Positions 1-64,000 of a stretch of DNA of 64,000 nt are shown here, piece after piece. Position 1 is the stretch's first letter. Each line of letters starts with the position of its first letter. Source of the stretch: Paeniglutamicibacter terrestris (lineage in GTDB: Bacteria; Actinomycetota; Actinomycetes; Actinomycetales; Micrococcaceae). The notes under the pieces were generated by a model, which was given only the letters and a program-made list of their open reading frames with translations, was not told the DNA's origin and searched no databases. The stretch spans positions 62,001 through 126,000 of the forward strand of contig NZ_JAAWVT010000004.1 in assembly GCF_012271785.1 (NCBI RefSeq). The letters are read 5' to 3'. Position numbers and translations under genes: made by a program.

Positions 1-1
1 C

Positions 2-1669
2 ACCGTCGACGTCGTAAAATCGACAGGAATCACCGGCGAGCAGCTCATCGATGGCATCGTCTTCGAAGATGAGAACAAGAACTCCACACAGGACACCAAC
101 GAACCTGGCCTCAAGAGCGTGAGTGTGTCCAACGGCCGTGAGGTCACCACCACAGATTCACAGGGTCGCTACGAGCTGCCAGCCTTCGATAACATGAGCG
201 TTTTTGTCACCCAGCCGCGCGGCTACCAGGTCCCCGTTGATCACAACAACGTCGCCCAGTTCTCCTACCACCACCTTTCCGAAGGTTCCCCGGAACTGAA
301 ATTCGGCGGTCTGGACCCGACCGGTGCCCTGCCTCAGGCCGTGAACTTCCCCTTGGCCAAGAGCAAGCTGACCAAGTCCACTGAGCAGCACTGCCTCATC
401 GGCGGCGACGTTCAGACCTACGACCAGGACGAGGTCGAATACGCCCGCCATGGTGCCTTCGCCGATCTGGCCCAGCGCACCGACTACGAGGGCTGCGGGG
501 CACTGTTTATTGGGGACGTGGTCGGCGACGATCTTTCCTTGTACCCGCAGACACGCGAGCTAACCAACGTTCTAAACGGCCCGGCACGCTTCTTGCCCGG
601 AAACCACGATCTGGATTACGACGCGACCACCAGTGAGCATGCGTTCGACACCTTCAAGGCCAACCTCGGTCCGGAGTACTACTCCTTTGATGCAGGCAAG
701 GCCCACGTGGTTGCGCTGAACACCGTCGAATATCCAACGAAGCAGCCCGCCGCTCACGGTGACTACACCGGAGCCCTCGATGAGCAGCAGCTTCAGTGGC
801 TGCGCAACGATATCGCTCAGGTGCCCAAGAACAAGGTCATTGTGATCGCCGCACACATCCCGCTGCTGGATTACGCGGACCAGTCAAATCCCAAGCACCA
901 AGTTGCTCAGGTCGCCGAAATCTACAAGATGTTAGAAGGCCGCGAGGTCGTGGCTCTGGGCGGACACACCCACAGCCTCGAAAACCTCCGTGAAGGCGAC
1001 AAGACTGCCGGATGGAATGAGGCCTTCGGCGTTGATGGGTTGCCCTTCACTCACATCACCGCCGGCGCAATCTCCGGTGACTGGTTCTCCGGACGGGAGG
1101 GTGAGAACGGTTACCCGCTGGCCCTGCAGCGAGACGGCGGACGTCCGGGTGTGCTGACCCTAGACATCAAGAACACCGATGTGGTTGAGCGCTTCACGGT
1201 TCGTGGCGAAGATGACTCGGTGCAGATGGCCCTCGGGCTGAACACTCCTGCCTACCGCGCATGGTTCGACGCGAACCTCGCTAACAAGGGCAAGGCTCCC
1301 GCCTTTGAGAACCCGCTGACCGTTCCGAAGTCGGATCTGAGCAATAAAACGTGGTTGACCACCAACTTCTGGATGGGTTCCACCGGTTCCACCGTCAACA
1401 TCAGCATCGACGGCGCTCCTAGCACCGAAGCCACACGCACGCAGGCGATGGAAGGCGAGGCCCAACTCTCCGGCGCCGAGTTCTCCGACCCGGTCGCCGC
1501 ACAAGAGCAGCTGGTTAATGGCGGCAGCCTCGCGGACCGCACCATGCACCTGTGGCGCCTGGAACTGCCCTCCGAGCTTGCCGTTGGCGCGCACACCGCA
1601 GAGGTCACCGCGACCGACGTGCACGGCCGCGAATTTACTCAGACCCTGAGCTTCGAGGTCACCGAGTAA
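2..1669 (+). CDS. Calcineurin-like metallophosphatase, 5' end outside the window
   Basis: The reading frame is open from the first bases of the window, so the true start lies upstream and only the C-terminal 555 residues are seen. An N-terminal beta-rich module with an NKNSTQDTNEPGL-like SdrD/B-type calcium loop (about nt 74-120) precedes a calcineurin-type phosphoesterase core. Metal-ligand motifs are visible in order: GGDVQ (about nt 400), GDVVGDD (about nt 510), GNHD (about nt 600), AAHIPL (about nt 850) and GGHTHS (about nt 960). A C-terminal beta domain follows. This is the layout of secreted or surface phosphatases of the calcineurin N/C-domain families. The substrate is unknown; the signal peptide, if any, would be upstream. 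Family is sure, function is not. Confidence 0.85.
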   Translation, partial: TVDVVKSTGITGEQLIDGIVFEDENKNSTQDTNEPGLKSVSVSNGREVTTTDSQGRYELPAFDNMSVFVTQPRGYQVPVDHNNVAQFSYHHLSEGSPELKFGGLDPTGALPQAVNFPLAKSKLTKSTEQHCLIGGDVQTYDQDEVEYARHGAFADLAQRTDYEGCGALFIGDVVGDDLSLYPQTRELTNVLNGPARFLPGNHDLDYDATTSEHAFDTFKANLGPEYYSFDAGKAHVVALNTVEYPTKQPAAHGDYTGALDEQQLQWLRNDIAQVPKNKVIVIAAHIPLLDYADQSNPKHQVAQVAEIYKMLEGREVVALGGHTHSLENLREGDKTAGWNEAFGVDGLPFTHITAGAISGDWFSGREGENGYPLALQRDGGRPGVLTLDIKNTDVVERFTVRGEDDSVQMALGLNTPAYRAWFDANLANKGKAPAFENPLTVPKSDLSNKTWLTTNFWMGSTGSTVNISIDGAPSTEATRTQAMEGEAQLSGAEFSDPVAAQEQLVNGGSLADRTMHLWRLELPSELAVGAHTAEVTATDVHGREFTQTLSFEVTE

Positions 1670-1697
1670 TACCGCGCTCCACACGTTCCAACGCATC

Positions 1698-1735
1698 GGT
1701 GGTGCGTCGCAGCCTTTCGGCCGCGGCGCACCACC
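1698..1735. terminator. Hairpin between convergent genes
   Basis: Arms GGTGGTGCG (1698-1706) and CGCACCACC (1727-1735) pair perfectly and TTTAAC follows shortly on the plus strand. It sits 28 bases after the phosphatase stop and before the convergent dehydrogenase gene, so a terminator is the natural reading. The U-tract is weak. Confidence 0.5.
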
Positions 1736-1913
1736 GTCGTTTAACGTTCCGGCTGCCCGCCTCTCACACTCGCGGCAAAAGTCGAGAGCGCTAAAACCAA
1801 AGACAGCTCACCGACATGGGGGTGTTTGGCCCGGGGTGTATCGGACATATTCGGTCCACAAACCCGGCGGCTTCTTCACGCGGTGCGGCACCCGTAATGG
1901 GCGGACCGTTAGG

Positions 1914-2741
1914 TTAAACCGAGGGTGCGCCCTCCAGCATAAAGTCGCGGGCGGCTTGGATTTGCTCGTCGGTTGGGGTGATGCCGGTGTAAAGAACAAA
2001 TTGCTCGGCGGCCTGCAACGTAGCCACATCGGCCCCCGTGATGACCTGTTTACCGGCGCTGCGCGCGGCACCGATCAAGGGTGTCTCGGCCGGCAGCGCC
2101 ACAACATCAAACACCATTTGGGCCGCGGCCACCTGCTCGAGCGTGAACGACAGTTGCTGAGCTTCGGCACCGCCTGCCATGCCGATGGGCGTGACGTTCA
2201 CCAAGAGTTCGGCCCCGTCCTGGGCCTCCGGCGCCCATGCGTACCCATAGGTCTCGGCCAAGCTACGGCCTGCTTCTTCATTGCGGGCCACCACCACCAC
2301 GTCGCGGAAACCAGCATCGCGCAGCGCGGCCACTACCGCCTTGGCCATGCCCCCGGCGCCCCGCACCACGGTGCGAAGAGTGGGGGAAACCTGGTGACTT
2401 TTGAGCAGATTAAGCACTGCCGAATAGTCGGTGTTGTGGGCGGTGAGGACTCCACCGTCATTAACGATGGTGTTCACCGAGTCGATGGCGGCCGCCGAAG
2501 GTGCAAGCATGTCAACCAGAGCAATGACCGCTTCCTTGTACGGCATCGAAACGGCCGCGCCGCGAATACCCAGACCGCGGACCCCGGCGATGGCCTGCGT
2601 CAGGTCGGCGGGGGCGAAGGCCTTGTAGATCCAGTTCAGCCCCAGCTGGTCGTAAAGGTGGTTATGGAACCGCGTCCCGTTGTTACTGGGTCGGGCTGAT
2701 AACGAAATGCAAAGGGTCGTGTCCTTGTTCAGAATCGGCAT
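1914..2741 (-). CDS. Shikimate dehydrogenase-like oxidoreductase (SDH-L type)
   Basis: This 275-residue protein has the two-domain AroE fold: an N-terminal substrate domain with the conserved lysine in SMPYKEAV (about residue 70) and the NTD motif in AHNTDYSA, then a Rossmann motif GAGGMAKAV (about residue 130). The N-terminus LSARPSNNGTRFHN differs from the classical SxS motif of AroE and matches the shikimate-dehydrogenase-like subgroup known from Haemophilus HI0607. That subgroup has weak shikimate activity and an uncertain physiological role, so I do not assign aroE. The gene stands alone, convergent with the phosphatase and 122 bases from the AraC gene. Confidence 0.8.
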   Translation of the reverse strand: MPILNKDTTLCISLSARPSNNGTRFHNHLYDQLGLNWIYKAFAPADLTQAIAGVRGLGIRGAAVSMPYKEAVIALVDMLAPSAAAIDSVNTIVNDGGVLTAHNTDYSAVLNLLKSHQVSPTLRTVVRGAGGMAKAVVAALRDAGFRDVVVVARNEEAGRSLAETYGYAWAPEAQDGAELLVNVTPIGMAGGAEAQQLSFTLEQVAAAQMVFDVVALPAETPLIGAARSAGKQVITGADVATLQAAEQFVLYTGITPTDEQIQAARDFMLEGAPSV

Positions 2742-2863
2742 GCTCCCAGTCTATTCCGGAGGTTACGGAGCCAAATTTCTGGACGTCCAGAAAAAGCGAC
2801 GCCGGGCATGACCTGCTGGCCTCCGCGTCGCCAATGACGGAGTCGGTTCAGCCGACTGACAGA

Positions 2864-3835
2864 TCAGGATCGGCGGAACTCCGAGGGAGACACGTCGAAT
2901 TCCGCCTTGAACGCCTTGGCGAGCCATTGGGCGTCGTGCAGGCACCACGCTGCAGCGATCTCGGCGATCGTGAGATGTGCAAGACGGGGGTCAATCAGGT
3001 CCCGGCGAACGGCCTCGAGGCGTCGGAGACGAATGAGCCCGCTCAGGCCCCTGCCGGTGCCGGCGAACGTTCGCTGAAGCGTGCGCACGGAGACCCGATG
3101 CGCCGTGGCGATAGCGGCAAGGTCCAGTCGGGGGTCGCGGAGGAAACGAGCGACATACGCCTCGACCTGCCGGTGGAAGAGCTCCCCGGCGTCCTCGGCC
3201 ACCGGCTCAAAATCGCTGAGCAGCACTCCGGTGAGCAGGGAAACCCCGGCTGAGCCCAGGTGTTCCCGCGCCACGGCGCTTGGAGCCGGCATGGCGGCGC
3301 AGTCCTTCATGAACCTCAACAACATCGCTCCGGTTCCCGTTCGAGTGGACCACGTCCGAGCGTCAACACCGGTGAGCGAGGCAACCTGAACGCCGGTGGC
3401 CGCAGCGGGCGCCGTCATGACATCGCACTCAAACGAGTCCGGCCACGTGATTCGATACGGCAACGAGGTGTCGTACACGGTGAATTCACCGGGCCCAACC
3501 ACCACCTCGCGGCCGGATTGCTCGATAACACCGCGGCCTCGGTGCACGGCACACACCTTGAGGGACTCTGCGGGCAAGCGGCGGGCCGTGGCCGCGGTGC
3601 GCACCAGCCGCTGGGGCGAACCCGAGATGCCGAAGATCTTCACGCCACCGAGGTCGGTGGACGAGACGCTCCCTCTGGCCAGCTCGCTGGAGCCCCCGAC
3701 AGCTTCGACCTCAAGCCCCACAAACCTCGATGCCATGTCGTGGTGCCAGTCCTCTGCCACCGTTCCAGCGCTCATCTTCAGTACCTGCTCTCCAATGGCC
3801 GCGTTGGCGTGGATGGACAATTGCGATGTCGCCAT
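2864..3835 (-). CDS. AraC-family transcriptional regulator with AraC-binding-like sensor domain
   Basis: This 323-residue protein has an N-terminal cupin-like sensor (about residues 1-190; VGPGEFTVYDTSLPYRI is typical of AraC-binding-like domains) and a C-terminal double helix-turn-helix (VSVRTLQRTF; ending FDVSPSEFRRS). I chose the ATG at 3835 because the open frame upstream has no family resemblance and runs into the divergent promoter. It is transcribed away from the alcohol dehydrogenase gene with 113 bases between, so it probably controls that gene and the aldehyde dehydrogenase in response to an aromatic or related alcohol or its acid. The effector is inferred from context only. Confidence 0.85.
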   Translation of the reverse strand: MATSQLSIHANAAIGEQVLKMSAGTVAEDWHHDMASRFVGLEVEAVGGSSELARGSVSSTDLGGVKIFGISGSPQRLVRTAATARRLPAESLKVCAVHRGRGVIEQSGREVVVGPGEFTVYDTSLPYRITWPDSFECDVMTAPAAATGVQVASLTGVDARTWSTRTGTGAMLLRFMKDCAAMPAPSAVAREHLGSAGVSLLTGVLLSDFEPVAEDAGELFHRQVEAYVARFLRDPRLDLAAIATAHRVSVRTLQRTFAGTGRGLSGLIRLRRLEAVRRDLIDPRLAHLTIAEIAAAWCLHDAQWLAKAFKAEFDVSPSEFRRS

Positions 3836-3948
3836 TCGACAACCGCGTCCAGTATGTCCTGTGTCACAGTATACAAAGCTCATCGCCCACGGACCTTTCG
3901 GATCCCGAAGGCATTCCACACCGCAGACACGCATCTAGGAGTCCGTCC

Positions 3949-5049
3949 ATGAAAATCACCGCCGCCGTCGCCACCGCCCCAAGTGCTCCCTTCGAACTTC
4001 GCGAACTCGAGCTCGATGACCTGCGTCCCGACGAGGTACGGGTCAAATTGGTGGCGACGGGTGTTTGCCACACCGATGCCATCGTGCGCGACCAGGTCTA
4101 TCCCACGCCGTTGCCGGCGGTGCTCGGTCACGAAGGCTCCGGGGTGGTCGAAGCAGTCGGTTCCATGGTCACCTCCGTGCGCCCCGGGGACTCCGTGGTG
4201 CTCTCGGCGAGCTCCTGCGCAATCTGCGAACAATGCTTGACTGGGCGCCCGGCCTACTGCATCGATTTCTTCGGCCGCAACTTCGCCGGAACCCGCACCG
4301 ACGGATCCACGGCGCTCTCCGACCACGGGACGGCTGTCTCCTCCCACTTCTTCGGCCAGTCATCCTTCGCGACCCACGTCAATGTCGCGGTGCGCAGCGT
4401 GGTGAAGGTCGAGAACGATCTTCCCCTTGAACTGCTGGGTCCGCTGGGCTGCGGGCTCCAGACCGGCGCCGGGGCCGTCATCAACTCCCTCGAGGTCCGC
4501 GCGGGCTCCTCCATCGCTGTCTTCGGCACCGGTGCCGTGGGATCCGCCGCGCTCATGGCGGCCGCGGCCGTTGGTGCAACCACCATCGTTGCCGTCGACA
4601 TCATCGACGCACGCCTGGCCACGGCGAAGGAGCTGGGCGCCACCCACACCATCAACAGCCGCACCACCGATGTGGCCGCGGAAATCGCCCGCATCACCGG
4701 GGAACGGGGCATGGACTACACGCTGGACACCACCGGCATCCCGGCAGTGCTCCGCCAGGCGGCCGACATCCTGGGCATCGGGGGCACTGTCGCCCTGGTC
4801 GGCGCCCCTGCCCCCGGCACGGAAGTTTCCTTCGAGGTCGGCGGTTCCCTGTTGAAAGGGTGGCATTTCCGCACCATCATCGAAGGCGACTCCGTCCCGC
4901 AGGTGTTCATCCCCCAATTAATCGCGCTGTGGAAGCTGGGGAAGTTCCCGCTGGAGAAACTGACCAAGACCTTCCCGTTTTCGCAGATCAACGACGCCTT
5001 CGATGCCTCGGCATCCGGCGACGTCATCAAACCAATCCTCGTCTTCTGA
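3949..5049 (+). CDS. Zinc-dependent alcohol dehydrogenase, aryl-alcohol type
   Basis: A 366-residue medium-chain dehydrogenase. Visible features are the catalytic zinc ligands in GVCHTDAIVRD and LGHEGSGVVEAVG, the structural-zinc cysteines in SSCAICEQCLTGRPAYC (residues about 85-105), and the NAD site AVFGTGAVGSAALMAA. The overall pattern matches aryl-alcohol dehydrogenases of the XylB type, which oxidise benzyl alcohols to aldehydes. The ATG at 3949 is preceded by AGGAG (3937-3941). It is followed 26 bases later by an aldehyde dehydrogenase, which would take the aldehyde to the acid, and it diverges from an AraC regulator. Exact substrate not readable from sequence. Confidence 0.88.
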   Translation: MKITAAVATAPSAPFELRELELDDLRPDEVRVKLVATGVCHTDAIVRDQVYPTPLPAVLGHEGSGVVEAVGSMVTSVRPGDSVVLSASSCAICEQCLTGRPAYCIDFFGRNFAGTRTDGSTALSDHGTAVSSHFFGQSSFATHVNVAVRSVVKVENDLPLELLGPLGCGLQTGAGAVINSLEVRAGSSIAVFGTGAVGSAALMAAAAVGATTIVAVDIIDARLATAKELGATHTINSRTTDVAAEIARITGERGMDYTLDTTGIPAVLRQAADILGIGGTVALVGAPAPGTEVSFEVGGSLLKGWHFRTIIEGDSVPQVFIPQLIALWKLGKFPLEKLTKTFPFSQINDAFDASASGDVIKPILVF

Positions 5050-5075
5050 AACCCCACCGACCCGAAAGGAACACC

Positions 5076-6533
5076 ATGTCTGTGCTCGAGAAATCAATCT
5101 GGACCGGCAAGATCTACTCCAACCAGTGGCGCGAGGGCCGCGGCGGAACCCAGGAGGTAAGCAACCCTTCGACGGGCGAAACCATCGCCAGCATTGGCTT
5201 CTCCACACCCGATGACGTTCACGATGCCGCCAAGCGGGCGGCATCGGCCCAGAAGCTGTGGGCCGCGGTCAAACCCACCGAGCGGGCAGCGGTGCTCCGC
5301 AAGGCCGGTGACCTGCTCCAGGCCCACGCCGAGGAGCTGATCAACTGGGTCGTGACGGAAACGGGATCAATCCCCGACAAGGCCGCTATGGAGGTCTACT
5401 ACTCAGCCAACGAGTGCTTCGAGGCCTCCGCGCTTCCCACCCACCCGCACGGCGAATATCTGCCCTCTGACGCCCCACACTGGTCCATCTCCCGCCGGGT
5501 TCCCGCCGGCGTGGTCTCCGTGATCGCGCCCTTCAATTTCCCACTGTTGCTGGCCATGCGTTCGGTCGCCCCAGCGCTCGCCCTGGGCAACGCGGTGTTG
5601 CTCAAGCCCGACCCTCGCACCTCCGTGGTGGGCGGAGCGCTCATCGCACGGATCTTCGAGGAGGCCGGGCTGCCTGCCGGCGTGCTGCAGTACCTGCCCG
5701 GCGGCGGAGATGTCGGCGCCGCCACCGTTGAGGCGCCCGAGGTGCGAGTGGTGTCCTTCACCGGTTCCACTGCCGCCGGCCGCCACGTTGGCGAGGCTGG
5801 GGCAAGGCACCTAAAGCGCACGCATCTGGAGCTCGGCGGCAATAACGTCCTGATCGTGCTCCCCGGCGCAGACCTGGACCTTGCGGCCGGGGTCGGCGCA
5901 ATGGGTTCCTTCTTCCACCAGGGCCAGATCTGCATGAGTACCGGCCGCCACATCGTCCACGCGGACCTTCACGACGAGTACGTCCGGAAACTATCCGAAC
6001 GCGCCGAGGCCCTCGTGGTCGGAGACCCTTCCGCCGGCCCAGTGCACCTGGGCCCGATCATCGATTCACGCCAGCTCGAGGGCATCCGATCCATCGTTGA
6101 GAGCACCGTCGGGGCAGGTGCCACCTTGGCCGCCGGCGGGACACACGAGGGGCAGTTCTACCGGCCCACCGTGCTCTGCGACCTCACCGCGGACATGTCC
6201 GCCTGGATCCAGGAGATCTTCGGTCCCGTCGCCCCGGTACTGAAGGTCGCCACCATCGAAGAGGCCATCGAGCTCGCCAACGCCTCCGAGTATGGGCTCT
6301 CGGTCTCCATCATTGGAGACGTGGGAGAGGCCATGAAAATAGCCGACCGGATCCACTCGGGCAAGATCCATATTAATGAGATGACCGTCGCGGACGAGGC
6401 CAACGCGCCCTTCGGTGGTGTCGGTGCCTCCGGTACCGGTTCGAGGCTCGGCGGTCCGGGCGCCAATATCGAGGCTTTCACCGAAACCCAATGGATCACC
6501 ATCAGCCCCCAGATCCCGGTTTATCCCTTCTAG
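5076..6533 (+). CDS. Aldehyde dehydrogenase, benzaldehyde dehydrogenase-like
   Basis: A 485-residue NAD(P)-dependent aldehyde dehydrogenase. The substrate and cofactor motifs are clear: FNFPLLLAMRSVAPALALGN, the glycine-rich SFTGSTAAGRHVG, the general base in THLELGGNN, the catalytic cysteine in GQICMSTGR, and EIFGPVAPV. The pattern resembles XylC-type benzaldehyde dehydrogenases. The ATG at 5076 has GAAAGGA upstream. The gene follows the alcohol dehydrogenase by 26 bases in what looks like one operon that turns an alcohol into its carboxylic acid. Confidence 0.88.
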   Translation: MSVLEKSIWTGKIYSNQWREGRGGTQEVSNPSTGETIASIGFSTPDDVHDAAKRAASAQKLWAAVKPTERAAVLRKAGDLLQAHAEELINWVVTETGSIPDKAAMEVYYSANECFEASALPTHPHGEYLPSDAPHWSISRRVPAGVVSVIAPFNFPLLLAMRSVAPALALGNAVLLKPDPRTSVVGGALIARIFEEAGLPAGVLQYLPGGGDVGAATVEAPEVRVVSFTGSTAAGRHVGEAGARHLKRTHLELGGNNVLIVLPGADLDLAAGVGAMGSFFHQGQICMSTGRHIVHADLHDEYVRKLSERAEALVVGDPSAGPVHLGPIIDSRQLEGIRSIVESTVGAGATLAAGGTHEGQFYRPTVLCDLTADMSAWIQEIFGPVAPVLKVATIEEAIELANASEYGLSVSIIGDVGEAMKIADRIHSGKIHINEMTVADEANAPFGGVGASGTGSRLGGPGANIEAFTETQWITISPQIPVYPF

Positions 6534-6595
6534 CAATCAACGCCGGCGGCGGTGAACGGCGGCACATTGTGCCCCACGCACCGCCGCTGGCACTG

Positions 6596-7276
6596 CTATT
6601 TCGCCGGCATCCACCCCATGCAGTAGTCGAGGTTGGCGATCACTGTATGCACCGCGGCCTCGCCGTCGCCCGCCTCGATCGCGTCAAGTAGTTCCTCATG
6701 ACCGGTGGCCAGGGCCCCGTCAAAGCCTGCTTCCAGCCGCTGGACCATCTTGGTCCCGTGGAAGACATCCCCGAAGCTTTCATAGAGTTCATGCAACAGT
6801 GAATTACCCGAGGCCTGCGCCACCAATAGGTGGAATTCCCAGTCGGCCGCCGACCACGCTTCGTAATCACCCGATACCCAGCTTTCGCGTCGTTTTTCAA
6901 GTAACACCCGCAGCTCGGCGATCACCGCGGTGTCCGCCGAGCCGGCAGCGAGCCGCGCTGCCTGAGTATCAAGGGCGAAGCGCACCTGGAGTACGTCTTC
7001 ATCTAAGTGCTCGCGATAAACCCGCTGGGCGGTGCCGCTGATCTCACTGGTAGCCCGCACATAGGTTCCGTCCCCGCGCAGGACCTCGAACAAACCGGCA
7101 TGGGCAAGCGCCTTGACCGCCTCGCGCAGGGTCCCACGAGAAACTTTGTATTCTGCGACCAGCTCGGGTTCGGAGGGGATCTTCTCCCCCACTCCCCAGC
7201 GGCCCGAGGTGACGGCGTCGCGCAGCCTAGCGACAACCTCGTCGGCCAGCGGGGGCCGCACCACCGGGGTGCTCAT
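6596..7276 (-). CDS. GntR-family regulator, FadR subfamily (FCD domain)
   Basis: A 226-residue repressor: an N-terminal winged helix (PSEPELVAEYKVSRGTLREA) and an all-helical FCD effector domain from about residue 75 (ARLAAGSADTAVIAELR; DWEFHLLVAQASGN; HEELLDAIEAGDGEAA). Its start codon overlaps the stop of the upstream transporter gene by four bases (ATGA), so the two are one operon. A near-perfect 22-base palindrome just before the transporter start (8591-8612) is a natural site for autoregulation. Ligand unknown, probably an organic acid transported by the partner. Confidence 0.88.
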   Translation of the reverse strand: MSTPVVRPPLADEVVARLRDAVTSGRWGVGEKIPSEPELVAEYKVSRGTLREAVKALAHAGLFEVLRGDGTYVRATSEISGTAQRVYREHLDEDVLQVRFALDTQAARLAAGSADTAVIAELRVLLEKRRESWVSGDYEAWSAADWEFHLLVAQASGNSLLHELYESFGDVFHGTKMVQRLEAGFDGALATGHEELLDAIEAGDGEAAVHTVIANLDYCMGWMPAK

Positions 7277-8586
7277 GAGCGCACCTGCGCCGGGGCGTTC
7301 GCTTTGCGCCCGCTGCCACCGAGCCGGTAACCCAGAACGAACTGCAGCGCAGAGAACCCGATAAGGATCACCAGCGGGACGCTCCAGGAACCCAGAACGC
7401 CCTGCAACAAGCCGAGCCCGAACGGCCCGGTGGCTGCGATGAGGTAGCCGACGGACTGCGCCAGAGTGGATAGCGCGGTGGTTTCCGCGGCGCTCTCGCC
7501 GCTACGGCTGATCATCAGCATCACCAAGGGGAAAATCCCGAATCCCAGGCCGATCAGCACCGCGGGCACGATCGAGAGTGTCACCGGAAGTACCAGCAGG
7601 GCGCTAAACCCGGCGAGCGAGCACGCACAGGTCAGTATGAAGGCCGGTCGCAGGAGCCGCGGCTTCGAGGCCATCCACAGCAATAACACCACGGTGGGGA
7701 TGCTGACGGCCTGCACCAGACCGAGCATGAAGCCGGCCGTGGCCGGATCAAGCCCGCGCGAGATGAGGATGTGCGGCAACCAGCTCAATAGTGTGTACAC
7801 CAGCAGCGCCTGCACCCCGAAAACAGAGGTGAACAGCAGGCCCTTGCGGGTGCCAAGCATGGGCCATGGGGAGATATGTGGCGCCGTGGGGCCAGCGACG
7901 CGGCTTCCGCGCAGGGCCAGCGGCACGATGACCAGCAGTGCGATTCCCGCCGGGATGGCCCAGGCCGCTAAGCCGAGCGTTGGCGAGCCGAGCTGCGCGG
8001 CGATCGGCACGCTCAGTGCCGCGGCGGTGGTCGCGCCCACCGACATCGTGACGGTGTAGGTGGCGGTCATGGCCGCGGTGCGCCGCGCGTGGTGTTCCCG
8101 AATGAACGAGGGCATGGCCACGTTGCAGATGGCCAGGCCCGACATGCCGAAGACGGTGCCGGCCAACAACAGCCAGGTGGATTCAAAGGCGCGCACGCCC
8201 AGGCCCAGAGTGAGCAGCAGCAGAGCGAGCGCAATCGCGCGTTCAAGACCCGTGTGCTTCACCAGCCAGGCGGTTCCCGCTCCGGCGAAGGCGAAGCACA
8301 GGACCGGGATGGTGGGCAGCAGTGCGGCCACGAGCGTCCCGTAGCCGAGCAGGTTCTCCAAGTCATGGAACAGCGGCGCCGCCGAAGCGATTCCGGCGCG
8401 CAGGTTCAGTCCCACCAGCACCACCGCGGCAACCGCTAAGGCACCTGTTGCCCAGCGATTTCGCGTCTCGGGCTGCACTCTGGCTCCCGGTGCCCCGACT
8501 GCCGCTTCAACTTCTACTAATTCGTTTGCAACATCCTCGACCGCCTGCGACGGGTGGGGCGGCTGCTGAGTGGTCTCGGAGTTCAT
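7273..8586 (-). CDS. CynX/NimT-family MFS transporter
   Basis: A 437-residue membrane protein with about 12 hydrophobic segments after a 45-residue polar N-terminus. Opening motif VVLVGLNLRAGIASAAPLFHD is typical of the CynX/NimT branch of the major facilitator superfamily (cyanate, 2-nitroimidazole and related anions). It is cotranscribed with the GntR regulator downstream and diverges from a second transporter of the same family at 8691. The substrate cannot be read from sequence. Confidence 0.82.
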   Translation of the reverse strand: MNSETTQQPPHPSQAVEDVANELVEVEAAVGAPGARVQPETRNRWATGALAVAAVVLVGLNLRAGIASAAPLFHDLENLLGYGTLVAALLPTIPVLCFAFAGAGTAWLVKHTGLERAIALALLLLTLGLGVRAFESTWLLLAGTVFGMSGLAICNVAMPSFIREHHARRTAAMTATYTVTMSVGATTAAALSVPIAAQLGSPTLGLAAWAIPAGIALLVIVPLALRGSRVAGPTAPHISPWPMLGTRKGLLFTSVFGVQALLVYTLLSWLPHILISRGLDPATAGFMLGLVQAVSIPTVVLLLWMASKPRLLRPAFILTCACSLAGFSALLVLPVTLSIVPAVLIGLGFGIFPLVMLMISRSGESAAETTALSTLAQSVGYLIAATGPFGLGLLQGVLGSWSVPLVILIGFSALQFVLGYRLGGSGRKANAPAQVRS

Positions 8587-8590
8587 ATTT

Positions 8591-8612
8591 AAACATTAGA
8601 CGTCTGATGTTT
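8591..8612. promoter_or_regulatory. Palindromic operator of the GntR/transporter operon
   Basis: A 22-base inverted repeat centred between 8601 and 8602 (core AACATTAGACGTCTGATGTT) with only one mismatched pair. It begins 5 bases before the start codon of the minus-strand transporter and lies in the 104-base gap to the plus-strand transporter. Position and symmetry suit a GntR/FadR-type dimer that could repress both directions. Binding is inferred. Confidence 0.6.
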
Positions 8613-8690
8613 GTTACGGCGAATTTCGTGTCTCCCCACACGAGTCCGCAGCACCGGCACGGGCTCGGATAGGCTGAATTCAGGACCACA

Positions 8691-9965
8691 GTGCAGAAGG
8701 AGCCCACCACGCACCGCCACCCAGCCACGCGCTCAACCTTGCCCTGGGTCATCGTCGGGATCGTGATTGTGGCGTTGAGCCTGCGCGCTCCGATCATCGC
8801 GCCCACCGCGGTGATCACCGACATCCAGGCCGAAACCGGACTCAGCGCCGTCGGCGCGGGTCTGCTGACCGGATTACCGGTCCTGCTCTTTGCGCTGATG
8901 ACACCGCTGGCTACACGGAGCATCCGCCGCTTTGGCCCGGAAGGCACCATCGTTCTCTGTCTAGCAGGAGTGCTGGCCGGAACCATCATCCGCTCGCTGG
9001 GACCCGCCTCGGTGGTGCTGGCCGGAACCATGGTGATCGGTGCGGCGATGACCCTGGGGAACATCGCGGTTCCGGTATTAATCCGCCGCGATGTGCCCTT
9101 CAAACGGATCTCCGCCGCCACGGGTCTGTACTCGGCCACCATGAACATCGGTTCGATGGCCACGTTGTTGGGCACCGCGCCGCTGGCCGCAGTACTGGGC
9201 TGGCGCTGGGCGATCGCGGCCTGGGGTGTGGTCACGGCCGCGGGGCTGCTCTACTGGCTGCTACGCAAGGACCGCGCGGATACGCCCGACACCACCTTGC
9301 TCCAGCAATCCGCCACTCCAGGTGCCCACAACGGACCCGGTGCCTCGACCGCACAGCTCGCCCGCACCGCCGAAACTAGACGTTTTCGACGTGTTGTCTC
9401 CCTGCTGGTGCTGGCCTTTTGCGGTCAGTCCGCCGCCTACTTCGCCACCACCGCTTGGTTGCCGCTGCTCCTGGCCGACACTCGGGGACTGGACGCCGCA
9501 GCGTCGGGCGCGGCGTCCTCACTGTTCCAAATCGCCGCGGTCATCGGTGCGTTTGGCGTGCCACTGCTGGCCTCGCGTACCAAACTCTGGATTGCCACGG
9601 CGGTCATCGCCATGTTCTGGGTGGCGCTTCCGATCGGGCTACTTGCCGCTCCCGAGGCCTTTGTGCTCTGGGCCATCATCGGCGGAGTGGCCCAGGGTGG
9701 CGGGTTCACCGCCATCTTCTCAATCATCCCGCGCGTCGCACACAATAACGCCGACACCGCCAGCGCGTCGGCCCGCATCCAAACCGGCGGTTATCTTGCC
9801 GCGACCTGCGCCCCACCGCTGGCCGGATGGCTCAATGGCGCCACCGGTTCCTGGACCATGCCGCTAGCCCTGGTGCTTGCGGCGACGCTCGCCTTCTCCA
9901 TCGGCGGCCTCTTGGCGGCGCGGCTCGCCGAACGGCCGACGGGGCCGCGGATCCGTCCGGAATAG
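8691..9965 (+). CDS. CynX/NimT-family MFS transporter
   Basis: A 424-residue protein with 12 predicted membrane spans starting at residue 18. VALSLRAPIIAPTAVITDI near the first helix and the twin-domain layout mark it as CynX/NimT family, a distant relative of the divergent gene at 7273-8586. It starts at GTG 8691. The next gene, a flavin oxidoreductase, begins 29 bases after its stop, so uptake and oxidation of a shared compound is possible. Substrate unknown. Confidence 0.82.
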   Translation: MQKEPTTHRHPATRSTLPWVIVGIVIVALSLRAPIIAPTAVITDIQAETGLSAVGAGLLTGLPVLLFALMTPLATRSIRRFGPEGTIVLCLAGVLAGTIIRSLGPASVVLAGTMVIGAAMTLGNIAVPVLIRRDVPFKRISAATGLYSATMNIGSMATLLGTAPLAAVLGWRWAIAAWGVVTAAGLLYWLLRKDRADTPDTTLLQQSATPGAHNGPGASTAQLARTAETRRFRRVVSLLVLAFCGQSAAYFATTAWLPLLLADTRGLDAAASGAASSLFQIAAVIGAFGVPLLASRTKLWIATAVIAMFWVALPIGLLAAPEAFVLWAIIGGVAQGGGFTAIFSIIPRVAHNNADTASASARIQTGGYLAATCAPPLAGWLNGATGSWTMPLALVLAATLAFSIGGLLAARLAERPTGPRIRPE

Positions 9966-9994
9966 GAATCGCCAACGCGGTGTTGGCCTCCATT

Positions 9995-11017
9995 GTGAAG
10001 AACATCGGATTCCTATCATTCGGTCATTGGACCGACCACCCGCAGTCTGGCACGCGCAGCGCGTCGGACGCGTTGCTCCAAGCCATCGATCTCGCGGTTG
10101 CGGCGGAGGAGCTCGGGGCGGACGGCGCCCATTTCCGCGTCCACCACTTCGCCCAGCAGCACGCCTCCCCATTCCCGCTGCTCGCCGCGATCGGGGCGAA
10201 GACCAGCCGCATCGAGATCGGCACCGGCGTCATCGACATGCGCTACGAGAACCCGCTGTACATGGCGGAGGATGCCGGCGCCGCAGACCTCATCTCCGGC
10301 GGCCGACTGCAGCTGGGCATCAGCCGTGGTTCACCCGAACAGGTCATCGATGGGTGGCGTCACTTCGGCTTCTCCCCGGCCGCGGGTGAGTCGGACGCAG
10401 ACATGGGCCGGCGGCATACCGAACGCCTACTCCAGGTGCTCACCGGCGAGGGCTTCGCGGAACCGAGCCCCAACCCGATGTTCCCTAACCCGCCGGGATT
10501 ACTGCGCGTGGAGCCACATTCGCCAGGTCTACTCGAGCGCATCTGGTGGGGTTCGGGATCCAATGCCACCGCGGTGTGGGCAGCAAAACTGGGCATGAAT
10601 CTGCAGAGCTCCACGCTCAAGGACGACGAGAGCGGCAAGCCCTTCCATGTCCAGCAGGCCGAGCAGATCGCTCTCTACCGGGAGGCTTGGAAGGAGGCCG
10701 GGCACCAGCGGGAACCGCGGGTCTCGGTCAGTCGCAGCATTTTTGCCCTGACGGAAGAGCGCGACTGGCAATACTTCGGCCGCGACCGGCACAGCTCGGA
10801 TTCGGTGGGCAACATCGATCCAACAACGCGCGCGGTCTTTGGTAAGTCTTACGCTGGCGCCCCGGATGAGCTGATTGAGAAGTTGGCGCAGGACGAGGCG
10901 ATCGCTGCGGCGGACACCCTACTGCTCACCGTGCCCAACCAGCTCGGCGTCGAGTACAACACTCACGTCATTTCCTCGATTCTGACGCATGTGGCACCGG
11001 GGCTCGGCTGGCGCTAA
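9995..11017 (+). CDS. LLM-class flavin-dependent oxidoreductase (luciferase-like)
   Basis: A 340-residue bacterial luciferase-like monooxygenase with a TIM-barrel pattern: KNIGFLSFGHW at the N-terminus, AEELGADGAHFRVHHFAQQ, RIEIGTGVIDMRYENPLYMA and GRLQLGISRGSPEQVIDGW. I chose GTG 9995, which gives the usual MKxIGFLSFGHW start; an in-frame GTG at 9980 is the alternative. It probably shares a transcript with the transporter ending at 9965. Members use reduced flavin (FMNH2 or F420) to oxidise varied small molecules; the substrate here is unknown. Confidence 0.85.
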   Translation: MKNIGFLSFGHWTDHPQSGTRSASDALLQAIDLAVAAEELGADGAHFRVHHFAQQHASPFPLLAAIGAKTSRIEIGTGVIDMRYENPLYMAEDAGAADLISGGRLQLGISRGSPEQVIDGWRHFGFSPAAGESDADMGRRHTERLLQVLTGEGFAEPSPNPMFPNPPGLLRVEPHSPGLLERIWWGSGSNATAVWAAKLGMNLQSSTLKDDESGKPFHVQQAEQIALYREAWKEAGHQREPRVSVSRSIFALTEERDWQYFGRDRHSSDSVGNIDPTTRAVFGKSYAGAPDELIEKLAQDEAIAAADTLLLTVPNQLGVEYNTHVISSILTHVAPGLGWR

Positions 11018-11185
11018 TGGGGGCCACGGCCTCCATCTCCACGAGCTGATTGTCGTAGCCAAGCACGCTGGGGGCCAAAAGCGCGCTTGGCACCTCGATT
11101 GCCGCTGGCTCATGACTGGCATTTTCATCGCCTCACCCATGAGCTTTGTGCAGCGAGACCTCACTCTCGACTCGGCGCGGCTCTG
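11013..11185 (-). pseudogene. Possible remnant of a RidA-family gene
   Basis: On the minus strand an open stretch of about 40 codons reads HEPAAIEVPSALL then LVEMEAVAPIS, which resembles the C-terminal end of RidA/YjgF deaminases (VEIEAIA signature). A stop codon (11133-11135) separates it from any N-terminal part and no start is present. It lies in the 219-base gap after the flavin oxidoreductase. The match is short and judged by eye. Confidence 0.35.
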
Positions 11186-11236
11186 GTACACCGCGGTCCT
11201 CCCCCAACCTTCCCTGCCACTGGGTAGGGTCGGGGC

Positions 11237-11611
11237 ATGATCGATTTTAACAATGCCTCAGTGTTTAAGCTCAGCCCGTGCAATCCCGGCGATGTGGCGG
11301 GCGAAATCACTCCCCTCTTTGTTCAGGGCGAGGAGCTGCTCGCCGCCTTCAAGGGTGCGCGCGACTACGTGGTCTTCACCAACAAACGGCTCATAGCGGT
11401 GAACATTCAGGGCCTCACGGGCAAAAAGCGCGACTACACGTCGCTGCCCTATTCCAAGGTCCAGGCGTTTTCCGTGGAGACCGCAGGCACTTTTGACCTC
11501 GATGCCGAGCTGGATTTGTGGTTCAGTTCCCTGGGCAAGGTCCGCCTCGAGTTTAAGGGCAAGGTTGATGTGCGGGCACTCTCCCAGCTCATCGCTTCCC
11601 ACGTCCTGTAG
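11237..11611 (+). CDS. Bacterial PH-domain protein
   Basis: This 124-residue protein is a single bacterial pleckstrin-homology domain: AFKGARDYVVFTNKRLIAVN followed by a KKRDYTSLPYSKVQAFSVET strand pair and a terminal helix is the bPH_1 (YvbH-like) pattern. It has no membrane segment and no enzymatic motif. These proteins form rings in known structures, but their role is not established. It stands alone between the oxidoreductase and the convergent permease. Confidence 0.8.
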   Translation: MIDFNNASVFKLSPCNPGDVAGEITPLFVQGEELLAAFKGARDYVVFTNKRLIAVNIQGLTGKKRDYTSLPYSKVQAFSVETAGTFDLDAELDLWFSSLGKVRLEFKGKVDVRALSQLIASHVL

Positions 11612-11649
11612 TCGGTTATTGACCGACGAGTCAGCCCCCTAGCCGCAAG

Positions 11650-11691
11650 ACAACGGCGGGGTCGCCCCTGCTGGGGTGGCCCCGCCGTTGT
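11650..11691. terminator. Bidirectional hairpin between the PH-domain gene and cycA
   Basis: Arms ACAACGGCGGGG (11650-11661) and CCCCGCCGTTGT (11680-11691) form a perfect 12-base stem. It lies in the short gap between two convergent genes. There is no long U-tract, as is common in high-GC actinobacteria. Confidence 0.6.
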
Positions 11692-11724
11692 AGTGTGTGA
11701 AGCGGTTTTGCTCTGCCCTGCTTG

Positions 11725-13194
11725 TTACTTCGAGACCATCTCACGGAGGTCAAGGCCGGCGTTGAACGCCGCGGCGCTCTGGCGTTCGGAGGCGACCTTT
11801 GCCTCGTGGGCGCTGCGCAGCCTTTCGTGCGCAGGGTTACGGCGCAGCATCAGGTAGCCGATTCCCAGGGCAACGAACCAGATCGGGGTGAAGATCAGCG
11901 CCATCAGTGTGTCGGCCTGGGTGGTTAGTGCCCAGATGATGAAGCCGAAGAAGGCCAGCACCACGTAGGGCATGAACGCCCCGCCAGGCATCTTGAATTT
12001 ACTCTCAGCATGCAGCTGCGGGCGACGACGGCGGAAGACGATGTAGCTGATCAAGATGATCGACCAGACGAACATGAAGCACAATGCCGAGATCGTGGTG
12101 ACCAGGGTGAAGGCCTCGGCCACGGAGCCCTCCGCGTAGAGCAGCGCCACGCCGGCGAGCAGGAACATGCAGGAGAAGAGCAGCGCGTTCTTCGGAACCT
12201 TGGTCCGCGAGAGCTTGCTGAACGCCTTGGGAGCGTCGCCTTCCTCTGCCAGTCCGTGGATCATGCGGGAGGTCGAGTAGATGCCGGAGTTGGCACTGGA
12301 GGTTGCCGAGGTGAGCACCACGAAGTTGACCACGCCTGCCGCTCCGGCCAGGCCAGCGAGGGCGAACATGCCCACAAACGGGGATTCGTCGGCGCTGAAC
12401 AGGTTCCATGGCTGGACCGCCATCAGGATGATCAGGGCACCGACGTAGAAGAAGAGGATGCGGATCGGGATGGAGTTGATGGCACGAGGCAGCGTCTTCT
12501 CCGGATCCTTGGTCTCGGCGGCGGTGGTGCCGACCAGCTCGATACCCACAAAGGCGAACACGGCGATCTGGAAGCCTGCAACAAAGCCCATGAAGCCGGT
12601 CGGGAACATCCCGCCATCGTTCCAAAGGTTCGCGAAGGAAGCGGTGGCGCCGTTGTTCTCGAAACCGGTGATGATCATGACCAGACCGACAACAATCAGC
12701 GCGCCAATCGCAATGATCTTGATGAGTGCGAACCAGAATTCGGTTTCACCGAAGTTCTTCACGCTCGGCAAGTTTAGTGCCAAGAGCAGCAGGATGCAGG
12801 CGACGGCCGGGATCCACAAGGCCAGATCCGCCCACCAGAAAGCTACGTAGTGGGCGATGGCCACCACGTCGGCGATTCCGGTGACGATCCAGCAGAACCA
12901 GTAGGTCCAACCCGTGAAGAAGGCAGCCCACGGACCCAGGAGGTCTCCGGCGAAGTCGGAAAAGCTCTTGTAGTTCGTGTTGCTCAGGAGCACTTCACCC
13001 ATGGCGCGCATCACGAAGAAGAGCATGAAACCAATGATCATGTATACGAAAATGACCGAGGGACCAGCGACCGAAATGGTCTTGCCGGAGCCCATGAACA
13101 ATCCGGTGCCAATGGCCCCGCCGAGCGCGATCAGTTGGATGTGCCTGTTGGATAGCCCACGCTCGAGGTGGGGCGCGGAAGTGGTATTGCTCAT
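11725..13194 (-). CDS. cycA: D-serine/D-alanine/glycine permease CycA
   Basis: A 489-residue amino acid-polyamine-organocation (APC) permease with 12 membrane spans. LERGLSNRHIQLIALGGAIG followed by TGLFMGSGKTISVAGPS is the CycA subgroup signature. The ATG at 13194 has GGAAGG upstream. A tandem glycine riboswitch lies in its leader (13522-13712), which directly supports glycine (and probably D-alanine, D-serine) as substrate. It is the only gene of this transcript before the convergent terminator at 11650-11691. The leader between riboswitch and start is about 330 bases long and carries a strong hairpin. Confidence 0.9.
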   Translation of the reverse strand: MSNTTSAPHLERGLSNRHIQLIALGGAIGTGLFMGSGKTISVAGPSVIFVYMIIGFMLFFVMRAMGEVLLSNTNYKSFSDFAGDLLGPWAAFFTGWTYWFCWIVTGIADVVAIAHYVAFWWADLALWIPAVACILLLLALNLPSVKNFGETEFWFALIKIIAIGALIVVGLVMIITGFENNGATASFANLWNDGGMFPTGFMGFVAGFQIAVFAFVGIELVGTTAAETKDPEKTLPRAINSIPIRILFFYVGALIILMAVQPWNLFSADESPFVGMFALAGLAGAAGVVNFVVLTSATSSANSGIYSTSRMIHGLAEEGDAPKAFSKLSRTKVPKNALLFSCMFLLAGVALLYAEGSVAEAFTLVTTISALCFMFVWSIILISYIVFRRRRPQLHAESKFKMPGGAFMPYVVLAFFGFIIWALTTQADTLMALIFTPIWFVALGIGYLMLRRNPAHERLRSAHEAKVASERQSAAAFNAGLDLREMVSK

Positions 13195-13363
13195 GCTGTT
13201 GCCTTCCAAATGGGTGCTGGTGCTTCGGTGGCGTGCCATGGACGACTCCCTAGTGGGAATCACCGTGTGGATGCGAGGCTCCGAATCGAGTCCTCCGCGT
13301 GGTTCTCCGAGGCAACCATTCCCGAGCCGGTGCGCTTGCAGGAATGCCTAGCGGCGGTGCGCG

Positions 13364-13406
13364 GGCCAAACTCCGGATCCAGCACAGCGGGATCCGGAGT
13401 TTGGCC
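13364..13406. repeat. Perfect 17-base inverted repeat in the cycA leader
   Basis: Arms GGCCAAACTCCGGATCC (13364-13380) and its exact complement (13390-13406) enclose a 9-base loop. It lies between the glycine riboswitch and cycA. No U-run follows on either strand. It could be part of the riboswitch expression platform, a rho-assisted stop, or a protein site. Confidence 0.6.
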
Positions 13407-13521
13407 AGCGGGCGCGCCGAAGGGCAACCGGGCAGTGGCGTGGGTGGTTAGCATCTTGGAGGAACTCCTGAATCACGCGCGGCAGATGCCGCACTGTTCT
13501 TGGATCCTCCCCAATCTGTAT

Positions 13522-13712
13522 ACGTACCTGAGAGTTTCCATCCTTACCCCGTGAGGGAAAAGGACTTGCTCCTTCGGTGAGCGCGGGCTAAACCGCGCTG
13601 CTTTCCAGATTTGCCTCTTCGTGGCGGTACGGGGGCCTGAGAGTTTCCTGGGGAGGAATTGCTCCTACGGCGCCCGTCCATGGTGTGAACGGGACTCTCC
13701 CGCCACGTGTCA
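13522..13712 (-). ncRNA. Tandem glycine riboswitch upstream of cycA
   Basis: Read on the minus strand, two aptamers of the glycine riboswitch occur in tandem. The first has GGGAGAGTCCCG (about 13690-13701), CGCCGTAGGAGCAA and AACTCTCAGGCCCCC; the second has CACCGAAGGAGCAAG and AACTCTCAGGTA (ending near 13525). These are the conserved blocks around the glycine pocket of each aptamer. The RNA precedes cycA, whose product imports glycine. In actinobacteria such switches usually activate glycine use or, at transporters, repress uptake; the direction here is not evident. Confidence 0.92.
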
Positions 13713-13740
13713 ACGGCAAGTTGTTTGTGTCTGCAGTCAT

Positions 13741-13769
13741 AACTTACGCGGCGAGTCCCTGTGGTGCAA
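13741..13769 (-). promoter_or_regulatory. Likely promoter of the riboswitch-cycA transcript
   Basis: On the minus strand TTGCAC (13764-13769) and TAAGTT (13741-13746) are separated by 17 bases, a good sigma-70-type arrangement, ending about 30 bases before the first aptamer. Confidence 0.4.
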
Positions 13770-13902
13770 ATCACAGCATGTTTTATTTCGCGCAAGTCCA
13801 TAGGCTGGCCGATGACTTGGGTTTTAGCACCCAAAAGCAGCCCTTCACATTTGGCACAAAAAGCTCGCAATGGCTCGCTGATGACGCATTTGTACGGCTT
13901 GC

Positions 13903-14304
13903 TTAGCTGTTGGAATAGAGAACTTGCAGCGCCGCACGCAGGCCTTCCCGACGTCCCATGGCTCCCGGCATGGCCTGACGAAGCGGCTCCGCTTCATTCA
14001 AAGCGTCCCAGAATCCCTCCGTGGGCAGCGAGGGCGGCGGGACGATGAACCAGCAGTCCGCCGCCGGGTTCGGCGGGCCGGGAACGCCAGCGTCGGTCAA
14101 GTAGGCAGCGATCTCTTTAGCCGCCACACCCAGGTTCAGGTCCTCCGTTTCCCTGCCTTCGCGCGGGAGACGAAAAAGAACATTGGGCACGCCCAGTTTC
14201 AAGAGACTAGCGATAGCGAGGAATCCGAATCCGCTGTTCGGTACCTCAACCGCACCAAGCGGCGGGTAAGCCAAGGGAACAGATTCCCAGTCGTTTGCAT
14301 TCAT
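13903..14304 (-). CDS. Hypothetical protein
   Basis: A 133-residue protein that I do not recognise. It has no membrane segment; it is proline- and leucine-rich with a central hydrophobic stretch (GFGFLAIASLLKLGVPNVLF) and an acidic, alanine-rich second half. ATG at 14304. It lies upstream of, and in the same direction as, the cycA leader, about 130 bases from that promoter, and diverges from the kinase-like gene. Coding is supported by length and codon use only. Confidence 0.5.
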   Translation of the reverse strand: MNANDWESVPLAYPPLGAVEVPNSGFGFLAIASLLKLGVPNVLFRLPREGRETEDLNLGVAAKEIAAYLTDAGVPGPPNPAADCWFIVPPPSLPTEGFWDALNEAEPLRQAMPGAMGRREGLRAALQVLYSNS

Positions 14305-14727
14305 GCATCCTCCGTGGCCAGTGAACGGGGCGCTTGACCCCGGCGCGGCCAGCCTAGTGGACGCACACCGGCTGCGATAGGGGGACGGCGAGAGGCATGA
14401 AAAGTGCTCGCCACGTCTCCGGCGCGTGTGTGGGACTTATGCAGCACCCAAAAAGCCGTTCGGCACAAAGACGCACGTTCCCACGGCCGTCGACGATTAT
14501 CGCCAACACTTTCTCAAGCATCAGGTCAAGGGACGATACGCGTTTCACAGCAATGAAGGCGGAATGGCCCCAACCAGCTATCGAGGCGCGGGCAGTAACC
14601 CTACCCGGCCATGCCAGCCGTCAGGTTCACGGGAAATCCACAGTCTAGGTTGGCATCGAATCCGTCGCGTTGTTCGTTGAACTGACAGAGAGATCTCACC
14701 GAATCAACCAACGGAGTCCTTGCCTTA
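14305..14727. other. Gene-free stretch of 423 bases
   Basis: Several short overlapping frames exist but none has a convincing start, ribosome site or protein character. It separates two divergent genes and should contain both promoters. I see no strong repeat or RNA structure. Confidence 0.5.
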
Positions 14728-15381
14728 ATGTCCACCGCTTTACGAACGAGAAACGGCACCCTGCCGAATCCGCGGCATATCGGTGCCTTTGCGGATGATT
14801 CGTCGCGCCGTCGGACCATCGTGTTGCTGGGCATAGACGGAGCGGGCAAGACCACTGCCGCAGAGTCGCTGGTTAAAGTTTTGAAACTTTCCGGCACGCC
14901 GGCCCAGCTCCTCCGTAACCCTGCCGGTCGCCGTTGGCTCTCGCGCGTGGCCGAACGCTTCGGCACTTCGCTTTCACCGTCCTGGGCCAATCGTATTGAG
15001 TCCGTGGTGCGGTGCGTTAACGTCTTGCGCGCGCATCTCAAGGCCACGACTTTTCATGGGACCACGGTGATGGACCGCCATATTGCCTGCCAGCTGGTCT
15101 TGCAATCCGTCCGCGGCCTGCCCCGGGGACACGTATTACCGTGGCTCATCGCCCGACTTCCGCGTCCGGAAGCCATCGTGCTGCTCGACCTTCCGGCCGA
15201 GCTAGCCCAGGCCCGGATTATTTTGCGGGGCGAGGACAGCGAAACTCTGCTGTATCTGGAGTCCGCCCGCGAAGCGTACCTCCGAATTGCGCAGGACAAG
15301 GGCTGGCACATCATTGACGGGTCAGCGGACCCTGAGCAGGTACTGTCCAATATCGCCAGGGTCGTCTCTCGAGCGTCCTGA
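14728..15381 (+). CDS. Thymidylate-kinase-like P-loop protein
   Basis: A 217-residue protein with a Walker A loop GIDGAGKTTAAESL (about residues 35-48), a DRH motif (VMDRHIACQLV) in the LID/DRX position and VLLDLPAELAQARI as the late strand of dTMP-kinase-like enzymes. The first 30 residues are a polar extension. It resembles the thymidylate kinase superfamily but lacks close agreement with essential Tmk, so it may phosphorylate another substrate. Monocistronic by context. An alternative start downstream cannot be excluded. Confidence 0.65.
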   Translation: MSTALRTRNGTLPNPRHIGAFADDSSRRRTIVLLGIDGAGKTTAAESLVKVLKLSGTPAQLLRNPAGRRWLSRVAERFGTSLSPSWANRIESVVRCVNVLRAHLKATTFHGTTVMDRHIACQLVLQSVRGLPRGHVLPWLIARLPRPEAIVLLDLPAELAQARIILRGEDSETLLYLESAREAYLRIAQDKGWHIIDGSADPEQVLSNIARVVSRAS

Positions 15382-15766
15382 GCCAATTGACTCGACCGGT
15401 GCTATATCCGCTCAACTGGATCCTCGCTCTTCCCCTTGCGCATCCGAGCTGCCTCGTCAGCCCCAACCGAACGCCGACTTGAGCCGCAATGAACAGGGCA
15501 TTCTGTAGCTTCCGATAAATCCTGTGCTTCTTCGGCCGTTTCCGTGTAGTCCAGACCATATTCCATGCTTCTTCATCGCTTTGATGCGTGGCAGCTCACA
15601 TTTTGCGATTAAGAGAAGAAGTGCAAATCTTTCCTCGATTACCCCCTACCTGACTCTGGAAAAGTGCGGAAATGTAGTTCTTACGCAGAAAGAACGCCGG
15701 AAGAACCTACTGGGATCACGAAGACGATCCCGGCCCGGCACCCGGCAATCCAGCAAGGAGAAGGCA
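15382..15766. other. Long 5' region of aceA (385 bases), no gene seen
   Basis: No coding frame with a ribosome site is visible. The stretch should hold the aceA promoter. ATTTTGCGA and GTGCAAAT near 15600-15630 resemble half-sites of RamB-type acetate regulators known from Corynebacterium, but this is only a by-eye hint. Confidence 0.4.
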
Positions 15767-17068
15767 ATGACCGAGCAAAATTCGACCGAAACCCGCATCG
15801 CAGCAATCGAAGAGGATTGGGCAAACAACCCGCGATGGACCGGAACTACTCGTGATTACTCGGCAGCCGACGTCGTGAAGCTCCAGGGCTCGGTACAGGA
15901 AGAGCACACGCTGGCCAAGCGAGGTTCACAGAAGCTCTGGAAGCAGCTCACCGAGGAAGCACCGACCGGCGGATACACCAACGCACTGGGCGCCTTGACC
16001 GGCAACCAGGCTGTACAGCAGGTCAAGGCCGGCCTTCGAGCCATCTACCTTTCCGGCTGGCAGGTTGCCGCAGATGCCAACCTCGCCGGTCAGACCTACC
16101 CGGACCAGTCGCTCTACCCGGCCAACTCGGTACCGCTGGTGGTGCGCCGCATCAACAACGCACTGCTTCGCGCCGACCAGATCGAGCACGCCGAGGGCAT
16201 CAAGACAGTCGAGGATTGGCTCGTCCCGATCGTGGCCGATGCAGAGGCCGGCTTCGGCGGCCCGCTAAACGCTTACGAGCTGATGAAGTCGATGATTTCC
16301 TCGGGCGCCTCAGGTGTCCACTGGGAAGATCAGCTCGCCAGCGAAAAGAAGTGTGGTCACTTGGGAGGCAAGGTCCTGATCCCGACCCAGCAGCACGTTC
16401 GCACCCTGAACGCCGCTCGCCTTGCAGCAGACGTCGCCGGCACACCGTCCGTCGTCATCGCTCGCACCGACGCCGAGGCAGCAACCCTGATCACCTCGGA
16501 CGTTGATGAGCGCGACAAGCCGTTTATCACCGGCGAGCGCACCGCCGAAGGCTTCTACAAGGTCACCAACGGCATCGAACCCTGCATCGCCCGGGCCAAG
16601 GCCTACGCACCGTACTCCGACCTCATCTGGATGGAGACCGGCACCCCGGACCTGGAACTGGCACGCAAGTTCGCCGAGGCAGTCAAGGCCGACTTCCCGG
16701 ACCAGATGCTCTCCTACAACTGCTCCCCTTCCTTCAACTGGAAGAAGCACCTAGACGATGCAACCATCGCCAAGTTCCAGCGCGAACTCGGTGCCATGGG
16801 CTTCACCTTCCAGTTCATCACCCTCGCCGGCTTCCACGCCCTGAACCACTCGATGTTCAACTTGGCCCACGGCTACGCCCGTGACGGCATGAGCGCCTAC
16901 GTCGAGCTTCAGGAAGCGGAATTCGCCTCCGAGGTACGCGGCTACACCGCCACCAAGCACCAGCGCGAGGTCGGCACCGGCTACTTCGACGACATCGCCA
17001 CCGTTCTGAACCCGAACGCCTCGACCCTGGCCCTGGCCGGATCCACCGAAGCCGGACAGTTCCACTAA
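15767..17068 (+). CDS. aceA: Isocitrate lyase
   Basis: This 433-residue enzyme cleaves isocitrate to glyoxylate and succinate, the first step of the glyoxylate shunt. The family signature with the catalytic cysteine is present as [13 protein letters not shown] (about residues 190-202), and the conserved [12 protein letters not shown] near residue 318 closes the active site. The ATG at 15767 is preceded by AAGGAGAAGG. Length fits the roughly 430-residue bacterial AceA. Malate synthase follows 142 bases downstream with its own ribosome site, so growth on acetate or fatty acids is served by adjacent genes. Confidence 0.95.
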
Positions 17069-17098
17069 ACACCCCGGGCGTTTTCCCGCCCACGGCAT

Positions 17099-17132
17099 CG
17101 GTGGGGTCGACCGAACACGGTCGGCCCCACCG
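17099..17132. terminator. Strong hairpin between aceA and aceB
   Basis: A 15-base stem, CGGTGGGGTCGACCG (17099-17113) with its complement (17118-17132, one G-T pair) around an AACA loop. No U-tract follows. It may end or stabilise the aceA message and set different levels of the two shunt enzymes. Confidence 0.5.
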
Positions 17133-17210
17133 GGCCACTCCGCCTTGGCCCACCTGCCGCCAGGCACACATCCCACCCATAAACATTTGATCCAAGAAGG
17201 AGTCACAGCC

Positions 17211-18848
17211 ATGAACGATCCAATCACCCTGAACGGTATTACTTTGGTCGCTGCCCCAGTCCGCCGGCAGGAAGAAATCCTCACCCCACAAGCGCTGGAC
17301 TTCCTGGCTCAGCTCCACAAGGCATTCGACGGACGCCGCGCTGAACTCATGCAGACCCGTCAACTGAACCGCGCTCGTATCGCCAACGGCTCGGACCCGA
17401 AGTTCCGTCCCGAGACTGCGTTCATCCGCGACGATGCAAGCTGGCAGGTTGCCCCCATCGCACCCGGTCTGGAGGATCGCCGCGTGGAAATCACCGGCCC
17501 CACGGACCGCAAGATGGCCATCAACGCCTTGAATTCCGGAGCCAAGGTCTGGCTGGCGGACCTCGAGGATTCCTCGACCCCCACCTGGTCGAATGTCATC
17601 AACGGGCAGCTGAATCTGCGTGCAGTTCTGGATCGCACCATCGATTTCACGTCCCCCGAGGGCAAGGAATACAAGCTCACCGGCCAGAAGCTCACCGATC
17701 TGCCCACCATCGTGGTCCGCCCGCGTGGCTGGCACCTGCCGGAGAAGAACCTGTTGGTAGCCGGCAAGCCGATTTCCGGCGCATTGGTCGATTTCGGTCT
17801 GCACTTCTTCCACAACGCTCAGCGTCTGATTTCCCAGGGCCGCGGACCGTACTTCTACCTGCCGAAGATCGAGAACCACCTGGAGGCTCGCCTCTGGAAT
17901 GATGTCTTCGTTTTGGCTCAGGATTTGGTGGGCATTCCGCAGGGCACGATCCGCGCCACGGTACTCATCGAAACCATCACCGCCGCCTTCGAAATGGAAG
18001 AGATCCTCTACGAGCTGCGCGAGCACGCTTCGGGGCTGAACGCCGGCCGCTGGGACTACATCTTCTCCATCATCAAGAACTTCCGTTCCCGTGGCCCGCG
18101 CTTTGTTCTCCCGGATCGTTCCCTGGTGACCATGACGGCCCCGTTCATGCGCTCCTACACCGAGCAATTGGTCAGGGCCTGCCACCGCCGCGGTGCCATG
18201 GCCATCGGCGGCATGGCTGCCTTCATCCCCAACCGCAAGGATGAAGCAGTCAACACCGTGGCTCTGGAGAAGGTGCGTGCCGATAAGACCCGCGAGGCCA
18301 ACGACGGCTTCGACGGTTCTTGGGTGGCCCACCCCGACCTGGTTCCGGTTGCTCGAGAGGTCTTCGACGCTGTTCTGGGGCAAAACCCCAACCAGCGCGA
18401 ACGGACCCGTGAAGACGTCACCCCGGATGACAAGGAGCTGTTGAACATCGCCGGGACCGAAGGCAAGATCACCGAGGCAGGCATCCGTAACAACATCGAG
18501 GTGGGCATCCGCTACATGGAAGCCTGGTTGCGAGGCAACGGCGCAGTAGCCATCCACAACCTCATGGAGGATGCTGCAACCGCGGAGATCTCACGCTCAC
18601 AGATCTGGCAGTGGATCCAGCAGGCAGCCATCACCGACACCGGCGAATTGATTTCTCGATCGTGGGTTGAGGACATGACCGAGGAAGAGTTCGAGAAGCT
18701 CTCACGCTTTGAGGGAGATCGCTTCGAAGACGCACGCGAAATCTTTGAAGCATGTGCCTTGCGGGAGGACTTCCCAACCTTCCTCACCGTTCAGGCCTAC
18801 AACCGCTACCTCCGCGAGGCCAAGTCACTGGAAGCCGCAACACGCTAG
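17211..18848 (+). CDS. aceB: Malate synthase A
   Basis: This 545-residue enzyme condenses glyoxylate with acetyl-CoA to malate, completing the glyoxylate shunt begun by AceA just upstream. Isoform A features are visible: KVWLADLEDSSTPTW (about residues 108-122), the conserved arginine in VVRPRGWHLPE, GPYFYLPKIENHLEARLW, RATVLIETITAAFEMEEIL and a C-terminal helical plug with NRYLREA. The ATG at 17211 follows AAGAAGGAG. A typical terminator hairpin lies 92 bases after the stop. Confidence 0.95.
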   Translation: MNDPITLNGITLVAAPVRRQEEILTPQALDFLAQLHKAFDGRRAELMQTRQLNRARIANGSDPKFRPETAFIRDDASWQVAPIAPGLEDRRVEITGPTDRKMAINALNSGAKVWLADLEDSSTPTWSNVINGQLNLRAVLDRTIDFTSPEGKEYKLTGQKLTDLPTIVVRPRGWHLPEKNLLVAGKPISGALVDFGLHFFHNAQRLISQGRGPYFYLPKIENHLEARLWNDVFVLAQDLVGIPQGTIRATVLIETITAAFEMEEILYELREHASGLNAGRWDYIFSIIKNFRSRGPRFVLPDRSLVTMTAPFMRSYTEQLVRACHRRGAMAIGGMAAFIPNRKDEAVNTVALEKVRADKTREANDGFDGSWVAHPDLVPVAREVFDAVLGQNPNQRERTREDVTPDDKELLNIAGTEGKITEAGIRNNIEVGIRYMEAWLRGNGAVAIHNLMEDAATAEISRSQIWQWIQQAAITDTGELISRSWVEDMTEEEFEKLSRFEGDRFEDAREIFEACALREDFPTFLTVQAYNRYLREAKSLEAATR

Positions 18849-18940
18849 AAAATCTGTGGTGGCGGGGTCAAGGGACCAGCGCAATGACGCGATCATCCCT
18901 TGGATTCCGTCACCAAGATACAACTTCATAACCTCCTTTC

Positions 18941-18974
18941 GTCCCCACCCGGCCACGCAATACCGGGTGGGGAC
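18941..18974 (+). terminator. Rho-independent-like terminator after aceB
   Basis: Arms GTCCCCACCCGG (18941-18952) and CCGGGTGGGGAC (18963-18974) form a perfect 12-base stem, followed by GATTCTTTGG. Confidence 0.7.
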
Positions 18975-19150
18975 GATTCTTTGGCGGTGCGGATCAAAGG
19001 GTCGCGAACGAGACGAAAAACTCTCCACCCTGTCGCCAAGAGCACCACCAGGAATTCGAATTTGCCCTCCAATGGCCCACTTACAGGTCAATAATGAAGA
19101 GTTGGCCCTCCGCGCGGCCATCCGTCGTTATCACTTCTTGAAGGAGCCCG

Positions 19151-20362
19151 GTGAGCCAGCCTGACATTCCGCCAACGAAACTCTTCACCCGAGATTTCTT
19201 ACTTGCGGGACTCGCCAACCTCTTCATTTCCATGGTCTTCTACCTGTTGATGACCTCGATGGCGCTGTATGCCGTGGACAGGTTTCAGGCCTCGGATACC
19301 GCCGCGGGACTTGCCTCCAGCGCGTTTGTTATTGGGTCCGTCATTTCCCGGCTTTTTGCCGGCAAATTGTTGCAGATCATGGGTCGCAAACGACTGGCGA
19401 TCTTTGCTCTTGGCCTCTTCGCAGTCGTATCGGTCTTCTACGGATTCAGCGGAACGCTCCCCCTATTGCTAATGGTCCGCATCGCCCACGGCATGGCGTT
19501 TGGCATGGCCAACACCGCCATCGCCACGGCCGTGCAGTCTCTGATTCCCGCGTCGCGACGAAGTGAAGGTACCGGCTACTTCGGTCTCTCAACCACTTTG
19601 TCTACCGCCGTAGGACCATTTTTGGCGGTATTGCTCGCTGGCAGTGGCAACTACACCTCGGTCTTCGTTTTTTGCACCATCTTCTCGACGGCAGCATTGG
19701 TCTTCACGTTGCTAGTCCGTATGCCCGAACCACCGCGAACGGCACAGTTGAGCGCCTCCGCAACGCGCCAGGGCAGCTTTTTACGTTCCATCGTCAGCCC
19801 CTCGGCACTGCCCATCTCCCTGGTCATTCTGGTATGCGGCATCGCTTACTCCGGCGTGGTGTCCTTCCTCGCTCCGTATCTCCTTTCCAAGTCGATGACC
19901 GCGGCAGCCAGCTGGTTCTTCATTGTTTACGCGGCCACCGTGTTGGTCTCTCGGCTCTTTGCCGGACGCATTCAGGACCTCAAGGGAGATAACGCCATCA
20001 TGTACCCCTTGCTGGTGGTGTTCGTCATTGGCATGGCAGCACTTGCGTTTGAACCCAGCAACCTCACTGTCGCTCTTGCCGCGGCCTTCGCCGGTCTCGG
20101 CTTTGGCGCATTAATGCCGTGCGCCCAGGCCATTGCCGTGTCAGCGGCTCCACCTGCCGAGCTGGGCGTGGCCACCTCAACGTTCTTCTTGATGCTCGAT
20201 GTCGGCATCGGGTTTGGCCCTATTGCGCTGGGCCTGCTCATCCCGCATCTGGGATATACCGGTATGTTCGGCATGCTGACCCTCTTGGTGGTCTTCGGCA
20301 TCGGCGTCTACTACATGGTGCATGGACGTCACCAGAGCGGGGCTCGCCGCCAGGCGCTCTAG
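19151..20362 (+). CDS. MFS transporter
   Basis: A 403-residue major facilitator protein with 12 hydrophobic segments. The loop 2-3 motif is present as GKLLQIMGRKRLAI, and RIAHGMAFGMANTAIATA carries the helix-5 antiporter-like glycine pattern of drug efflux members. It starts at GTG 19151 with AAGGAG ten bases before. Its stop overlaps the stop of the convergent DUF1275 gene by four bases. Substrate unknown; multidrug export is possible. Confidence 0.82.
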   Translation: MSQPDIPPTKLFTRDFLLAGLANLFISMVFYLLMTSMALYAVDRFQASDTAAGLASSAFVIGSVISRLFAGKLLQIMGRKRLAIFALGLFAVVSVFYGFSGTLPLLLMVRIAHGMAFGMANTAIATAVQSLIPASRRSEGTGYFGLSTTLSTAVGPFLAVLLAGSGNYTSVFVFCTIFSTAALVFTLLVRMPEPPRTAQLSASATRQGSFLRSIVSPSALPISLVILVCGIAYSGVVSFLAPYLLSKSMTAAASWFFIVYAATVLVSRLFAGRIQDLKGDNAIMYPLLVVFVIGMAALAFEPSNLTVALAAAFAGLGFGALMPCAQAIAVSAAPPAELGVATSTFFLMLDVGIGFGPIALGLLIPHLGYTGMFGMLTLLVVFGIGVYYMVHGRHQSGARRQAL

Positions 20363-21021
20363 CTCGCGCGGAAGATACGTTCGGGGCTGTCCCGCACGAA
20401 GGCAACGACCGTCCACACCAGCAATGCTGCGACGGCGATCCAAAGTCCCAACAGCCCCAGTCGCAGGTACACCAGTGCTCCGACGAAGGATCCGATCGTG
20501 ATCATGATCCAGAGTGCGCCGTAGGGTAGCCAGGCCCACTTCGGACCGCCCACCAGCGCAGCGGCAAGGTGCTGTCCCATCTTCACCAGTGCCCCGGTCA
20601 TGTAGGTCAGCCCGACGCTGACCTCGCCGCGTCTGGTGTAGGTGGCATTGATTGCTCCCATCGAGGTGGACAACAGCAGGGCCGTGAAGAAACTCGCAGG
20701 TCCAAGCGCCGTCAGTGCCGCGGCGAGCAAGAAGAAACTGGACACCGATAACACTGCACCTCGCCGATGTACCGAGGGAACATTGCTGGCCAGCGTAGCT
20801 GCGGCCACCCCGAAGACAAAACAGATCACGAGGGCGATGGCCATGGCCCACGCGCTAAAGTTCCCGCGGGCCAGTTCGGCGCTGGAGCGCGTTGAATTGC
20901 CACTCATGAACGAGACGAAGTACCCACCGAAGTGGATGAATGCCACGCCATCAATAAAACCTGCAATGGCGGTTAACCCACCGGCATAGGCCATTGCTTT
21001 CCTGCCCAAAGACCGTGCCAC
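20359..21021 (-). CDS. YoaK/DUF1275 family membrane protein
   Basis: This 220-residue protein has six hydrophobic segments. AGFIDGVAFIHFGGYFVSFM then SGNSTR, and later GLTYMTGALVKMGQHLA, are the hallmark of DUF1275 (YoaK) proteins. The family's transport role is not established. Convergent with the MFS gene with a four-base tail overlap; divergent from the permease at 21241. Confidence 0.87.
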   Translation of the reverse strand: MARSLGRKAMAYAGGLTAIAGFIDGVAFIHFGGYFVSFMSGNSTRSSAELARGNFSAWAMAIALVICFVFGVAAATLASNVPSVHRRGAVLSVSSFFLLAAALTALGPASFFTALLLSTSMGAINATYTRRGEVSVGLTYMTGALVKMGQHLAAALVGGPKWAWLPYGALWIMITIGSFVGALVYLRLGLLGLWIAVAALLVWTVVAFVRDSPERIFRAS

Positions 21022-21240
21022 CTACACTCACTTCCATCCGTGCCCTGACACGACGTTGTGCACCCAGCCGGGCACCTGCTGCTCTTGAAAATCCCGTTGC
21101 CGCTTGGCAACAGCCGGATCTTCTTCACAGTCTAGGCCTCGCACCAGCGGTCATGCGGGTGATCCCTGCCACCGGATCATGGCGGAGCAGAGCCCTCGAC
21201 TTACCATTAGATAAGCCCCTCCAACTTAAGGTTTATTTTC

Positions 21241-22662
21241 GTGCCCCAATTTGCCCAGGCGCTTGCCCGCGGACTTAATGTCCGCCACGTCCGGTTCATG
21301 GCCCTCGGTTCGGCCATCGGTACCGGTCTGTTTTACGGTTCCGCATCCGCTATCCAGGCAGCGGGCCCCGCGGTCCTGCTGGCCTACATGGTCGGTGGAG
21401 CCGCAGTCTTCATGGTCATGCGCGCATTGGGCGAGATGGCGGTGCGACACCCGGTTTCCGGCTCGTTCGGCCAATACGCATCCAAATATCTGGGCCCGTT
21501 CGCCGGCTTCATCACCGGCTGGACGTTTGCCTTTGAAATGGCGATCGTGGCCATTGCCGATGTGACAGCCTTCGGCATTTACATGGGGTTCTGGTTCCCC
21601 GATGTTCCGCGCTGGATCTGGATCCTGGCCGTGGTCTTCTTCATTGCCGCGTTGAACCTGATGAAGGTCAAGGTGTTCGGCGAGACCGAGTTCTGGCTGT
21701 CGCTGATCAAGGTCTCAGCCATCATCGCCATGATCCTCGGCGGCGTGCTGATCGTACTCTTCGGCTTCGGTTTGCCCGCCGAGGCGAACCCCGGATTCGG
21801 CACCCTGTTGGCTGCCGGAGGATTCTTCCCCAACGGCTTCTGGGGCCTGCTGGCGTCCTTCTCCATCGTGATGTTTGCCTTCGGTGGCATCGAAACCATT
21901 GGCATCACGGCCGGTGAAGCGCAGAATCCCAAGGATGTGGTGCCCAAAGCCATCAACACCGTACCCATTCGAATTCTGCTCTTCTACGTCTGCACGCTGG
22001 GCATCTTGATGATGATATACCCCTGGAACCAGGTCGGCACCGAGGGTAGCCCGTTTGTGCAGATCTTCGACTCCCTGGGTATTCCCGCCGCCGCGCACAT
22101 CCTGAACGCCGTGGTCATCACCGCAGCAATCTCCGCGATCAACTCCGATATCTTCGGTGCCGGGCGCATGATGTTTGGCCTCGCCCAGCAGGGTCACGCG
22201 CCGGCCTCCTTCTCCAAGATCTCCCGTCATGGGGTTCCCTGGATGACGGTACTGACCATGGGCATCGTGCTGCTGGCCGGCGTGGTGCTCAACGCGGTAC
22301 TACCCGAATCACTGTTCCTGATCATCGCCTCGATTGCCACCTTCGCCACCGTCTGGGTGTGGGTCATGATTCTGCTTTCACACATCTCCATGAAGCGGAC
22401 CGTTAAGCGCGAGGGCCTACTGGCCTCCGAGTTCCCCTCCCCCTGGTGGCCCGCTGCATCCTACGTGGCACTCGCCTTCATGGGCTTTGTCATTGTGCTG
22501 TTGGGCATCATCCCCGATACGCGGATTGCACTGATCGTGGGCGCTGTATGGATCGCGTTCTTGTTCGTTGCCTACAAGGTGTGGGTGCGCGGCAAGGGAC
22601 ACGAACGCGCCGAGCTTATCGACGAGACCGGGCGCGAGTCGGTTCCCGCCGAGGCGCACTAA
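21241..22662 (+). CDS. Amino acid permease, APC family
   Basis: A 473-residue permease with 12 membrane spans. [20 protein letters not shown] then TGLFYGSA is the APC signature of the proline/histidine/aromatic group (ProY, HutT, AroP relatives), clearly distinct from the CycA homologue at 11725. It starts at GTG 21241 after TAAGG. A strong terminator follows at 22692-22737. The amino acid transported is not readable. Confidence 0.85.
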
Positions 22663-22691
22663 CGGGTCCGCCAAACCGCATCTCATTTTTC

Positions 22692-22737
22692 AAGCGTAAG
22701 CCGAGCAGCTCACCGAGCTGCTCGGCTTACGCTTTTT
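22692..22737. terminator. Strong intrinsic terminator
   Basis: A perfect 20-base stem (arms 22692-22711 and 22715-22734, loop ACC) followed by TTTTT; the left arm is preceded by ATTTTT, so it can work in both directions. It ends the permease transcript. Confidence 0.9.
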
Positions 22738-22893
22738 AAGCGGCAGTTTTATGATCGCGTGAGGCCTGCGGTGGATACGATCAACGAGCCAAACCGCCTA
22801 TGCATGGACCAGGCGAGGAAGTCGTGGTGGTTTTGTGTCAGCCCGCCAGAACGCAGCGGGAATACGCACCATGTGCCCACTGTTGCCACAGGC

Positions 22894-23616
22894 ATGACTG
22901 AAACTCGTTTGAGCGTTGATATTTATTCCGACATTGCCTGCCCGTGGTGCTTCATTGGCAAGCGTCGCTTCGAGAAGGCCGTTGCCGAACTTCCCTTTGG
23001 TCAGCAGGTCGATGTCAATTGGCATGCGTTCCAGCTGGACCCCTCGTTGCCCGAGCACTTTGAGGGCAGCGAACTTCAATATCTGTCGCAGATCAAGGGC
23101 ATGGGAACTGAGCAGGTGGCCGGCATGCTGGAGCACGTCACCACCCAGGCCGCGGGCGAAGGGTTGACGTATGATTTCGAATCTCTCCACGTCGCCAATT
23201 CCTTTACCGCCTTGCGATTGCTGGCGCTGGCCAAGGAACGCGGTCTTGGAAATCAGATGAAGGAAGCACTGCTCTCGGCACACTTTGAACAGGGTGTAAA
23301 CACCGGAGACGTAGAAGCGCTGCAAATCATCGCCGACACTGTCGGACTTGACCCGGCAGAATCCGCCGAAGTTCTCGGCACCGACAAGTACGCCGATGCC
23401 GTACGTGCCGATGGAGTTCGCGCCCGTGAGCTGGGAGTGACCGGGGTGCCGTTCTTCGTCTTGGAAAACAAATATGGGATTTCCGGCGCCCAGCCTACCG
23501 AGGTCTTTGCGCAGGCCCTCGGCCAGGTCTGGAAGGAAATCGGCGGTGAGGACCTGCAGATGCTTGGCACACCGTCCGCAGATGGTGCCACCTGCGGCCC
23601 TGAGGGTTGCAACTAA
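22894..23616 (+). CDS. DsbA-family oxidoreductase, FrnE type
   Basis: A 240-residue thioredoxin-fold protein with the CPWC redox motif in SDIACPWCFIGKRRFE (about residues 13-28), a helical insertion and the cis-proline in GVTGVPFFVLENKYG. This is the cytoplasmic FrnE-like DsbA subgroup linked to polyketide biosynthesis and oxidative stress. There is no signal peptide. Two more cysteines end the protein (TCGPEGC). I start at ATG 22894; the upstream frame extension has no family similarity. Confidence 0.88.
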   Translation: MTETRLSVDIYSDIACPWCFIGKRRFEKAVAELPFGQQVDVNWHAFQLDPSLPEHFEGSELQYLSQIKGMGTEQVAGMLEHVTTQAAGEGLTYDFESLHVANSFTALRLLALAKERGLGNQMKEALLSAHFEQGVNTGDVEALQIIADTVGLDPAESAEVLGTDKYADAVRADGVRARELGVTGVPFFVLENKYGISGAQPTEVFAQALGQVWKEIGGEDLQMLGTPSADGATCGPEGCN

Positions 23617-23634
23617 GGGTCAATAGCCGTCATC

Positions 23635-23676
23635 AAGCTGTGGCGGTTCCGGCACGCGCTGGAGCCGCCACAGCTT
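23635..23676. terminator. Terminator between convergent genes
   Basis: Arms AAGCTGTGGCGG (23635-23646) and CCGCCACAGCTT (23665-23676) form a perfect stem followed by ATTTCTT. It serves the FrnE gene and touches the stop of the opposite gene. Confidence 0.75.
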
Positions 23677-24301
23677 ATTTCTTGGGCGTACAGCCAAGCT
23701 TTCCCGGCTTCTTGTTGACCTTCTTTTCCTCGACAAGGTCCCCGTATTCGGTCCCGATGACCACATCAACCGCGCTGCCCTTGCGCTTGGCGTCATACAC
23801 GTACGTCAGGCCCTTGATATTGCGTTGCACCGTCATGGCCTGCGCGTAGCCGTCAGGGCCGGAGGTTATCGCCCCCACCACATCGGCCTTGGAGAGCCGG
23901 GCGTTACCCACATTCCCAACCTTGAAACCACGTTTCTTGAGCTTTGTTGCTGTAGCCCCGGCAAGGCCAGCAACTTGCGTGCCATTCATGACGTTCACCG
24001 TCATTTTTTTCGGATCGGCGTAGTTGAACTTCTGCGTTGGGCAGGATTCATTCACCTTTATGGGAGCCTGCGCCACCGGTTGTGGTTCGAGGGCATCGAT
24101 CACCACCGTGCGGGTGTTCACGAGGTAGGCCATGACCAACGCGGCAATCAGAAGCAGCAGCGTCAGCGACAAAATGACCCGTCGCCGGATGATTCTCCGA
24201 CGACGATGTTTCGCATCAATGGTGAATTCAGGGCTGGCCAATTCGTCTTCGGTAATGATGTGGTGGCCATGCCACTCCTTCGGGTCCGGATTGTGCCCCA
24301 T
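23675..24301 (-). CDS. LytR C-terminal domain membrane protein
   Basis: This 208-residue protein has a polar N-terminus, a basic stop-transfer stretch (KHRRRRIIRRR), one membrane span (VILSLTLLLLIAALVMAYLV) and an extracellular LytR_C domain (VNVMNGTQVAGLAGATATKL; KADVVGAITSGPDGYAQA). LytR_C proteins act at the actinobacterial envelope, often as accessory factors to LytR-CpsA-Psr enzymes. The ATG at 24301 lies 7 bases after the stop of the upstream gene, so the two are cotranscribed. Confidence 0.85.
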   Translation of the reverse strand: MGHNPDPKEWHGHHIITEDELASPEFTIDAKHRRRRIIRRRVILSLTLLLLIAALVMAYLVNTRTVVIDALEPQPVAQAPIKVNESCPTQKFNYADPKKMTVNVMNGTQVAGLAGATATKLKKRGFKVGNVGNARLSKADVVGAITSGPDGYAQAMTVQRNIKGLTYVYDAKRKGSAVDVVIGTEYGDLVEEKKVNKKPGKLGCTPKK

Positions 24302-24308
24302 GTTCCCC

Positions 24309-24608
24309 TCAGTCCTCCAAAACCAGCACTCGGGCATGCAGGATCGAACGTTGATGCAGTGCCGTGCGAACAGCGCGGTGCAAACCGTCCTCGAGATAGC
24401 GGGTGCCCTTCCACTGCACGACGTGCGGGAACAGGTCACCGAAGAAGGTGGAGTCTTCGGCAAGCAGCGCTGAGAGGTCCAAGATACTCTTGGTCGTCAC
24501 CAGCTCATCAAGGCGAACCTGCATGGGGGCCACGGAGGCCCAGTCCTTGGGGGTCTCGTAGCCGTGTTCCGGGTACGGGCGCGAATCGCCGACGGATTTG
24601 AAGATCAC
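24309..24608 (-). CDS. Conserved actinobacterial small protein upstream of the LytR-C gene
   Basis: A 99-residue soluble protein. WASVAPMQVRLDELVTTKSI and SALLAEDSTFFGDLFPHVVQ are followed by a GLHRAVRTALHQRSILHARV helix-strand end. I recall similar proteins in Micrococcaceae next to LytR_C genes, sometimes labelled VapB-like, but I see no convincing antitoxin DNA-binding motif and no toxin gene. Operon with the downstream membrane protein (7-base gap). Confidence 0.7.
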   Translation of the reverse strand: MIFKSVGDSRPYPEHGYETPKDWASVAPMQVRLDELVTTKSILDLSALLAEDSTFFGDLFPHVVQWKGTRYLEDGLHRAVRTALHQRSILHARVLVLED

Positions 24609-24788
24609 TCACCCAGCTTAGGAAACTTCGGTGCGATTTTAGACCGATTAGCCGTTTTTCGTGCGAGTCGTTGTGTAAATAGGTGAATTGGTGACCCAAG
24701 TCAAGGGTCACGACGCATGGATTCACAGTACGGAACGTGGGGTAACTTCTGCTGTCACAAACATGTCATCCGGGTGCATCCTTGAGTC

Positions 24789-25814
24789 ATGAGTACAGTT
24801 CTCACCACCGTTCCGGTCCTAGATATGTCTACAGCACGTCGTGCCGATGGCACGTTTGATGAACACTTCGTTACGGCATTGCGTGATGCCGCCCACCGGG
24901 TGGGCTTCTTCCAGATCACCGGCTTTGGTGCCGGCCCGGACACGACGAAGAACCTGCTTAAGACCTTGGCTGATTTCTTCGCCTTGCCAGTCGAACAGAA
25001 GCTTGAGCTCGACAACCGAACCTCGGCCCAGTTCCGCGGATACACTCGGCTCGGTGCCGAGATCACCCGTGGCCGCGCCGATTCGCGAGAACAAATCGAT
25101 TATGGACCCGAGCGTGAGGTCCTCACCGATGTCCCGGCCGACGCGCCCTACCTGAACTTGCAGGGACCGAACCAGTGGCCGACGAATTTCCCTCGCTTGG
25201 AAACCGCCGCAATGGACTGGTCTCAGTTGATGAACACCGTCGGCACCGAGCTGCTTTCGGCGCTGGCCGTGGGACTCGGTCTCCCGGAAGAGTACTTCGA
25301 CGAACCCTTCGCCCAGAGCCCGGCTTGGATGGGCAAGCTGGTGCATTACGTCGGTGGCGGCCTCGTCCCCGAGGCAGGAAACCAGGGTGTGGGTGCCCAC
25401 GCAGATTATGGATTCATCACCCTGCTATTGCAGGACGCTGTCGGCGGGCTGCAGGTCAAGCCCTACGGCCAAGACGAATGGATTTCCGTAGAGCCAATCG
25501 AGGGCGCCTTGGTAGTCAACATCGGCGAAATGCTTGAGGTTGCAACCAACGGATACCTGATGGCCACCATCCACCGCGTTATTGCCCCGCCTGCGGGAGT
25601 GGATCGCTACTCGGTGCCGTTCTTCTTCTCGCCACGTTTGGACTCCGTCATCAACCCTGTGCCACTGCCTGCCGAGTTGGCAGCCGATGCTCGTGGCGTC
25701 TCGGACGATCCGCAGAACCCCATGTTGGCCTCCTACGGTGCCAACGTCCTCAAGGGCTGGCTCCGTGCCCACCCGCAGACGGCCAAGGCGCACTACCCGC
25801 AGCTCGTGAAGTAG
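24789..25814 (+). CDS. Isopenicillin N synthase-like 2-oxoglutarate/Fe(II) oxygenase
   Basis: This 341-residue protein has the non-haem oxygenase N-terminal domain (AAHRVGFFQITGFG) and the 2OG-Fe(II) core. Iron ligands are visible as HAD (in GVGAHADYGFITLLLQD) and the distal histidine in MATIHRVIAPP; the RxS co-substrate motif is DRYSVPFFFSP. Substrate not predictable; relatives hydroxylate small metabolites. Monocistronic, about 180 bases downstream of a divergent gene; the gap holds a small GTGACCC/GGGTCAC inverted repeat (24691-24711). Confidence 0.88.
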   Translation: MSTVLTTVPVLDMSTARRADGTFDEHFVTALRDAAHRVGFFQITGFGAGPDTTKNLLKTLADFFALPVEQKLELDNRTSAQFRGYTRLGAEITRGRADSREQIDYGPEREVLTDVPADAPYLNLQGPNQWPTNFPRLETAAMDWSQLMNTVGTELLSALAVGLGLPEEYFDEPFAQSPAWMGKLVHYVGGGLVPEAGNQGVGAHADYGFITLLLQDAVGGLQVKPYGQDEWISVEPIEGALVVNIGEMLEVATNGYLMATIHRVIAPPAGVDRYSVPFFFSPRLDSVINPVPLPAELAADARGVSDDPQNPMLASYGANVLKGWLRAHPQTAKAHYPQLVK

Positions 25815-25929
25815 AACCGATGCGCCAAGTAGATGGTTGTGGGACTCCTTTTGAACTGGACTCCCACCACCATTCACTTGAATGCGCCATGGCCCTGCTT
25901 GCGGAGAGACACTCCCTAGACTAGATTCC

Positions 25930-27690
25930 ATGAGCGCATCATCGCAGAAGCAGCCAAAGGACCAGTGCCTATCACTCCGAATACCTCGGCTCGTGACCGG
26001 TGGTGTACCTTTTTCTGCGTTGCCTCTGAATCGAAAAGTCGGTTTGTCGCAGATGCCGATGCTGATAGCGGTGCTCATGTGCTGCCTTTTGGCTGCCATC
26101 GTCGCCCCAGTACAGCTTTTCGGGGACCCGCTTTTTGTCTCCGGGGTCCTAGTGACGTTGGTCAACAGTGCATTGGCATGGACGATTCCATGGGAGTCTT
26201 TGCCTTCGCGGAAGCTATATCTGCTGGTTCCGGGTATCGGGCTTCTATCCGCCGCCTTGTGTGCCATCGGTGCGTACACGTGGCTCAGCGGGGTCAGCCT
26301 CCTTATTGCTTTTCCCGTCTTCTGGTTCGCGTGGTCCGGGCTCGTCCCGCGGCTGACGTTGTGTCTATCCTTCGTTGTTCCGCTGGCGGCGACGTGGTTG
26401 CAACTTTGGCATAGCGACCAGTTAATGGAACCGGGGATGTTCGCCAAGCCTCTGCTGATTCCGCTGTCCATCCTGGCACTAGCCACGAGCACAGTCATTG
26501 TCGAGCAAAACACCGCCCTTGCGGAGAGTCAGCTGCGCACCACGCTGGACTCGAGTCGACACCAAGAACACCTGCTTAATGCGGTTCTTAACGCGGCAAA
26601 CATCGGCGTGGTGGTAGTGGATCGCAATGGCAACGATGTGTTCATGAACGATATCCAGCGGTTCCAGCATCGGCACGCTACACCGTCGGAAAATGAAGAC
26701 CCCAACGAGTCCCAATTATTGGTCCGCGCCGTCTCCATGGCCTACGAGACCCTTCCAAGACTGTTGGATTCCGAGGAACGACCGGTAAAGCGCGCCATCG
26801 GACAGGAAGAATTCACCGACGAACTCTTCGCCATGGGACCGCTTAATGATCCGATGTACCTCTCCATCTCAGCGCGCTCCTTCTTCGACGAGGATGGAGA
26901 ATATGACGGTGCAGTGGTGATGTTCAAGAACATCACACCGCTCATTGAAGCCTCGCGAACTAAGAGCCGATTCTTGGCCAACGTGGGCCATGAATTACGC
27001 ACTCCGTTGACTTCCATTCTGGGATATCTGGAGCTTCTGGAAGAGGACCCCGAGCTCGGTGAATCCCAGCATCAATCAGTGGAAGTGCTCTCGCGTAACG
27101 CAGAACGCATGTTGCGCATGGTCAACGACCTGCTCACCGCGGCGGCGGTCCATCAACAAGTCAATATCACCGCAATCGACCTTGGTGCAGTGATCCACAG
27201 CCAAGTTCAATCAATGTTGCCCCGCGCAGCGAGTGCCGGCATAAAACTGGTGGAGGGATCTCTCTGCCACGAACCCGTGCTGGGCGATGCCCTGCGGTTG
27301 GGCCAGGTTGTGGACAACCTAGTATCTAACGCGCTCAAGTACACCGACGCAGGAGGCTCGGTCATGGTTGAAATGAATTGCAGCAGCAAGGAAATTTCGT
27401 TGACCGTCTCGGACACCGGACACGGCATGTCAGCAGAGGACTTGAAGGGACTTTTTACCCGCTTCTTCAGAACCGACGCGGCTCGCCGCTCCGGGCTACC
27501 CGGGGTCGGGCTTGGCTTGGCAATCAGCCATGAGCTGGTGGAGGCACACGGAGGACAAATAACTGCCGAAAGTGAACTTGGTACGGGGACGAGAATGACT
27601 GTCACGCTGCCACGCAAGTCCCCGAACGATCATCAGCATTCTCCTGCGGAGAACGTTGAGCGCCCCCAAGCGTCTCCAGGATTGCGGTAG
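25930..27690 (+). CDS. Sensor histidine kinase with membrane and PAS-like domains
   Basis: A 586-residue kinase: polar N-terminus, five or six hydrophobic segments (about residues 40-190), a PAS-like sensor (LLNAVLNAANIGVVVVDRNG, about residues 215-330) and a kinase core. The phosphoacceptor is in FLANVGHELRTPLTS, the N-box in LGQVVDNLVSNALKY, the G1 box in VSDTGHGMS and G2 in PGVGLGLAISHELV. The minus-strand response regulator at 28418 and the Hpt-like protein at 28024 lie close by and probably work with it. ATG 25930 is used; an upstream in-frame ATG at 25882 has no support. Confidence 0.87.
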   Translation: MSASSQKQPKDQCLSLRIPRLVTGGVPFSALPLNRKVGLSQMPMLIAVLMCCLLAAIVAPVQLFGDPLFVSGVLVTLVNSALAWTIPWESLPSRKLYLLVPGIGLLSAALCAIGAYTWLSGVSLLIAFPVFWFAWSGLVPRLTLCLSFVVPLAATWLQLWHSDQLMEPGMFAKPLLIPLSILALATSTVIVEQNTALAESQLRTTLDSSRHQEHLLNAVLNAANIGVVVVDRNGNDVFMNDIQRFQHRHATPSENEDPNESQLLVRAVSMAYETLPRLLDSEERPVKRAIGQEEFTDELFAMGPLNDPMYLSISARSFFDEDGEYDGAVVMFKNITPLIEASRTKSRFLANVGHELRTPLTSILGYLELLEEDPELGESQHQSVEVLSRNAERMLRMVNDLLTAAAVHQQVNITAIDLGAVIHSQVQSMLPRAASAGIKLVEGSLCHEPVLGDALRLGQVVDNLVSNALKYTDAGGSVMVEMNCSSKEISLTVSDTGHGMSAEDLKGLFTRFFRTDAARRSGLPGVGLGLAISHELVEAHGGQITAESELGTGTRMTVTLPRKSPNDHQHSPAENVERPQASPGLR

Positions 27691-28011
27691 CTTCTCGCCA
27701 GCATTTCTGGAGCGGGGATCCCATTTGCGTCTAGGACCCCCGCATGTTGGTTCACAGTTGTTCGCTCACACCCCCAAGTAGCGAGCGACGAACCAACCAT
27801 TGGCCGCAAAGGACTGATCACACCCCGCGTCCATTGCCACTTGGCCAAATCCAGACAACTACGAACGCCGACCACTCAGTACTATTCACTATTACCGTCA
27901 ATATTTCGTCCTGGAACAGGCAATAATCACGCAAATCCACCTCAAGATTTCATGGGCATACCTTGAGGTGGATTTGCAGTCATCTGGAGCCGTTCGTGAG
28001 CTTCATGAGCA
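27691..28011. other. Gene-free stretch with a perfect hairpin
   Basis: 321 bases between kinase and Hpt-like genes. No coding frame is convincing. The right part carries the 16-base inverted repeat described separately. Confidence 0.5.
27931..27977. repeat. Perfect 16-base inverted repeat upstream of the Hpt-like gene
   Basis: GCAAATCCACCTCAAG (27931-27946) and its exact complement (27962-27977) flank a 15-base loop. No U-tract follows, so it may be a protein site or an mRNA leader hairpin, about 40 bases before the gene start. Confidence 0.6.
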
Positions 28012-28023
28012 ATGATAAGTTGC

Positions 28024-28428
28024 ATGACAACCCAACCGGTTTGCCCAAATGAGACGCTAAGCTCCAAAACTTTAGGCAAACTGGGTTCGGAGCTCGGCGC
28101 GGATTCAGTAAATACGTTCATCACCAATTTCGAGTCGATGTGGCCAACACGCGTTTCGAGACTCATTAGTGCGCTCGCCACTAGAGATGTCCACGCGGGA
28201 GAGGATGCCGCACTTTCGCTAAGAACCGCAGCCACCATGGCTGGAGCCAAGGAGCTGGCCCAGCTAGCGCTACTTCTTCATTCCGCGTTCAGACATGAAA
28301 ATGTGACTATGCAGTGTGAACTGATCGAGCAAATCAAACAAGCTGGATTCGGTGTCCTTCAGATCCTGACCAAACCGGGCTTTGCCGAGCAAGCCTTAAA
28401 ATCCTATCTCCAGGATTCTAGCGACTAG
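28024..28428 (+). CDS. Hpt-domain-like protein lacking the phosphorylatable histidine
   Basis: A 134-residue all-helical protein (start at ATG 28024, or 28012 giving four more residues). The segment ALSLRTAATMAGAKELAQLA aligns with the Hpt core AHTLKSAAAMVGA-type motif, but the histidine position is leucine. It could therefore be a docking or inhibitory partner of the kinase instead of a phosphotransfer protein. It lies between the kinase and the convergent response regulator and overlaps the latter's 3' end by 11 bases. Family call by pattern only. Confidence 0.6.
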   Translation: MTTQPVCPNETLSSKTLGKLGSELGADSVNTFITNFESMWPTRVSRLISALATRDVHAGEDAALSLRTAATMAGAKELAQLALLLHSAFRHENVTMQCELIEQIKQAGFGVLQILTKPGFAEQALKSYLQDSSD

Positions 28429-29194
28429 CCACCGATCGATAGCCCACTCCGCGCACCGTTTCTATCCAGCGTGGTTCTACGACCGAGTCGCCGAGTTTAC
28501 GGCGCAAGTTTCCCACATGGACTTCCACGGATCTTTCATCGGCTGTCGACACATAGGTGCCCGCATCACGGTCTTCGTCTCGCAAACGTCGAACCAGATC
28601 GGCTTTAGTTCGGATTCGTCCTCTGGCGCTGAGCAGCGCATCCAACAGAACAAATTCCGTGGGAGTAACACTCCTAATTTCGCCCTCAACGTGGACCGAA
28701 AACGTTTCTACATTCAGCACCAAGCCGTTGAGCGTACGTGCCGGTGTGTCAGACGAAGCGGCAGGAGTCTCCTCAGCCGCGGTGGCAGACATCGGAACCT
28801 CGAGGTTCAGCGGGCTCGGAAAATGAGCCCGTCGGCGCATGATCGCATCGACTCGTGCACGAAGTTCGCGAGGGCGAAACGGTTTAGTGACATACTCATC
28901 GGCTCCCGATTCAAGACCTAGCACGGTATCGATTTCATCTGTGCGGGCCGTCAGCATCAGAATGTGCGCATCGGAAATCGTCCGAATACGACGAGCGGTT
29001 TCAAAACCGTCGATATCGGGCAACCCAATATCCAGCGTCACCAAATCGGGTTCATGAGACTTCACCAGCTCAATGCCCGTGACTCCGGAATCCGTAGAGT
29101 GAACATCAAATCCTGATTGACTTAGAACGATGTCAAGCAATCCACGAATATCCGCGTCGTCCTCTATGACCACTGCGATTCGACTCTCATTCAC
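28418..29194 (-). CDS. OmpR-family response regulator
   Basis: A 258-residue regulator. Receiver domain: acidic pair in VVIEDDADIRG, phospho-acceptor aspartate in LVTLDIGLPDIDG, conserved threonine in MLTARTDE, lysine in YVTKPFRP. A Pro/Ala linker leads to a winged helix (SVTPTEFVLLDALL; VEVHVGNLRRKLGD; ETVRGVGYR). I prefer GTG 29194 since AAAGGTGAG lies upstream; GTG 29203 is an alternative. It faces the kinase/Hpt-like pair tail to tail and is the likely output of that system. A 29-base palindrome lies about 50 bases before the start. Confidence 0.9.
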   Translation of the reverse strand: MNESRIAVVIEDDADIRGLLDIVLSQSGFDVHSTDSGVTGIELVKSHEPDLVTLDIGLPDIDGFETARRIRTISDAHILMLTARTDEIDTVLGLESGADEYVTKPFRPRELRARVDAIMRRRAHFPSPLNLEVPMSATAAEETPAASSDTPARTLNGLVLNVETFSVHVEGEIRSVTPTEFVLLDALLSARGRIRTKADLVRRLRDEDRDAGTYVSTADERSVEVHVGNLRRKLGDSVVEPRWIETVRGVGYRSVASR

Positions 29195-29244
29195 TACGCT
29201 CACCTTTCCGCTGATTCCGGTCGACGAATCAGAGGATTCGCAAT

Positions 29245-29273
29245 GCCATAATCGTTAGTCTAACGATTATGGC
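29245..29273. promoter_or_regulatory. 29-base perfect palindrome upstream of the response regulator
   Basis: GCCATAATCGTTAG (29245-29258), one central T, and the exact complement (29260-29273). It is placed where a promoter-proximal operator of the minus-strand regulator would be. Which protein binds is unknown; it could also be the foot of a transcript from the tRNA side. Confidence 0.6.
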
Positions 29274-29309
29274 CTCAAGATCAGCATGCGAGTCACTTCT
29301 TAAAACGAA

Positions 29310-29345
29310 ATCGGCCTTGACGAGATTTCTCAAGTCAAGACCGAT
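29310..29345 (-). terminator. Terminator of the interrupted tRNA-Ser gene
   Basis: Arms ATCGGCCTTGAC (29310-29321) and GTCAAGACCGAT (29334-29345, one G-T pair) form a stem; on the minus strand TTCGTTTT follows. It lies 10 bases after the tRNA 3' fragment and should belong to the chromosomal tRNA gene. Confidence 0.7.
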
Positions 29346-29354
29346 ACCGTATCC

Positions 29355-29390
29355 GCGGAGGATAGGGGATTTGAACCCCTATCGAACTTG
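29355..29390 (-). other. attL: 3' fragment of a tRNA-Ser gene at the prophage boundary
   Basis: On the minus strand AGGGG-TTCAAAT-CCCCT is a T-arm followed by the acceptor strand ATCCTCC and discriminator G (29356). The matching 5' acceptor GGAGGAT is typical of tRNA-Ser. No anticodon, D or 5' acceptor part exists on the higher-coordinate side, so only the 3' end is present. This is the footprint of phage integration into a tRNA 3' end; the intact tRNA should lie at the right junction, outside the window. Confidence 0.75.
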
Positions 29391-29551
29391 CCGGAATGTC
29401 GGTTATGAGTTGGTATATCCAGTGATCACGGGGGCACTTGGATTCGGTTGGGTGTACTCCACTTACGAAAAACACTGACTTTATCAGCGAGCCACCAACT
29501 AGGTTGAAAATAGGGTGCCCAGTTAGTCGCACTTGATTTGAGTTACGCATA

Positions 29552-29959
29552 TCACGCCTCACCCTCAAGGCGCTCAAATAGATCACGCGCCGCCTGCCCG
29601 CCCTGCGAGTCCAGGGCAGCACGCACGGCTAGCTCCTGCAATAGCTCGGGCGTCGTGAACCCGCTGAGCTTATTTGCGCCCGGCGTGAGTGCCAGCTCGC
29701 CACGCATGTGCCCCAAAGATAGTCGGTCGGCGGGGATGCCGGACTTGCACACCGCCTCGATGATTCCATCGGGCCAGCCAAGTACGGATTCAATCTTGGT
29801 CAGGGTGGCGGATCGGGGCCAGCGGTTGCCCGCTTCAAAATCTTGGTAAACGGATCGGTGCAAGTCCTCGCCGGCAACCATAGTGTCGCGGGAACGTCGC
29901 CCGCGCTCAAGGCGGGCTAGCTCGGCTATGCGACTTTGGGTTGTGTCGAGTTTACTCAT
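29552..29959 (-). CDS. XRE-family phage repressor-like protein
   Basis: A 135-residue protein with a helix-turn-helix in its first 75 residues (RIAELARLERGRRSRDTMVA; DLHRSVYQDFEAGNRWPRSA; LTKIESVLGWPDG). The C-terminal half is helical with no peptidase site. I start at ATG 29959, since the longer frame upstream crosses the operator region. It is divergent from the small HTH gene at 30133, as expected of a lysogeny repressor controlling the early promoter. Confidence 0.75.
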   Translation of the reverse strand: MSKLDTTQSRIAELARLERGRRSRDTMVAGEDLHRSVYQDFEAGNRWPRSATLTKIESVLGWPDGIIEAVCKSGIPADRLSLGHMRGELALTPGANKLSGFTTPELLQELAVRAALDSQGGQAARDLFERLEGEA

Positions 29960-30050
29960 GTTCGCAATTCTAGCCCCTTTGTGGGTTGGTTTTGCATCTT
30001 TTTTTGAGCAATTTTTCCGCGGAATCACGCGCCAAAACCGCATATGAAAC

Positions 30051-30124
30051 GGTTGTTGAATAATTACATGGTTGTAATTCGGTTGAAACTGGTGCAAGCT
30101 ATCCGTATCAACCAACTATCAACC
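30051..30124. promoter_or_regulatory. Prophage operator region with five GGTTG/CAACC half-sites
   Basis: GGTTG occurs at 30051, 30070 and 30081, and CAACC at 30109 and 30120, in the gap between the divergent repressor and HTH genes. TTGTTG (30053) and TAATTC (30075) with 16 bases between could be the rightward promoter inside this array. Repressor binding is inferred. Confidence 0.5.
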
Positions 30125-30132
30125 GACTAGGG

Positions 30133-30351
30133 ATGGCAGTGATGGAACAGTTTTTCAAGGCCGATGCAGTAGCCGACCTCACCGAATTCACTATCACCAC
30201 CGTCTGGCGGAAGTGCCGCGACAAGCAGTGGCCGCACCACCGTCTCGGTCGATCGTATCGGTTTACTGCCGAGGACATCCGCGAAATTCAAGAGCAGATG
30301 CGGGCCAAGCCCGTGAGCGTTGAGAAACGTGGTAAGCGTCAGGCAATATAA
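30133..30351 (+). CDS. Small helix-turn-helix protein (excisionase-like)
   Basis: A 72-residue winged-helix protein of the MerR/excisionase type: FKADAVADLTEFTITTVWRK (recognition helix) and HHRLGRSYRFTAEDIREI (wing and following helix). It starts the rightward early operon, opposite the repressor. It could be an excisionase or a Cro-like switch. A hairpin TCTTCC/GGAAGA (30353-30368) follows at the stop. Confidence 0.75.
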   Translation: MAVMEQFFKADAVADLTEFTITTVWRKCRDKQWPHHRLGRSYRFTAEDIREIQEQMRAKPVSVEKRGKRQAI

Positions 30352-30419
30352 GTCTTCCACTTGGAAGATGTTTTGGACCTCATAACGTCCCGTTAGATCG
30401 TGAATCATAAACCGGCTGG

Positions 30420-30895
30420 CATAGCGGGGATAGCGATGGCGGGGCCACATAGGGAAAGTTGGACGGCGGGCCTGGGCTAAGGCAAGGTTCCGCTCCGAAC
30501 AGTACAGGGGTTACACCCTAGTTCGGGTCGCTGGTCGCGTAAGTGGCGTGATCACGGTGCACTGGCAGACAGCCGCGGAATGTCTGCGCCGGGGGTAAGC
30601 CCGGCCCGTGGGGAGTGCGAGCGGCCTATCGACCACATCACCGAGTTAGTCGGTGGAGCACTCACCCAACGGGGTGGGATGGATCTAATCGCTACGAATT
30701 AGGTCACACGATGTATCGTTTTGATTACTTACACACCGATCAGTCGCCAAACATGTATCGGCGTGTGCACAATGTAGCATCCCTATTTTCCTAACTCAAT
30801 TGGACGACAGTACGCCGCAAGGCGGTATGGGGTGCGGCCCGGATGGTTTCAGCGATTTTTATCGCAGTTGAGGTTCGATTCCTCAACGGGGCACA
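30420..30895 (+). ncRNA. Large structured RNA candidate of the prophage
   Basis: Nearly 600 bases (30352-30940) lack any coding frame yet are dense in perfect helices. Visible stems: CCGAAC/GTTCGG (30495-30526), GCAGACA/TGTCTGC (30565-30587), GCCGGG/CCCGGC (30588-30605), a long arm CCGTGGG-AGTGC with its complement (606-618 with 658-672 of 30.6 kb) enclosing CACCGA/TCGGTG (30639-30655), and TACGCC-GCAA-GGCGGTA with a GNRA tetraloop (30811-30827). A tRNA-like 3' domain ends it. Strand is taken from neighbouring genes. The class is not recognised. Size and phage setting recall GOLLD/ROOL-type RNAs, but no signature is identified. Confidence 0.55.
30831..30895 (+). ncRNA. tRNA-like domain without anticodon arm
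   Basis: GTGC-GG-CCCG (832-841 of 30.8 kb) pairs with CGGGGCAC (30887-30894) with a GG bulge. It stacks directly on a 6-base T-stem TTGAGG/CCTCAA with the canonical loop TTCGATT (30868-30886). The remainder is a short GCGAT/ATCGC hairpin. A D-arm and a 7-base anticodon loop are missing, so it cannot act as an ordinary tRNA. Confidence 0.55.
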
Positions 30896-30940
30896 TGCAG
30901 TACCCAAACACCTAAACGCTCATTCTGGGGGAATGAAAAG

Positions 30941-31075
30941 ATGATCGACAGCACTATTCCAATGCATCATCACCGGGCATCCATCATCACGATGGAGACG
31001 GAAGAGAAAGAACGCGCGGCGCTTGCAGAGGCCCGAATCACCGGTCAATGGCCGGCACCCGTAACTGCGAACTAA
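30941..31075 (+). CDS. Small hypothetical phage protein (44 residues)
   Basis: ATG 30941 preceded by a purine-rich GGGGGAATGAAAAG. The product is mostly one charged helix (METEEKERAALAEARITG) ending in QWPAPVTAN. A terminator follows 15 bases later, so it may be the last gene of the first early unit. No known family. Confidence 0.5.
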   Translation: MIDSTIPMHHHRASIITMETEEKERAALAEARITGQWPAPVTAN

Positions 31076-31090
31076 GCAAATACCCCACGA

Positions 31091-31121
31091 GGGGGCCAGC
31101 AATGTTGCTGGCCCCCTTTTT
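31091..31121 (+). terminator. Intrinsic terminator with the recurrent phage element
   Basis: GGGGGCCAGCAA/TTGCTGGCCCCC stem, two-base loop, then TTTTT and CGTACCCAAAATC. First of seven copies of a terminator followed by a (G/A)T(A/G)CCC(A/G)AAA-like motif in this prophage. Confidence 0.85.
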
Positions 31122-31148
31122 CGTACCCAAAATCAGGAGCTAATCGCC

Positions 31149-31271
31149 ATGAGTGCTAAGTCTTCCCGCGAAGTTAGGGTTTTCCGTTTGATCGCTGCGG
31201 GTGTTTCGCGGCGTGATGCTGAGACTCAGGTCCAGGCCGAACTTATCAACCTACTCACACCAACCGAATAA
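31149..31271 (+). CDS. Small hypothetical phage protein (40 residues)
   Basis: ATG 31149 with AGGAG upstream (31136-31140). The product is basic then amphipathic (EVRVFRLIAAGVSRRDAETQ), ending NLLTPTE. It resembles no family I know. The next gene starts 12 bases after the stop. Confidence 0.5.
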   Translation: MSAKSSREVRVFRLIAAGVSRRDAETQVQAELINLLTPTE

Positions 31272-31283
31272 GGAATCAATGTC

Positions 31284-31427
31284 ATGTCTAGGGTCCAAGG
31301 AAATCCGTGCACCATAAGCACCTATTGCCATCATGCTTTCGCCGCCATGCTCTACGGGCGGTGGGCTGAGGCCGAAGCGCTACTGGCGAAGGCCGCGGCG
31401 CTGATTGAAAAGGAAGTGGCGTCGTGA
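31284..31427 (+). CDS. Small hypothetical phage protein (47 residues)
   Basis: ATG 31284 after AAGGAA. CTISTYCHHAFAAMLYGRWA then EAEALLAKAAALIEKEVAS: a helical protein with a C/H cluster. Its stop overlaps the GTG start of the next gene, the coupling style used through the early region. Confidence 0.55.
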   Translation: MSRVQGNPCTISTYCHHAFAAMLYGRWAEAEALLAKAAALIEKEVAS

Positions 31428-31702
31428 ACGTGTGGGGGCAGATGGACGGCGATCACAACGTGATCGACGGCGCACCGAGCTACAAGGTAACCGGCACACC
31501 CAACGCCGGGCGACCATTCACCGTCGCTGTCGTGCCGAGCAATCTGGACAAGGCACCATTCCAGACGGTGCGCGTTCCGAGCGACACGCGGTATGCCAGG
31601 CACCGCGACTTCGACGCCGCCGTACGCGCCGCTAACATCCGCGTGAAGAAATACCTGTATATGCACCGCGCGCCGCTCGACGGTCGATTGGTGGTGTCGT
31701 GA
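31424..31702 (+). CDS. Hypothetical phage protein
   Basis: 92 residues from GTG 31424 (GTGA overlap with the previous stop). Beta-rich first half (YKVTGTPNAGRPFTVAVVPS), then a basic helical end (AAVRAANIRVKKYLYMHRAP). No family recognised. Confidence 0.6.
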   Translation: MNVWGQMDGDHNVIDGAPSYKVTGTPNAGRPFTVAVVPSNLDKAPFQTVRVPSDTRYARHRDFDAAVRAANIRVKKYLYMHRAPLDGRLVVS

Positions 31703-31920
31703 TGAATGAGCATGCGGGCATGATCGATTTCGGCAAGGCGGCGAAGGATTTGGATGGGCTGAGTATTCGGGCCTCGCAAATCGAGTCCATCGTCGTCACG
31801 TACTCGCTTGTGTATAAAGAGCACACCACGCGCGTTCGGCTTCTCAGTGGGCAGTCCTTCGAGATGCTGGGCGATTTTCGCAAAGAAATTGTGACAGCGA
31901 TGCACAAGGCAACGTCATGA
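31699..31920 (+). CDS. Hypothetical phage protein
   Basis: 73 residues from GTG 31699 (ATG 31702 equally possible). SIVVTYSLVYKEHTTRVRLL is a beta hairpin followed by a helix FEMLGDFRKEIVTAMHKA. Overlaps both neighbours by four bases. Function unknown. Confidence 0.55.
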   Translation: MMNEHAGMIDFGKAAKDLDGLSIRASQIESIVVTYSLVYKEHTTRVRLLSGQSFEMLGDFRKEIVTAMHKATS

Positions 31921-32174
31921 CCGACAATCCCCGCCTGTCGCTACTATCCGCGGTCGTCACCTTCGAGGCTGACGGCACCACATTCCCCGAGCTACACGCA
32001 CGGGTTGAAGCGGAGGTAGGCCCAACCGACCCCTATCTGCTGGGGCAGCTTTGGGCTTTGACCGTGCAACTGTCTGAATGCGCCGACGAATCCGATTCGT
32101 GGGTGGCGTTCCTCAATTCCGAAATCGATACAACCCTGGGCGACATGCTCACGAAGGATAACCATTATGTGTGA
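31917..32174 (+). CDS. Hypothetical phage protein
   Basis: 85 residues, acidic, from ATG 31917. Helical segments LHARVEAEVG, PYLLGQLWALTVQLSECADE. Translationally coupled to both neighbours (4- and 8-base overlaps). No family recognised. Confidence 0.6.
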   Translation: MTDNPRLSLLSAVVTFEADGTTFPELHARVEAEVGPTDPYLLGQLWALTVQLSECADESDSWVAFLNSEIDTTLGDMLTKDNHYV

Positions 32175-32382
32175 CTCGATTATTGACGAATCAATCCCGG
32201 TAGACGATGCCGTGGTCACAGTACGCGACGGGATGGTGCGGCTGGATCTGGGCATCATGACTAGCGAGGTCGATCAAATGTCCATCGCGCACCTCAGCAT
32301 GCTGCCGGGTCGCGCGTTGGCGATCGCGTGCCTGCTCAACGATGCGCACCTCAAAGCATTTCGACAGGAGCCGGAATCATGA
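32167..32382 (+). CDS. Hypothetical phage protein
   Basis: 71 residues, acidic, from ATG 32167, eight bases inside the previous gene. Beta segments DDAVVTVRDGMVRLDLGI then helix ALAIACLLNDAHLKAF. Function unknown. Confidence 0.55.
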   Translation: MCDSIIDESIPVDDAVVTVRDGMVRLDLGIMTSEVDQMSIAHLSMLPGRALAIACLLNDAHLKAFRQEPES

Positions 32383-32657
32383 CCAACCACGAGCCGCACC
32401 CAAACGCGCACGTAAACCAGATGCTCGTGAACGCGCTGAATCAGAACACGCGTGAACTAACGTCCGCGCAGACCGCCCGCGCATCACTCATGGTCGCCCG
32501 TGCTAAATACATTGCCGACCTCGCAGCGAATGATCAACGGTTTGCAGAACTTGCGGACCAGAAGGCCGCGATCATAGACGCGATGACGATCTTTGCACCG
32601 CCACTGACCGACGATGAAATCGAAGCGCTCAAGCAGACGCCGGGGGCGATCGACTAA
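32379..32657 (+). CDS. Hypothetical phage protein
   Basis: 92 residues from ATG 32379 (ATGA overlap). Mostly helical, with an amphipathic middle (ARASLMVARAKYIADLAAND) and acidic end. Could be a small structural or regulatory coiled protein. The stop shares a base with the next start. Confidence 0.6.
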   Translation: MTNHEPHPNAHVNQMLVNALNQNTRELTSAQTARASLMVARAKYIADLAANDQRFAELADQKAAIIDAMTIFAPPLTDDEIEALKQTPGAID

Positions 32658-33043
32658 TGCCCGGCTATGTGTATCGAGGGAGTCAGCCGATTTCCCGCGA
32701 TGGATTAGATCACGGGACACACGCCGGCCTTCTGGAGCACACGCGGCTAGGTACGCCACTGTGTGACTCTTGCGCGGCCTTCAAATCACCAACGGTCACC
32801 CATGTGCCGTTCGCCCTATCACTGCGCACCCACTGCCCCGCTGGTCATGATGTCACCAAGAGTAAGCGCGGTCGTTGCTGGGAATGTCGGCGGCAATATA
32901 TGGCCGAGCGGGTCATGTGCCAGGCGTGCGGCAGGGAAGTGCCGCGTGGTGGCGTCTACCACCACCGGAACCGGCGCGAAGGTTGCGCTGGAGCCGTAAT
33001 GGTGGACGTACCTAAAGAACAGTCATCGGGCGGGGTCAAATGA
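32657..33043 (+). CDS. Zinc-ribbon phage protein
   Basis: 128 residues with three paired-cysteine sites: CDSC (about residue 36), CPAGH...CWEC (about 60-76) and CQAC (about 88), plus a YHHRNRREGC end. Repeated treble-clef-like knuckles suggest two zinc sites and nucleic acid or protein binding. The terminator hairpin at 33028-33056 overlaps its last codons. Confidence 0.65.
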   Translation: MPGYVYRGSQPISRDGLDHGTHAGLLEHTRLGTPLCDSCAAFKSPTVTHVPFALSLRTHCPAGHDVTKSKRGRCWECRRQYMAERVMCQACGREVPRGGVYHHRNRREGCAGAVMVDVPKEQSSGGVK

Positions 33044-33056
33044 CCACCGCCCTTTT
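33028..33056 (+). terminator. Terminator overlapping a gene end, recurrent element copy 2
   Basis: GGGCGG-GGTCA / TGACC-A-CCGCCC stem then TTTT and CTATGCCCAGAAAGAGG. The stop codon lies inside the hairpin. Confidence 0.75.
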
Positions 33057-33077
33057 CTATGCCCAGAAAGAGGAATT

Positions 33078-33518
33078 ATGAGAAAGATATTCAATAGTCG
33101 GTCGAGCAATCGGCAGTTGGAAGTGCAGAGCGGTCCCCAATCCAACGTTGACGTATGGATCGTGGATTCGGAAACTGAGGCTAGGGTTATCGAGCTTAAG
33201 GCAGAAGACAGGACGGCCATCGCGCTGGCATTCCTCGAAGCGACGCCCGCCAACGGAAAGTATGTGTTGTCCGGATCGCCCGAAGCGTTCATAGCGGTAG
33301 CCGTGGAGTACCTGCATAAAGCATCCCGTGCCGTCGAGGCTACGGCCCAGGCAGCCGCCGACCGCGCGGCACTCGAAGCTGATGCGTGGGAGCTGTACAC
33401 CGCAGCATTCCCCGACGACCACCCCTACCCCGCATTCGGGCGCATGCCCGGACATCTTGCCGAAGCTTGGCTGCGCGTCGCTCGCAAAGCCCGCGAACGG
33501 CACGGGGTCAAGCCATGA
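33078..33518 (+). CDS. Hypothetical phage protein
   Basis: 146 residues, ATG 33078 after AGAAAGAGG, first gene after a terminator. Beta-rich start (NVDVWIVDSETEARVIELKA) then a long alanine-rich helix (ASRAVEATAQAAADRAALEA) and a basic C-terminus. No family recognised. Confidence 0.65.
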   Translation: MRKIFNSRSSNRQLEVQSGPQSNVDVWIVDSETEARVIELKAEDRTAIALAFLEATPANGKYVLSGSPEAFIAVAVEYLHKASRAVEATAQAAADRAALEADAWELYTAAFPDDHPYPAFGRMPGHLAEAWLRVARKARERHGVKP

Positions 33519-33715
33519 GCACCGCAGAAGCGCGCTATATGGTCGCCGCAGCACTTGAGAAGTTGCCGGACAGGAGCGTTGTAGCCGACGCTTCCGATGA
33601 CATATTCCAGTTACGGGGTGGCGTGTGGTGCAGCTACGAATGCGCGCCGCTTGACTCCTACCAGCTCGCAAAGTATGCACCGATAACCACCCTTCGCGTC
33701 GGCGGCAAGTCATGA
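33515..33715 (+). CDS. Hypothetical phage protein
   Basis: 66 residues from ATG 33515 (ATGA overlap). MVAAALEKLPDRSVVADASD and GVWCSYECAPLDSYQLAKYA; small alpha/beta protein. Function unknown. Confidence 0.6.
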   Translation: MSTAEARYMVAAALEKLPDRSVVADASDDIFQLRGGVWCSYECAPLDSYQLAKYAPITTLRVGGKS

Positions 33716-34089
33716 GCACCGACCTGCGCACTGAGCGGGCAGCAATAGCCGTCTGGGCCGCAACCGGTCATAAGGCACTCGATTGGGTCTACATGGCCCC
33801 CGAGGATGAGCGTGTGCGGTGGTGCATGCATCTGGGAGCCGCCGTCATTGCCGCCGAAGACAAGGCCAAGGTCACCCCCGAGGTTGCCGAACTTGACCCG
33901 ATAGTTGCCGCCTTCATCAACGCGCGCACTGAGTACGTCGAGGCGCTTAGGCAGACTCGCGGCACTGATAACCAAGGGGACTACAACCGCTGGCAGGGGC
34001 ACGCGGCGGCTCGGCGTCAATTGGCCCAGTCGCTTGGCTACACGGTGCCTTCCGAGATGGGGAGCACCACGCGAAGGGAAACCGAATGA
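33712..34089 (+). CDS. Hypothetical phage protein
   Basis: 125 residues from ATG 33712 (ATGA overlap). Helical, with AAIAVWAATGHKALDWVYMA near the start and RWQGHAAARRQLAQSLGYTV near the end. No family recognised. Confidence 0.6.
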   Translation: MSTDLRTERAAIAVWAATGHKALDWVYMAPEDERVRWCMHLGAAVIAAEDKAKVTPEVAELDPIVAAFINARTEYVEALRQTRGTDNQGDYNRWQGHAAARRQLAQSLGYTVPSEMGSTTRRETE

Positions 34090-34358
34090 GCGATCAATTC
34101 AACCCATTGGGGCGCGAGTACAGCCCCGAGGAATGGGCAGCAGCTCGACGCGTGGGCCTGACGACCACGCAGAACGCCCCGTGGTCGCAGGTAATGGCCG
34201 GGGGAATCAACACCAGCCCAGGCGGTCCGCTCCTGTACGCGACCGGCTCATGGCATCCAGATAACGCCCGAAAGGAAACCCTCAAGGCAATGCAGGCCGT
34301 CACCGATTGGCAGATCGTGGAAAACGCGATGCGCCGCGAATGGAAGAAGGGGCCGTGA
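34086..34358 (+). CDS. Hypothetical phage protein
   Basis: 90 residues from ATG 34086. YSPEEWAAARRVGLTTTQNA could be a small DNA-binding helix pair, and WQIVENAMRREWKKG ends the protein. Weak hints only. Confidence 0.6.
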   Translation: MSDQFNPLGREYSPEEWAAARRVGLTTTQNAPWSQVMAGGINTSPGGPLLYATGSWHPDNARKETLKAMQAVTDWQIVENAMRREWKKGP

Positions 34359-34501
34359 TTGCGACCCCGCTGCCTTCCGACTGGGCGCGCCCGGACTATC
34401 CACAATCCAATTGCCCGCACTGCGGCAGATTCTCCAGCCGATCACACGGCGGGCACTGGATCATGCGCTGCGGACACAACCCCGACACGGAGAAGCCATG
34501 A
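34355..34501 (+). CDS. Small CxxC phage protein
   Basis: 48 residues from GTG 34355 (GTGA overlap). CPHCGRFSSRSHGGHWIMRC holds a zinc-knuckle-like C-x2-C ... C pattern with two histidines between. Typical of tiny phage zinc proteins; partner unknown. Confidence 0.55.
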   Translation: MIATPLPSDWARPDYPQSNCPHCGRFSSRSHGGHWIMRCGHNPDTEKP

Positions 34502-34680
34502 CCCGCCCGGATGACGACTACGCCCGATGCTCACAAGGCTGCGGCTGTCACACCGACACCGAGGAAGACGACGGATACCCCGACGATATGCCCGATGACC
34601 TAACCCCCGGCGAACGTCTCCTATGGGCGATCTTCGGACACAAGCCACCCGACCCCGAAGAGGAAAACGACGATGACTGA
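34498..34680 (+). CDS. Small acidic phage protein
   Basis: 60 residues from ATG 34498, strongly acidic (CHTDTEEDDGYPDDMPDDL; DPEEENDDD end), with three cysteines near residue 11-17. A DNA mimic is conceivable from the charge but nothing else supports it. Confidence 0.55.
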   Translation: MTRPDDDYARCSQGCGCHTDTEEDDGYPDDMPDDLTPGERLLWAIFGHKPPDPEEENDDD

Positions 34681-34912
34681 CCAGCCAGCAACCGACACAC
34701 TCAGCTTCCACCTCACGTCAACGTCAGAAAACGGCATCACGATCCCCGTCCATGTAGTCGCCACCTACCCCGAGGGTCACGGCTTCTACGCATTGAAAGC
34801 ACTAGAAAACCTCCAGGGCCAAACGCGCCCGCTATACCGCCAACTGCTCGCACGCCAAGACATGACCATGCTCATGGTCATGGCCTCAATCCGCGGCATC
34901 CCCGAAGACTAA
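34673..34912 (+). CDS. Hypothetical phage protein
   Basis: 79 residues from ATG 34673. Beta start (LSFHLTSTSENGITIPVHVV) and helix LKALENLQGQTRPLYRQLLA, ending MVMASIRGIPED. It is the last small gene before the recombination module. Confidence 0.6.
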   Translation: MTDQPATDTLSFHLTSTSENGITIPVHVVATYPEGHGFYALKALENLQGQTRPLYRQLLARQDMTMLMVMASIRGIPED

Positions 34913-34939
34913 CCACCCACACCGACCAAAGGACACCCC

Positions 34940-36136
34940 TTGGGAACCACAATCTCAGAAGCGACACTGGTCAACTTCCAGCGCGTCAGCTACGCCAAAA
35001 TACACCCATCCGGCAACCTGATTGCCATATGCGGCAAAAACGAATCCGGCAAAACATCCAAGCTCGACGGACTACAAGCCGCCATCTGCGGACATAGCAG
35101 CCGCGACATCAAGCGGCCCATAAAAGACGGGCACGGTAAGGCGTCGATAGAACTCAAGCTTACCGATGGATCCACGCTAATCCGTGGGTATACGCCTTCG
35201 GGATCCACACTTCGGGGCATTGATGCTGCGGGTGAGAAGTTCGGGCAACGCGAGATTGACGCCCGATTGAGCAGCCTGGGCATCGACGGGCGCAAGTTCA
35301 TCAGCATGGGCGAAAAGGACCAACTCGCCGCGCTCCTGTCAATCGTGGATCTACCGTTCAAGCCCGCCGAGCTGGACGCCGAGCGCAAAGCCCTCGAATC
35401 CAAGCGGCTCCAGATTGGGCAGGCTGGCAAGGCGATCGGTGACTTCACCGTGGATCCAAGCCTACCCACCGAACAGACCAGCGCCGTGGACCTGATTGCC
35501 GCCATCCGCGCGGGTCACGCTTCCAACGAGCAGATCGACATCGCCGAACACTCGGTGCAGCACTGGGCCAACGAAGTGGAACACCTCAAAGCATCACTCG
35601 AAATAGCTGAACGCAACCTAGTCGCCGTCAAAGATACGCTGGCAAGCGCGCCGGGACGCATCGACACCGCCGCACTCGACGCCCAACTTTCCACCATCGA
35701 GGAAACCAACGCCGCGATTCGCGCAAACGAAAACGCACGCAGCGCCGTCGAGGAAAAGGCAAGCCTTCGAGCAGCATACGAAGCACTGACCGATGAAATC
35801 AAAGCCATCGACAAGCGCAAGGCTGACGGCCTCGCCAACGCCGAGATGCCCATCGAGGGCATGAGCTTCGATGAAGAGGGCGTGCTGTATCAGGGCGTAC
35901 CGTTCAGCCGCGCATCGGGAGCGAAGCAGCTCATCCTATCCGCCGCCATGATCATGGCAACCGATCCCGAGATACGCGTCATCGTCATTCGTGACGGGAA
36001 CGTTTTGGACATGGAAAATCTGGCGATCCTGCAAGACATGGCAGAGGCAACCGACTTCCAAGTGTTCATCGAAATTGTTCGGGAAACCAAGGGCGAGGAA
36101 GAATACTTCTTCGTAGAAGGCGAGCTGGACGCATGA
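34940..36136 (+). CDS. SMC/RecF-like AAA ATPase
   Basis: A 398-residue protein starting at TTG 34940 after AAAGGACACC. ATLVNFQRVSYAKI and the Walker A loop CGKNESGKTSKLDGLQAAIC (about residues 30-50) mark the SMC/Rad50/RecF head. A helical, coiled-coil-like middle (about residues 155-290) is much shorter than in Rad50, with no CxxC hook. The C-terminal half head has FSRASGAKQLILSAAMIMAT (signature-like) and IRVIVIRDGN (Walker-B-like). It overlaps the RecE-type exonuclease gene by four bases, so it probably acts with it in phage recombination. Confidence 0.75.
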   Translation: MGTTISEATLVNFQRVSYAKIHPSGNLIAICGKNESGKTSKLDGLQAAICGHSSRDIKRPIKDGHGKASIELKLTDGSTLIRGYTPSGSTLRGIDAAGEKFGQREIDARLSSLGIDGRKFISMGEKDQLAALLSIVDLPFKPAELDAERKALESKRLQIGQAGKAIGDFTVDPSLPTEQTSAVDLIAAIRAGHASNEQIDIAEHSVQHWANEVEHLKASLEIAERNLVAVKDTLASAPGRIDTAALDAQLSTIEETNAAIRANENARSAVEEKASLRAAYEALTDEIKAIDKRKADGLANAEMPIEGMSFDEEGVLYQGVPFSRASGAKQLILSAAMIMATDPEIRVIVIRDGNVLDMENLAILQDMAEATDFQVFIEIVRETKGEEEYFFVEGELDA

Positions 36137-37086
36137 TCAGAACAGGTGCACGGGCGGCAACTCCGAAGGTGGAGACGCCGCCCGTTTCTATTTCCAAGAC
36201 ATACACCCCGCCCAAGGCTGCGGCCCCCGCAAAGGGCGTGATCCCCGAGGTGGTCTTTGTCCCCCGCGAACCAACCAAGCCAGGCATTTACCCTGACATG
36301 ACCAACGCCGAATACCACGCGCATACGGACGTGCTTTCGTCGTCCACCGCCCGCAAGCTGGTGGAGGACGGAGGCCCAGCCGAATATCACTACTTCACCA
36401 AACACCCGCGGGATCGCAAGAAAGTATTCGAGCTGGGCACTGTCGTGCACTCACTCGTGCTTGAGGGAACACTGGGTGATGTCGTAGAAATCAAACACCC
36501 GGCCTACACAACCGCGATCGCAAAGGCTGAGCGAGACGACGCCCTAGCCGCTGGCAAGATTCCCATGAAGACTTCGGAGCTTGACGGCATCTACGAAATG
36601 CGAGATGCGATCTACGAAGACCCCGAGGCCCGCGAAATCCTCGAAGCCTGCGAGCAGCGCGAGGTGTCCTTATTCGCCGACCACATGGGAACCGCACTTC
36701 GGGCACGCCCCGATGCAATGTCTGTCAAAAACAAGCTCATGCCCGATGTGAAGACAGCCGCCGACGCGTCCCGTGACGGGTTCCGCAAGTCATCCGGAAA
36801 CTTCGGATACTTCGCGCAAGACCCTTGGTACAACGACATCGGACACCTGATCACCGGAGCCGAATTCGATTTCCCCTTCATCGTCGTGGAGTCACACCCG
36901 CCCTACCGTGTGGGCGTCTACCGGCACACCGAGTACGCCCGCGATCTGGGCCGGCGCATGAATGACCACGCGATAAACGTCTGGAACCGATGCCGAGAGA
37001 CCGGCATCTGGCCCGGATACACGCGCCGCGAAAAAATCGACCTCCCGCCTTGGACCGAGGCAACCGTTCACGAAATAGTGGAGTAG
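36133..37086 (+). CDS. RecE-type PD-(D/E)XK exonuclease
   Basis: A 317-residue protein. KPGIYPDMTNAEYHAHTDVL then SSSTARKLVEDGGPAEYHY and FELGTVVHSLVLEG (general pattern of RecE/exodeoxyribonuclease VIII), with nuclease residues in RARPDAMSV and PDVKTAADAS (D-x-K). The first 55 residues are a proline-rich extension. It would resect DNA ends to single strands for annealing by the next gene product. Coupled to the ATPase upstream by an ATGA overlap. Confidence 0.8.
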   Translation: MIRTGARAATPKVETPPVSISKTYTPPKAAAPAKGVIPEVVFVPREPTKPGIYPDMTNAEYHAHTDVLSSSTARKLVEDGGPAEYHYFTKHPRDRKKVFELGTVVHSLVLEGTLGDVVEIKHPAYTTAIAKAERDDALAAGKIPMKTSELDGIYEMRDAIYEDPEAREILEACEQREVSLFADHMGTALRARPDAMSVKNKLMPDVKTAADASRDGFRKSSGNFGYFAQDPWYNDIGHLITGAEFDFPFIVVESHPPYRVGVYRHTEYARDLGRRMNDHAINVWNRCRETGIWPGYTRREKIDLPPWTEATVHEIVE

Positions 37087-37090
37087 AGAC

Positions 37091-38071
37091 ATGGCCTTCA
37101 AATCTAGGCAACCAACCGGCAAGCCGCCGTGGCCGATCATCCTGGTGGCTGGCATTCAGAAAACCGGCAAGTCATTCTCAGCCGCCGAGGCGTCCGCGTC
37201 ACAGCACATCGACCGCACTTTGTGGATCGGTGTTGGCGAGGATGACCCCGACGAATATCGGAACATTCCCGGTGCGCGCTTCGAGATTGGTGTGCACAAC
37301 GGCACCTATCAAGAGATTCTGCAATCAGTCACCGACGCGGTGAATGAGCCATCCAACCCCGCGCGACCCAATATGATCGTGCTCGATTCAGGGTCAATGC
37401 TGTGGCAGCTCATCGTAGATAACGTGCAGCTCATCGCCGACCGTCGCGAAAAGAACAAGGGTCAAATCACAATGGACCTTTGGAACAAGGCCGCAAGCCA
37501 CTGGAAAGCGGTCATGTCGCAGCTCAACCGGCACAACGGGCCGGTGATCATCACGGCGCGCATGAATGAGGTCACGGTCATGAAGCGCGGCCAACCGACC
37601 ACGGAAAAAACGTGGAAGCACGAGGGGCACAAGTCGCTACCGTTCGATGTCGGTGTGATTGTGGAATTTGAGGCACCGCGCGCCGCCCGGATCACGGGCG
37701 CGCGTTCGCTGCGCCACGATGTGCCGTTGGGTGAACACAAACCGTTCCCCAACTTCACACTCGCGGCACTATGGGAGGCGTTCGGATACGTGGAGCCAGG
37801 CAACACGGCACCGCGTCAACATTCCGCTACGCAGCCCGTGGAGGAACTAGAACCGACCCCGGCACCAGAGACCGCCCCGGCACCATCTGAGGCTCCCACG
37901 ACCGGCCCCGGTGACGCGCTGGGCGCAGAAATTGCGCAGTGCAAGAGCCGTGCTGAGCTAAAGGCGCTATACGACGAATACGAGGCAGCAGGCGCGGGAC
38001 CAGACCAACTGAACCGCATCAAAGCCGCCGCTGGAGTTGGCACCCCGACACCACCGCAAGACAATGGCTAG
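37091..38071 (+). CDS. Sak4-like RecA-fold ATPase (annealing protein)
   Basis: A 326-residue protein with Walker A GIQKTGKSFSAAEA (about residues 20-33), Walker B MIVLDSGSMLWQL (about residue 97) and VIITARMNEVTV after it, the layout of phage AAA_24/Sak4 proteins, RecA-like ATPases that promote single-strand annealing. Residues beyond 245 are a Pro/Glu/Ala linker then a small helical domain (CKSRAELKALYDEYEAAG). Position right after a RecE-type nuclease supports the recombination role. Confidence 0.75.
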   Translation: MAFKSRQPTGKPPWPIILVAGIQKTGKSFSAAEASASQHIDRTLWIGVGEDDPDEYRNIPGARFEIGVHNGTYQEILQSVTDAVNEPSNPARPNMIVLDSGSMLWQLIVDNVQLIADRREKNKGQITMDLWNKAASHWKAVMSQLNRHNGPVIITARMNEVTVMKRGQPTTEKTWKHEGHKSLPFDVGVIVEFEAPRAARITGARSLRHDVPLGEHKPFPNFTLAALWEAFGYVEPGNTAPRQHSATQPVEELEPTPAPETAPAPSEAPTTGPGDALGAEIAQCKSRAELKALYDEYEAAGAGPDQLNRIKAAAGVGTPTPPQDNG

Positions 38072-38201
38072 CGAAACGATCCGCTGCCCCAACTGCAAGG
38101 CGATTGCCGCCATCAACGGCAAACCGCATTGCAAGGTCGCGGATTGCGATTGGCGGGTGTGCGGTCAATGCCTGCACCCGTTCCGCTGGTATCAGGAATA
38201 G
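38064..38201 (+). CDS. Small zinc-ribbon phage protein (45 residues)
   Basis: ATG 38064 lies inside the end of the previous gene (8-base overlap). CPNC, HCKVADCDW and VCGQC give a compact double-knuckle zinc ribbon. No catalytic motif. It ends the recombination unit before a tandem hairpin region. Confidence 0.6.
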   Translation: MASETIRCPNCKAIAAINGKPHCKVADCDWRVCGQCLHPFRWYQE

Positions 38202-38221
38202 AGATATACAGCGTCACAGCA

Positions 38222-38276
38222 TTGTATTTGCCAATACAACCCCCACTTCCAAGCCATCCAGTCGGGTGGCTTTTTT
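38222..38276 (+). terminator. Tandem hairpins, recurrent element copy 3
   Basis: TTGTATT/AATACAA (38222-38239) followed by a second stem AAGCCATCC/GGGTGGCTT (38251-38272) with TTTTTT and CGTGCCCGAAAGG. The second is an intrinsic terminator. Confidence 0.75.
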
Positions 38277-38295
38277 CGTGCCCGAAAGGTTTGAA

Positions 38296-38580
38296 ATGCA
38301 GAAACATGATGTCGGCATTCTTGCGCTTGCCGCCGATTTAGTGGCCTCACCGCCCGCAGGCCTCACGCATCCCGACCAGCCCTACGAGGTGAAACTTCTC
38401 TTCGATTCCGTGCAGTCATGGGTCAACGCGGTGACGCAGTACGGTGCCGAGGTCAAATATCAAGACGATGACGGCGACGGCCAATACGCCGCCGTACTCA
38501 AGTTCGGCGACATCGAAAAAAGGCCATACGCCTTTGCCGGTGCCGAGCTGGTCTTGGTGCACGTAGTGGACACCGAATGA
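38296..38580 (+). CDS. Hypothetical phage protein
   Basis: 94 residues, ATG 38296 after GAAAGG. VKLLFDSVQSWVNAVTQYGA and an acidic beta hairpin YQDDDGDGQYAAVLKFG. No family recognised. The stop overlaps the redoxin start by four bases. Confidence 0.6.
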   Translation: MQKHDVGILALAADLVASPPAGLTHPDQPYEVKLLFDSVQSWVNAVTQYGAEVKYQDDDGDGQYAAVLKFGDIEKRPYAFAGAELVLVHVVDTE

Positions 38581-38837
38581 GCCGCACGATCACCGTCTAC
38601 ACCAGGCCAATCGGGTGCGGACAGTGCATGGCGACGAAGTTCTGGCTAGACAGCCGCAAGATCCCCTACACGGCAATCTCGCTTGCCGATGTCGATCCGG
38701 CATTGATGGCTCAATTCCATGCATGGAACTACTCGCAAGCGCCCGTTGTGACCGTCCATATCGACGGCGTACTGGTCGCCCATTGGTACGGATTCAACCC
38801 AGACAAGCTCGAAGAATTCACGAAAGGAACGCCATGA
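38577..38837 (+). CDS. NrdH/glutaredoxin-like redoxin
   Basis: An 86-residue thioredoxin-fold protein: TITVYTRPIGCGQCMATKFW holds the CGQC redox site (about residues 14-17), with the cis-proline in SQAPVVTVHIDG and a GFNPDKLEEF end. NrdH-type redoxins feed electrons to ribonucleotide reductase, so the phage may support host nucleotide synthesis. No phage reductase is seen in the window. Confidence 0.8.
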   Translation: MSRTITVYTRPIGCGQCMATKFWLDSRKIPYTAISLADVDPALMAQFHAWNYSQAPVVTVHIDGVLVAHWYGFNPDKLEEFTKGTP

Positions 38838-39040
38838 GCGCGTGCAATTACTGCAAGTCCACCGCCGAAGCCTTGAACGGTGCGCGTCACGAGATGCGCA
38901 TGGCCGTCCGCCAACTGGACCGATACCCCACCAGTCAACCGGCACGCAATCGGGCCAACGTCGCCAAGGACACGCTAGAACAGTTCCGGCGCGATCATGC
39001 AGACCATGCGGCGACCCACGCTACGGAGATAACACCGTGA
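38834..39040 (+). CDS. Small CxxC phage protein
   Basis: 68 residues from ATG 38834 (ATGA overlap with the redoxin). N-terminal CNYC, then a helical, histidine-rich end (RRDHADHAATHA). Function unknown. Confidence 0.55.
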   Translation: MSACNYCKSTAEALNGARHEMRMAVRQLDRYPTSQPARNRANVAKDTLEQFRRDHADHAATHATEITP

Positions 39041-39213
39041 CGCCCTACGAAAAAGCACTTCAAGAATGCCGCGGGAATTGTTGCAACCGCGCGCTCGGCG
39101 TCTGCTACTTCCACCACGAATGCGACCACCACAAAGCCGAAAAGCCCGACACCAAACCAGCATTCAACTTCAACTCCCCACACCACCCACGCGGCATGAG
39201 AAAGGCCCGATGA
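39037..39213 (+). CDS. Small Cys/His-rich phage protein
   Basis: 58 residues from GTG 39037 (GTGA overlap). CRGNCCNRALGVCYFHHECD followed by HH and a PHHPRGMRKAR tail. Likely metal-binding. Resembles no family I can name. Confidence 0.55.
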   Translation: MTPYEKALQECRGNCCNRALGVCYFHHECDHHKAEKPDTKPAFNFNSPHHPRGMRKAR

Positions 39214-39410
39214 ACACCATGTGCAAATTCAAGCTAAAAGATCCGGTGCGCGTCATCGATCCAAACGAACACCACTTTGATGAAGTGGGAATCGTCACCG
39301 ACCGCGACCCGGAGTTTGTTGTCTGCTACCGGGTGAAATTCCCGTCCGGCCTGACCGCGTACTTCGCAGCCGCCGCACTAGTCCTGGCACCCAATGAGGG
39401 GGAATTCTAA
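39210..39410 (+). CDS. Small beta-barrel (KOW/SH3-like) phage protein
   Basis: 66 residues from ATG 39210. KFKLKDPVRVIDPNE then VGIVTDRDPEFVVCYRVKFP and LTAYFAAAALVLAP: strand pattern of a KOW/SH3-like module, as in two other prophage proteins (39410, 45622). Function unknown. Confidence 0.55.
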   Translation: MNTMCKFKLKDPVRVIDPNEHHFDEVGIVTDRDPEFVVCYRVKFPSGLTAYFAAAALVLAPNEGEF

Positions 39411-40360
39411 TGAGCGTATTCAAAAAGGGCGACCGTGTGGAGTACGAAGATCGCGCACACGGCTTCGTCGGCACGGTCGTGCGCGCCGATGGTGCCGCAG
39501 GGTGCGTAATCGTGCAATGGCCGGACGGCAAGCGTGATAGAGAGCTTATTCGACTACTCAAGCACGCCGCACCCGAGTCCGACTTGCGTAAGGTTCACGA
39601 CCACGGACCCGAGGAAGGGCGTGGGCTGGATTGCGCTGAATTCGCACACGCGGATGGTCGCCCTGTCGGCGCGTGCATCGTCAACGCCGAATACCTCAAG
39701 CAACCCGAGGGCGCGCACATCCACTTCGAGACACCCGGCACCGTCAAGGCGGGCGACAGGATTGGAACCATCGGGCAATCCGGGCACACCGGTGCATTCG
39801 GAGGCGGGCAGATGCACAGCGCGGCATACCCGCCGCCCGACAAAGACACACCGGTCTTCGTGGCCCCCGCCAAACGGCAGGTCGGATACCTACCGAGACG
39901 CGACAGGCCAGGCACCGGCGAGACCAACGCAAGCATCTCCGCAACACACTGGGGGGATGGAACGCCACGGGTTCGCCCGTTGACCGCCGAGCAGATGAGG
40001 TTCGCGGCAGACAGTCACCTGACGGGCGAGGTGCGCACGACATCCTCCACCGGAGGGCAAAAAGGCGTCAAGCCTGAAATGCACTCACTCATCCCCACCA
40101 AGCCACTTGCGCAGGTCGCACGCCACTACGGAATTGGAGCCGAGAAATACGACAAGCACCAATGGCGTCAAGGCTACGAATGGTCCAAATCATTCGACGC
40201 CCTACAACGCCACGCACAAGCCTTCTGGGGCGGCGAAGACATCGACGCCGAAACACAATCCCCACACATGGCCGCAGTCGCATTCCACGCACTAACGCTA
40301 CTCGCCTTCATGGATGAGCACCCCAACCACGACGACCGCTACAAAAAGGAAGAATCATGA
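39410..40360 (+). CDS. dATP/dGTP diphosphohydrolase-domain protein with N-terminal KOW-like module
   Basis: 316 residues. Residues 1-55 are a KOW/SH3-like barrel (FKKGDRVEYEDRAHGFVGTV). Residues about 80-160 hold an unknown region (GDRIGTIGQSGHTGAFGGGQ). Residues about 205-316 match phage dATP/dGTP pyrophosphohydrolase-type domains: LIPTKPLAQVARHYGIGAEK, YDKHQWRQGYEWSKSFDALQ, RHAQAFWGGEDID and HMAAVAFHALTLLAFMDEHP, an all-alpha MazG/MazZ-like arrangement. Likely role is trimming dNTP pools. Domain name is from memory of similar actinophage proteins. Confidence 0.65.
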   Translation: MSVFKKGDRVEYEDRAHGFVGTVVRADGAAGCVIVQWPDGKRDRELIRLLKHAAPESDLRKVHDHGPEEGRGLDCAEFAHADGRPVGACIVNAEYLKQPEGAHIHFETPGTVKAGDRIGTIGQSGHTGAFGGGQMHSAAYPPPDKDTPVFVAPAKRQVGYLPRRDRPGTGETNASISATHWGDGTPRVRPLTAEQMRFAADSHLTGEVRTTSSTGGQKGVKPEMHSLIPTKPLAQVARHYGIGAEKYDKHQWRQGYEWSKSFDALQRHAQAFWGGEDIDAETQSPHMAAVAFHALTLLAFMDEHPNHDDRYKKEES

Positions 40361-40443
40361 GCACGTTCAAGCATTTCATCTGGGCATGCACAATTTTCTG
40401 GATCGCTTTGATGGTCTGCGCAAGTTTCGGAATCAACGCATGA
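40357..40443 (+). CDS. Tiny membrane peptide (28 residues)
   Basis: ATG 40357 overlaps the previous stop and its own stop overlaps the next start. HFIWACTIFWIALMVCASFG is one membrane span covering most of the product. Coupled overlaps at both ends argue it is translated. Confidence 0.5.
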   Translation: MSTFKHFIWACTIFWIALMVCASFGINA

Positions 40444-40616
40444 GCAAGCCGAAGCCTGCACCAGCCGCCGAACCCGTCACCGATCCACGCATCATGTTCG
40501 ACGGCTACAAATGGCGCATCGTCACAGTCGCATCACGCACCCACGCACTCAGCTTCTTTGAGCGCGAAGACGCCGTGAAATACCTCGAAGCGCAGGACGC
40601 ACCATGCACCGAATGA
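40440..40616 (+). CDS. Hypothetical phage protein
   Basis: 58 residues from ATG 40440. Proline/alanine-rich start, then a beta-beta-alpha unit (YKWRIVTVASRTHALSFFER; EDAVKYLEAQ). Function unknown. Confidence 0.55.
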   Translation: MSKPKPAPAAEPVTDPRIMFDGYKWRIVTVASRTHALSFFEREDAVKYLEAQDAPCTE

Positions 40617-40759
40617 TGCAGACCACCAGCGTCATCACACAGGCAGTCGTGGACGTCGCGGCAATCATCATCCTGGGGGGCGTCGCCGCAATCCTCAACC
40701 GCTGGGACAAGCTGCGGAGGGAGTGGAATACGGATGGCGGAACCGGAGGTAGATCGTAG
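40613..40759 (+). CDS. Small membrane protein (48 residues)
   Basis: ATG 40613 overlaps the previous stop (an in-frame ATG at 40604 would add three residues). One span (VVDVAAIIILGGVAAIL) followed by a basic cytoplasmic tail. Overlaps the next gene by 26 bases. Confidence 0.5.
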   Translation: MMQTTSVITQAVVDVAAIIILGGVAAILNRWDKLRREWNTDGGTGGRS

Positions 40760-41174
40760 GCTCTGGATCAAGCTGTCAGTCGATTATTTCGATAACCCGA
40801 AGATCGACAATTTGACCGATTCGGCGCAGCTACTCCACATCGGTTTGATCATGCGCAGCTTCAAACAGAAAAAGAGCGGGACCGTGACCGCGCGCGCCTG
40901 CAAAATTCGTGGCGATGGACCCTTCCGCGAGCTGGTGGCGGAAGGGCTGCTAATTAAGGTCGATTCCGGCACCTATCGGGTGCACGACTACGAAAAGCAC
41001 CAATCATCCCCCGATGTCATTGCCAAAAGGAAGACAGCAGGCGCGCGCGGTGGACACACGACGAATCACGTCAACAGGCTTATCTACGACGAATCGTGTG
41101 CCTATTGTCAAGATGATGCGGTGGGTAATTTGGACTGGATCAAAGACCCGAATGTGGTCGAAAAGGGTGTTTAG
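40734..41174 (+). CDS. Winged-helix, replisome-organizer-like protein
   Basis: 146 residues. WIKLSVDYFDNPKIDNLTDS, AQLLHIGLIMRSFKQKKSG and VAEGLLIKVDSGTYRVHDYE recall the N-terminal DNA-binding domain of phage replisome organizers/DnaD-like initiators, where a short DNA-binding domain reads iterons. A CAYC pair near the end may hold zinc with upstream histidines. The repeat-rich, AT-rich stretch directly downstream (41170-41393) fits an origin it could bind. Replication role is inferred. Confidence 0.6.
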   Translation: MAEPEVDRRLWIKLSVDYFDNPKIDNLTDSAQLLHIGLIMRSFKQKKSGTVTARACKIRGDGPFRELVAEGLLIKVDSGTYRVHDYEKHQSSPDVIAKRKTAGARGGHTTNHVNRLIYDESCAYCQDDAVGNLDWIKDPNVVEKGV

Positions 41175-41340
41175 GGAAGTGGCAAATAGTGGCAAAAAAG
41201 TAGCATTTGCCGCTATTTTTGCCGCCCTAAAACGTAGCAAGAGCCAGTGCAGATTATAGATACCTACTTAAGTAGGTGCGACAAGAACCTAAGTCTCTAC
41301 TCATCTTCTAAAAAAGAAATCTAAGACAAATCAATCAATC
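41170..41340. other. Repeat-rich AT-rich stretch, possible phage origin
   Basis: TTTAGGG (41170) and CCCTAAA (41225) enclose four GGCAAA sites: direct copies at 41181 and 41191, inverted at 41205 and 41216. Then a 16-base palindrome ACCTACTTAAGTAGGT (41262-41277) and an A-rich run. No gene in 41175-41393. Layout suits initiator iterons beside an unwinding region, but could be an operator. Confidence 0.4.
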
Positions 41341-41393
41341 GTCAAGTACTTAACGCGAGGGCTGCGGACGCTTGATTGAGGGATGGATAAATT

Positions 41394-41816
41394 TTGATCA
41401 ACCAAACCCAAGCCCAAGCACTCGCCACCCTGCTGAATCAAATACGCCCGCGATGGTCTACGGCATCCATGATGACCATCCTTCAAAAGAATCATGGGAT
41501 CCCCGCACCGTTTGGGGATGTTGCCGCCGCAGCCATCGCCGCAGCACGAGACGCGACGGTACTCACGCCGGGCCTGATCTTCACGGATCCCCGGTTCTGG
41601 CCCGAAGCCGCGAAAGCGAAATTGCCGCCATCCCCGAAATGCCCAGAGCATCCCGAAGAGGACGCACACCATTGCCGGGCCTGCCTCGCTGATGTGATCG
41701 CCGGCGACCGCGAACCTGATGCAGTCGGCAAGGGGCAGCAACGACCAGGCAAACCACACCCACCACCGCCCAACTGGCGGACATGGCGCGACACCCACCC
41801 ACCACTAGACACCTAA
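41394..41816 (+). CDS. Phage protein with Cys/His motif
   Basis: 140 residues from TTG 41394. Helical first half (QTQAQALATLLNQIRPRWST; GDVAAAAIAAARDATV) and a metal motif CPEHPEEDAHHCRAC (about residues 83-97), then a Pro-rich basic tail. Similar short actinophage proteins are unnamed. The stop lies at the start of the next terminator stem. Confidence 0.6.
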   Translation: MINQTQAQALATLLNQIRPRWSTASMMTILQKNHGIPAPFGDVAAAAIAAARDATVLTPGLIFTDPRFWPEAAKAKLPPSPKCPEHPEEDAHHCRACLADVIAGDREPDAVGKGQQRPGKPHPPPPNWRTWRDTHPPLDT

Positions 41817-41843
41817 GCCACCGTTCACCCGGTGGCTATTTTC
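41816..41843 (+). terminator. Intrinsic terminator, recurrent element copy 4
   Basis: AGCCACCG/CGGTGGCT stem, loop TTCACC, then ATTTTCATGCCCGAAAGGA. The motif doubles as the ribosome site of the next gene. Confidence 0.75.
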
Positions 41844-41862
41844 ATGCCCGAAAGGACACCCC

Positions 41863-42051
41863 GTGATCAACATTGCCGACATATGGCTTGATCCGTCACA
41901 AATCGAATCGCTGACCGATGCACCACACCCCACAAGCACCGTCTTGCGCGATGTCACGATTCGCACTAGGTCGGGTGCGGTGTACCGCTTCGACCTCAAG
42001 CCCGCGACCATCGACCGAACCCTCGCCGCCATCGACAAGGCAAGCACATGA
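41863..42051 (+). CDS. Hypothetical phage protein
   Basis: 62 residues from GTG 41863 after GAAAGGACACCCC. IADIWLDPSQIESLTDAPHP then VTIRTRSGAVYRFDLKP and helix ATIDRTLAAIDKA. Function unknown. Confidence 0.6.
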   Translation: MINIADIWLDPSQIESLTDAPHPTSTVLRDVTIRTRSGAVYRFDLKPATIDRTLAAIDKAST

Positions 42052-42383
42052 CCGATGATCCGATTCCAGTCCTGCCGGGCCAGCTAGACGTGCTCGACGC
42101 GCTGCCACCCGAGCGACTGCCAGACCTACCCGGATGCGTCCGCGGAATCGTCGGCATGACCACGAATGCCAAAGGGCGGAACGTCTACACGCTGCAATGC
42201 GAAGAGTGCCTGGCGCTGGAGACGCCGACCCATCTCGTGCTCATGAAGACCCACTTCCACAGCCGCGGCGACGACCGACGCAGATTGTGCCCGGATTGCA
42301 GGGTGCATTTATTCCCCGATTGCATTTGTGATCACTGCCGGGAAGACCGCCAATCGAGGGCCAAACATAAGGAGGACCGATGA
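42048..42383 (+). CDS. Zinc-finger phage protein
   Basis: 111 residues from ATG 42048 (ATGA overlap). Three CxxC pairs: CEEC (about residue 51), CPDC (about 81) and CICDHC near 92-97, enough for two zinc sites. The histidine-rich link MKTHFHSRGD may add ligands. Nucleic-acid binding is likely but unproven. Coupled to the resolvase-like gene downstream. Confidence 0.6.
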   Translation: MTDDPIPVLPGQLDVLDALPPERLPDLPGCVRGIVGMTTNAKGRNVYTLQCEECLALETPTHLVLMKTHFHSRGDDRRRLCPDCRVHLFPDCICDHCREDRQSRAKHKEDR

Positions 42384-42697
42384 GTACAGCTTCACAGGGG
42401 CGCGCTCGTGAGTACAAGGTGCGTGATCACATGATCGCCCATAACTGGGTATTGATCATGCGGGCGGCTGCATCTAAGGGGCCGGCTGACCTCGCTATGG
42501 CTCACCCGGAATATGGGTTGGCGCTGGTGCAGGTCGGTACGGATAACAAGACGCTTGGGCCGGCTGCCAGGGCGCGGTTTTTGGAGGCGGCGGTGTTGTG
42601 TTCAGCGTTGCCGGTGATTGCGCAGTCTATGCGCGGGATTAAGTATTCGATTGTCAATGCAGGCCCGGCGTCGGGCTGGGAAGCGTGGAAACCATGA
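42380..42697 (+). CDS. Holliday junction resolvase-like nuclease
   Basis: 105 residues from ATG 42380. SQGRAREYKVRDHMIAHNWV, IMRAAASKGPADLAMAHPEY and GLALVQVGT follow the Hjc/RusA-like PD-(D/E)XK order seen in small actinophage resolvases (E in helix 1, D in GPADL, then a V-Q-V strand where E/Q-x-K is usual). The lysine of the motif is not obvious (QVGTDNK). It may process replication or recombination branches before packaging. Confidence 0.6.
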   Translation: MSTASQGRAREYKVRDHMIAHNWVLIMRAAASKGPADLAMAHPEYGLALVQVGTDNKTLGPAARARFLEAAVLCSALPVIAQSMRGIKYSIVNAGPASGWEAWKP

Positions 42698-42921
42698 TCA
42701 AGGCATTTGCGGATTCGATTTGGGCTGATGATGCGCGGTGGCGTGTTGGTAATCGGGATTATGGGGTGACGGGCGTGCGGATTGCGAAAAGGAAGAGACC
42801 GTGGATCGTCAAGTCGCCCGATCATCTGTTCGGCAAAGAGAAGTATTTCAAGCGCCATCCGAAGGCTATGCGGTATGCGGTGCGGATGGCTCGGAAGTCT
42901 AGCGGCGGGACGATGCTATGA
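42694..42921 (+). CDS. Small basic phage protein
   Basis: 75 residues from ATG 42694 (ATGA overlap). Very basic (AKRKRPWIVKS; KEKYFKRHPKAMRYAVRMAR). Possibly nucleic-acid binding. No family recognised. Confidence 0.55.
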   Translation: MIKAFADSIWADDARWRVGNRDYGVTGVRIAKRKRPWIVKSPDHLFGKEKYFKRHPKAMRYAVRMARKSSGGTML

Positions 42922-43253
42922 GCGCGCCACGAAATGAGGATGACCGCCCGAAGCTAGTGCTGACGGTCTATCCGCTGGATATGTCGTTTCCGATTGGCTA
43001 CCGGTTGCCGCGGGATACGCGGGTCACGCTTGCGCATGTGAATCGGTGGGCGCGAGAGAAACATCTGGGCGACGCCGAGCTGGCCGCAGAGTATCAGCGG
43101 GCACGCGGACTGTACGAGATGGAGTGTGCGGCGGCGTTCGAGGCTGGGGTGCCGGAAGAGATCGACCCGCACGTGCAATGGATCAAAGCCCGCCTCTTAG
43201 CGATCCACCGGTTCGCCACTCTTCCCCATGCGAGCGAGGCGGGTTACGAATGA
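42918..43253 (+). CDS. Hypothetical phage protein
   Basis: 111 residues from ATG 42918. KLVLTVYPLDMSFPIGYRLP then helical ELAAEYQRARGLYEMECAAA and IDPHVQWIKARLLAIHRFAT. Function unknown. Coupled to the MmcB-like gene. Confidence 0.6.
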   Translation: MSAPRNEDDRPKLVLTVYPLDMSFPIGYRLPRDTRVTLAHVNRWAREKHLGDAELAAEYQRARGLYEMECAAAFEAGVPEEIDPHVQWIKARLLAIHRFATLPHASEAGYE

Positions 43254-44128
43254 GCAAGCTAGACGCAATGGCCGTCTTGAAGGCGCTAGAGAATGACCTG
43301 ATACGTGACGAATTCCGTCCGTCCGGGCTACTGATCCCCGAAGTGCAGGCACCCAATTCTGACCGGCGTGCAGACGCCATATGGATGGTTGCCCGCACCG
43401 CGCACATGGTCGGCTACGAAATCAAAGTCACCCGGTCGGATCTGCTGTCTGAGCTTCGGGATCCTACGAAGTGTGAGCCGTGGTTGAAGTATTGCGACCG
43501 GTGGTGGTTGGCGGTCGGTGATGCGTCGATTGTGGATGGGTTGATGGATCGCATACCCGAGGACTGGGGTGTGTGTACGCCGCCGACGAATCCGAATCGT
43601 CGCATGATGACGGTGCTCAAGGAAGCGCCGGTGTTGACTCCTGCGGATAAGGGGCCGGTGTTGGGGAAGCTGATTTCTCATCAGGCTTATAAGTCGATTG
43701 AGCTACAGCGGCGGGTAACCAATGCTGAGTCCAGTTACGACCGGATGGTTCAGCAGCGAGATGAGCGGGACGCGGCCCAGGTCGAATATTTGCGTCGGCA
43801 GGCTAACCCACTGGAACAGAAGTTCACGGAGGTGGGGGAAGCCTACGAAAAGCTTCGGCGTTCTGACCGTCGCCCTAACCGCGGCTTCGGTGATCATCTA
43901 CGGGCGATCGACGCCGAGGTGATTGCGCGCGCTATCTACGATGCGCACGACATGGACCAGATTCGGACCGCTTTTCGTAGTGAGGCTTCGTCGCGTCTCC
44001 GCAATATGGAGGATTGCATCGCCGAGCTTGGTAAGTCGCACTCGTGGCGGACACTCAAACAACTTATGGAAGGAATCAAGGATGAGCACACCGATATTCG
44101 ATCTACTCGTGGATCGTACCCGCGCTGA
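43250..44128 (+). CDS. MmcB-like nuclease with C-terminal coiled region
   Basis: 292 residues from ATG 43250. The first 150 residues match the MmcB/PD-(D/E)XK layout: RRADAIWMVARTAHMVGYEI then KVTRSDLLSELRDPTK (D ... E-x-K) and a tryptophan-rich YCDRWWLAVGD strand. MmcB proteins take part in DNA repair of alkylation damage. A helical part follows (QQRDERDAAQVEYLRRQANP) with coiled-coil character. Its end overlaps the next gene by 47 bases. Confidence 0.65.
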   Translation: MSKLDAMAVLKALENDLIRDEFRPSGLLIPEVQAPNSDRRADAIWMVARTAHMVGYEIKVTRSDLLSELRDPTKCEPWLKYCDRWWLAVGDASIVDGLMDRIPEDWGVCTPPTNPNRRMMTVLKEAPVLTPADKGPVLGKLISHQAYKSIELQRRVTNAESSYDRMVQQRDERDAAQVEYLRRQANPLEQKFTEVGEAYEKLRRSDRRPNRGFGDHLRAIDAEVIARAIYDAHDMDQIRTAFRSEASSRLRNMEDCIAELGKSHSWRTLKQLMEGIKDEHTDIRSTRGSYPR

Positions 44129-44297
44129 TCTGATAATCGCGAGCTACCTCATCGATGACGTGTCTCAGCGTCATGCGGCGATGATTGCGGGCCTCGAATG
44201 GTCACCGCTTCCCCCGGCACGTGAGACTGCGGAGAGTCGTTGCTGGGGATCCAAAGACCGCTACTTTATCCAACTCGACCCACAGGAGGAATTATGA
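44082..44297 (+). CDS. Hypothetical phage protein
   Basis: 71 residues from ATG 44082 after AAGGAATCAAGG. STPIFDLLVDRTRADLIIAS and AMIAGLEWSPLPPARETAES. It begins 47 bases inside the previous gene, the longest overlap in the early region. Confidence 0.55.
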   Translation: MSTPIFDLLVDRTRADLIIASYLIDDVSQRHAAMIAGLEWSPLPPARETAESRCWGSKDRYFIQLDPQEEL

Positions 44298-44476
44298 AAA
44301 ATACGATCCTAGGCACCATTTGGGTGCTCATCGTCACCATAGGTTACGTGTGGGTTGGCGTTTTCCTGCTTGACCGATTCGGAAGTGCCGCGTGGTTCTG
44401 TGTCGGCTGGATCCTGAGCGTGTTGGTAGCAATTACCCCGTTCGTCATCTACGACGATCAGCAGGCCAAGCGATGA
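44294..44476 (+). CDS. Small membrane protein, two spans
   Basis: 60 residues from ATG 44294. Two hydrophobic spans (LGTIWVLIVTIGYVWVGVFL; WFCVGWILSVLVAITPFVIY) and a short charged tail. Coupled at both ends. Function unknown. Confidence 0.6.
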   Translation: MKNTILGTIWVLIVTIGYVWVGVFLLDRFGSAAWFCVGWILSVLVAITPFVIYDDQQAKR

Positions 44477-45009
44477 ATGAGACACCGATTTACGATCAAC
44501 TCCGTTGGGAATACTCGTCCCGCGAATTCATGGCGCGGCTGAATGAGTCGTATCGGCGCGTGCGAGAGGTATTCAACGCCATGTCGCGCGACTTGGCGGA
44601 CGCCTTCAAGTCCAGCATCATGCCGTCCGCCTTTGTGATGCGGGCGGCGAATGATGCGATCGGCGCGGATGACACACCCCACCACTTCGTGTCGCACCCA
44701 CGTCGAAACGGCAAGCTGTCGGCATATTACGCGGTGATCGATGAGGTGGCTGAGTACGATCACGCGGCATGGGAGCTGGCCCGGAATGCGCACATGGATG
44801 TTGCGAGCGCGCAGGCGATCATCGACCAAGCGAAGAAAGCCTGGGCGCAGTTCGATCACAAGAGCTTCGCACACCTACAGGCCGTCTTCCAGATACCACC
44901 CAAGCCGCCCGTCTGGGTCAACCCACCACTTTCCCGGCAGCAGCTCAACCACCAGCGCCCGCAAACCCGAGCGCTGGGACGCACCCAATACCACCAAGGG
45001 CGACGATGA
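44473..45009 (+). CDS. Hypothetical phage protein
   Basis: 178 residues from ATG 44473. Helical (SYRRVREVFNAMSRDLADAF; AWELARNAHMDVASAQAIID) with a proline-rich basic C-terminus. Its N-terminus (ETPIYDQL) is similar to that of the protein at 44082 (STPIFDLL), suggesting a shared short motif. No family recognised. Confidence 0.6.
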   Translation: MNETPIYDQLRWEYSSREFMARLNESYRRVREVFNAMSRDLADAFKSSIMPSAFVMRAANDAIGADDTPHHFVSHPRRNGKLSAYYAVIDEVAEYDHAAWELARNAHMDVASAQAIIDQAKKAWAQFDHKSFAHLQAVFQIPPKPPVWVNPPLSRQQLNHQRPQTRALGRTQYHQGRR

Positions 45010-45212
45010 TCACATTCAACTTCCACGACCGTGACAATGACGGCTCCACACTCGTGACCTGGCGCACCGAAAGCGCATTAGGCCACGCACTCATTCACGA
45101 CGCCGAGCAGGCGCGCGACCTTGCCGGGCTAAACCTGCCCGGTGCCGTGTCCGAAGCTGCCCAGGCGTATCTAGACCGTGAGGAATCACTACAAGCTCAG
45201 GAGGCACCGTGA
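45006..45212 (+). CDS. Hypothetical phage protein
   Basis: 68 residues from ATG 45006. FNFHDRDNDGSTLVTWRTES (beta) and a helical acidic end. Overlaps both neighbours by four bases. Confidence 0.55.
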   Translation: MITFNFHDRDNDGSTLVTWRTESALGHALIHDAEQARDLAGLNLPGAVSEAAQAYLDREESLQAQEAP

Positions 45213-45625
45213 GCGCGAAATCGTTTGAAGAACGTTCAGAACTACGGCGGACCGCAAATGCGGCCCGCCGTTTGCGTGTGGCGGCAGATCGCACCGCCGC
45301 CCAAATCGGAACACTGACCACCAAGCCACGCACGCCGGCCCGATACCGAGAATTCAACCGGCTTTCAGTGCTGCTTGATGACCTCGACGCGGGCACCGTG
45401 CTGGAAGAGAAGATTGCGGGAACTGTTATGACACCGACACAAGAAAGCGCACTTCGCGCAGCCGCTCGCGTTGGATCACTCGCCGTCCACGAGGTGCTAT
45501 CCCGTGAGAACGGGGACATCGCTGTGATCGATAAGGGGTGGACCATGCTCGTGACCCCGGATGGAATCGTGACGTTGTGGCCGCACATGAAGCCGATCCT
45601 TCTGAGCCATCCGGATGCGTCATGA
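45209..45625 (+). CDS. Hypothetical phage protein
   Basis: 138 residues from GTG 45209. Basic helical start (RRTANAARRLRVAADRTAAQ), and a beta end IAVIDKGWTMLVTPDGIVTL. Possibly nucleic-acid binding; no family recognised. Confidence 0.6.
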   Translation: MSAKSFEERSELRRTANAARRLRVAADRTAAQIGTLTTKPRTPARYREFNRLSVLLDDLDAGTVLEEKIAGTVMTPTQESALRAAARVGSLAVHEVLSRENGDIAVIDKGWTMLVTPDGIVTLWPHMKPILLSHPDAS

Positions 45626-46092
45626 GGTTCAAAGAAGACGACCGCGTGCGGATTGCGGGCGGGACGGGGTTAGGCACCGTCACCAATCAATGGTCTGTGA
45701 CAAAGGGTGAGCCGACGCGTTTCGGCGTGCAGTGGGACCACGGCACGTTCGCCTTCGTGGAGGATCATCGGCTCCGATCCGCCGACCTTCCCACCCTCGA
45801 AGATCAATCCGCATTGGTTGCCGCACCCGTAGCGATCCCCGGCATGAGCGAGGCGGATCGGGCGGCGCTCAGTCGGGCATACCAGACAGCAATCATGGCC
45901 GTGCCCAACGAAAGCCAAAACCGTACCGAAAACGGTACGGATGTGACCGACTGGCAAGCCCGCGCCGTACGGGCAGAAGCGCAAGTGGCAGCAGTGAACG
46001 CGCTCGTTGTCACAGCAGAAGATGCCCCAATCGAATATCGAAACAGTATCCAGACCAGCTCCCTACGCGAGGCACTGGATGGCACGCCATGA
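45622..46092 (+). CDS. KOW/SH3-like phage protein
   Basis: 156 residues from ATG 45622. FKEDDRVRIAGGTGLGTVTN and PTRFGVQWDHGTFAFVEDHR form a KOW/SH3-like barrel similar to the one starting the 39410 protein. A helical tail follows. A CCGTACC/GGTACGG inverted repeat lies inside the coding region (about 45922-45942). Confidence 0.6.
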   Translation: MRFKEDDRVRIAGGTGLGTVTNQWSVTKGEPTRFGVQWDHGTFAFVEDHRLRSADLPTLEDQSALVAAPVAIPGMSEADRAALSRAYQTAIMAVPNESQNRTENGTDVTDWQARAVRAEAQVAAVNALVVTAEDAPIEYRNSIQTSSLREALDGTP

Positions 46093-46298
46093 GCCCTCGG
46101 CATATTGGCTCGCTTGAATGGAGCTTTGAATCATCCGGTCGCATCGGCGTTTACCGCATCCCCGGATTTTGGGGCTGGTGCGTTTGCGATGACCGGGGCC
46201 GAATTTTTCCACGCGGCGACTGGCTAGCCCGATTCGATGAACATTCCGATGCCATTGCATATGCGCAAGAGCAGGCACGGAAGGACGCGGACCAATGA
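46089..46298 (+). CDS. Hypothetical phage protein
   Basis: 69 residues from ATG 46089. GFWGWCVCDDRGRIFPRGDW then a helix DEHSDAIAYAQEQARKDAD. Small alpha/beta protein of unknown role. Confidence 0.55.
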   Translation: MSPRHIGSLEWSFESSGRIGVYRIPGFWGWCVCDDRGRIFPRGDWLARFDEHSDAIAYAQEQARKDADQ

Positions 46299-46522
46299 TC
46301 GAGATTACCGCCGCCGAATTGTCCAGCGATCACCTAGACAAACAAGCATCCGCGTCATGGCGTGGGGTCTGGTCGGTCCCGTTCCGCCTGAAAACGTTTG
46401 AATCCGTCACCCGCACCAACCCAGACGGATCACAAACGCTCATCCAACGCACCGTGATCTTCGCCAACGGAACGCAGATCACATGCAAACCGCACGACCT
46501 GAAACTAAGGATCTGGTTATGA
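46295..46522 (+). CDS. Hypothetical phage protein
   Basis: 75 residues from ATG 46295. Beta-rich (WRGVWSVPFRLKTFESVTRT; LIQRTVIFANGTQITCKPHD). Function unknown. Confidence 0.55.
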   Translation: MIEITAAELSSDHLDKQASASWRGVWSVPFRLKTFESVTRTNPDGSQTLIQRTVIFANGTQITCKPHDLKLRIWL

Positions 46523-46734
46523 GCTTCCCCGGCAAACCTGACGAACCGAAACCGCCCCGACCGCTACGGAAATTCGACCTACTAATGGTCGATGACGACA
46601 CGTTCACCGTCGAGGCTCATTCGATCAACGTATCCGGTCAGATCGTCGCCTTCTGGGTCGCAACCGATGGACCCACCGACCGGCTCACGTACGCGGTGAA
46701 TGCCAGCCTGGTACAAACCATCGAGGAACAGTGA
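46519..46734 (+). CDS. Hypothetical phage protein
   Basis: 71 residues from ATG 46519. Pro-rich start, beta core (RKFDLLMVDDDTFTVEAHSI; QIVAFWVATDGP). Function unknown. Confidence 0.55.
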   Translation: MSFPGKPDEPKPPRPLRKFDLLMVDDDTFTVEAHSINVSGQIVAFWVATDGPTDRLTYAVNASLVQTIEEQ

Positions 46735-47018
46735 GCGCCGATGTGGGCGTGCTCGACATGGTTGACCTATCCACCATCGTGAACGTCCCGCTTCCATGTG
46801 AGCACTCGCAGCACCGCGCCGCCGCCGACCGTCACAAGGGCGACAGCGAATGGATCCAGTACAACGCCGGATGCCTTTGCCCGAATATCGCGTCACTCTT
46901 CGTCTGCCCCAAATGGCGCGACTGGGTACGCGACCTAGCACGCAAAGACGGCAAGCTCTACTGCATGCGGTGCAAAATCTCCTACCCCGCCGCGCTCACA
47001 ACTTTTGAAAGGATCTGA
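46731..47018 (+). CDS. Cys-rich phage protein
   Basis: 95 residues from GTG 46731 (GTGA overlap). CEHSQHRAAADRHKGDSEW, CLCPN, VCPKW and YCMRC give six to seven possible metal ligands. Likely a zinc-binding protein. No family recognised. Confidence 0.55.
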   Translation: MSADVGVLDMVDLSTIVNVPLPCEHSQHRAAADRHKGDSEWIQYNAGCLCPNIASLFVCPKWRDWVRDLARKDGKLYCMRCKISYPAALTTFERI

Positions 47019-47019
47019 A

Positions 47020-47418
47020 ATGAGCGACCAGCCCGAACTCAAGCCCGGCCAGAAAGTAGCGATCTACATCAACCACTACGGCGAAGCTACCGCCGAAACC
47101 GTCACCATCACACGGGAAACCAATACCCAACTCATCACAGGTGGACCCGGCACCCCTGACCGCGCCCGACGCTTCCGCAAAGCCGACCACAGAGAAATCG
47201 GGGACAGAGGCGCATGGTCGCCAACTCCCCACCTTCTGCCCCTGGACGACCCGGCAGTAGTCAGAGCACAAAGGGTGCAGGCCGACAACCAAATCTTTTC
47301 CCGAACCATCGGAGCTATACGCGCATGGGAACAGGACAAGAACAACGTAGAGGCCATAGACACCGCAATCACCGCCCTGACTAACTACCGCCACTACACC
47401 CACGGAGCCAGCAGATGA
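47020..47418 (+). CDS. Hypothetical phage protein
   Basis: 132 residues from ATG 47020 after GAAAGGATC. Beta start (PGQKVAIYINHYGEATAETV), helical end (SRTIGAIRAWEQDKNNVEAI). Function unknown. Confidence 0.6.
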   Translation: MSDQPELKPGQKVAIYINHYGEATAETVTITRETNTQLITGGPGTPDRARRFRKADHREIGDRGAWSPTPHLLPLDDPAVVRAQRVQADNQIFSRTIGAIRAWEQDKNNVEAIDTAITALTNYRHYTHGASR

Positions 47419-47681
47419 GCGACGATACCGCTATGAAAGCGCGGGCAGAAGCCGCCGAAAAAGTGAGTGCTGCCCTACAAGAATATGTGAACGCAGGACG
47501 AGCGCCCGACGACGCACGACTCATCACGGACTGGTCGCTCATCACGGCCATGACACATCCAGACGACAACATGACCGCATACAGGATGCTCGACAGCTCA
47601 CCATCCATCCACGAATCCATCGGCCTGCACCACTCGGCACTCAAGATGCTGGATGACATCTGGGAGGGCGACAATGACTGA
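47415..47681 (+). CDS. Hypothetical phage protein
   Basis: 88 residues, acidic and helical, from ATG 47415 (AMKARAEAAEKVSAALQEYV; LHHSALKMLDDIWEGDND). Overlaps the next gene by 8 bases. Confidence 0.55.
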   Translation: MSDDTAMKARAEAAEKVSAALQEYVNAGRAPDDARLITDWSLITAMTHPDDNMTAYRMLDSSPSIHESIGLHHSALKMLDDIWEGDND

Positions 47682-47925
47682 CCGCGCAGACATCCCCGAT
47701 CTGCCGTTTGGGTACTTCTGGGATCCGCACCGCGTACCGACTGCATGGAATAAGCGCGGCTTCCCGGTCCTAGACCTGCGGCGTCGCAAACTCTTCGGGC
47801 TGCTCGGATCCGTGCAGGTAGCTCGCGTCGCAGTCGGCGAAATCGACTACGTGGAAGACCAGTACCTCAAAGACCTCATCTACGAAGAGGCCATGCGCAA
47901 AATCGGAGAAAGGCTGGGCTTGTGA
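47674..47925 (+). CDS. Hypothetical phage protein
   Basis: 83 residues from ATG 47674. FGYFWDPHRVPTAWNKRGFP and VARVAVGEIDYVEDQYLKDL. Function unknown. The stop overlaps the next GTG start. Confidence 0.55.
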   Translation: MTDRADIPDLPFGYFWDPHRVPTAWNKRGFPVLDLRRRKLFGLLGSVQVARVAVGEIDYVEDQYLKDLIYEEAMRKIGERLGL

Positions 47926-48089
47926 TCGAAGACATTATCGGAGTACCGATCGGCACGCACTGGGTGGTGCTGGGCATCCTTCTAATCTCGAATCTTATCG
48001 GAACCACGCTCGGAGTCGTCGGATTCTTCGCCGTGCTCGATTGGATCAGCAAGTGGAACGAAAAACGAAACCGAAGGGACCGCCGATGA
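47922..48089 (+). CDS. Small membrane protein (55 residues)
   Basis: GTG 47922 overlaps the previous stop; its own stop overlaps the next ATG. One or two spans (HWVVLGILLISNLIGTTLGV; VVGFFAVLDWI) and a very basic tail (EKRNRRDRR). Confidence 0.55.
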   Translation: MIEDIIGVPIGTHWVVLGILLISNLIGTTLGVVGFFAVLDWISKWNEKRNRRDRR

Positions 48090-48709
48090 TCTGTACGACC
48101 AATGATTGCGGGGCCGAATCGGGGGTGCTCTACCTATGCCCCCAATGCGTGCAAGACCTCGACGCCTGGCTGGTCAAGGCGCGCATCCTACTACCCGATC
48201 TGGAGGTGACAATCGCCAGACTCGACGTAGTGCGCCCCGCGAGCAATGAGGGCAATAACGGCACCAAGAGCGCCGGGTCATCCGCACCACTGAATGTCGA
48301 TGCGATGCTGCTGAAATGGCACCTTCAAAATCTGGCATCCAGCGCCGACTATTACGCGGAAGACCAGAATGCCGCGGGTATCGCATGGCTCATTCAAGAA
48401 TGGGTGACGAAAGCGGAAAAGGTCATCAGTGGTCCCGAAGGTGACGCGCCGACGCCGGCGAGGATCCAACAGGCCGCAATCGACATCCGCGAGCAAGTGC
48501 CCGAAGCTCTATCTGGCAAAGACCTGTCGTTGTGGCTCAAGAATGTTCACCACATGACCGTCTACCCATTCCGGATCCGCAAATGGGCGGAACGTGGGCA
48601 CATCACCCGCACCAACGTGGACGGACGCCCCACGTATTCCCCCGCCGCAACACTCATATACGCACGAAAGGATCTATTGCAAAGGCATTCAAAGAAGAGT
48701 AAAGTGTGA
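48086..48709 (+). CDS. DNA-binding phage protein with N-terminal Cys cluster and C-terminal HTH
   Basis: 207 residues from ATG 48086. CTTNDCGAESGVLYLCPQC (residues 3-21) is a zinc-ribbon, and VYPFRIRKWAERGHITRTNV with YSPAATLIYARKD is a MerR-like winged helix near the C-terminus. The last early gene before a terminator, so it could be a middle/late regulator. Actinophages often place similar proteins here; function not established. Confidence 0.6.
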   Translation: MICTTNDCGAESGVLYLCPQCVQDLDAWLVKARILLPDLEVTIARLDVVRPASNEGNNGTKSAGSSAPLNVDAMLLKWHLQNLASSADYYAEDQNAAGIAWLIQEWVTKAEKVISGPEGDAPTPARIQQAAIDIREQVPEALSGKDLSLWLKNVHHMTVYPFRIRKWAERGHITRTNVDGRPTYSPAATLIYARKDLLQRHSKKSKV

Positions 48710-48744
48710 CAGTACGGCACAATCACTGTGCCCGAAGATGCGCC

Positions 48745-48782
48745 TAAGCCTCAATCTTTTCTCAGATTGGGGCTTATTTTTA
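48745..48782 (+). terminator. Intrinsic terminator, recurrent element copy 5
   Basis: A 13-base stem (48745-48757 with 48764-48776) followed by TTTTTATGCCCAAAATCAGG. It ends the early operon. Confidence 0.85.
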
Positions 48783-48999
48783 TGCCCAAAATCAGGGCAC
48801 CACAAGCCCCGTTCGGGGGTGGTCGAGCAAACAAGCGCCGTGATGGCGACCGCGCTCCCGCCCCGAACGCGGATCAATAGGAAGTTAGTCTGACTCGAAA
48901 GGTTCAGGTGGCTCATCTCCCGCGCAGGGTCAAAGCGCATTGCCGCTAGTCGTTAGACACACCGGCCCCCATCATAATAATCATCATCATGGAGGCAAC

Positions 49000-49299
49000 A
49001 TGGCAATCACAGTAATTGACATGCAATACGACGACCAAACATACCCGTCCGGCAAGATATGGGTTATCGATACAGACAACCAACTTCACGTGACCGGCGA
49101 ACAAGGCAACCTCGCATCGTACGCGGCAGGAGCTTGGGCGAAAGTCTACCAATCCGCCGACCCCGTGCCCAATGCGACATTCCCAGACGAACCCACGGGC
49201 AAAGCCGAAGACGCGCACGCGAAATTCGTCGCCACCGGCTTCGGCGTACGCACCGACAAGGGATACATCGGGCGTAACCTAGCGCAACCGCCCAACTAA
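49000..49299 (+). CDS. Hypothetical phage protein
   Basis: 99 residues from ATG 49000 with GGAGG (48990-48994), the strongest ribosome site in the region. Beta-rich (GKIWVIDTDNQLHVTGEQGN). It stands alone between the early operon terminator and the structured RNA region. An ATAATAATCATCATCAT run precedes the ribosome site. Confidence 0.6.
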   Translation: MAITVIDMQYDDQTYPSGKIWVIDTDNQLHVTGEQGNLASYAAGAWAKVYQSADPVPNATFPDEPTGKAEDAHAKFVATGFGVRTDKGYIGRNLAQPPN

Positions 49300-49422
49300 A
49301 ACCAACACTTCCCTTCGCGCCCGCTGATTGCGGAACAAATGCCCACTTCTATGAGGTGGAAGCAATCATGGCAAAGGGCGGTCACCTATGACCGGACGTA
49401 CGGACGCGTACGAAATAGGACC

Positions 49423-49517
49423 GGGGTGCGGAATGTAGGTCTTAGTAACCAGGCGCGACCTACTGCACAAAGTGTAGGCACCTACTCGGTGCATCGGTTC
49501 AAATCCGAACCACCCCA
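49423..49517 (+). ncRNA. Class-II tRNA-like block, probably not functional
   Basis: GGGGTG pairs with CACCCC (49511-49516); the T-loop TTCAAAT sits in a CGG/CCG stem; GCACC/GGTGC would be a long variable arm. But the anticodon loop is 10 bases and no D-arm forms, and GTGC...GTAGGT pairs better with ACCTAC...GCAC. Confidence 0.35.
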
Positions 49518-49634
49518 CGACACCATGTTGAGCTGCACGCCGCTAGACGGTGTGCCGAGCAACGTCAAGCCGGTGAAAGTCCGGGGCATGGTGCGACATA
49601 ACTGAATAGCCAGGCGAGATAAGAGCCGTCTGGA

Positions 49635-49700
49635 GGGATGGATCGGCGGCTAACCCCGTGCATGGCGATCACAGACGCGGTTCGACCCCGCGGCATCCCA
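49635..49700 (+). ncRNA. tRNA-like block with perfect T-arm
   Basis: GGGATG (49635) pairs with CATCCC (49694-49699); CGCGG-TTCGACC-CCGCG is a perfect T-arm (49676-49692). The rest (35 bases) gives neither a proper D-arm nor a 7-base anticodon loop. Confidence 0.4.
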
Positions 49701-49958
49701 CGGGAAACAGTGCGGCGGCACATGCTCAACACGCATCACAGGGTAGCGACCCACCGCGCGGCATGACACGGGCTTTCAAGCACCTCGGATGATTCATACC
49801 CGCGGGAAGCCATCATGACGCACCAGCAACACCCGCCCGGTGTCTAGAGCCGGACAACACCCTTCGCGGTGCATCGCGAATGACGCCACGGCAAAGACCG
49901 TGATCACATCACCGACGCCACCCTGTCGGCGATCTACGGAGGGGATCAAAATAATCTG

Positions 49959-50029
49959 GGGGAATTAGCTTAGTGGTAGAGCGTCGGACTCCAAACCCGA
50001 ATGCACCGGTTCGATTCCGGTATTTCCTG
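49959..50029 (+). tRNA. tRNA-Trp (anticodon CCA), phage-borne
   Basis: A 71-base cloverleaf: acceptor GGGGAAT/ATTTCCT (two G-T pairs), D-arm GCTT-AGTGGTA-GAGC, anticodon arm TCGGA-CTCCAAA-CCCGA with CCA (one A-C mismatch at the loop base), T-arm ACCGG-TTCGATT-CCGGT, discriminator G. CCA is not encoded. It lies inside the prophage at the early/late border, where it could support translation of late genes or shield from host tRNA damage. Confidence 0.85.
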
Positions 50030-50123
50030 CGATAGACAAGTTGCTATCAGTACCCACCCCGATTGCTACAAGGGTGGGCGGGAAGCGCCCGATATAGCGC
50101 TGCATACTTCACAGGAGGTCACG

Positions 50124-50360
50124 TTGTCACGCAGTGAAAAACACAACCCGTGGATCCTACTTGCAGGCTTCACCCGTAGTCCCGCATATACCGGGGAATG
50201 CGGCTGCGGATACTGCTGCAACGGCATCAAGCGCGCAATCAAGCGGCAAGAGCATAAAGCCGAACGCCAAAAGGCACGCGCCGCGATCCTGTTTAGCATC
50301 GCCGCCGAGGAACCCATACCCTGCCCGTACTTCATCGAAGGGTGCACCTGTCAAGACTGA
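50124..50360 (+). CDS. Small Cys-rich phage protein
   Basis: 78 residues from TTG 50124, with AGGAGG (50113-50118) deciding the start. CGCGYCCNG after a hydrophobic segment (NPWILLAGFTRS), a basic helix, and CPYFIEGCTCQD at the end. Likely metal-binding. First gene after the tRNA. Confidence 0.55.
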   Translation: MSRSEKHNPWILLAGFTRSPAYTGECGCGYCCNGIKRAIKRQEHKAERQKARAAILFSIAAEEPIPCPYFIEGCTCQD

Positions 50361-50497
50361 CCGGCACCCAAACGCCGAAACCGGGCAAATATAACAACCT
50401 CTAACCCCGTATAAGAAAAAAGCTACACATCTTGCCGTCCAACGGCATCCATCAACCACGTGGATGCCGCAGGCACCAACGTGCCCAGGAGGACCAA

Positions 50498-51778
50498 ATG
50501 GCTACATGTATCGCCGCGAGCAATCCCGCACAGGCATCCGGACGCAGCGCCCGCCGCCACCGCGCAGGACAATGCGCATGCGCCAACACGACCGACACGG
50601 CAAACCCGATGGACCCAACCACCGCGGCCCTCGCCCCCTACGAGGCAGGCACCAACGAAGGCACCAATCAATACACCACCATGAGCGAAAAGCCGTGGGG
50701 TTATGAAGACTTCTGCAAGTTCATTGCAGACAAGGGCCAAGACCCCGAAACACTTACCTTCGCATGGGGCGTCACGTCGAACCCACACGGAGGGTTCTGG
50801 AATAAAATCTGGGGCGTACGTCCCAAGACCGCGAAGGATAGCGGCGACCCATTGTGGCCCGTTATCCAGCCCGCGCAACCCGTCATCGTGAAGATCAAGC
50901 GGCCCACCGTCCAACCGGTCCGCACTATGAAGCTCGCAATGAAGGGCGCTGATACGCAAATCGGCTTCCGCCGCCTAGCAGATGGCACAATGGACCCATT
51001 TCACGACGACGCCGCAATGGCCGTCTTCGTTGAGGCATGCGCACACTTTCAGCCTGACGTAATCCAGATCCTAGGCGACTTCCTAGACTTCGCCTCACAG
51101 GGCCGATTCGCACAGGAAGCCGGGTTCGCGCTCACCACCCAAGCATCCCTCGACCGCGGGCACCTATTCCTCGCTATCCTTCGCGCGGCATGCCCGAACG
51201 CACGCATCGTCATCATCGAAGGCAACCACGACAAGCGCATGCAAAACTTTGTCGAAGCCAACGCATTGGCAGCGTTCGGACTCAAGCGCGCCGGCCTACC
51301 CGAATCATGGCCCGTCATGTCGCTGCCCTACCTGCTACGCCTCGATGAACTGAACATCCAATACGTCGATGCCTACCCAGCCGCAACCGACTGGGATAAC
51401 GACCTCACACGCAACATCCACGGCACCAAAGCCAACTCCAAAGGCTCAACCACAGCGCAATACGTGACCGACCTACCCCACATCAACACATGGGCAGGCC
51501 ACACGCACCGCACCGAAATCACGTATAAAAGCGTGCTCGGCGCAAGAGGCGAAACAGTTGAATCCTACTCAGCGAACCCCGGATGCCTATGCCGCACCGA
51601 TGGCGCAGTGCCATCCGTGCACGGCGCAATCGGAGCAGACGGAACCGCCGCGCGCATCGTAGAGGACTGGCAGCAAGGCTTCGGAATGGCGTATTACAAC
51701 GACACCGAATCCTGGCCCTTCGTATACCGCATCCGCAACGGACGCGCCCTTATCGGCGGACAAGAAATAGCAGCGTAG
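50498..51778 (+). CDS. Phage metallophosphoesterase
   Basis: 426 residues from ATG 50498 with CAGGAGGACC upstream. The calcineurin-like core is in the second half: QILGDFLDFASQG (about residue 190), IIEGNHDKRMQN (about 240) and NTWAGHTHRTEI (about 330), so the dimetal site is complete except that the first D-x-H is not obvious. The first 150 residues hold a helical region (YEDFCKFIADKGQDPETLTF) of unknown role. Similar phage proteins are common near the tRNA/late border; substrate unknown. Confidence 0.8.
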   Translation: MATCIAASNPAQASGRSARRHRAGQCACANTTDTANPMDPTTAALAPYEAGTNEGTNQYTTMSEKPWGYEDFCKFIADKGQDPETLTFAWGVTSNPHGGFWNKIWGVRPKTAKDSGDPLWPVIQPAQPVIVKIKRPTVQPVRTMKLAMKGADTQIGFRRLADGTMDPFHDDAAMAVFVEACAHFQPDVIQILGDFLDFASQGRFAQEAGFALTTQASLDRGHLFLAILRAACPNARIVIIEGNHDKRMQNFVEANALAAFGLKRAGLPESWPVMSLPYLLRLDELNIQYVDAYPAATDWDNDLTRNIHGTKANSKGSTTAQYVTDLPHINTWAGHTHRTEITYKSVLGARGETVESYSANPGCLCRTDGAVPSVHGAIGADGTAARIVEDWQQGFGMAYYNDTESWPFVYRIRNGRALIGGQEIAA

Positions 51779-51788
51779 GAGGCACGTC

Positions 51789-52016
51789 ATGGCAGCATCA
51801 GCCGGAACAGTGAAGGTGGCACTAGAGCTAACCATGAAGCAATGCGGCGGACCAGCCGTAGCGTGCATGGACCTCGAATTGCCCGTCAATGTCATTATCC
51901 AAGCCCATAAAGAGCAACGCGTCGAACTGATCGCGGAATCATTCATGCCAGCACTCGCCAAAGCGATGCGTACATGGGCCGACGAGATAGACGCAGAGAT
52001 TGCCGCAGGGCATTGA
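51789..52016 (+). CDS. Hypothetical phage protein
   Basis: 75 residues from ATG 51789 after AGGAGGC. Beta start (VKVALELTMKQCGGPAVACM), helix end. Function unknown. Confidence 0.6.
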   Translation: MAASAGTVKVALELTMKQCGGPAVACMDLELPVNVIIQAHKEQRVELIAESFMPALAKAMRTWADEIDAEIAAGH

Positions 52017-52017
52017 C

Positions 52018-52233
52018 ATGGCCGAGGTAATCAAGGCGAATTGGTGGGCTACCGACTTTTGCGACCGCTGCCCGACAGCGCGACCCAAGGTAACCTACAT
52101 CCTCAAGAGCGGCGGCATTCTGCTGATGTGTGGGCACTGCCGAGACGCCAACAAGGCAGCCATCGCGGCATACCTAGAGGAAGAGATACACGCCCCCGTG
52201 AATGATGCCCTACCCCCAGGCGCATCCGCATGA
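52018..52233 (+). CDS. Small zinc-knuckle phage protein
   Basis: 71 residues from ATG 52018. FCDRCPTARPKVTYILKSGG and LLMCGHCRDANKAAIAAYL: paired CxxC, about 22 residues apart, as in a zinc ribbon. Similar proteins are widespread in actinophages without assigned role. Confidence 0.65.
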   Translation: MAEVIKANWWATDFCDRCPTARPKVTYILKSGGILLMCGHCRDANKAAIAAYLEEEIHAPVNDALPPGASA

Positions 52234-52454
52234 GCGTACACGTAACCCTAGGCGACACCACATACCAGTACCCCAACGCAACAGGGTGGGGGTTCGCTGA
52301 CAATGGCACCCTCACCATCAGCACCAACGCTGAGGGGGTAGTCGTAGAGCAGGGGGTGTATGCAGCATGGGATGCAGTGTATGACCCCAATGATTGCAAG
52401 GTAGTAGTGAGGGATACACCATGCACCACACATAGGGAACAACACACGCAATAG
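52230..52454 (+). CDS. Hypothetical phage protein
   Basis: 74 residues from ATG 52230 (ATGA overlap). Beta-rich (VHVTLGDTTYQYPNATGWGF; LTISTNAEGVVVEQGVYAAW). Function unknown. Confidence 0.55.
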   Translation: MSVHVTLGDTTYQYPNATGWGFADNGTLTISTNAEGVVVEQGVYAAWDAVYDPNDCKVVVRDTPCTTHREQHTQ

Positions 52455-52464
52455 ACACAATGAT

Positions 52465-52506
52465 GTACCCATGCATACACATACGCCTATGTGTACGCAT
52501 GGGTAC
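52465..52506. repeat. 42-base inverted repeat before the HNH gene
   Basis: Arms GTACCCATGC-A-TACACATA and TATGTGTA-C-GCATGGGTAC with a four-base loop; one mismatch in 19 pairs. Further ATGCATAC-like words surround it (52460-52515). No U-tract. Confidence 0.65.
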
Positions 52507-52527
52507 ACGCATGCATGAGGTGATGAC

Positions 52528-52830
52528 ATGGCAACCTCACGCACAGGGACAGCGCAATGGAAGAAGGTCGTTAGGCAGGCCAAGTACGAGGCCCAACAGG
52601 CTGGTATCTATCGATGCCCGCTATGTGGTGTCGTACTGGACTACGACGACTGCACAAGGCCTAATGGTGCTAGTGGTGATCACATCATTCCTCATTCGCA
52701 TGGTGGCAAAGACACGATTAGTAACTGTCGAATCATTTGCCTTCATTGCAATGAATCACGAGGAAATCGCGATAAACCCAAAAAGCAAGAGTTTCATGCA
52801 CCAATCCGAAACTCAGGCCGATGGTTGTAA
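52528..52830 (+). CDS. HNH endonuclease
   Basis: 100 residues. Zinc pairs CPLC (about residue 30) and CLHC (about 73) frame the HNH core: GDHIIPHSHGGKDTISNCRI with DH, the central N and ESRGNRD. Phage HNH nucleases beside terminase genes often support packaging of cos or headful DNA. The base composition is lower in GC than neighbours, and a long inverted repeat precedes the gene, so recent acquisition is possible. Confidence 0.85.
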   Translation: MATSRTGTAQWKKVVRQAKYEAQQAGIYRCPLCGVVLDYDDCTRPNGASGDHIIPHSHGGKDTISNCRIICLHCNESRGNRDKPKKQEFHAPIRNSGRWL

Positions 52831-53111
52831 TGAATGGGAAACGAATACCAGTCCCGCAAGAATGTCAAGAGGGCGGCGGAAAAAAATAAAGGGGTGGGGG
52901 TATACCCTCCCCCTACACCCGCAGGTCGCCCCCCAAGGTGATAGCGTCATCCCCCCCCGATTGTTCAACAACAATTTCTAGCCCCCTCAAATCGCGCTGA
53001 CTAGGCGTTATCTAAAAGTGCCTTAGCCGCTCAACTGTGCCCCTGTTGGCACATCCGCATGATTCTGGGGTAAAAACCGTTACAAATCATGAAACGGTGG
53101 TAAAATTGGGT
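52831..53111. other. Gap of 281 bases with C-rich runs, no gene seen
   Basis: GGGGTGGGGGTATACCCTCC and CCCCCCCC runs (52891-52963) could form a hairpin. A 36-codon frame at 52834 has no ribosome site. Late promoter or a cos region are possible, but I see no proof. Confidence 0.4.
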
Positions 53112-53678
53112 ATGACTAGGACATGTTCACATTGCGGGGCCGATTTAGGCTTCAAGAATGCGCAGGCCGAATTCTGCTCTGGCAAGTGCCGGGTCGCGGC
53201 CCATCGTGCGCGTAAGTCCCTGGCGGTGCCGGCGACTATGGCGGGCATGCATCGGTGGATCCGGTGGATTCGCGACGGCAAGCAGAAGCGCCCATTTGCG
53301 GTCGGTGGCTATCCGGCGTCGGTGACGAATCCCGCGCATTGGTCATCTATGGCAGTCGCGCGTGCGTCTCGGCAGGGCGATGGTATTGGTTTTGTGCTCG
53401 CTGGTGATGGTATCGGTTGCATCGACTTAGACGATTGCGTGAGCGCTGGCGTGGTGGCGGATTGGGCGCAGGAAATCTTGGCGCTGAATCCGGCTACGTT
53501 CACCGAGCTTTCCGAGTCGGGCACGGGCATTCATATCTGGGGTTTGCGGGACGCGGGGCCGGGGTGCCGGATCCGCGACGGTCGCAATCTGGAGTTTTAT
53601 TCAACCGGGCGGTATATCGCGCTTGGTAGTCGTTATCGTGGTTCGCCCTTGAGGTTGGAGCCGCTAATTATTCCCTAG
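53112..53678 (+). CDS. Prim-Pol-like protein with N-terminal zinc ribbon
   Basis: 188 residues from ATG 53112. An N-terminal CSHC...FCSGKC zinc ribbon (residues 4-26), then the bifunctional primase/polymerase core: IGFVLAGDGIGCIDLDDCV with the D-x-D metal motif (about residue 105), SESGTGIHIWGL with the catalytic histidine (about 143), and RNLEFYSTGRYIALGSRYRG (motif III). No helicase part follows. It lies far from the early replication genes, at the head of the packaging genes. Confidence 0.7.
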   Translation: MTRTCSHCGADLGFKNAQAEFCSGKCRVAAHRARKSLAVPATMAGMHRWIRWIRDGKQKRPFAVGGYPASVTNPAHWSSMAVARASRQGDGIGFVLAGDGIGCIDLDDCVSAGVVADWAQEILALNPATFTELSESGTGIHIWGLRDAGPGCRIRDGRNLEFYSTGRYIALGSRYRGSPLRLEPLIIP

Positions 53679-53686
53679 GAGTCCCC

Positions 53687-54061
53687 ATGTCTATGAGTGT
53701 GCACGAGTTTGATAATCGGGTGTCGCGCGCGGCGGCGGCGGCGGTACATGAGCTTCTGGAGCACTCGGGCCGCGTGGTTTTCGTGGCCGCTTGTCATGCG
53801 GATAAGCGCGATGGATTCCACGCAGCGAGGAAGGCCATTGCCGGTTCTGAGGTCTGGATCCGAGAGGTGCGCGCGGTTAACGGTGATGAGCGCATCACGA
53901 CCACAGACGGCGGGGAGCTGTATTTCATCGCGGCTTCCGCTACTGGCGGGCGCGCGGTGTCGGCGGATGTCCTGTTTATTGCGGATCACCTTTTGCATGG
54001 GCATCAGGGCGCGGAAATCTTGGCGGCTTTTGTCGGCAATTCTCGCATCATCACTTTCTAG
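53687..54061 (+). CDS. TerL-ATPase-like small protein A (no P-loop)
   Basis: 124 residues from ATG 53687 (or the ATG two codons on). The order FVAACHADKRDGFHAARKAI, VREVRAVNGDERI (as IREVRAVNGDERI), GGELYFIAASATGGRAVSAD and VLFIADHLLHG parallels FLHTAHEVKTARKAF, VREVRSTNGQEAI, GGQIEFVARSKGSARGFTVD and VLVLDEAQEL of the TerL encoded at 55062. Walker A and nuclease parts are absent, and the Walker B acid is changed (IADH for LDEA). Role unknown. Confidence 0.55.
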   Translation: MSMSVHEFDNRVSRAAAAAVHELLEHSGRVVFVAACHADKRDGFHAARKAIAGSEVWIREVRAVNGDERITTTDGGELYFIAASATGGRAVSADVLFIADHLLHGHQGAEILAAFVGNSRIITF

Positions 54062-54070
54062 GGGGTGCCC

Positions 54071-54436
54071 GTGATTGCATCGAATTTGCAGCGTGCCGTC
54101 GAGGGTGCGTTAGTGCATGCCACTGCTGGGGCGCTGGTCTTGTTTGTTGCCGAGTCGGGTTTTGAGGCACGGTCAGCTTTCGGGCATTTGCAGGCGGCTT
54201 CCAAGGCTGAGCCGAAGAAGTGGGTCGGCGTGAATTTTCGCGCTACGAAAGGTAGTGAGGCAATCGGGCTGCCGTCTGGTGGGCAGGTTGTGTTCTTCAC
54301 AGCCGGTTCACCGAATAGTCTCCGCGGGTGGAGTGCCGGCCATGTGTACCTTGCGAAAGGTTCACATACTGAGCGCGTACTTGAGTGCGTGTTGCCTACG
54401 CTGGCTACGTCCGGTGGTCCGTTGCATAGTTTCTAG
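54071..54436 (+). CDS. TerL-ATPase-like small protein B (no P-loop)
   Basis: 121 residues from GTG 54071 (stop-embedded TAGGGGG ribosome site; GTG 54065 possible). LVLFVAESGFEARSAFGHLQ, RATKGSEAIGLPSGGQVVFF and NSLRGWSAGHVYLAKG parallel protein A and the middle of TerL; LECVLPTLATSGGP resembles the EALLPTISAAPSG segment that follows the TerL Walker B. The acidic pair is lost (AKGS). It looks like a sister of protein A. Confidence 0.55.
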   Translation: MIASNLQRAVEGALVHATAGALVLFVAESGFEARSAFGHLQAASKAEPKKWVGVNFRATKGSEAIGLPSGGQVVFFTAGSPNSLRGWSAGHVYLAKGSHTERVLECVLPTLATSGGPLHSF

Positions 54437-54444
54437 GGGGCGTC

Positions 54445-54612
54445 ATGGTTCCGCAGGATCGTTTTTTGGAGGGGCTATTTGCCCCGCACGGTGGATTGAA
54501 TTTGCGCCCGCCTGCACCTGAGTCGCAATTATCACGGGTCATCCGCACGCTTGTTCAGGTGGTCTTCGGTGGGCGTGAGGATCGGCAGTCGGATTACGCG
54601 CTAGCGCACTAG
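54445..54612 (+). CDS. Small phage protein (55 residues)
   Basis: ATG 54445 after TAGGGGGCGTC, the ribosome site formed at the previous stop codon. FLEGLFAPHGGLNLRPPAPE and a helix SRVIRTLVQVVFGGRED. Its own stop forms the ribosome site of TerS. Function unknown. Confidence 0.6.
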   Translation: MVPQDRFLEGLFAPHGGLNLRPPAPESQLSRVIRTLVQVVFGGREDRQSDYALAH

Positions 54613-54621
54613 GGGGTCGTC

Positions 54622-55041
54622 ATGATTGAGCCGCCTGGGTTGGGTGAGCGTGGTTCGCTGATTTTTCAGGCTAAGGCACCGGGGGTCACGGATCCCGCGG
54701 CGCTTGGTCTGGTCGTGGAGTTGGCGCGGACGGCTGATCGTCTCGATGAGCTGGATAACATCATTCAGGGCAAGGGTGTTCTGAACTTGATGCAATTTCG
54801 GGTGTTGTCCCATGTCGAGACGAGCACGGATACAAATATCAATGTGGAAGTTAAGTTTGGTGCCCCATTGGCAGAAGCCCGCCAACAGCAACAGCGGTAC
54901 ACCGAGCTGTATCGCGCGGTCGAAGCGCTGAGTCCCGCCGTGCCCGCCGTAGTAGCGGCACCGGAAACCAAGACAAAGACCGCAACCGACGAGCTGGCCG
55001 CGCGCCGGCGCGCACGTGAGAAGCGGCGCAAAGCTCAGTAG
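54622..55041 (+). CDS. Terminase small subunit
   Basis: 139 residues from ATG 54622 after TAGGGGG. ELARTADRLDELDNIIQGKG and VLNLMQFRVLSHVETSTDTN are typical of actinophage TerS proteins (helical oligomer core); the C-terminus is basic (ARRRAREKRRKAQ). It would recognise phage DNA and load TerL, which is encoded 20 bases downstream. Confidence 0.75.
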   Translation: MIEPPGLGERGSLIFQAKAPGVTDPAALGLVVELARTADRLDELDNIIQGKGVLNLMQFRVLSHVETSTDTNINVEVKFGAPLAEARQQQQRYTELYRAVEALSPAVPAVVAAPETKTKTATDELAARRRAREKRRKAQ

Positions 55042-55061
55042 ATGGTGCCGGGGGTGGTCTT

Positions 55062-56591
55062 ATGGCTGTCCGTGGCAATCAGGTTCCCCGCTTCAACACC
55101 GCCCCGTCTCCTGCTGGATTCAATATTGATGATGGACAGGACGCGGTTTTCTATGCCAGCAAGTTTGGTCTGATTGCGGATCCGTGGCAGGAGACCACGT
55201 GTGAAGCGTGGATGCGCCGTTGCAAGGATGGGCGTTGGTGTGCCCCTACTTGGGTGGTAACGGTGCCGCGTCAGAACGGTAAGAATGGTGCACTCGAAAT
55301 TGTTGAGCTGTACGGCATGGCCGAGTTGGGCCTCAAATTCTTGCATACTGCGCATGAGGTCAAGACCGCGCGCAAGGCGTTCGTACGTCTGAAATATTTC
55401 TTCGGTGACAAGCCGAATGAGGCAAACCCCCGATTCCCTGAACTCAACGCGATGGTGCGTGAGGTTCGGTCTACGAATGGTCAAGAGGCCATCGTTTTGC
55501 ACAACGGTGGACAGATTGAATTCGTGGCCCGGTCGAAAGGCTCGGCGCGTGGTTTCACCGTCGATGTGCTGGTACTCGATGAGGCCCAGGAATTGCAAGA
55601 CGAGCAGCTAGAGGCATTGCTCCCCACTATTTCCGCTGCCCCGTCTGGTAATCCGGTGACCATCTACATGGGCACCCCGCCTGATGCTGCGGAGCTGGAA
55701 AAGGGTATCGGGGAACCGTTCGTGCGTGTTCGTAAGAACGCGATCGAGGGTATCGGCGCTGTGGCGTGGGTGGAATTCTCCGCGCGCGCGTACGTCGAGG
55801 ATATGACCGACATTGAGCTGGAAGCCTTCGTGCGCATGCCGAAGCATCACGCCGACGCTAACCCTGCCTACAACATCCGCATTTTGCCTTCGACTATCGA
55901 TGGTGAGCTGGTGCAATTCTCGGCTCGGTCTTTCGCGCGCGAGCGGCTGAATATGTGGCCGCGGGCGAATGGTAAGCCAACAATTTTCCCGCCTGGCCGT
56001 TGGTCAGATTTGGGGATTGATCCGGAGGATACGGGCGACTGGCCGCTGGCAGCTATCGGCGTGGATATGAACATTGAGCGCACACAGGTGTCGATTCACT
56101 TTTCGTCATTCACGGAGACCGGTGTCTGTCTTGAGCTGGTCGCGCAGGAGCCTTTCAATGACGGCGGCACACAGGCGCTCGTGGACTTCCTGTGGACGCA
56201 CGCTAAGCGCAATCGCCCGGTGGTCATTCAGGGTTTCTCGCAGGCTAAGACATTGGTGCCGCACCTTCTCAAGAAAAAGATGATGGTGCGCGTTCTATCC
56301 GGTGGTGAGTGGGTCGAGGCGTGCATGAACTTCTACGACGATGTGACGGTAAACAAGACCATCGTGCACTTTGGTGAACCTCGCGTGGATGCGTCGTTTG
56401 CTGGGTTCACGCGCGACATCGTGAATAAGGAAACCGGGATTTTCAAGTTTGGCCGCGTCGATCTGACGGTGGACATGTCCCCCGGTGTCAGTGCGACTTG
56501 CGCACATTTTGGGGCTATCAAGTTTGCGCGGCAGGTTCGTCCGGGTGGCTCGGATTCTAGTGGTAAGCGATCGGCGATTGTCGCCAATTAG
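55062..56591 (+). CDS. Terminase large subunit
   Basis: 509 residues. ATPase domain: Walker A-like VTVPRQNGKNGALEIVELYG (about residues 65-84), HTAHEVKTARKAF, Walker B VLVLDEAQELQDEQ (about 167-180) and the coupling segment NPVTIYMGTPPDAAEL. Nuclease domain: GVDMNIERTQVSI (about 333), followed by later acidic residues. It pumps DNA into proheads and cuts it. Two smaller proteins encoded just upstream resemble its central ATPase part. Confidence 0.92.
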   Translation: MAVRGNQVPRFNTAPSPAGFNIDDGQDAVFYASKFGLIADPWQETTCEAWMRRCKDGRWCAPTWVVTVPRQNGKNGALEIVELYGMAELGLKFLHTAHEVKTARKAFVRLKYFFGDKPNEANPRFPELNAMVREVRSTNGQEAIVLHNGGQIEFVARSKGSARGFTVDVLVLDEAQELQDEQLEALLPTISAAPSGNPVTIYMGTPPDAAELEKGIGEPFVRVRKNAIEGIGAVAWVEFSARAYVEDMTDIELEAFVRMPKHHADANPAYNIRILPSTIDGELVQFSARSFARERLNMWPRANGKPTIFPPGRWSDLGIDPEDTGDWPLAAIGVDMNIERTQVSIHFSSFTETGVCLELVAQEPFNDGGTQALVDFLWTHAKRNRPVVIQGFSQAKTLVPHLLKKKMMVRVLSGGEWVEACMNFYDDVTVNKTIVHFGEPRVDASFAGFTRDIVNKETGIFKFGRVDLTVDMSPGVSATCAHFGAIKFARQVRPGGSDSSGKRSAIVAN

Positions 56592-56600
56592 GGGGTGCGC

Positions 56601-58040
56601 ATGATTCGCAAGTTGACTGACGCTGAGCGTGTGATTTTCAATCGCCTGTATGGCCGGATTGGTCAGAAAAAGCAGCGCAACCGCTTGAAGCATGACTACA
56701 TTGCGATGCAGGCTAAATTCCAGCGCATTTCGTATTCCATCCCCGAAGAGATGTATCGCCTGGCGGTGCCGTTGGGCTGGGCGCACAAGGCTGTGTATGT
56801 GCCTTCGTCTCGTATCAACCCGGAAGATTTCACGATTCCGGGCGGCTCTACCCTGCTTGATGATTTGGATGGCGTCTATTTTGAGTCGCATGTGCGCGAG
56901 CTTGAAATGCTCGCCACGGAGTCGGCGCTTGGTCAGTCGTGTTCTTTCATTTTCGTGACGCCTGGGGAGACTGCGAAGGGTGAGCCGCGGGTCATTGTGG
57001 CTGTGCGTGATGCTACGGAGGCTACTGCGGATATTGATTCGCGTACAGGTCGTGTGGTGTCCGCCCTTGAGCTAGTGGAGCCTAAAAAGTCTCTTCTCTA
57101 TCTGAATACGGGCCTCACGTTGGATATTCAGCAAGCGCCGTCCGGTGATTGGGTCGTCGTGGAGGAATACAAGGCTGTCGTCGGTCGTGTGATGTGCACG
57201 CCTTACGTGTGGGGTCGTACGTTGCAGCGCCCGCTTGGTTCATCTCGTGTGTCGCGTACTGTCATGGGCTTGATTGACCGGATGGTGCTGGGCATGTTGC
57301 GGCAGGATGTGGCGTCGGACTTCTACGCGGCCCCACTGGTCGCGCTGATGGACGCCGACGAATCTATGTTCCTCGACTCGCGGGGCAATCGCATCAATCC
57401 GTTGAAGGCGATGATGGGTAGCCTTTTGGGCATTCCGGGCTATCGGGATGAAGAGACCGGCGATATGCGCGTGCCAAAGATGCAGCAGCTTACGCAGGCA
57501 TCCTTCCAGCCGTTCACGGAATCCAATCGTGACATCGCCGCCGCTTTCCATGCAGCTACCGATATTCCTATGGGTCAGCTTGGTGTCGTGCAGGATAACC
57601 CGTCTTCGGCTGAGGCTATCCGCGCTTCTGAGCATGGTTTGGTGTCTTTGGTTCAGCATCAATTGCTTTTCTTTGAGCGGATGCGGCTGGACTTGGCGCG
57701 CAACATTTTGTCAGTTTTCCACGGTGGCGAGACGCCCGCGATGTTGGCTGATATTCGGAAGATGCGGGCGAACTTTGGGGATCCAGCGAATACGACTAGT
57801 TCACAGCTTGCCGACAGTGGTCAAAAGTTCGTGACCGCTCATCCGGAGTTGGCGGGGTCGCGTTTGGCGTGGCGTAGGTCTGGGTTGACTGAGAAGGAAA
57901 TGACTGAGGCTGAGGCGCATGTCGCTAAAACGCAGAGTCGTTCATTGATTGAGTTGGCTCTTGAATCGAAGCGTGCGCGAGCTGCGGATGTGCCACCGGG
58001 TACGTCTAATGCGGCTGTTGAGTCGCCCGCAACTGAGTAG
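56601..58040 (+). CDS. Portal protein
   Basis: 479 residues from ATG 56601 (TAGGGGG ribosome site at the TerL stop). LGSSRVSRTVMGLIDRMVLG, FYAAPLVALMDADESMF, IPMGQLGVVQDNPSSAEAIR and ASEHGLVSLVQHQLLFFERM are hallmarks of the SPP1-gp6-like portal group. The dodecameric portal forms the DNA channel at one head vertex. Position directly after TerL agrees. Confidence 0.9.
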   Translation: MIRKLTDAERVIFNRLYGRIGQKKQRNRLKHDYIAMQAKFQRISYSIPEEMYRLAVPLGWAHKAVYVPSSRINPEDFTIPGGSTLLDDLDGVYFESHVRELEMLATESALGQSCSFIFVTPGETAKGEPRVIVAVRDATEATADIDSRTGRVVSALELVEPKKSLLYLNTGLTLDIQQAPSGDWVVVEEYKAVVGRVMCTPYVWGRTLQRPLGSSRVSRTVMGLIDRMVLGMLRQDVASDFYAAPLVALMDADESMFLDSRGNRINPLKAMMGSLLGIPGYRDEETGDMRVPKMQQLTQASFQPFTESNRDIAAAFHAATDIPMGQLGVVQDNPSSAEAIRASEHGLVSLVQHQLLFFERMRLDLARNILSVFHGGETPAMLADIRKMRANFGDPANTTSSQLADSGQKFVTAHPELAGSRLAWRRSGLTEKEMTEAEAHVAKTQSRSLIELALESKRARAADVPPGTSNAAVESPATE

Positions 58041-58048
58041 GGGGCGTC

Positions 58049-58804
58049 GTGGCTAGTGCTCGCGAATTGGCGCAATTGCGTGATGCCCAGGCTGAGGTCG
58101 TGTCAATGGTGCAAGACCTGCTGGACAGCATGTTTTGGTCTATGACGATGACGGATCCGGCGCGGGTGCGTGATGCGCTACTGGAATTCGTGCCGTTGCT
58201 GGTGGATCAGTACGGGTCGATGTCGGCGCAGATTGCCGCCGAATGGTACGACGATGTGGTGGGCGGGTCGCGGGCTGCTGTGGCCGCGCCCGCCGTCTAT
58301 CCCGTGGGCGTTACTGACGCGAAGGTGCGTTTCTTTGCGGGGCACCTATTTGGCGATACCGCGGCCCCGGATCTGGCTTTGGCTGGTATCAGTCAGGCGC
58401 TCGGAAAGTATGTTCGGCAGTCGGGCCGGAACACCATCATCTCGAATGCGGAGGCTTTCGGGCAGCGGTGGGCGCGGGTGCCGAAGGGCGCTAAGACGTG
58501 CGCTTTCTGCCTGATGCTGGCAAGCCGTTCGATGGGTTGGCTCTATGAGTCGGCGCAGTCCGCTGGTGACAAGCGGCAAGGCGGCGAGGAATATCACGGC
58601 GATTGCAATTGTGAGGCCGTGGTGGTCAACACGATCGGCGATTATCCCGAAGGCAGTATCGACCCTCAAGGTGCCTACTCGATGTATCGGGAAGCTTGGA
58701 AGGCCGCGGGCGGCTCGGGGTCTTCGGGCAGCGAGGTCACTTATCAGATGCGCCGCCTATTCCCCGACTTGCTCACCGATGGCGTCATTGAGCACATCCA
58801 CTAA
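58049..58804 (+). CDS. MuF-like minor capsid protein
   Basis: 251 residues from GTG 58049. The C-terminal half carries RVPKGAKTCAFCLMLASRSM and EEYHGDCNCEAVVV, the CxxC...HxxCxC metal site of actinophage MuF-type minor head proteins. The first 110 residues are helical. Injected or internal head protein is likely. A strong terminator follows. Confidence 0.8.
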   Translation: MASARELAQLRDAQAEVVSMVQDLLDSMFWSMTMTDPARVRDALLEFVPLLVDQYGSMSAQIAAEWYDDVVGGSRAAVAAPAVYPVGVTDAKVRFFAGHLFGDTAAPDLALAGISQALGKYVRQSGRNTIISNAEAFGQRWARVPKGAKTCAFCLMLASRSMGWLYESAQSAGDKRQGGEEYHGDCNCEAVVVNTIGDYPEGSIDPQGAYSMYREAWKAAGGSGSSGSEVTYQMRRLFPDLLTDGVIEHIH

Positions 58805-58825
58805 TTCCACACATCACTAATTCTT

Positions 58826-58854
58826 ACCCGTGCCGAGTCGGCGCGGGTTTTTTT
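58826..58854 (+). terminator. Intrinsic terminator, recurrent element copy 6
   Basis: ACCCGTGCC/GGCGCGGGT stem, loop GAGTC, then seven T and GTACCCC. Confidence 0.85.
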
Positions 58855-58923
58855 GTACCCCCTGCACGCTCGGTGCGCGCGGGGTTTTGCCGCGCGATGC
58901 GGCTTATCAATTGGAGGTTGGTT

Positions 58924-59565
58924 ATGGCTTTGAAGCCACGCGTATTTAGCGAACCGATGCCGCCGTATATGTCAGCGATTGGCATGAAGTGGGCACGATT
59001 CGTAGACGATCCTTCCGGTGGTGCTGGCGGTAACGGAGCGCCTGCCGGGGATGCTGGAGCGGCTGGGGCGGCGGGCGGAAATGCCGACGATACAGACCTA
59101 GACAAGATCGAGGGTCTGGGCGACGCCGGAAAGAACGCCATCAAGGGCGAGCGTGCTAAAGCTCGCGAAGCCGAAGCCCGCGCAAACGCGCAGGCCGCGG
59201 AGAGCGCCCGGCTCAAGGCAATCGTGGACGCAGCCGAAGAGGCCAAGCTTTCCGATTTGGAAAAGGCGCAGAAAGTCACGGATGACACCAAGGCCGAAAA
59301 TGCCCGACTTGCCACCGAGAATATGCGGCTCACCGCTCTGGCGACACATTCCGTCTCCAAAGAAAACCAAGATCTTGTCGTCGGTACGGATGCAGCGAGT
59401 TTCCTCGCATCCGCTGAGCGAATCAGCAAGCTCGAAGCCGCAGCAGCAGGCAAGACGAAAACACAGGAGGTCGTGCCGGGATCTGGCACGGGCCTAGGGG
59501 TAGTCATTTCGGCTCGCGATGCCGGGCTTGACCAGGCGCGCAAGCGCGGATTCATCACCGAATAA
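58924..59565 (+). CDS. Scaffolding protein
   Basis: 213 residues from ATG 58924 (GGAGG at 58914-58918). A Gly/Ala-rich linker (about residues 33-60) leads to a long charged coiled coil (ARANAQAAESARLKAIVDAA; KAENARLATENMRLTALATH) as in siphovirus scaffolds. It precedes decoration and capsid genes as usual. Confidence 0.85.
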   Translation: MALKPRVFSEPMPPYMSAIGMKWARFVDDPSGGAGGNGAPAGDAGAAGAAGGNADDTDLDKIEGLGDAGKNAIKGERAKAREAEARANAQAAESARLKAIVDAAEEAKLSDLEKAQKVTDDTKAENARLATENMRLTALATHSVSKENQDLVVGTDAASFLASAERISKLEAAAAGKTKTQEVVPGSGTGLGVVISARDAGLDQARKRGFITE

Positions 59566-59591
59566 ATTTCACAAAGCTTAGGAGCTTACTC

Positions 59592-59975
59592 ATGGATATT
59601 GGAGTTACCCAGAACGCACGTCAGGTGGAAAACCTTTCGTGGCGGCACCAGGACGGCGGATACGATGCGGAATCGATCACGCTCGACATCTCGGCTTTCA
59701 CTGCCGGAACGCACTACCCGAATGGTTACGTTCGGTCCGGCACCCCGCTGGGAAAGATCACCGCGACCGGCCTCTTCGGCCCATACGATAACGCCGCTTC
59801 CGATGGACGCGAAGTTTGCGCTGGCGTGCTTGCGGCGTTCACGCCCGTACCTGCTGGGGGCCGGGACGCGGGCGCGGCACTCTTCTTCGCTGGCGTTATC
59901 AAGGCGTCCAAGCTGCCAATCACTATCGACACCGCGGGCAAGGCTGACCTTGCCGCGTGGATCCGATTCGTCTAG
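59592..59975 (+). CDS. Head decoration protein
   Basis: 127 residues, beta-rich. YVRSGTPLGKITATGLFGPY and DGREVCAGVLAAFTPVPAGG are typical of lambda gpD-like decoration proteins of actinophages. It would cap capsid trimers and stabilise the filled head. Confidence 0.85.
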   Translation: MDIGVTQNARQVENLSWRHQDGGYDAESITLDISAFTAGTHYPNGYVRSGTPLGKITATGLFGPYDNAASDGREVCAGVLAAFTPVPAGGRDAGAALFFAGVIKASKLPITIDTAGKADLAAWIRFV

Positions 59976-59989
59976 GAAGGGCCTGACTA

Positions 59990-61033
59990 ATGGCTATTGT
60001 TTTTGACGGGGATGTCACACCTGACGCCCTAACCGCTTTTGTCCGGTCCGTTCCGACGCCGGCGAACTATGTGCTGGATCAGCTTCTGCCGAACCGCACC
60101 TTCACCAAGAATCAGATCGATTTCTCGGAGCTGACTCGCACCAACCGTGCCGCGAAGTTCCGCGCCTATGACGGTTCTATCGTGCCGACCAAGCGCGATA
60201 CGCTGACCAGCTCTACGGTCAAGCTGCCGCCGCTGTCTTCGATGAACGGCGTTGGCGAGCGTGAGCGTTTGGAGCTGGAGCATGCCCGTCAGGGTGGAAG
60301 CTCCAATTCCGCGCTGATCGATCAGATCTACGACGATGCCACCCTCTTGACTGGTGAAATCCTCACCCGTATGGAGCTGGCTCGCGGCGATGTCCTGGCA
60401 GACGGAAAGTTCACCCTGGCCGGCGAGAACGGGTTGACCTTGGAAGCCGATTTCGGCGTTCCGTCCAACCACCTTGTTACCACCGCCGCGGCTTGGTCCA
60501 CCCCGGCTACCGCGAAGATCATCGAGGATCTGACTACTTGGGTCAGTACCTATGTGGTCACGAATGGTCAGCGCCCCGGCGGCATGGCAATCTCGGACAA
60601 GGTTCTGGGCTACATGCTGCGGAATGCTGAAATCCGCTCACTGGCCGCTTCGCTTTCCGGTGCGCCGAGCTTGGTTACGCGCCCGGCTTTGGATGCGGTT
60701 CTGGACGCTTTCAGCCTGCCGCCGATCAAGTGGGTCTATGACACTCGTGTCGATGTGGACGATGTTGATACTCGCGTTCTTCCTGAGAACGCGGTCATCT
60801 TCACGCCTGCCAATCCGAGCGACCTCGGCTACACCGCGTGGGGCGTTTCTGCGACCGCGCTGGAGCTGGTGAATTCGGCCAAGGTCGATTTCGCGTTCTC
60901 GGAAGCACCGGGCATTGTCGGCGTAGTTGACAAGAGCGCACACCCCCCGTACCGCGAAAACACCTTCGTTGATGCGGTAGGCATGCCGGTCCTGACTAAC
61001 CCCAAGCTGCTCTTCGTGGGCCGCGCTTACTAG
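59990..61033 (+). CDS. Major capsid protein (gpE family)
   Basis: 347 residues. PTPANYVLDQLLPNRTFTKN, an extended arm, ERERLELEHARQGGS, LTTWVSTYVVTNGQRPGGMA and FSEAPGIVGVVDKSAHPPYR match phage capsid family E (HK97 fold). Follows the decoration gene by 14 bases. A GC-rich hairpin (61048-61075) without U-tract follows the stop. Confidence 0.92.
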   Translation: MAIVFDGDVTPDALTAFVRSVPTPANYVLDQLLPNRTFTKNQIDFSELTRTNRAAKFRAYDGSIVPTKRDTLTSSTVKLPPLSSMNGVGERERLELEHARQGGSSNSALIDQIYDDATLLTGEILTRMELARGDVLADGKFTLAGENGLTLEADFGVPSNHLVTTAAAWSTPATAKIIEDLTTWVSTYVVTNGQRPGGMAISDKVLGYMLRNAEIRSLAASLSGAPSLVTRPALDAVLDAFSLPPIKWVYDTRVDVDDVDTRVLPENAVIFTPANPSDLGYTAWGVSATALELVNSAKVDFAFSEAPGIVGVVDKSAHPPYRENTFVDAVGMPVLTNPKLLFVGRAY

Positions 61034-61047
61034 CAGTAGCCATGCTC

Positions 61048-61075
61048 GGGCGGGGCGCATTCTCGCGCCCCGCCC
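61048..61075 (+). terminator. GC-rich hairpin after the capsid gene
   Basis: GGGCGGGGCGC/GCGCCCCGCCC perfect 11-base stem with loop ATTCTC. No U-tract; it may stabilise the abundant capsid message or attenuate read-through. Confidence 0.55.
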
Positions 61076-61099
61076 CAGCGGTTCCCCCAGGAGGATACT

Positions 61100-61438
61100 T
61101 TGCCTAAATTTACAGCTCGCGTTGCCGTTCATCATGATGACGGTGACCATACGTGGTTCAATCCGGGCGACAATGTGCCCGATTGGGCAATTGGCCTGGT
61201 CGGCGACCACTGCATCGAAGGTGCCCGTTCGGATATTGAGGCTGAATCTACGGCTGAATCGGACGCTGAATCGGAGGGTATGCCGCCGCGGCCTGCCGCT
61301 GGTGATGCGTCTAAAGATGCCCCAAAGATCGAAGCGCCCGCGCGTGCACTGAACTTCACGGGTGCTCCTGATGCACCCAAGGCCCGGCGTGGGAAGGCTA
61401 CCGCAGCCAAGCCCGCTACGGCTAAGCCTGCCGAGTAG
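61100..61438 (+). CDS. Hypothetical head protein
   Basis: 112 residues from TTG 61100 after AGGAGG. Beta start (HHDDGDHTWFNPGDNVPDWA), then an acidic Ser/Glu repeat and an Ala/Lys-rich tail. The position between capsid and connector genes is often held by such proteins. Function unknown. Confidence 0.65.
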   Translation: MPKFTARVAVHHDDGDHTWFNPGDNVPDWAIGLVGDHCIEGARSDIEAESTAESDAESEGMPPRPAAGDASKDAPKIEAPARALNFTGAPDAPKARRGKATAAKPATAKPAE

Positions 61439-61446
61439 GGGCGCTC

Positions 61447-61830
61447 ATGGCTGAGCCATTGGCGACCCTTGCGCAGTACGTCGAGCGTCACGGTGAAGTC
61501 CTAGAGGCCGACACCGCGGACGTGGAATCGAAGCTAGGGCAGGCGTCGCGGAAAGTGCGGAATCAGTTTCGTACCCTCGACGCGCGCATGGCTTCCGACG
61601 AACTAGATCCGGAACTTGTTGCGGATGTGGTGTGCCGGATGGTCAATCGTGCTTTGGAGGCACCGAAAGAGCTACAGGACGTTACGAATGCCAGCATGAC
61701 CGCGGGAATGTTCACGCAGAATCTGACCTTCGCGCGTACTGATGGCCGTGTGTATCTGGGCAAGGATGACCGCCGCGACCTCGCCCCCCCGCGCGGGGGA
61801 ATGTTCACGGCTCCAATGTACGGGGGTTGA
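61447..61830 (+). CDS. Head-tail connector (Gp15/Gp19-like adaptor)
   Basis: 127 residues from ATG 61447 (TAGGGG ribosome site). VESKLGQASRKVRNQFRTLD, ELVADVVCRMVNRALE and QNLTFARTDGRVYLGKDD follow the helical adaptor family that sits below the portal. Position agrees. Confidence 0.75.
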   Translation: MAEPLATLAQYVERHGEVLEADTADVESKLGQASRKVRNQFRTLDARMASDELDPELVADVVCRMVNRALEAPKELQDVTNASMTAGMFTQNLTFARTDGRVYLGKDDRRDLAPPRGGMFTAPMYGG

Positions 61831-61835
61831 GGTGG

Positions 61836-62186
61836 ATGAAATTTCTTGTTCAAGCGAATCAGCCCATTGGTCATCGTGCCTTTGTTGAGGGTTCGGTCGA
61901 TACGCAGAATAACCCGATTGAGACTTGGGCGGCTGCTGTGCCGCGGATGGTTTTCGGTTGGGGTCCACCGGCACCGGAGGACGAAATTAGGAATGACCGT
62001 GACGTGATCATTGAATCTCAGATGGTGCTTTCACCGGATGCGGATTGGCTGGATCCACGCGATCGTATCGTGCTGGCCGGCGTCGAGTACGAGGTGCACG
62101 GGGGGCCGCGTGATTTCACGCATGGGCCGTTCAATTTCGCGCCTGGCTATGCAATCCAAGTGAAGAGGGCGGTGGACATTGGCTAA
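61836..62186 (+). CDS. Head closure protein
   Basis: 116 residues from ATG 61836 after GAGGTGG (TTG 61827 is an alternative). VLSPDADWLDPRDRIVLAGV then EYEVHGGPRDFTHGPF is the beta-sandwich pattern of siphovirus head-completion proteins. Neck component by position. Confidence 0.7.
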   Translation: MKFLVQANQPIGHRAFVEGSVDTQNNPIETWAAAVPRMVFGWGPPAPEDEIRNDRDVIIESQMVLSPDADWLDPRDRIVLAGVEYEVHGGPRDFTHGPFNFAPGYAIQVKRAVDIG

Positions 62187-62523
62187 GGTTCCTAAGTTTG
62201 TTTGGAAGCGAGATTTTATGATGAATCTGCGCACCTCGCCTATGGTCTTCGATGAGTTGAAGCGTCAGGGCGAACGTATCGCAAACAGCGCAGGGCCGGG
62301 GCATAAGGTCACGGCAATGGTCACGCGTGGCAGTCGCGCTAAGTCGCGTGCACGCGTGCAGGTTTCCGCGAGCACGCCCGAAGCTCGCCGCGCGAACTTT
62401 GAGCAGAATGTTTTGCTCAAGGCGCTTGGTGGCAGTGACTACACCGTGTACCGCTCGAAGCAGGGGCGCACAAGCCTGATTTCAAACAAGCAGGCGAACA
62501 ACTACCGGAGTCGTAGTGGGTAA
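62179..62523 (+). CDS. Neck protein (HK97 gp10-like)
   Basis: 114 residues from TTG 62179. MVFDELKRQGERIANSAGPG and the basic beta segment MVTRGSRAKSRARVQVSAST fit the minor tail/neck proteins that sit before the tail terminator. Overlaps both neighbours. Confidence 0.65.
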   Translation: MAKVPKFVWKRDFMMNLRTSPMVFDELKRQGERIANSAGPGHKVTAMVTRGSRAKSRARVQVSASTPEARRANFEQNVLLKALGGSDYTVYRSKQGRTSLISNKQANNYRSRSG

Positions 62524-62896
62524 CCGCATGGTGCGGCAAGACGTAGAGGGCATCGTCGCGATGTACCTCACGTCGAAGCTGGGTGGGGTGCAGGCGCGCA
62601 CTAATCGCACCAGTGCCGCGCGCGAGGTGACCATTGAGCGCATCGGCGGAACAAAGCGCAACGTCATGCACGAGCGGGTATTTCTAGCCGTGCAGGCGTG
62701 GGATACGGGGTCTAAGACGGGCGCTTTCGACCTTGCCGCGGATGCGGTGTCTTGGCTTGAGCAGATGACCGAGACGGGCGCGTGGATCGGAAACGAAGAT
62801 GAAGTCTCATCGATCATCTGGTTCCCCGATCCGATCACGCACGCGCCCCGATACCAATTCACTGTGCACATCATGAGCGGAGGGATCCCAGCATGA
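62516..62896 (+). CDS. Tail terminator protein
   Basis: 126 residues from GTG 62516. VFLAVQAWDTGSKTGAFDLA and DAVSWLEQMTETGAW with IIWFPDPITHAPRYQFTVHI give the alpha/beta order of siphovirus tail terminators, which cap the tail tube. Precedes the tail tube gene. Confidence 0.75.
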   Translation: MGNRMVRQDVEGIVAMYLTSKLGGVQARTNRTSAAREVTIERIGGTKRNVMHERVFLAVQAWDTGSKTGAFDLAADAVSWLEQMTETGAWIGNEDEVSSIIWFPDPITHAPRYQFTVHIMSGGIPA

Positions 62897-63069
62897 ACCA
62901 AGTAACCACGCTTTACCATCCGACCATTGTAGGTCTCAAGCAGGTAATCGGCGGTGATATTTCGGAATGGCTAAATGCCGGGTGGCTGACAAGTTCACCG
63001 GGCGCGGGTGATGGTTTTCCGACGCCGAGCGATTCGGCACTCATGAAGTTCAAGGCGGTAGGCGAATAG
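62893..63069 (+). CDS. Small phage protein (58 residues)
   Basis: ATG 62893 overlaps the previous stop (ATGA). VGLKQVIGGDISEWLNAGWL then TPSDSALMKFKAVGE. A compact protein between tail terminator and tube genes. The final codons form the left arm of a terminator. Function unknown. Confidence 0.6.
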   Translation: MNQVTTLYHPTIVGLKQVIGGDISEWLNAGWLTSSPGAGDGFPTPSDSALMKFKAVGE

Positions 63070-63088
63070 CCTGCCGCCTTTCTTGTAC
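63052..63088 (+). terminator. Intrinsic terminator, recurrent element copy 7
   Basis: A 12-base stem AAGGCGGTAGGC with its complement (63069-63080), then TTTCTTGTACCTAAAACG. The stop codon lies in the loop. Confidence 0.8.
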
Positions 63089-63110
63089 CTAAAACGAATG
63101 CGAGGCCCAA

Positions 63111-63704
63111 ATGGGTAATGCACTAAATGTCCAGGTCGGTAAGCCGAAGGCTACCGGCGCGATTTTCAAGGCACCGCTCGGAACTGCGCTGCCGGTCAAC
63201 GAAACCACGGCGCTGGCTGCGGCTTACGTCGATCACGGTTACGCGTCTTCGGAAGGTCTGACGAAGGCCATTACCAAGGCTTTTACCGAAATCAAGGAAT
63301 GGGGCGGTAAGACCGTTCTGCGTCCGCAGACTGAGGTCGGCGTGAATATCAACTTCAAGCTTATCGAGGTTGTGGGCGTCACCGGTGGCGTGGTTGCCAA
63401 GACCGTATTCGGCGCTAGTGCCGTCACGGTCACCCCGGCAACGTCTTCGACCGGTACGAAGATTGCCCTTGCCTACAAGGGTGATGAGCTTCCGAATGGC
63501 GTGTGGGCCTTCGACATGGTGAACCCGTCCACCAACGCATTGCGCCGCGTGATCGCAGCCAATGCGCAGGTCACCAACGAGGACTTCACCCAGACGTATT
63601 CGGGCGAATCTGCCATTGAGATTCCGGTGCAGCTTACCTGCTTCCCGGATGCGCTCGGGAACTTCTTCTACGAGTATTCAGACGATGGAATTTTCAGCGT
63701 CTAG
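63111..63704 (+). CDS. Major tail (tube) protein
   Basis: 197 residues from ATG 63111. GNALNVQVGKPKATGAIFKA, AAYVDHGYASSEGLTKAITK and ITKAFTEIKEWGGKTVLRPQ are typical of actinophage tail-tube proteins, and IPVQLTCFPDALGNFFYEYS closes the beta barrel. Flanked by terminators on both sides, so it is probably made at high level on its own. Confidence 0.88.
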   Translation: MGNALNVQVGKPKATGAIFKAPLGTALPVNETTALAAAYVDHGYASSEGLTKAITKAFTEIKEWGGKTVLRPQTEVGVNINFKLIEVVGVTGGVVAKTVFGASAVTVTPATSSTGTKIALAYKGDELPNGVWAFDMVNPSTNALRRVIAANAQVTNEDFTQTYSGESAIEIPVQLTCFPDALGNFFYEYSDDGIFSV

Positions 63705-63711
63705 CTAGACC

Positions 63712-63757
63712 AGGTGGGGCGCGCTGCTGGTGTGCCCGCGCCCCACCTTTCTTTTCC
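63712..63757 (+). terminator. Terminator after the tail tube gene
   Basis: AGGTGGGGCGCG/CGCGCCCCACCT stem (63712-63723 with 63737-63748), then TTTCTTTTCCCCC. Related in position to the recurrent elements but without the CCC-AAA motif. Confidence 0.8.
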
Positions 63758-63795
63758 CCCGCACACCACACACCCCTAAACATGGAGGCACACCA

Positions 63796-64000
63796 ATGAC
63801 CACCACACGAGCAACCACCGCAAAGACCAGCACCAAGACTCCCGCGAAGACTGCCGCACGTAAGGCACCGCAGGACCGCAAGCCCAAGCAGGATGAGGCA
63901 CCGGCACAGGTCACCATCACGGTTGATGGCTTCGAGGTGACCTTGGATGCCGACAAGCTGGACGACTACGACCTGATGGAAAACATCGCCCGCGTCGATG
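63796..64000 (+). CDS. Tail assembly chaperone, cut by the window end
   Basis: ATG 63796 with GGAGG (63784-63788). The first 68 residues are visible: a Thr/Lys/Ala-rich leader, then VTITVDGFEVTLDADKLDDY and DLMENIARVD. This start and the place after the tube gene are typical of the gpG-like chaperone, which is usually extended by a -1 frameshift. The slip site lies outside the window. Confidence 0.7.
   Translation, partial: MTTTRATTAKTSTKTPAKTAARKAPQDRKPKQDEAPAQVTITVDGFEVTLDADKLDDYDLMENIARVD

Follow-up and report, generated by a model that had tools for sequence, protein, structure and literature searches.

The window analysed here, a 64,000-nucleotide stretch of Paeniglutamicibacter terrestris DNA, carries a prophage in which the 589-base stretch 30352-30940 is located. 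Host two-component regulator genes stop at about 29200, before the prophage genes, and the prophage was probably attached on its left side at a sequence resembling a tRNA 3' end (GGGGTTCAAATCCCC, TCCGC; minus strand, about 29356-29385). A repressor-like helix-turn-helix (HTH) ORF on the minus strand (29552-29956; Pfam HTH_3, E 0.0013, under the Pfam cut-off) and an excisionase-like HTH gene (30133-30351; PHROG 1840, E 6.6e-10) are followed by small ORFs in the prophage early region. As described in the first-pass annotation, a gene-free gap separates the HTH gene from a gene of 44 residues: the longest plus-strand ORF starting within 30352-30940 counts 59 codons, a 107-codon minus-strand ORF (30127-30450) extends from the HTH gene into the gap, and the putative 44-codon ORF occupies 30941-31075 on the plus strand. 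The latter has no match in PHROG or Pfam, nor a tblastn match in phages. A terminator had been placed near 31091, and a terminator-like inverted repeat, its 13-bp arms separated by 2 nt, is indeed present before a T run at 31090-31117 (plus strand), although a scan that requires loops of 3-8 nt does not list it on that strand. The ATPase region of the prophage has a short part in common with seven Arthrobacter phage records (one phage occurring twice) at 64-69% DNA identity. A second prophage-like locus, with an ATPase that is 52% identical, lies elsewhere in the same genome (G000:C31:117508-118683). The host part of the window contains a glycine riboswitch (13615-13712, minus strand, 68.9 bits).

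The first-pass annotation took the stretch for one structured non-coding RNA (ncRNA) of about 590 nt. The helices it named can be read in the sequence (CCGAAC..GTTCGG, GCAGACA..TGTCTGC, GCCGGG..CCCGGC and CGCC-GCAA-GGCG); its statement that pairing is far above chance has to be weakened to a mild excess on the plus strand (z -2.47, 1 of 100 shuffles equally good), against a larger one on the minus strand (none of 100 shuffles equally good, z -3.67). For the 485 nt upstream of the tRNA-like unit described below the values are z -2.50 on the plus strand (2 of 60 shuffles equally good) and z -2.53 on the minus strand (0 of 60). Given the mild folding of the plus strand, the better folding of the minus strand and the equality of both once the tRNA-like end is left out, a discrete large RNA is not supported.

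DNA homologues of the stretch were found neither in phages nor, outside its own genome, in 147 relatives. Among 395 genomes of the family (its own included) 41 others gave short matches only (19-67 nt, E 5.6e-5 to 0.05), which are chance-like. Blastn detected nothing like the stretch in nine related ATPase loci, of which one lies in another part of its own genome and eight in other genomes, and the 8-kb early region gave no match in plasmids. The sole DNA copy found is an IMG/VR contig, identical over the 6.5-6.9 kb compared, which may be the same isolate as the window prophage. A large structured phage ncRNA of the GOLLD or ROOL type would suit the size and setting of the stretch and its plus-strand z-score. 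GOLLD RNA is found in Mycobacterium phage Rope (locus L031, 22644-23104, 180.6 bits, at an unannotated place), which is also rich in the tRNA mimics discussed below, so both can share a genome. Nonetheless, GOLLD (RF02032) and ROOL, alike in phage setting, have no match in the window, and no Rfam model at all matches 30352-30940 at the gathering threshold (three sub-threshold matches are chance-level, E 4.7 to 8.9). With no homologue either, and with a minus strand that does better against its own shuffles, we consider an RNA of this type very unlikely.

The part that precedes the tRNA-like unit (30352-30836, plus strand), starting behind the excisionase-like gene, is devoid of a long plus-strand ORF, of Rfam matches and of homologues. 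It perhaps serves the early region as promoter and leader, a reading based on phages Oaker, Rope and phiScoe54, where the first early gene is likewise preceded by a long gap that ends in a tRNA-like unit (by eye). The scanner described below matches this leader-end unit in phiScoe54 only, and of the three leaders that of Oaker alone folds well (z -3.19, against 0.03 for Rope and -0.83 for phiScoe54). A sigma-70 consensus scan of 30352-30836 yielded no site. In the early leader of phiScoe54 (L032 370-620) repeated TTGACACACTGACACAG...TAGAGT segments are visible by eye that appear promoter-like.

The tRNA-like 3' end reported by the first-pass annotation was recovered as a unit at 30837-30894 (plus strand), which resembles a recurrent, covarying phage element. 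Its likely 5' acceptor strand GCCCGG (30837-30842) forms five of six pairs with 30887-30892, leaving one G:G mismatch. Then follow a D-loop-like linker ATGGTTTCA containing GG (30843-30851), which we compared with linkers such as ATGGTCGCAG of other phages, and the hairpin GCGAT-TTTT-ATCGC (30852-30865) in the place of the anticodon arm. The anticodon arm had been called lacking; this is correct for the decoding loop and incorrect for the arm, given these 5 bp and their TTTT loop. After the dinucleotide AG comes the T-arm (30868-30886), with a 6-bp stem TTGAGG/CCTCAA and loop TTCGATT (7 bp if G30867 pairs with C30887), and the unit ends in the 3' acceptor strand CGGGGC, A73 and C74 (30887-30894), with no CCA.

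Folded alone, 30837-30896 forms a cloverleaf without decoding loop (-23.6 kcal/mol), composed of GCCC/GGGC, a 3-bp D-stem (GGA/TTC) whose loop contains the GG, the hairpin with the TTTT loop, and a T-arm of 7 bp. In longer pieces around the unit other folds win, one of which pairs GTTTC (30846-30850) with GGGGC; this GTTTC, or the start of the small hairpin, is a rival 5' acceptor strand. Because the longer pieces fold otherwise and the class model R2 (see below) uses yet another 5' strand, the acceptor of the window unit is ambiguous. A seven-base anticodon loop, as in a functional tRNA, is replaced by TTTT; ARAGORN does not call the unit, and ARAGORN and the Rfam tRNA model report only a phage tRNA-Trp gene (CCA anticodon) at 49959-50030 of the window. 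Neither ARAGORN nor Rfam finds a tmRNA in the window. The 3' part of the unit is 86-90% like annotated phage tRNA-Pro and tRNA-Gln genes (and the Miko tRNA) over 30-36 nt (E 0.03 to 0.1). This likeness in sequence suggests that the unit descends from a tRNA, and it is also the reason why a decayed tRNA gene is weighed as a rival explanation below.

A T-loop scan of the nine related ATPase loci led to a unit in one of them (L028), which consists of an acceptor and a T-arm without D-arm or anticodon arm and lies directly before the ATPase gene. Compared with phages, its sequence matches 144 records at 467 places (110 records being Streptomyces phages and 25 Mycobacterium phages), and among the matches listed 57 of 60 carry no annotated feature. 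Queries with single units from Rope and SWU2 matched 169 and 141 records, respectively, partly true tRNA genes or short T-arm matches. When the gaps of annotated phages were read in turn, units appeared in one after another: about 40 nt, with an acceptor stem stacked on a T-arm, a GG-bearing linker in which a D-stem is absent as a rule, no decoding loop, no annotation, and often a second hairpin directly 3'. A search of 23 loci and of the window with Rfam at the gathering threshold names none of the units.

For counting we used a scanner that calls a unit where a T-stem, a loop of the form TTCRANN and an acceptor stem occur together. On the sense strand it finds 14 units in the locus of Rope, nine each in those of phiScoe54 and Oaker, three in Octobien14 and one in SWU2, against none on the opposite strand and a mean of 0 to 0.4 in shuffles of the same loci. 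Twelve annotated actinophage loci, each picked for a BLAST match there, contain 63 scanner matches, of which 60 are intergenic even though 83.5% of the DNA is coding. As 61 matches are on the plus strand of their locus and the other two lie among minus-strand genes, all 63 are in sense orientation. Some scanner matches probably arise by chance or represent attachment sites or true tRNAs (L028 986-1030, L007, L024, L025 and the tRNA-Trp gene of the window). Two of the 12 loci, Korra and WilliamStrong, gave no scanner match; their predicted folds look like longer tRNA-like units with several inner arms (WilliamStrong L253 2864-3177, before DNA polymerase I; Korra L248 2909-3066).

The 60 intergenic units, which are not independent of each other within one phage, are placed regularly: in 48 the first base is no more than 20 nt away from a stop codon (one unit has no upstream gene on its own strand), and 48 end 30-55 nt before the next start codon. 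The linker contains GG in 59 units (shuffled linkers: mean 35.9, maximum 44), G1 is present in 56, R73 and C74 in 58 each, and C75 in only two. The T-arm counts 6 bp in 51 units, and acceptor and T-stem together measure 11 bp in 34, 12 bp in 25 and 10 bp in one. Sequences next to the units fold better than their shuffles, with means of -9.95 against -5.95 kcal/mol for the 34 nt on the 3' side (60% at p 0.05 or less) and -8.54 against -6.24 kcal/mol for the 34 nt on the 5' side (23%).

Pairing was assessed on viral contigs with a search pattern consisting of linker and T-loop, the acceptor being left out. At least 120 stretches were obtained and 80 loci examined, and in the matches listed a scanner unit is found in 74 of these 80 contigs and not in the other six. 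The matches listed comprise 114 distinct elements, 96-99% of which form each of the five acceptor pairs (49-83% when shuffled); the next position outward pairs in 7%. A occupies position 73 in 83% of them and G in 14%, and C occupies position 74 in 96%. In an alignment of 79 sequences (A1; at most two per contig, chosen regardless of pairing) 97.1% of cells are paired against 65.9% in shuffles, with 269 changes on both sides of a pair against 85.8. A second type with a 6-bp acceptor (16 sequences) is 100% paired against 69.2% shuffled, a figure that is biased by selection with the scanner. This covariation belongs to the class that the 3' unit resembles; the only other copy of the window sequence is identical to it.

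tRNA 3' ends are common attachment sites, and one might regard the window unit as a DNA site for attachment or recombination derived from such an end, the more so as a likely attachment site exists at about 29356-29385. In the class, the compensatory changes, the sense orientation and the many copies per genome argue for an RNA instead, and a DNA search finds no second copy of the window unit in its own genome; the chance that a DNA site explains the observations is close to negligible.

The window copy is a probable member of this class of tRNA top-half mimics. Its T-arm (TTGAGG-TTCGATT-CCTCAA) has the stem of 5-7 bp and the TTCRANN loop of the class, ATGG (30843-30846) provides the linker GG if GCCCGG is the acceptor strand, and A30893 and C30894 stand at positions 73 and 74. 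If the ORF at 30941 is a gene, the unit is intergenic, in sense orientation and within the 30-55 nt range, the ATG sitting 46 nt past C74 and 48 nt past the acceptor strand. With respect to the class acceptor of 5-7 bp continuous with the T-arm the window copy is ambiguous, GCCCGG/CGGGGC having one mismatch and two other 5' strands competing. Class model R2 ranks the unit first in the 64 kb (22.3 bits, E 0.023; next match 14.6 bits), in an alignment that takes in just three of six acceptor pairs, and class model R1 ranks it third (12.0 bits, T-arm only). The scanner score is 29.2; a motif of at least 26.3 occurs in 21 of 20,000 shuffles of the region, with stem limits that were loosened after the motif had been seen. 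The window prophage holds one such unit, at best two, against up to 14 elsewhere. A weak second candidate lies about 260 nt upstream of the tRNA-Trp gene (49635-49701, plus strand; scanner 30.0 with a 35-nt linker; R2 11.8 bits, E 3.9). Longer linkers with an inner hairpin exist in other phages as well, for example Indlulamithi 4333-4395. Possible further degenerate units at 30552-30672 (by eye: ACTGGCAGACA and a GAGCGGC arm) were discarded, as neither R1 nor R2 reports anything there.

It might be argued that the window unit is a decaying phage tRNA gene, unrelated both to the minihelix class and to processing, given that it folds alone into a cloverleaf and that its 3' part resembles phage tRNA genes. 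Its T-arm, however, has 6-7 perfect pairs, compared with five in a tRNA and mostly six in the class; the distance to the ATG is also that of the class, the R2 match is the best of the window, and ARAGORN makes no call. We consider simple decay improbable.

With regard to known systems, the nearest thing to the class is the tRNA punctuation of mitochondria. There too, according to PMC9181182, tRNA-shaped units or organelle tRNA-like sites stand between the genes of a polycistronic transcript; the phage units differ in being minimal and in belonging to DNA phages of bacteria, and their cutting is a proposal. The same minimal body, an acceptor stem with T-stem and T-loop, is found in RNase P substrates of the AT1 type (PMC11143913), compared with which the phage units are natural, repeated in operons, equipped with a GG linker, devoid of an encoded CCA and putative as substrates. 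The same source also describes M3 and the antisense C4 RNA as phage transcripts cut by RNase P. In a full-text literature collection from which most subscription journals are missing, we found no account of tRNA top halves that recur from gap to gap in phages, and an earlier description is possible; Konstantine figures in an early comparison of mycobacteriophages (PMC3029335), the consulted passages of which do not mention such units. The mimics seem to have been overlooked.

M3 and C4 are single RNAs and are not known to be repeated between genes. The tRNA-like domain of tmRNA has an acceptor, a T-arm and a D-loop without proper stem, and lacks an anticodon arm; the unit shares these parts, without the tag frame and pseudoknots of tmRNA. 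Bacterial RNase P reads G1, R73, C74 and the elbow formed by the D- and T-loops, and the conserved G1, R73, C74 and linker GG of the class would fit such recognition. The absent encoded CCA speaks against it at the level of sequence, and so does the geometry, since 34 of the 60 units stack 11 bp where a tRNA stacks 12. For E. coli RNase P, two sources report that CCA is needed in such minimal substrates (PMC5723415) and preferred in a phage T4 precursor (PMC11143913).

Our preferred explanation, to which we attach about an even chance, is that the 3' end of the stretch is tRNA-derived and a probable variant of the class, and that the class serves as operon punctuation by tRNA-processing enzymes. 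RNase P would cut the polycistronic phage mRNA at the 5' side of each mimic, perhaps followed by trimming behind position 73 by RNase Z or exonucleases. The transcript would thereby split into units, the new 5' end of which might be shielded by the mimic or the next hairpin. Applied to the window, this would make the unit the boundary at which the early-region leader stops, and the mRNA of the ORF at 30941 would owe its 5' end to it.

The main rival to punctuation is shielding without cutting: the class would be real, acting as a stable block against exonucleases or Rho or as a translation insulator, with tRNA-binding proteins at most holding on. The regular stop-to-start placement, the second hairpin right behind the unit and the missing CCA all agree with an uncut block. 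For that purpose a plain hairpin would suffice, however, and the conserved R73 C74, G1, linker GG and T-loop letters would be left over; we therefore rate an uncut block as rather unlikely, though a serious contender. Punctuation can tentatively be stated in a wider form, which we hold slightly more apt to fail than to stand: in phages with double-stranded DNA that infect two or more bacterial phyla, host RNase P, and perhaps RNase Z, cuts messages at intergenic 40-nt acceptor/T-arm units, much as in mitochondria, and the window unit, with its four-base loop in place of an anticodon loop, represents an intermediate between a tRNA and a minimal mimic. If this is true, phage mRNA processing would be tied to host tRNA enzymes, the early operons of actinophages would have an explanation for many of their unannotated gaps of some 90 bases, and a ready system would be at hand to find the smallest part of a tRNA that suffices for RNase P in the cell.

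The reach of the class beyond phage records was examined in bacterial genomes. None of 396 genomes of the phylum contains the type-1 pattern in its exact form, with the G of the T-loop fixed, a result that fits a phage element and proves nothing. R1 gave no match in the 396 genomes (16 of thousands of candidates scored per genome) and R2 gave one, G026, in 295 genomes of the family (21 of thousands scored per genome); with so few of the candidates scored, these whole-genome searches say little. The same acceptor-free pattern, applied to one genome per species, yielded 90 stretches, of which 80 loci were examined. One near-identical, non-pairing sequence that is probably coding accounts for 21 of them, mostly in Massilia, Duganella and Janthinobacterium. 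Two loci pair inside predicted tRNAs only, and 31 pair outside predicted tRNAs (including two pairs of near-duplicates); locus L176 contributes no entry to this comparison.

By record name and general knowledge, we take these 31 to comprise 17 Bacteroidota, 10 Actinomycetota and four others. Of the proteins compared with protein families, five belong to HTH or unknown families (three) or match nothing (two), and a Corynebacterium locus has a scaffolding-like protein (E 1.4e-9). At four Bacteroidota loci the large downstream ORF is a transposase (PHROG 310, E 1.1e-18 to 7.2e-58), the distance from unit to ORF, measured to the first start codon, being 16-260 nt; we infer that these four loci are Mu-like phages.
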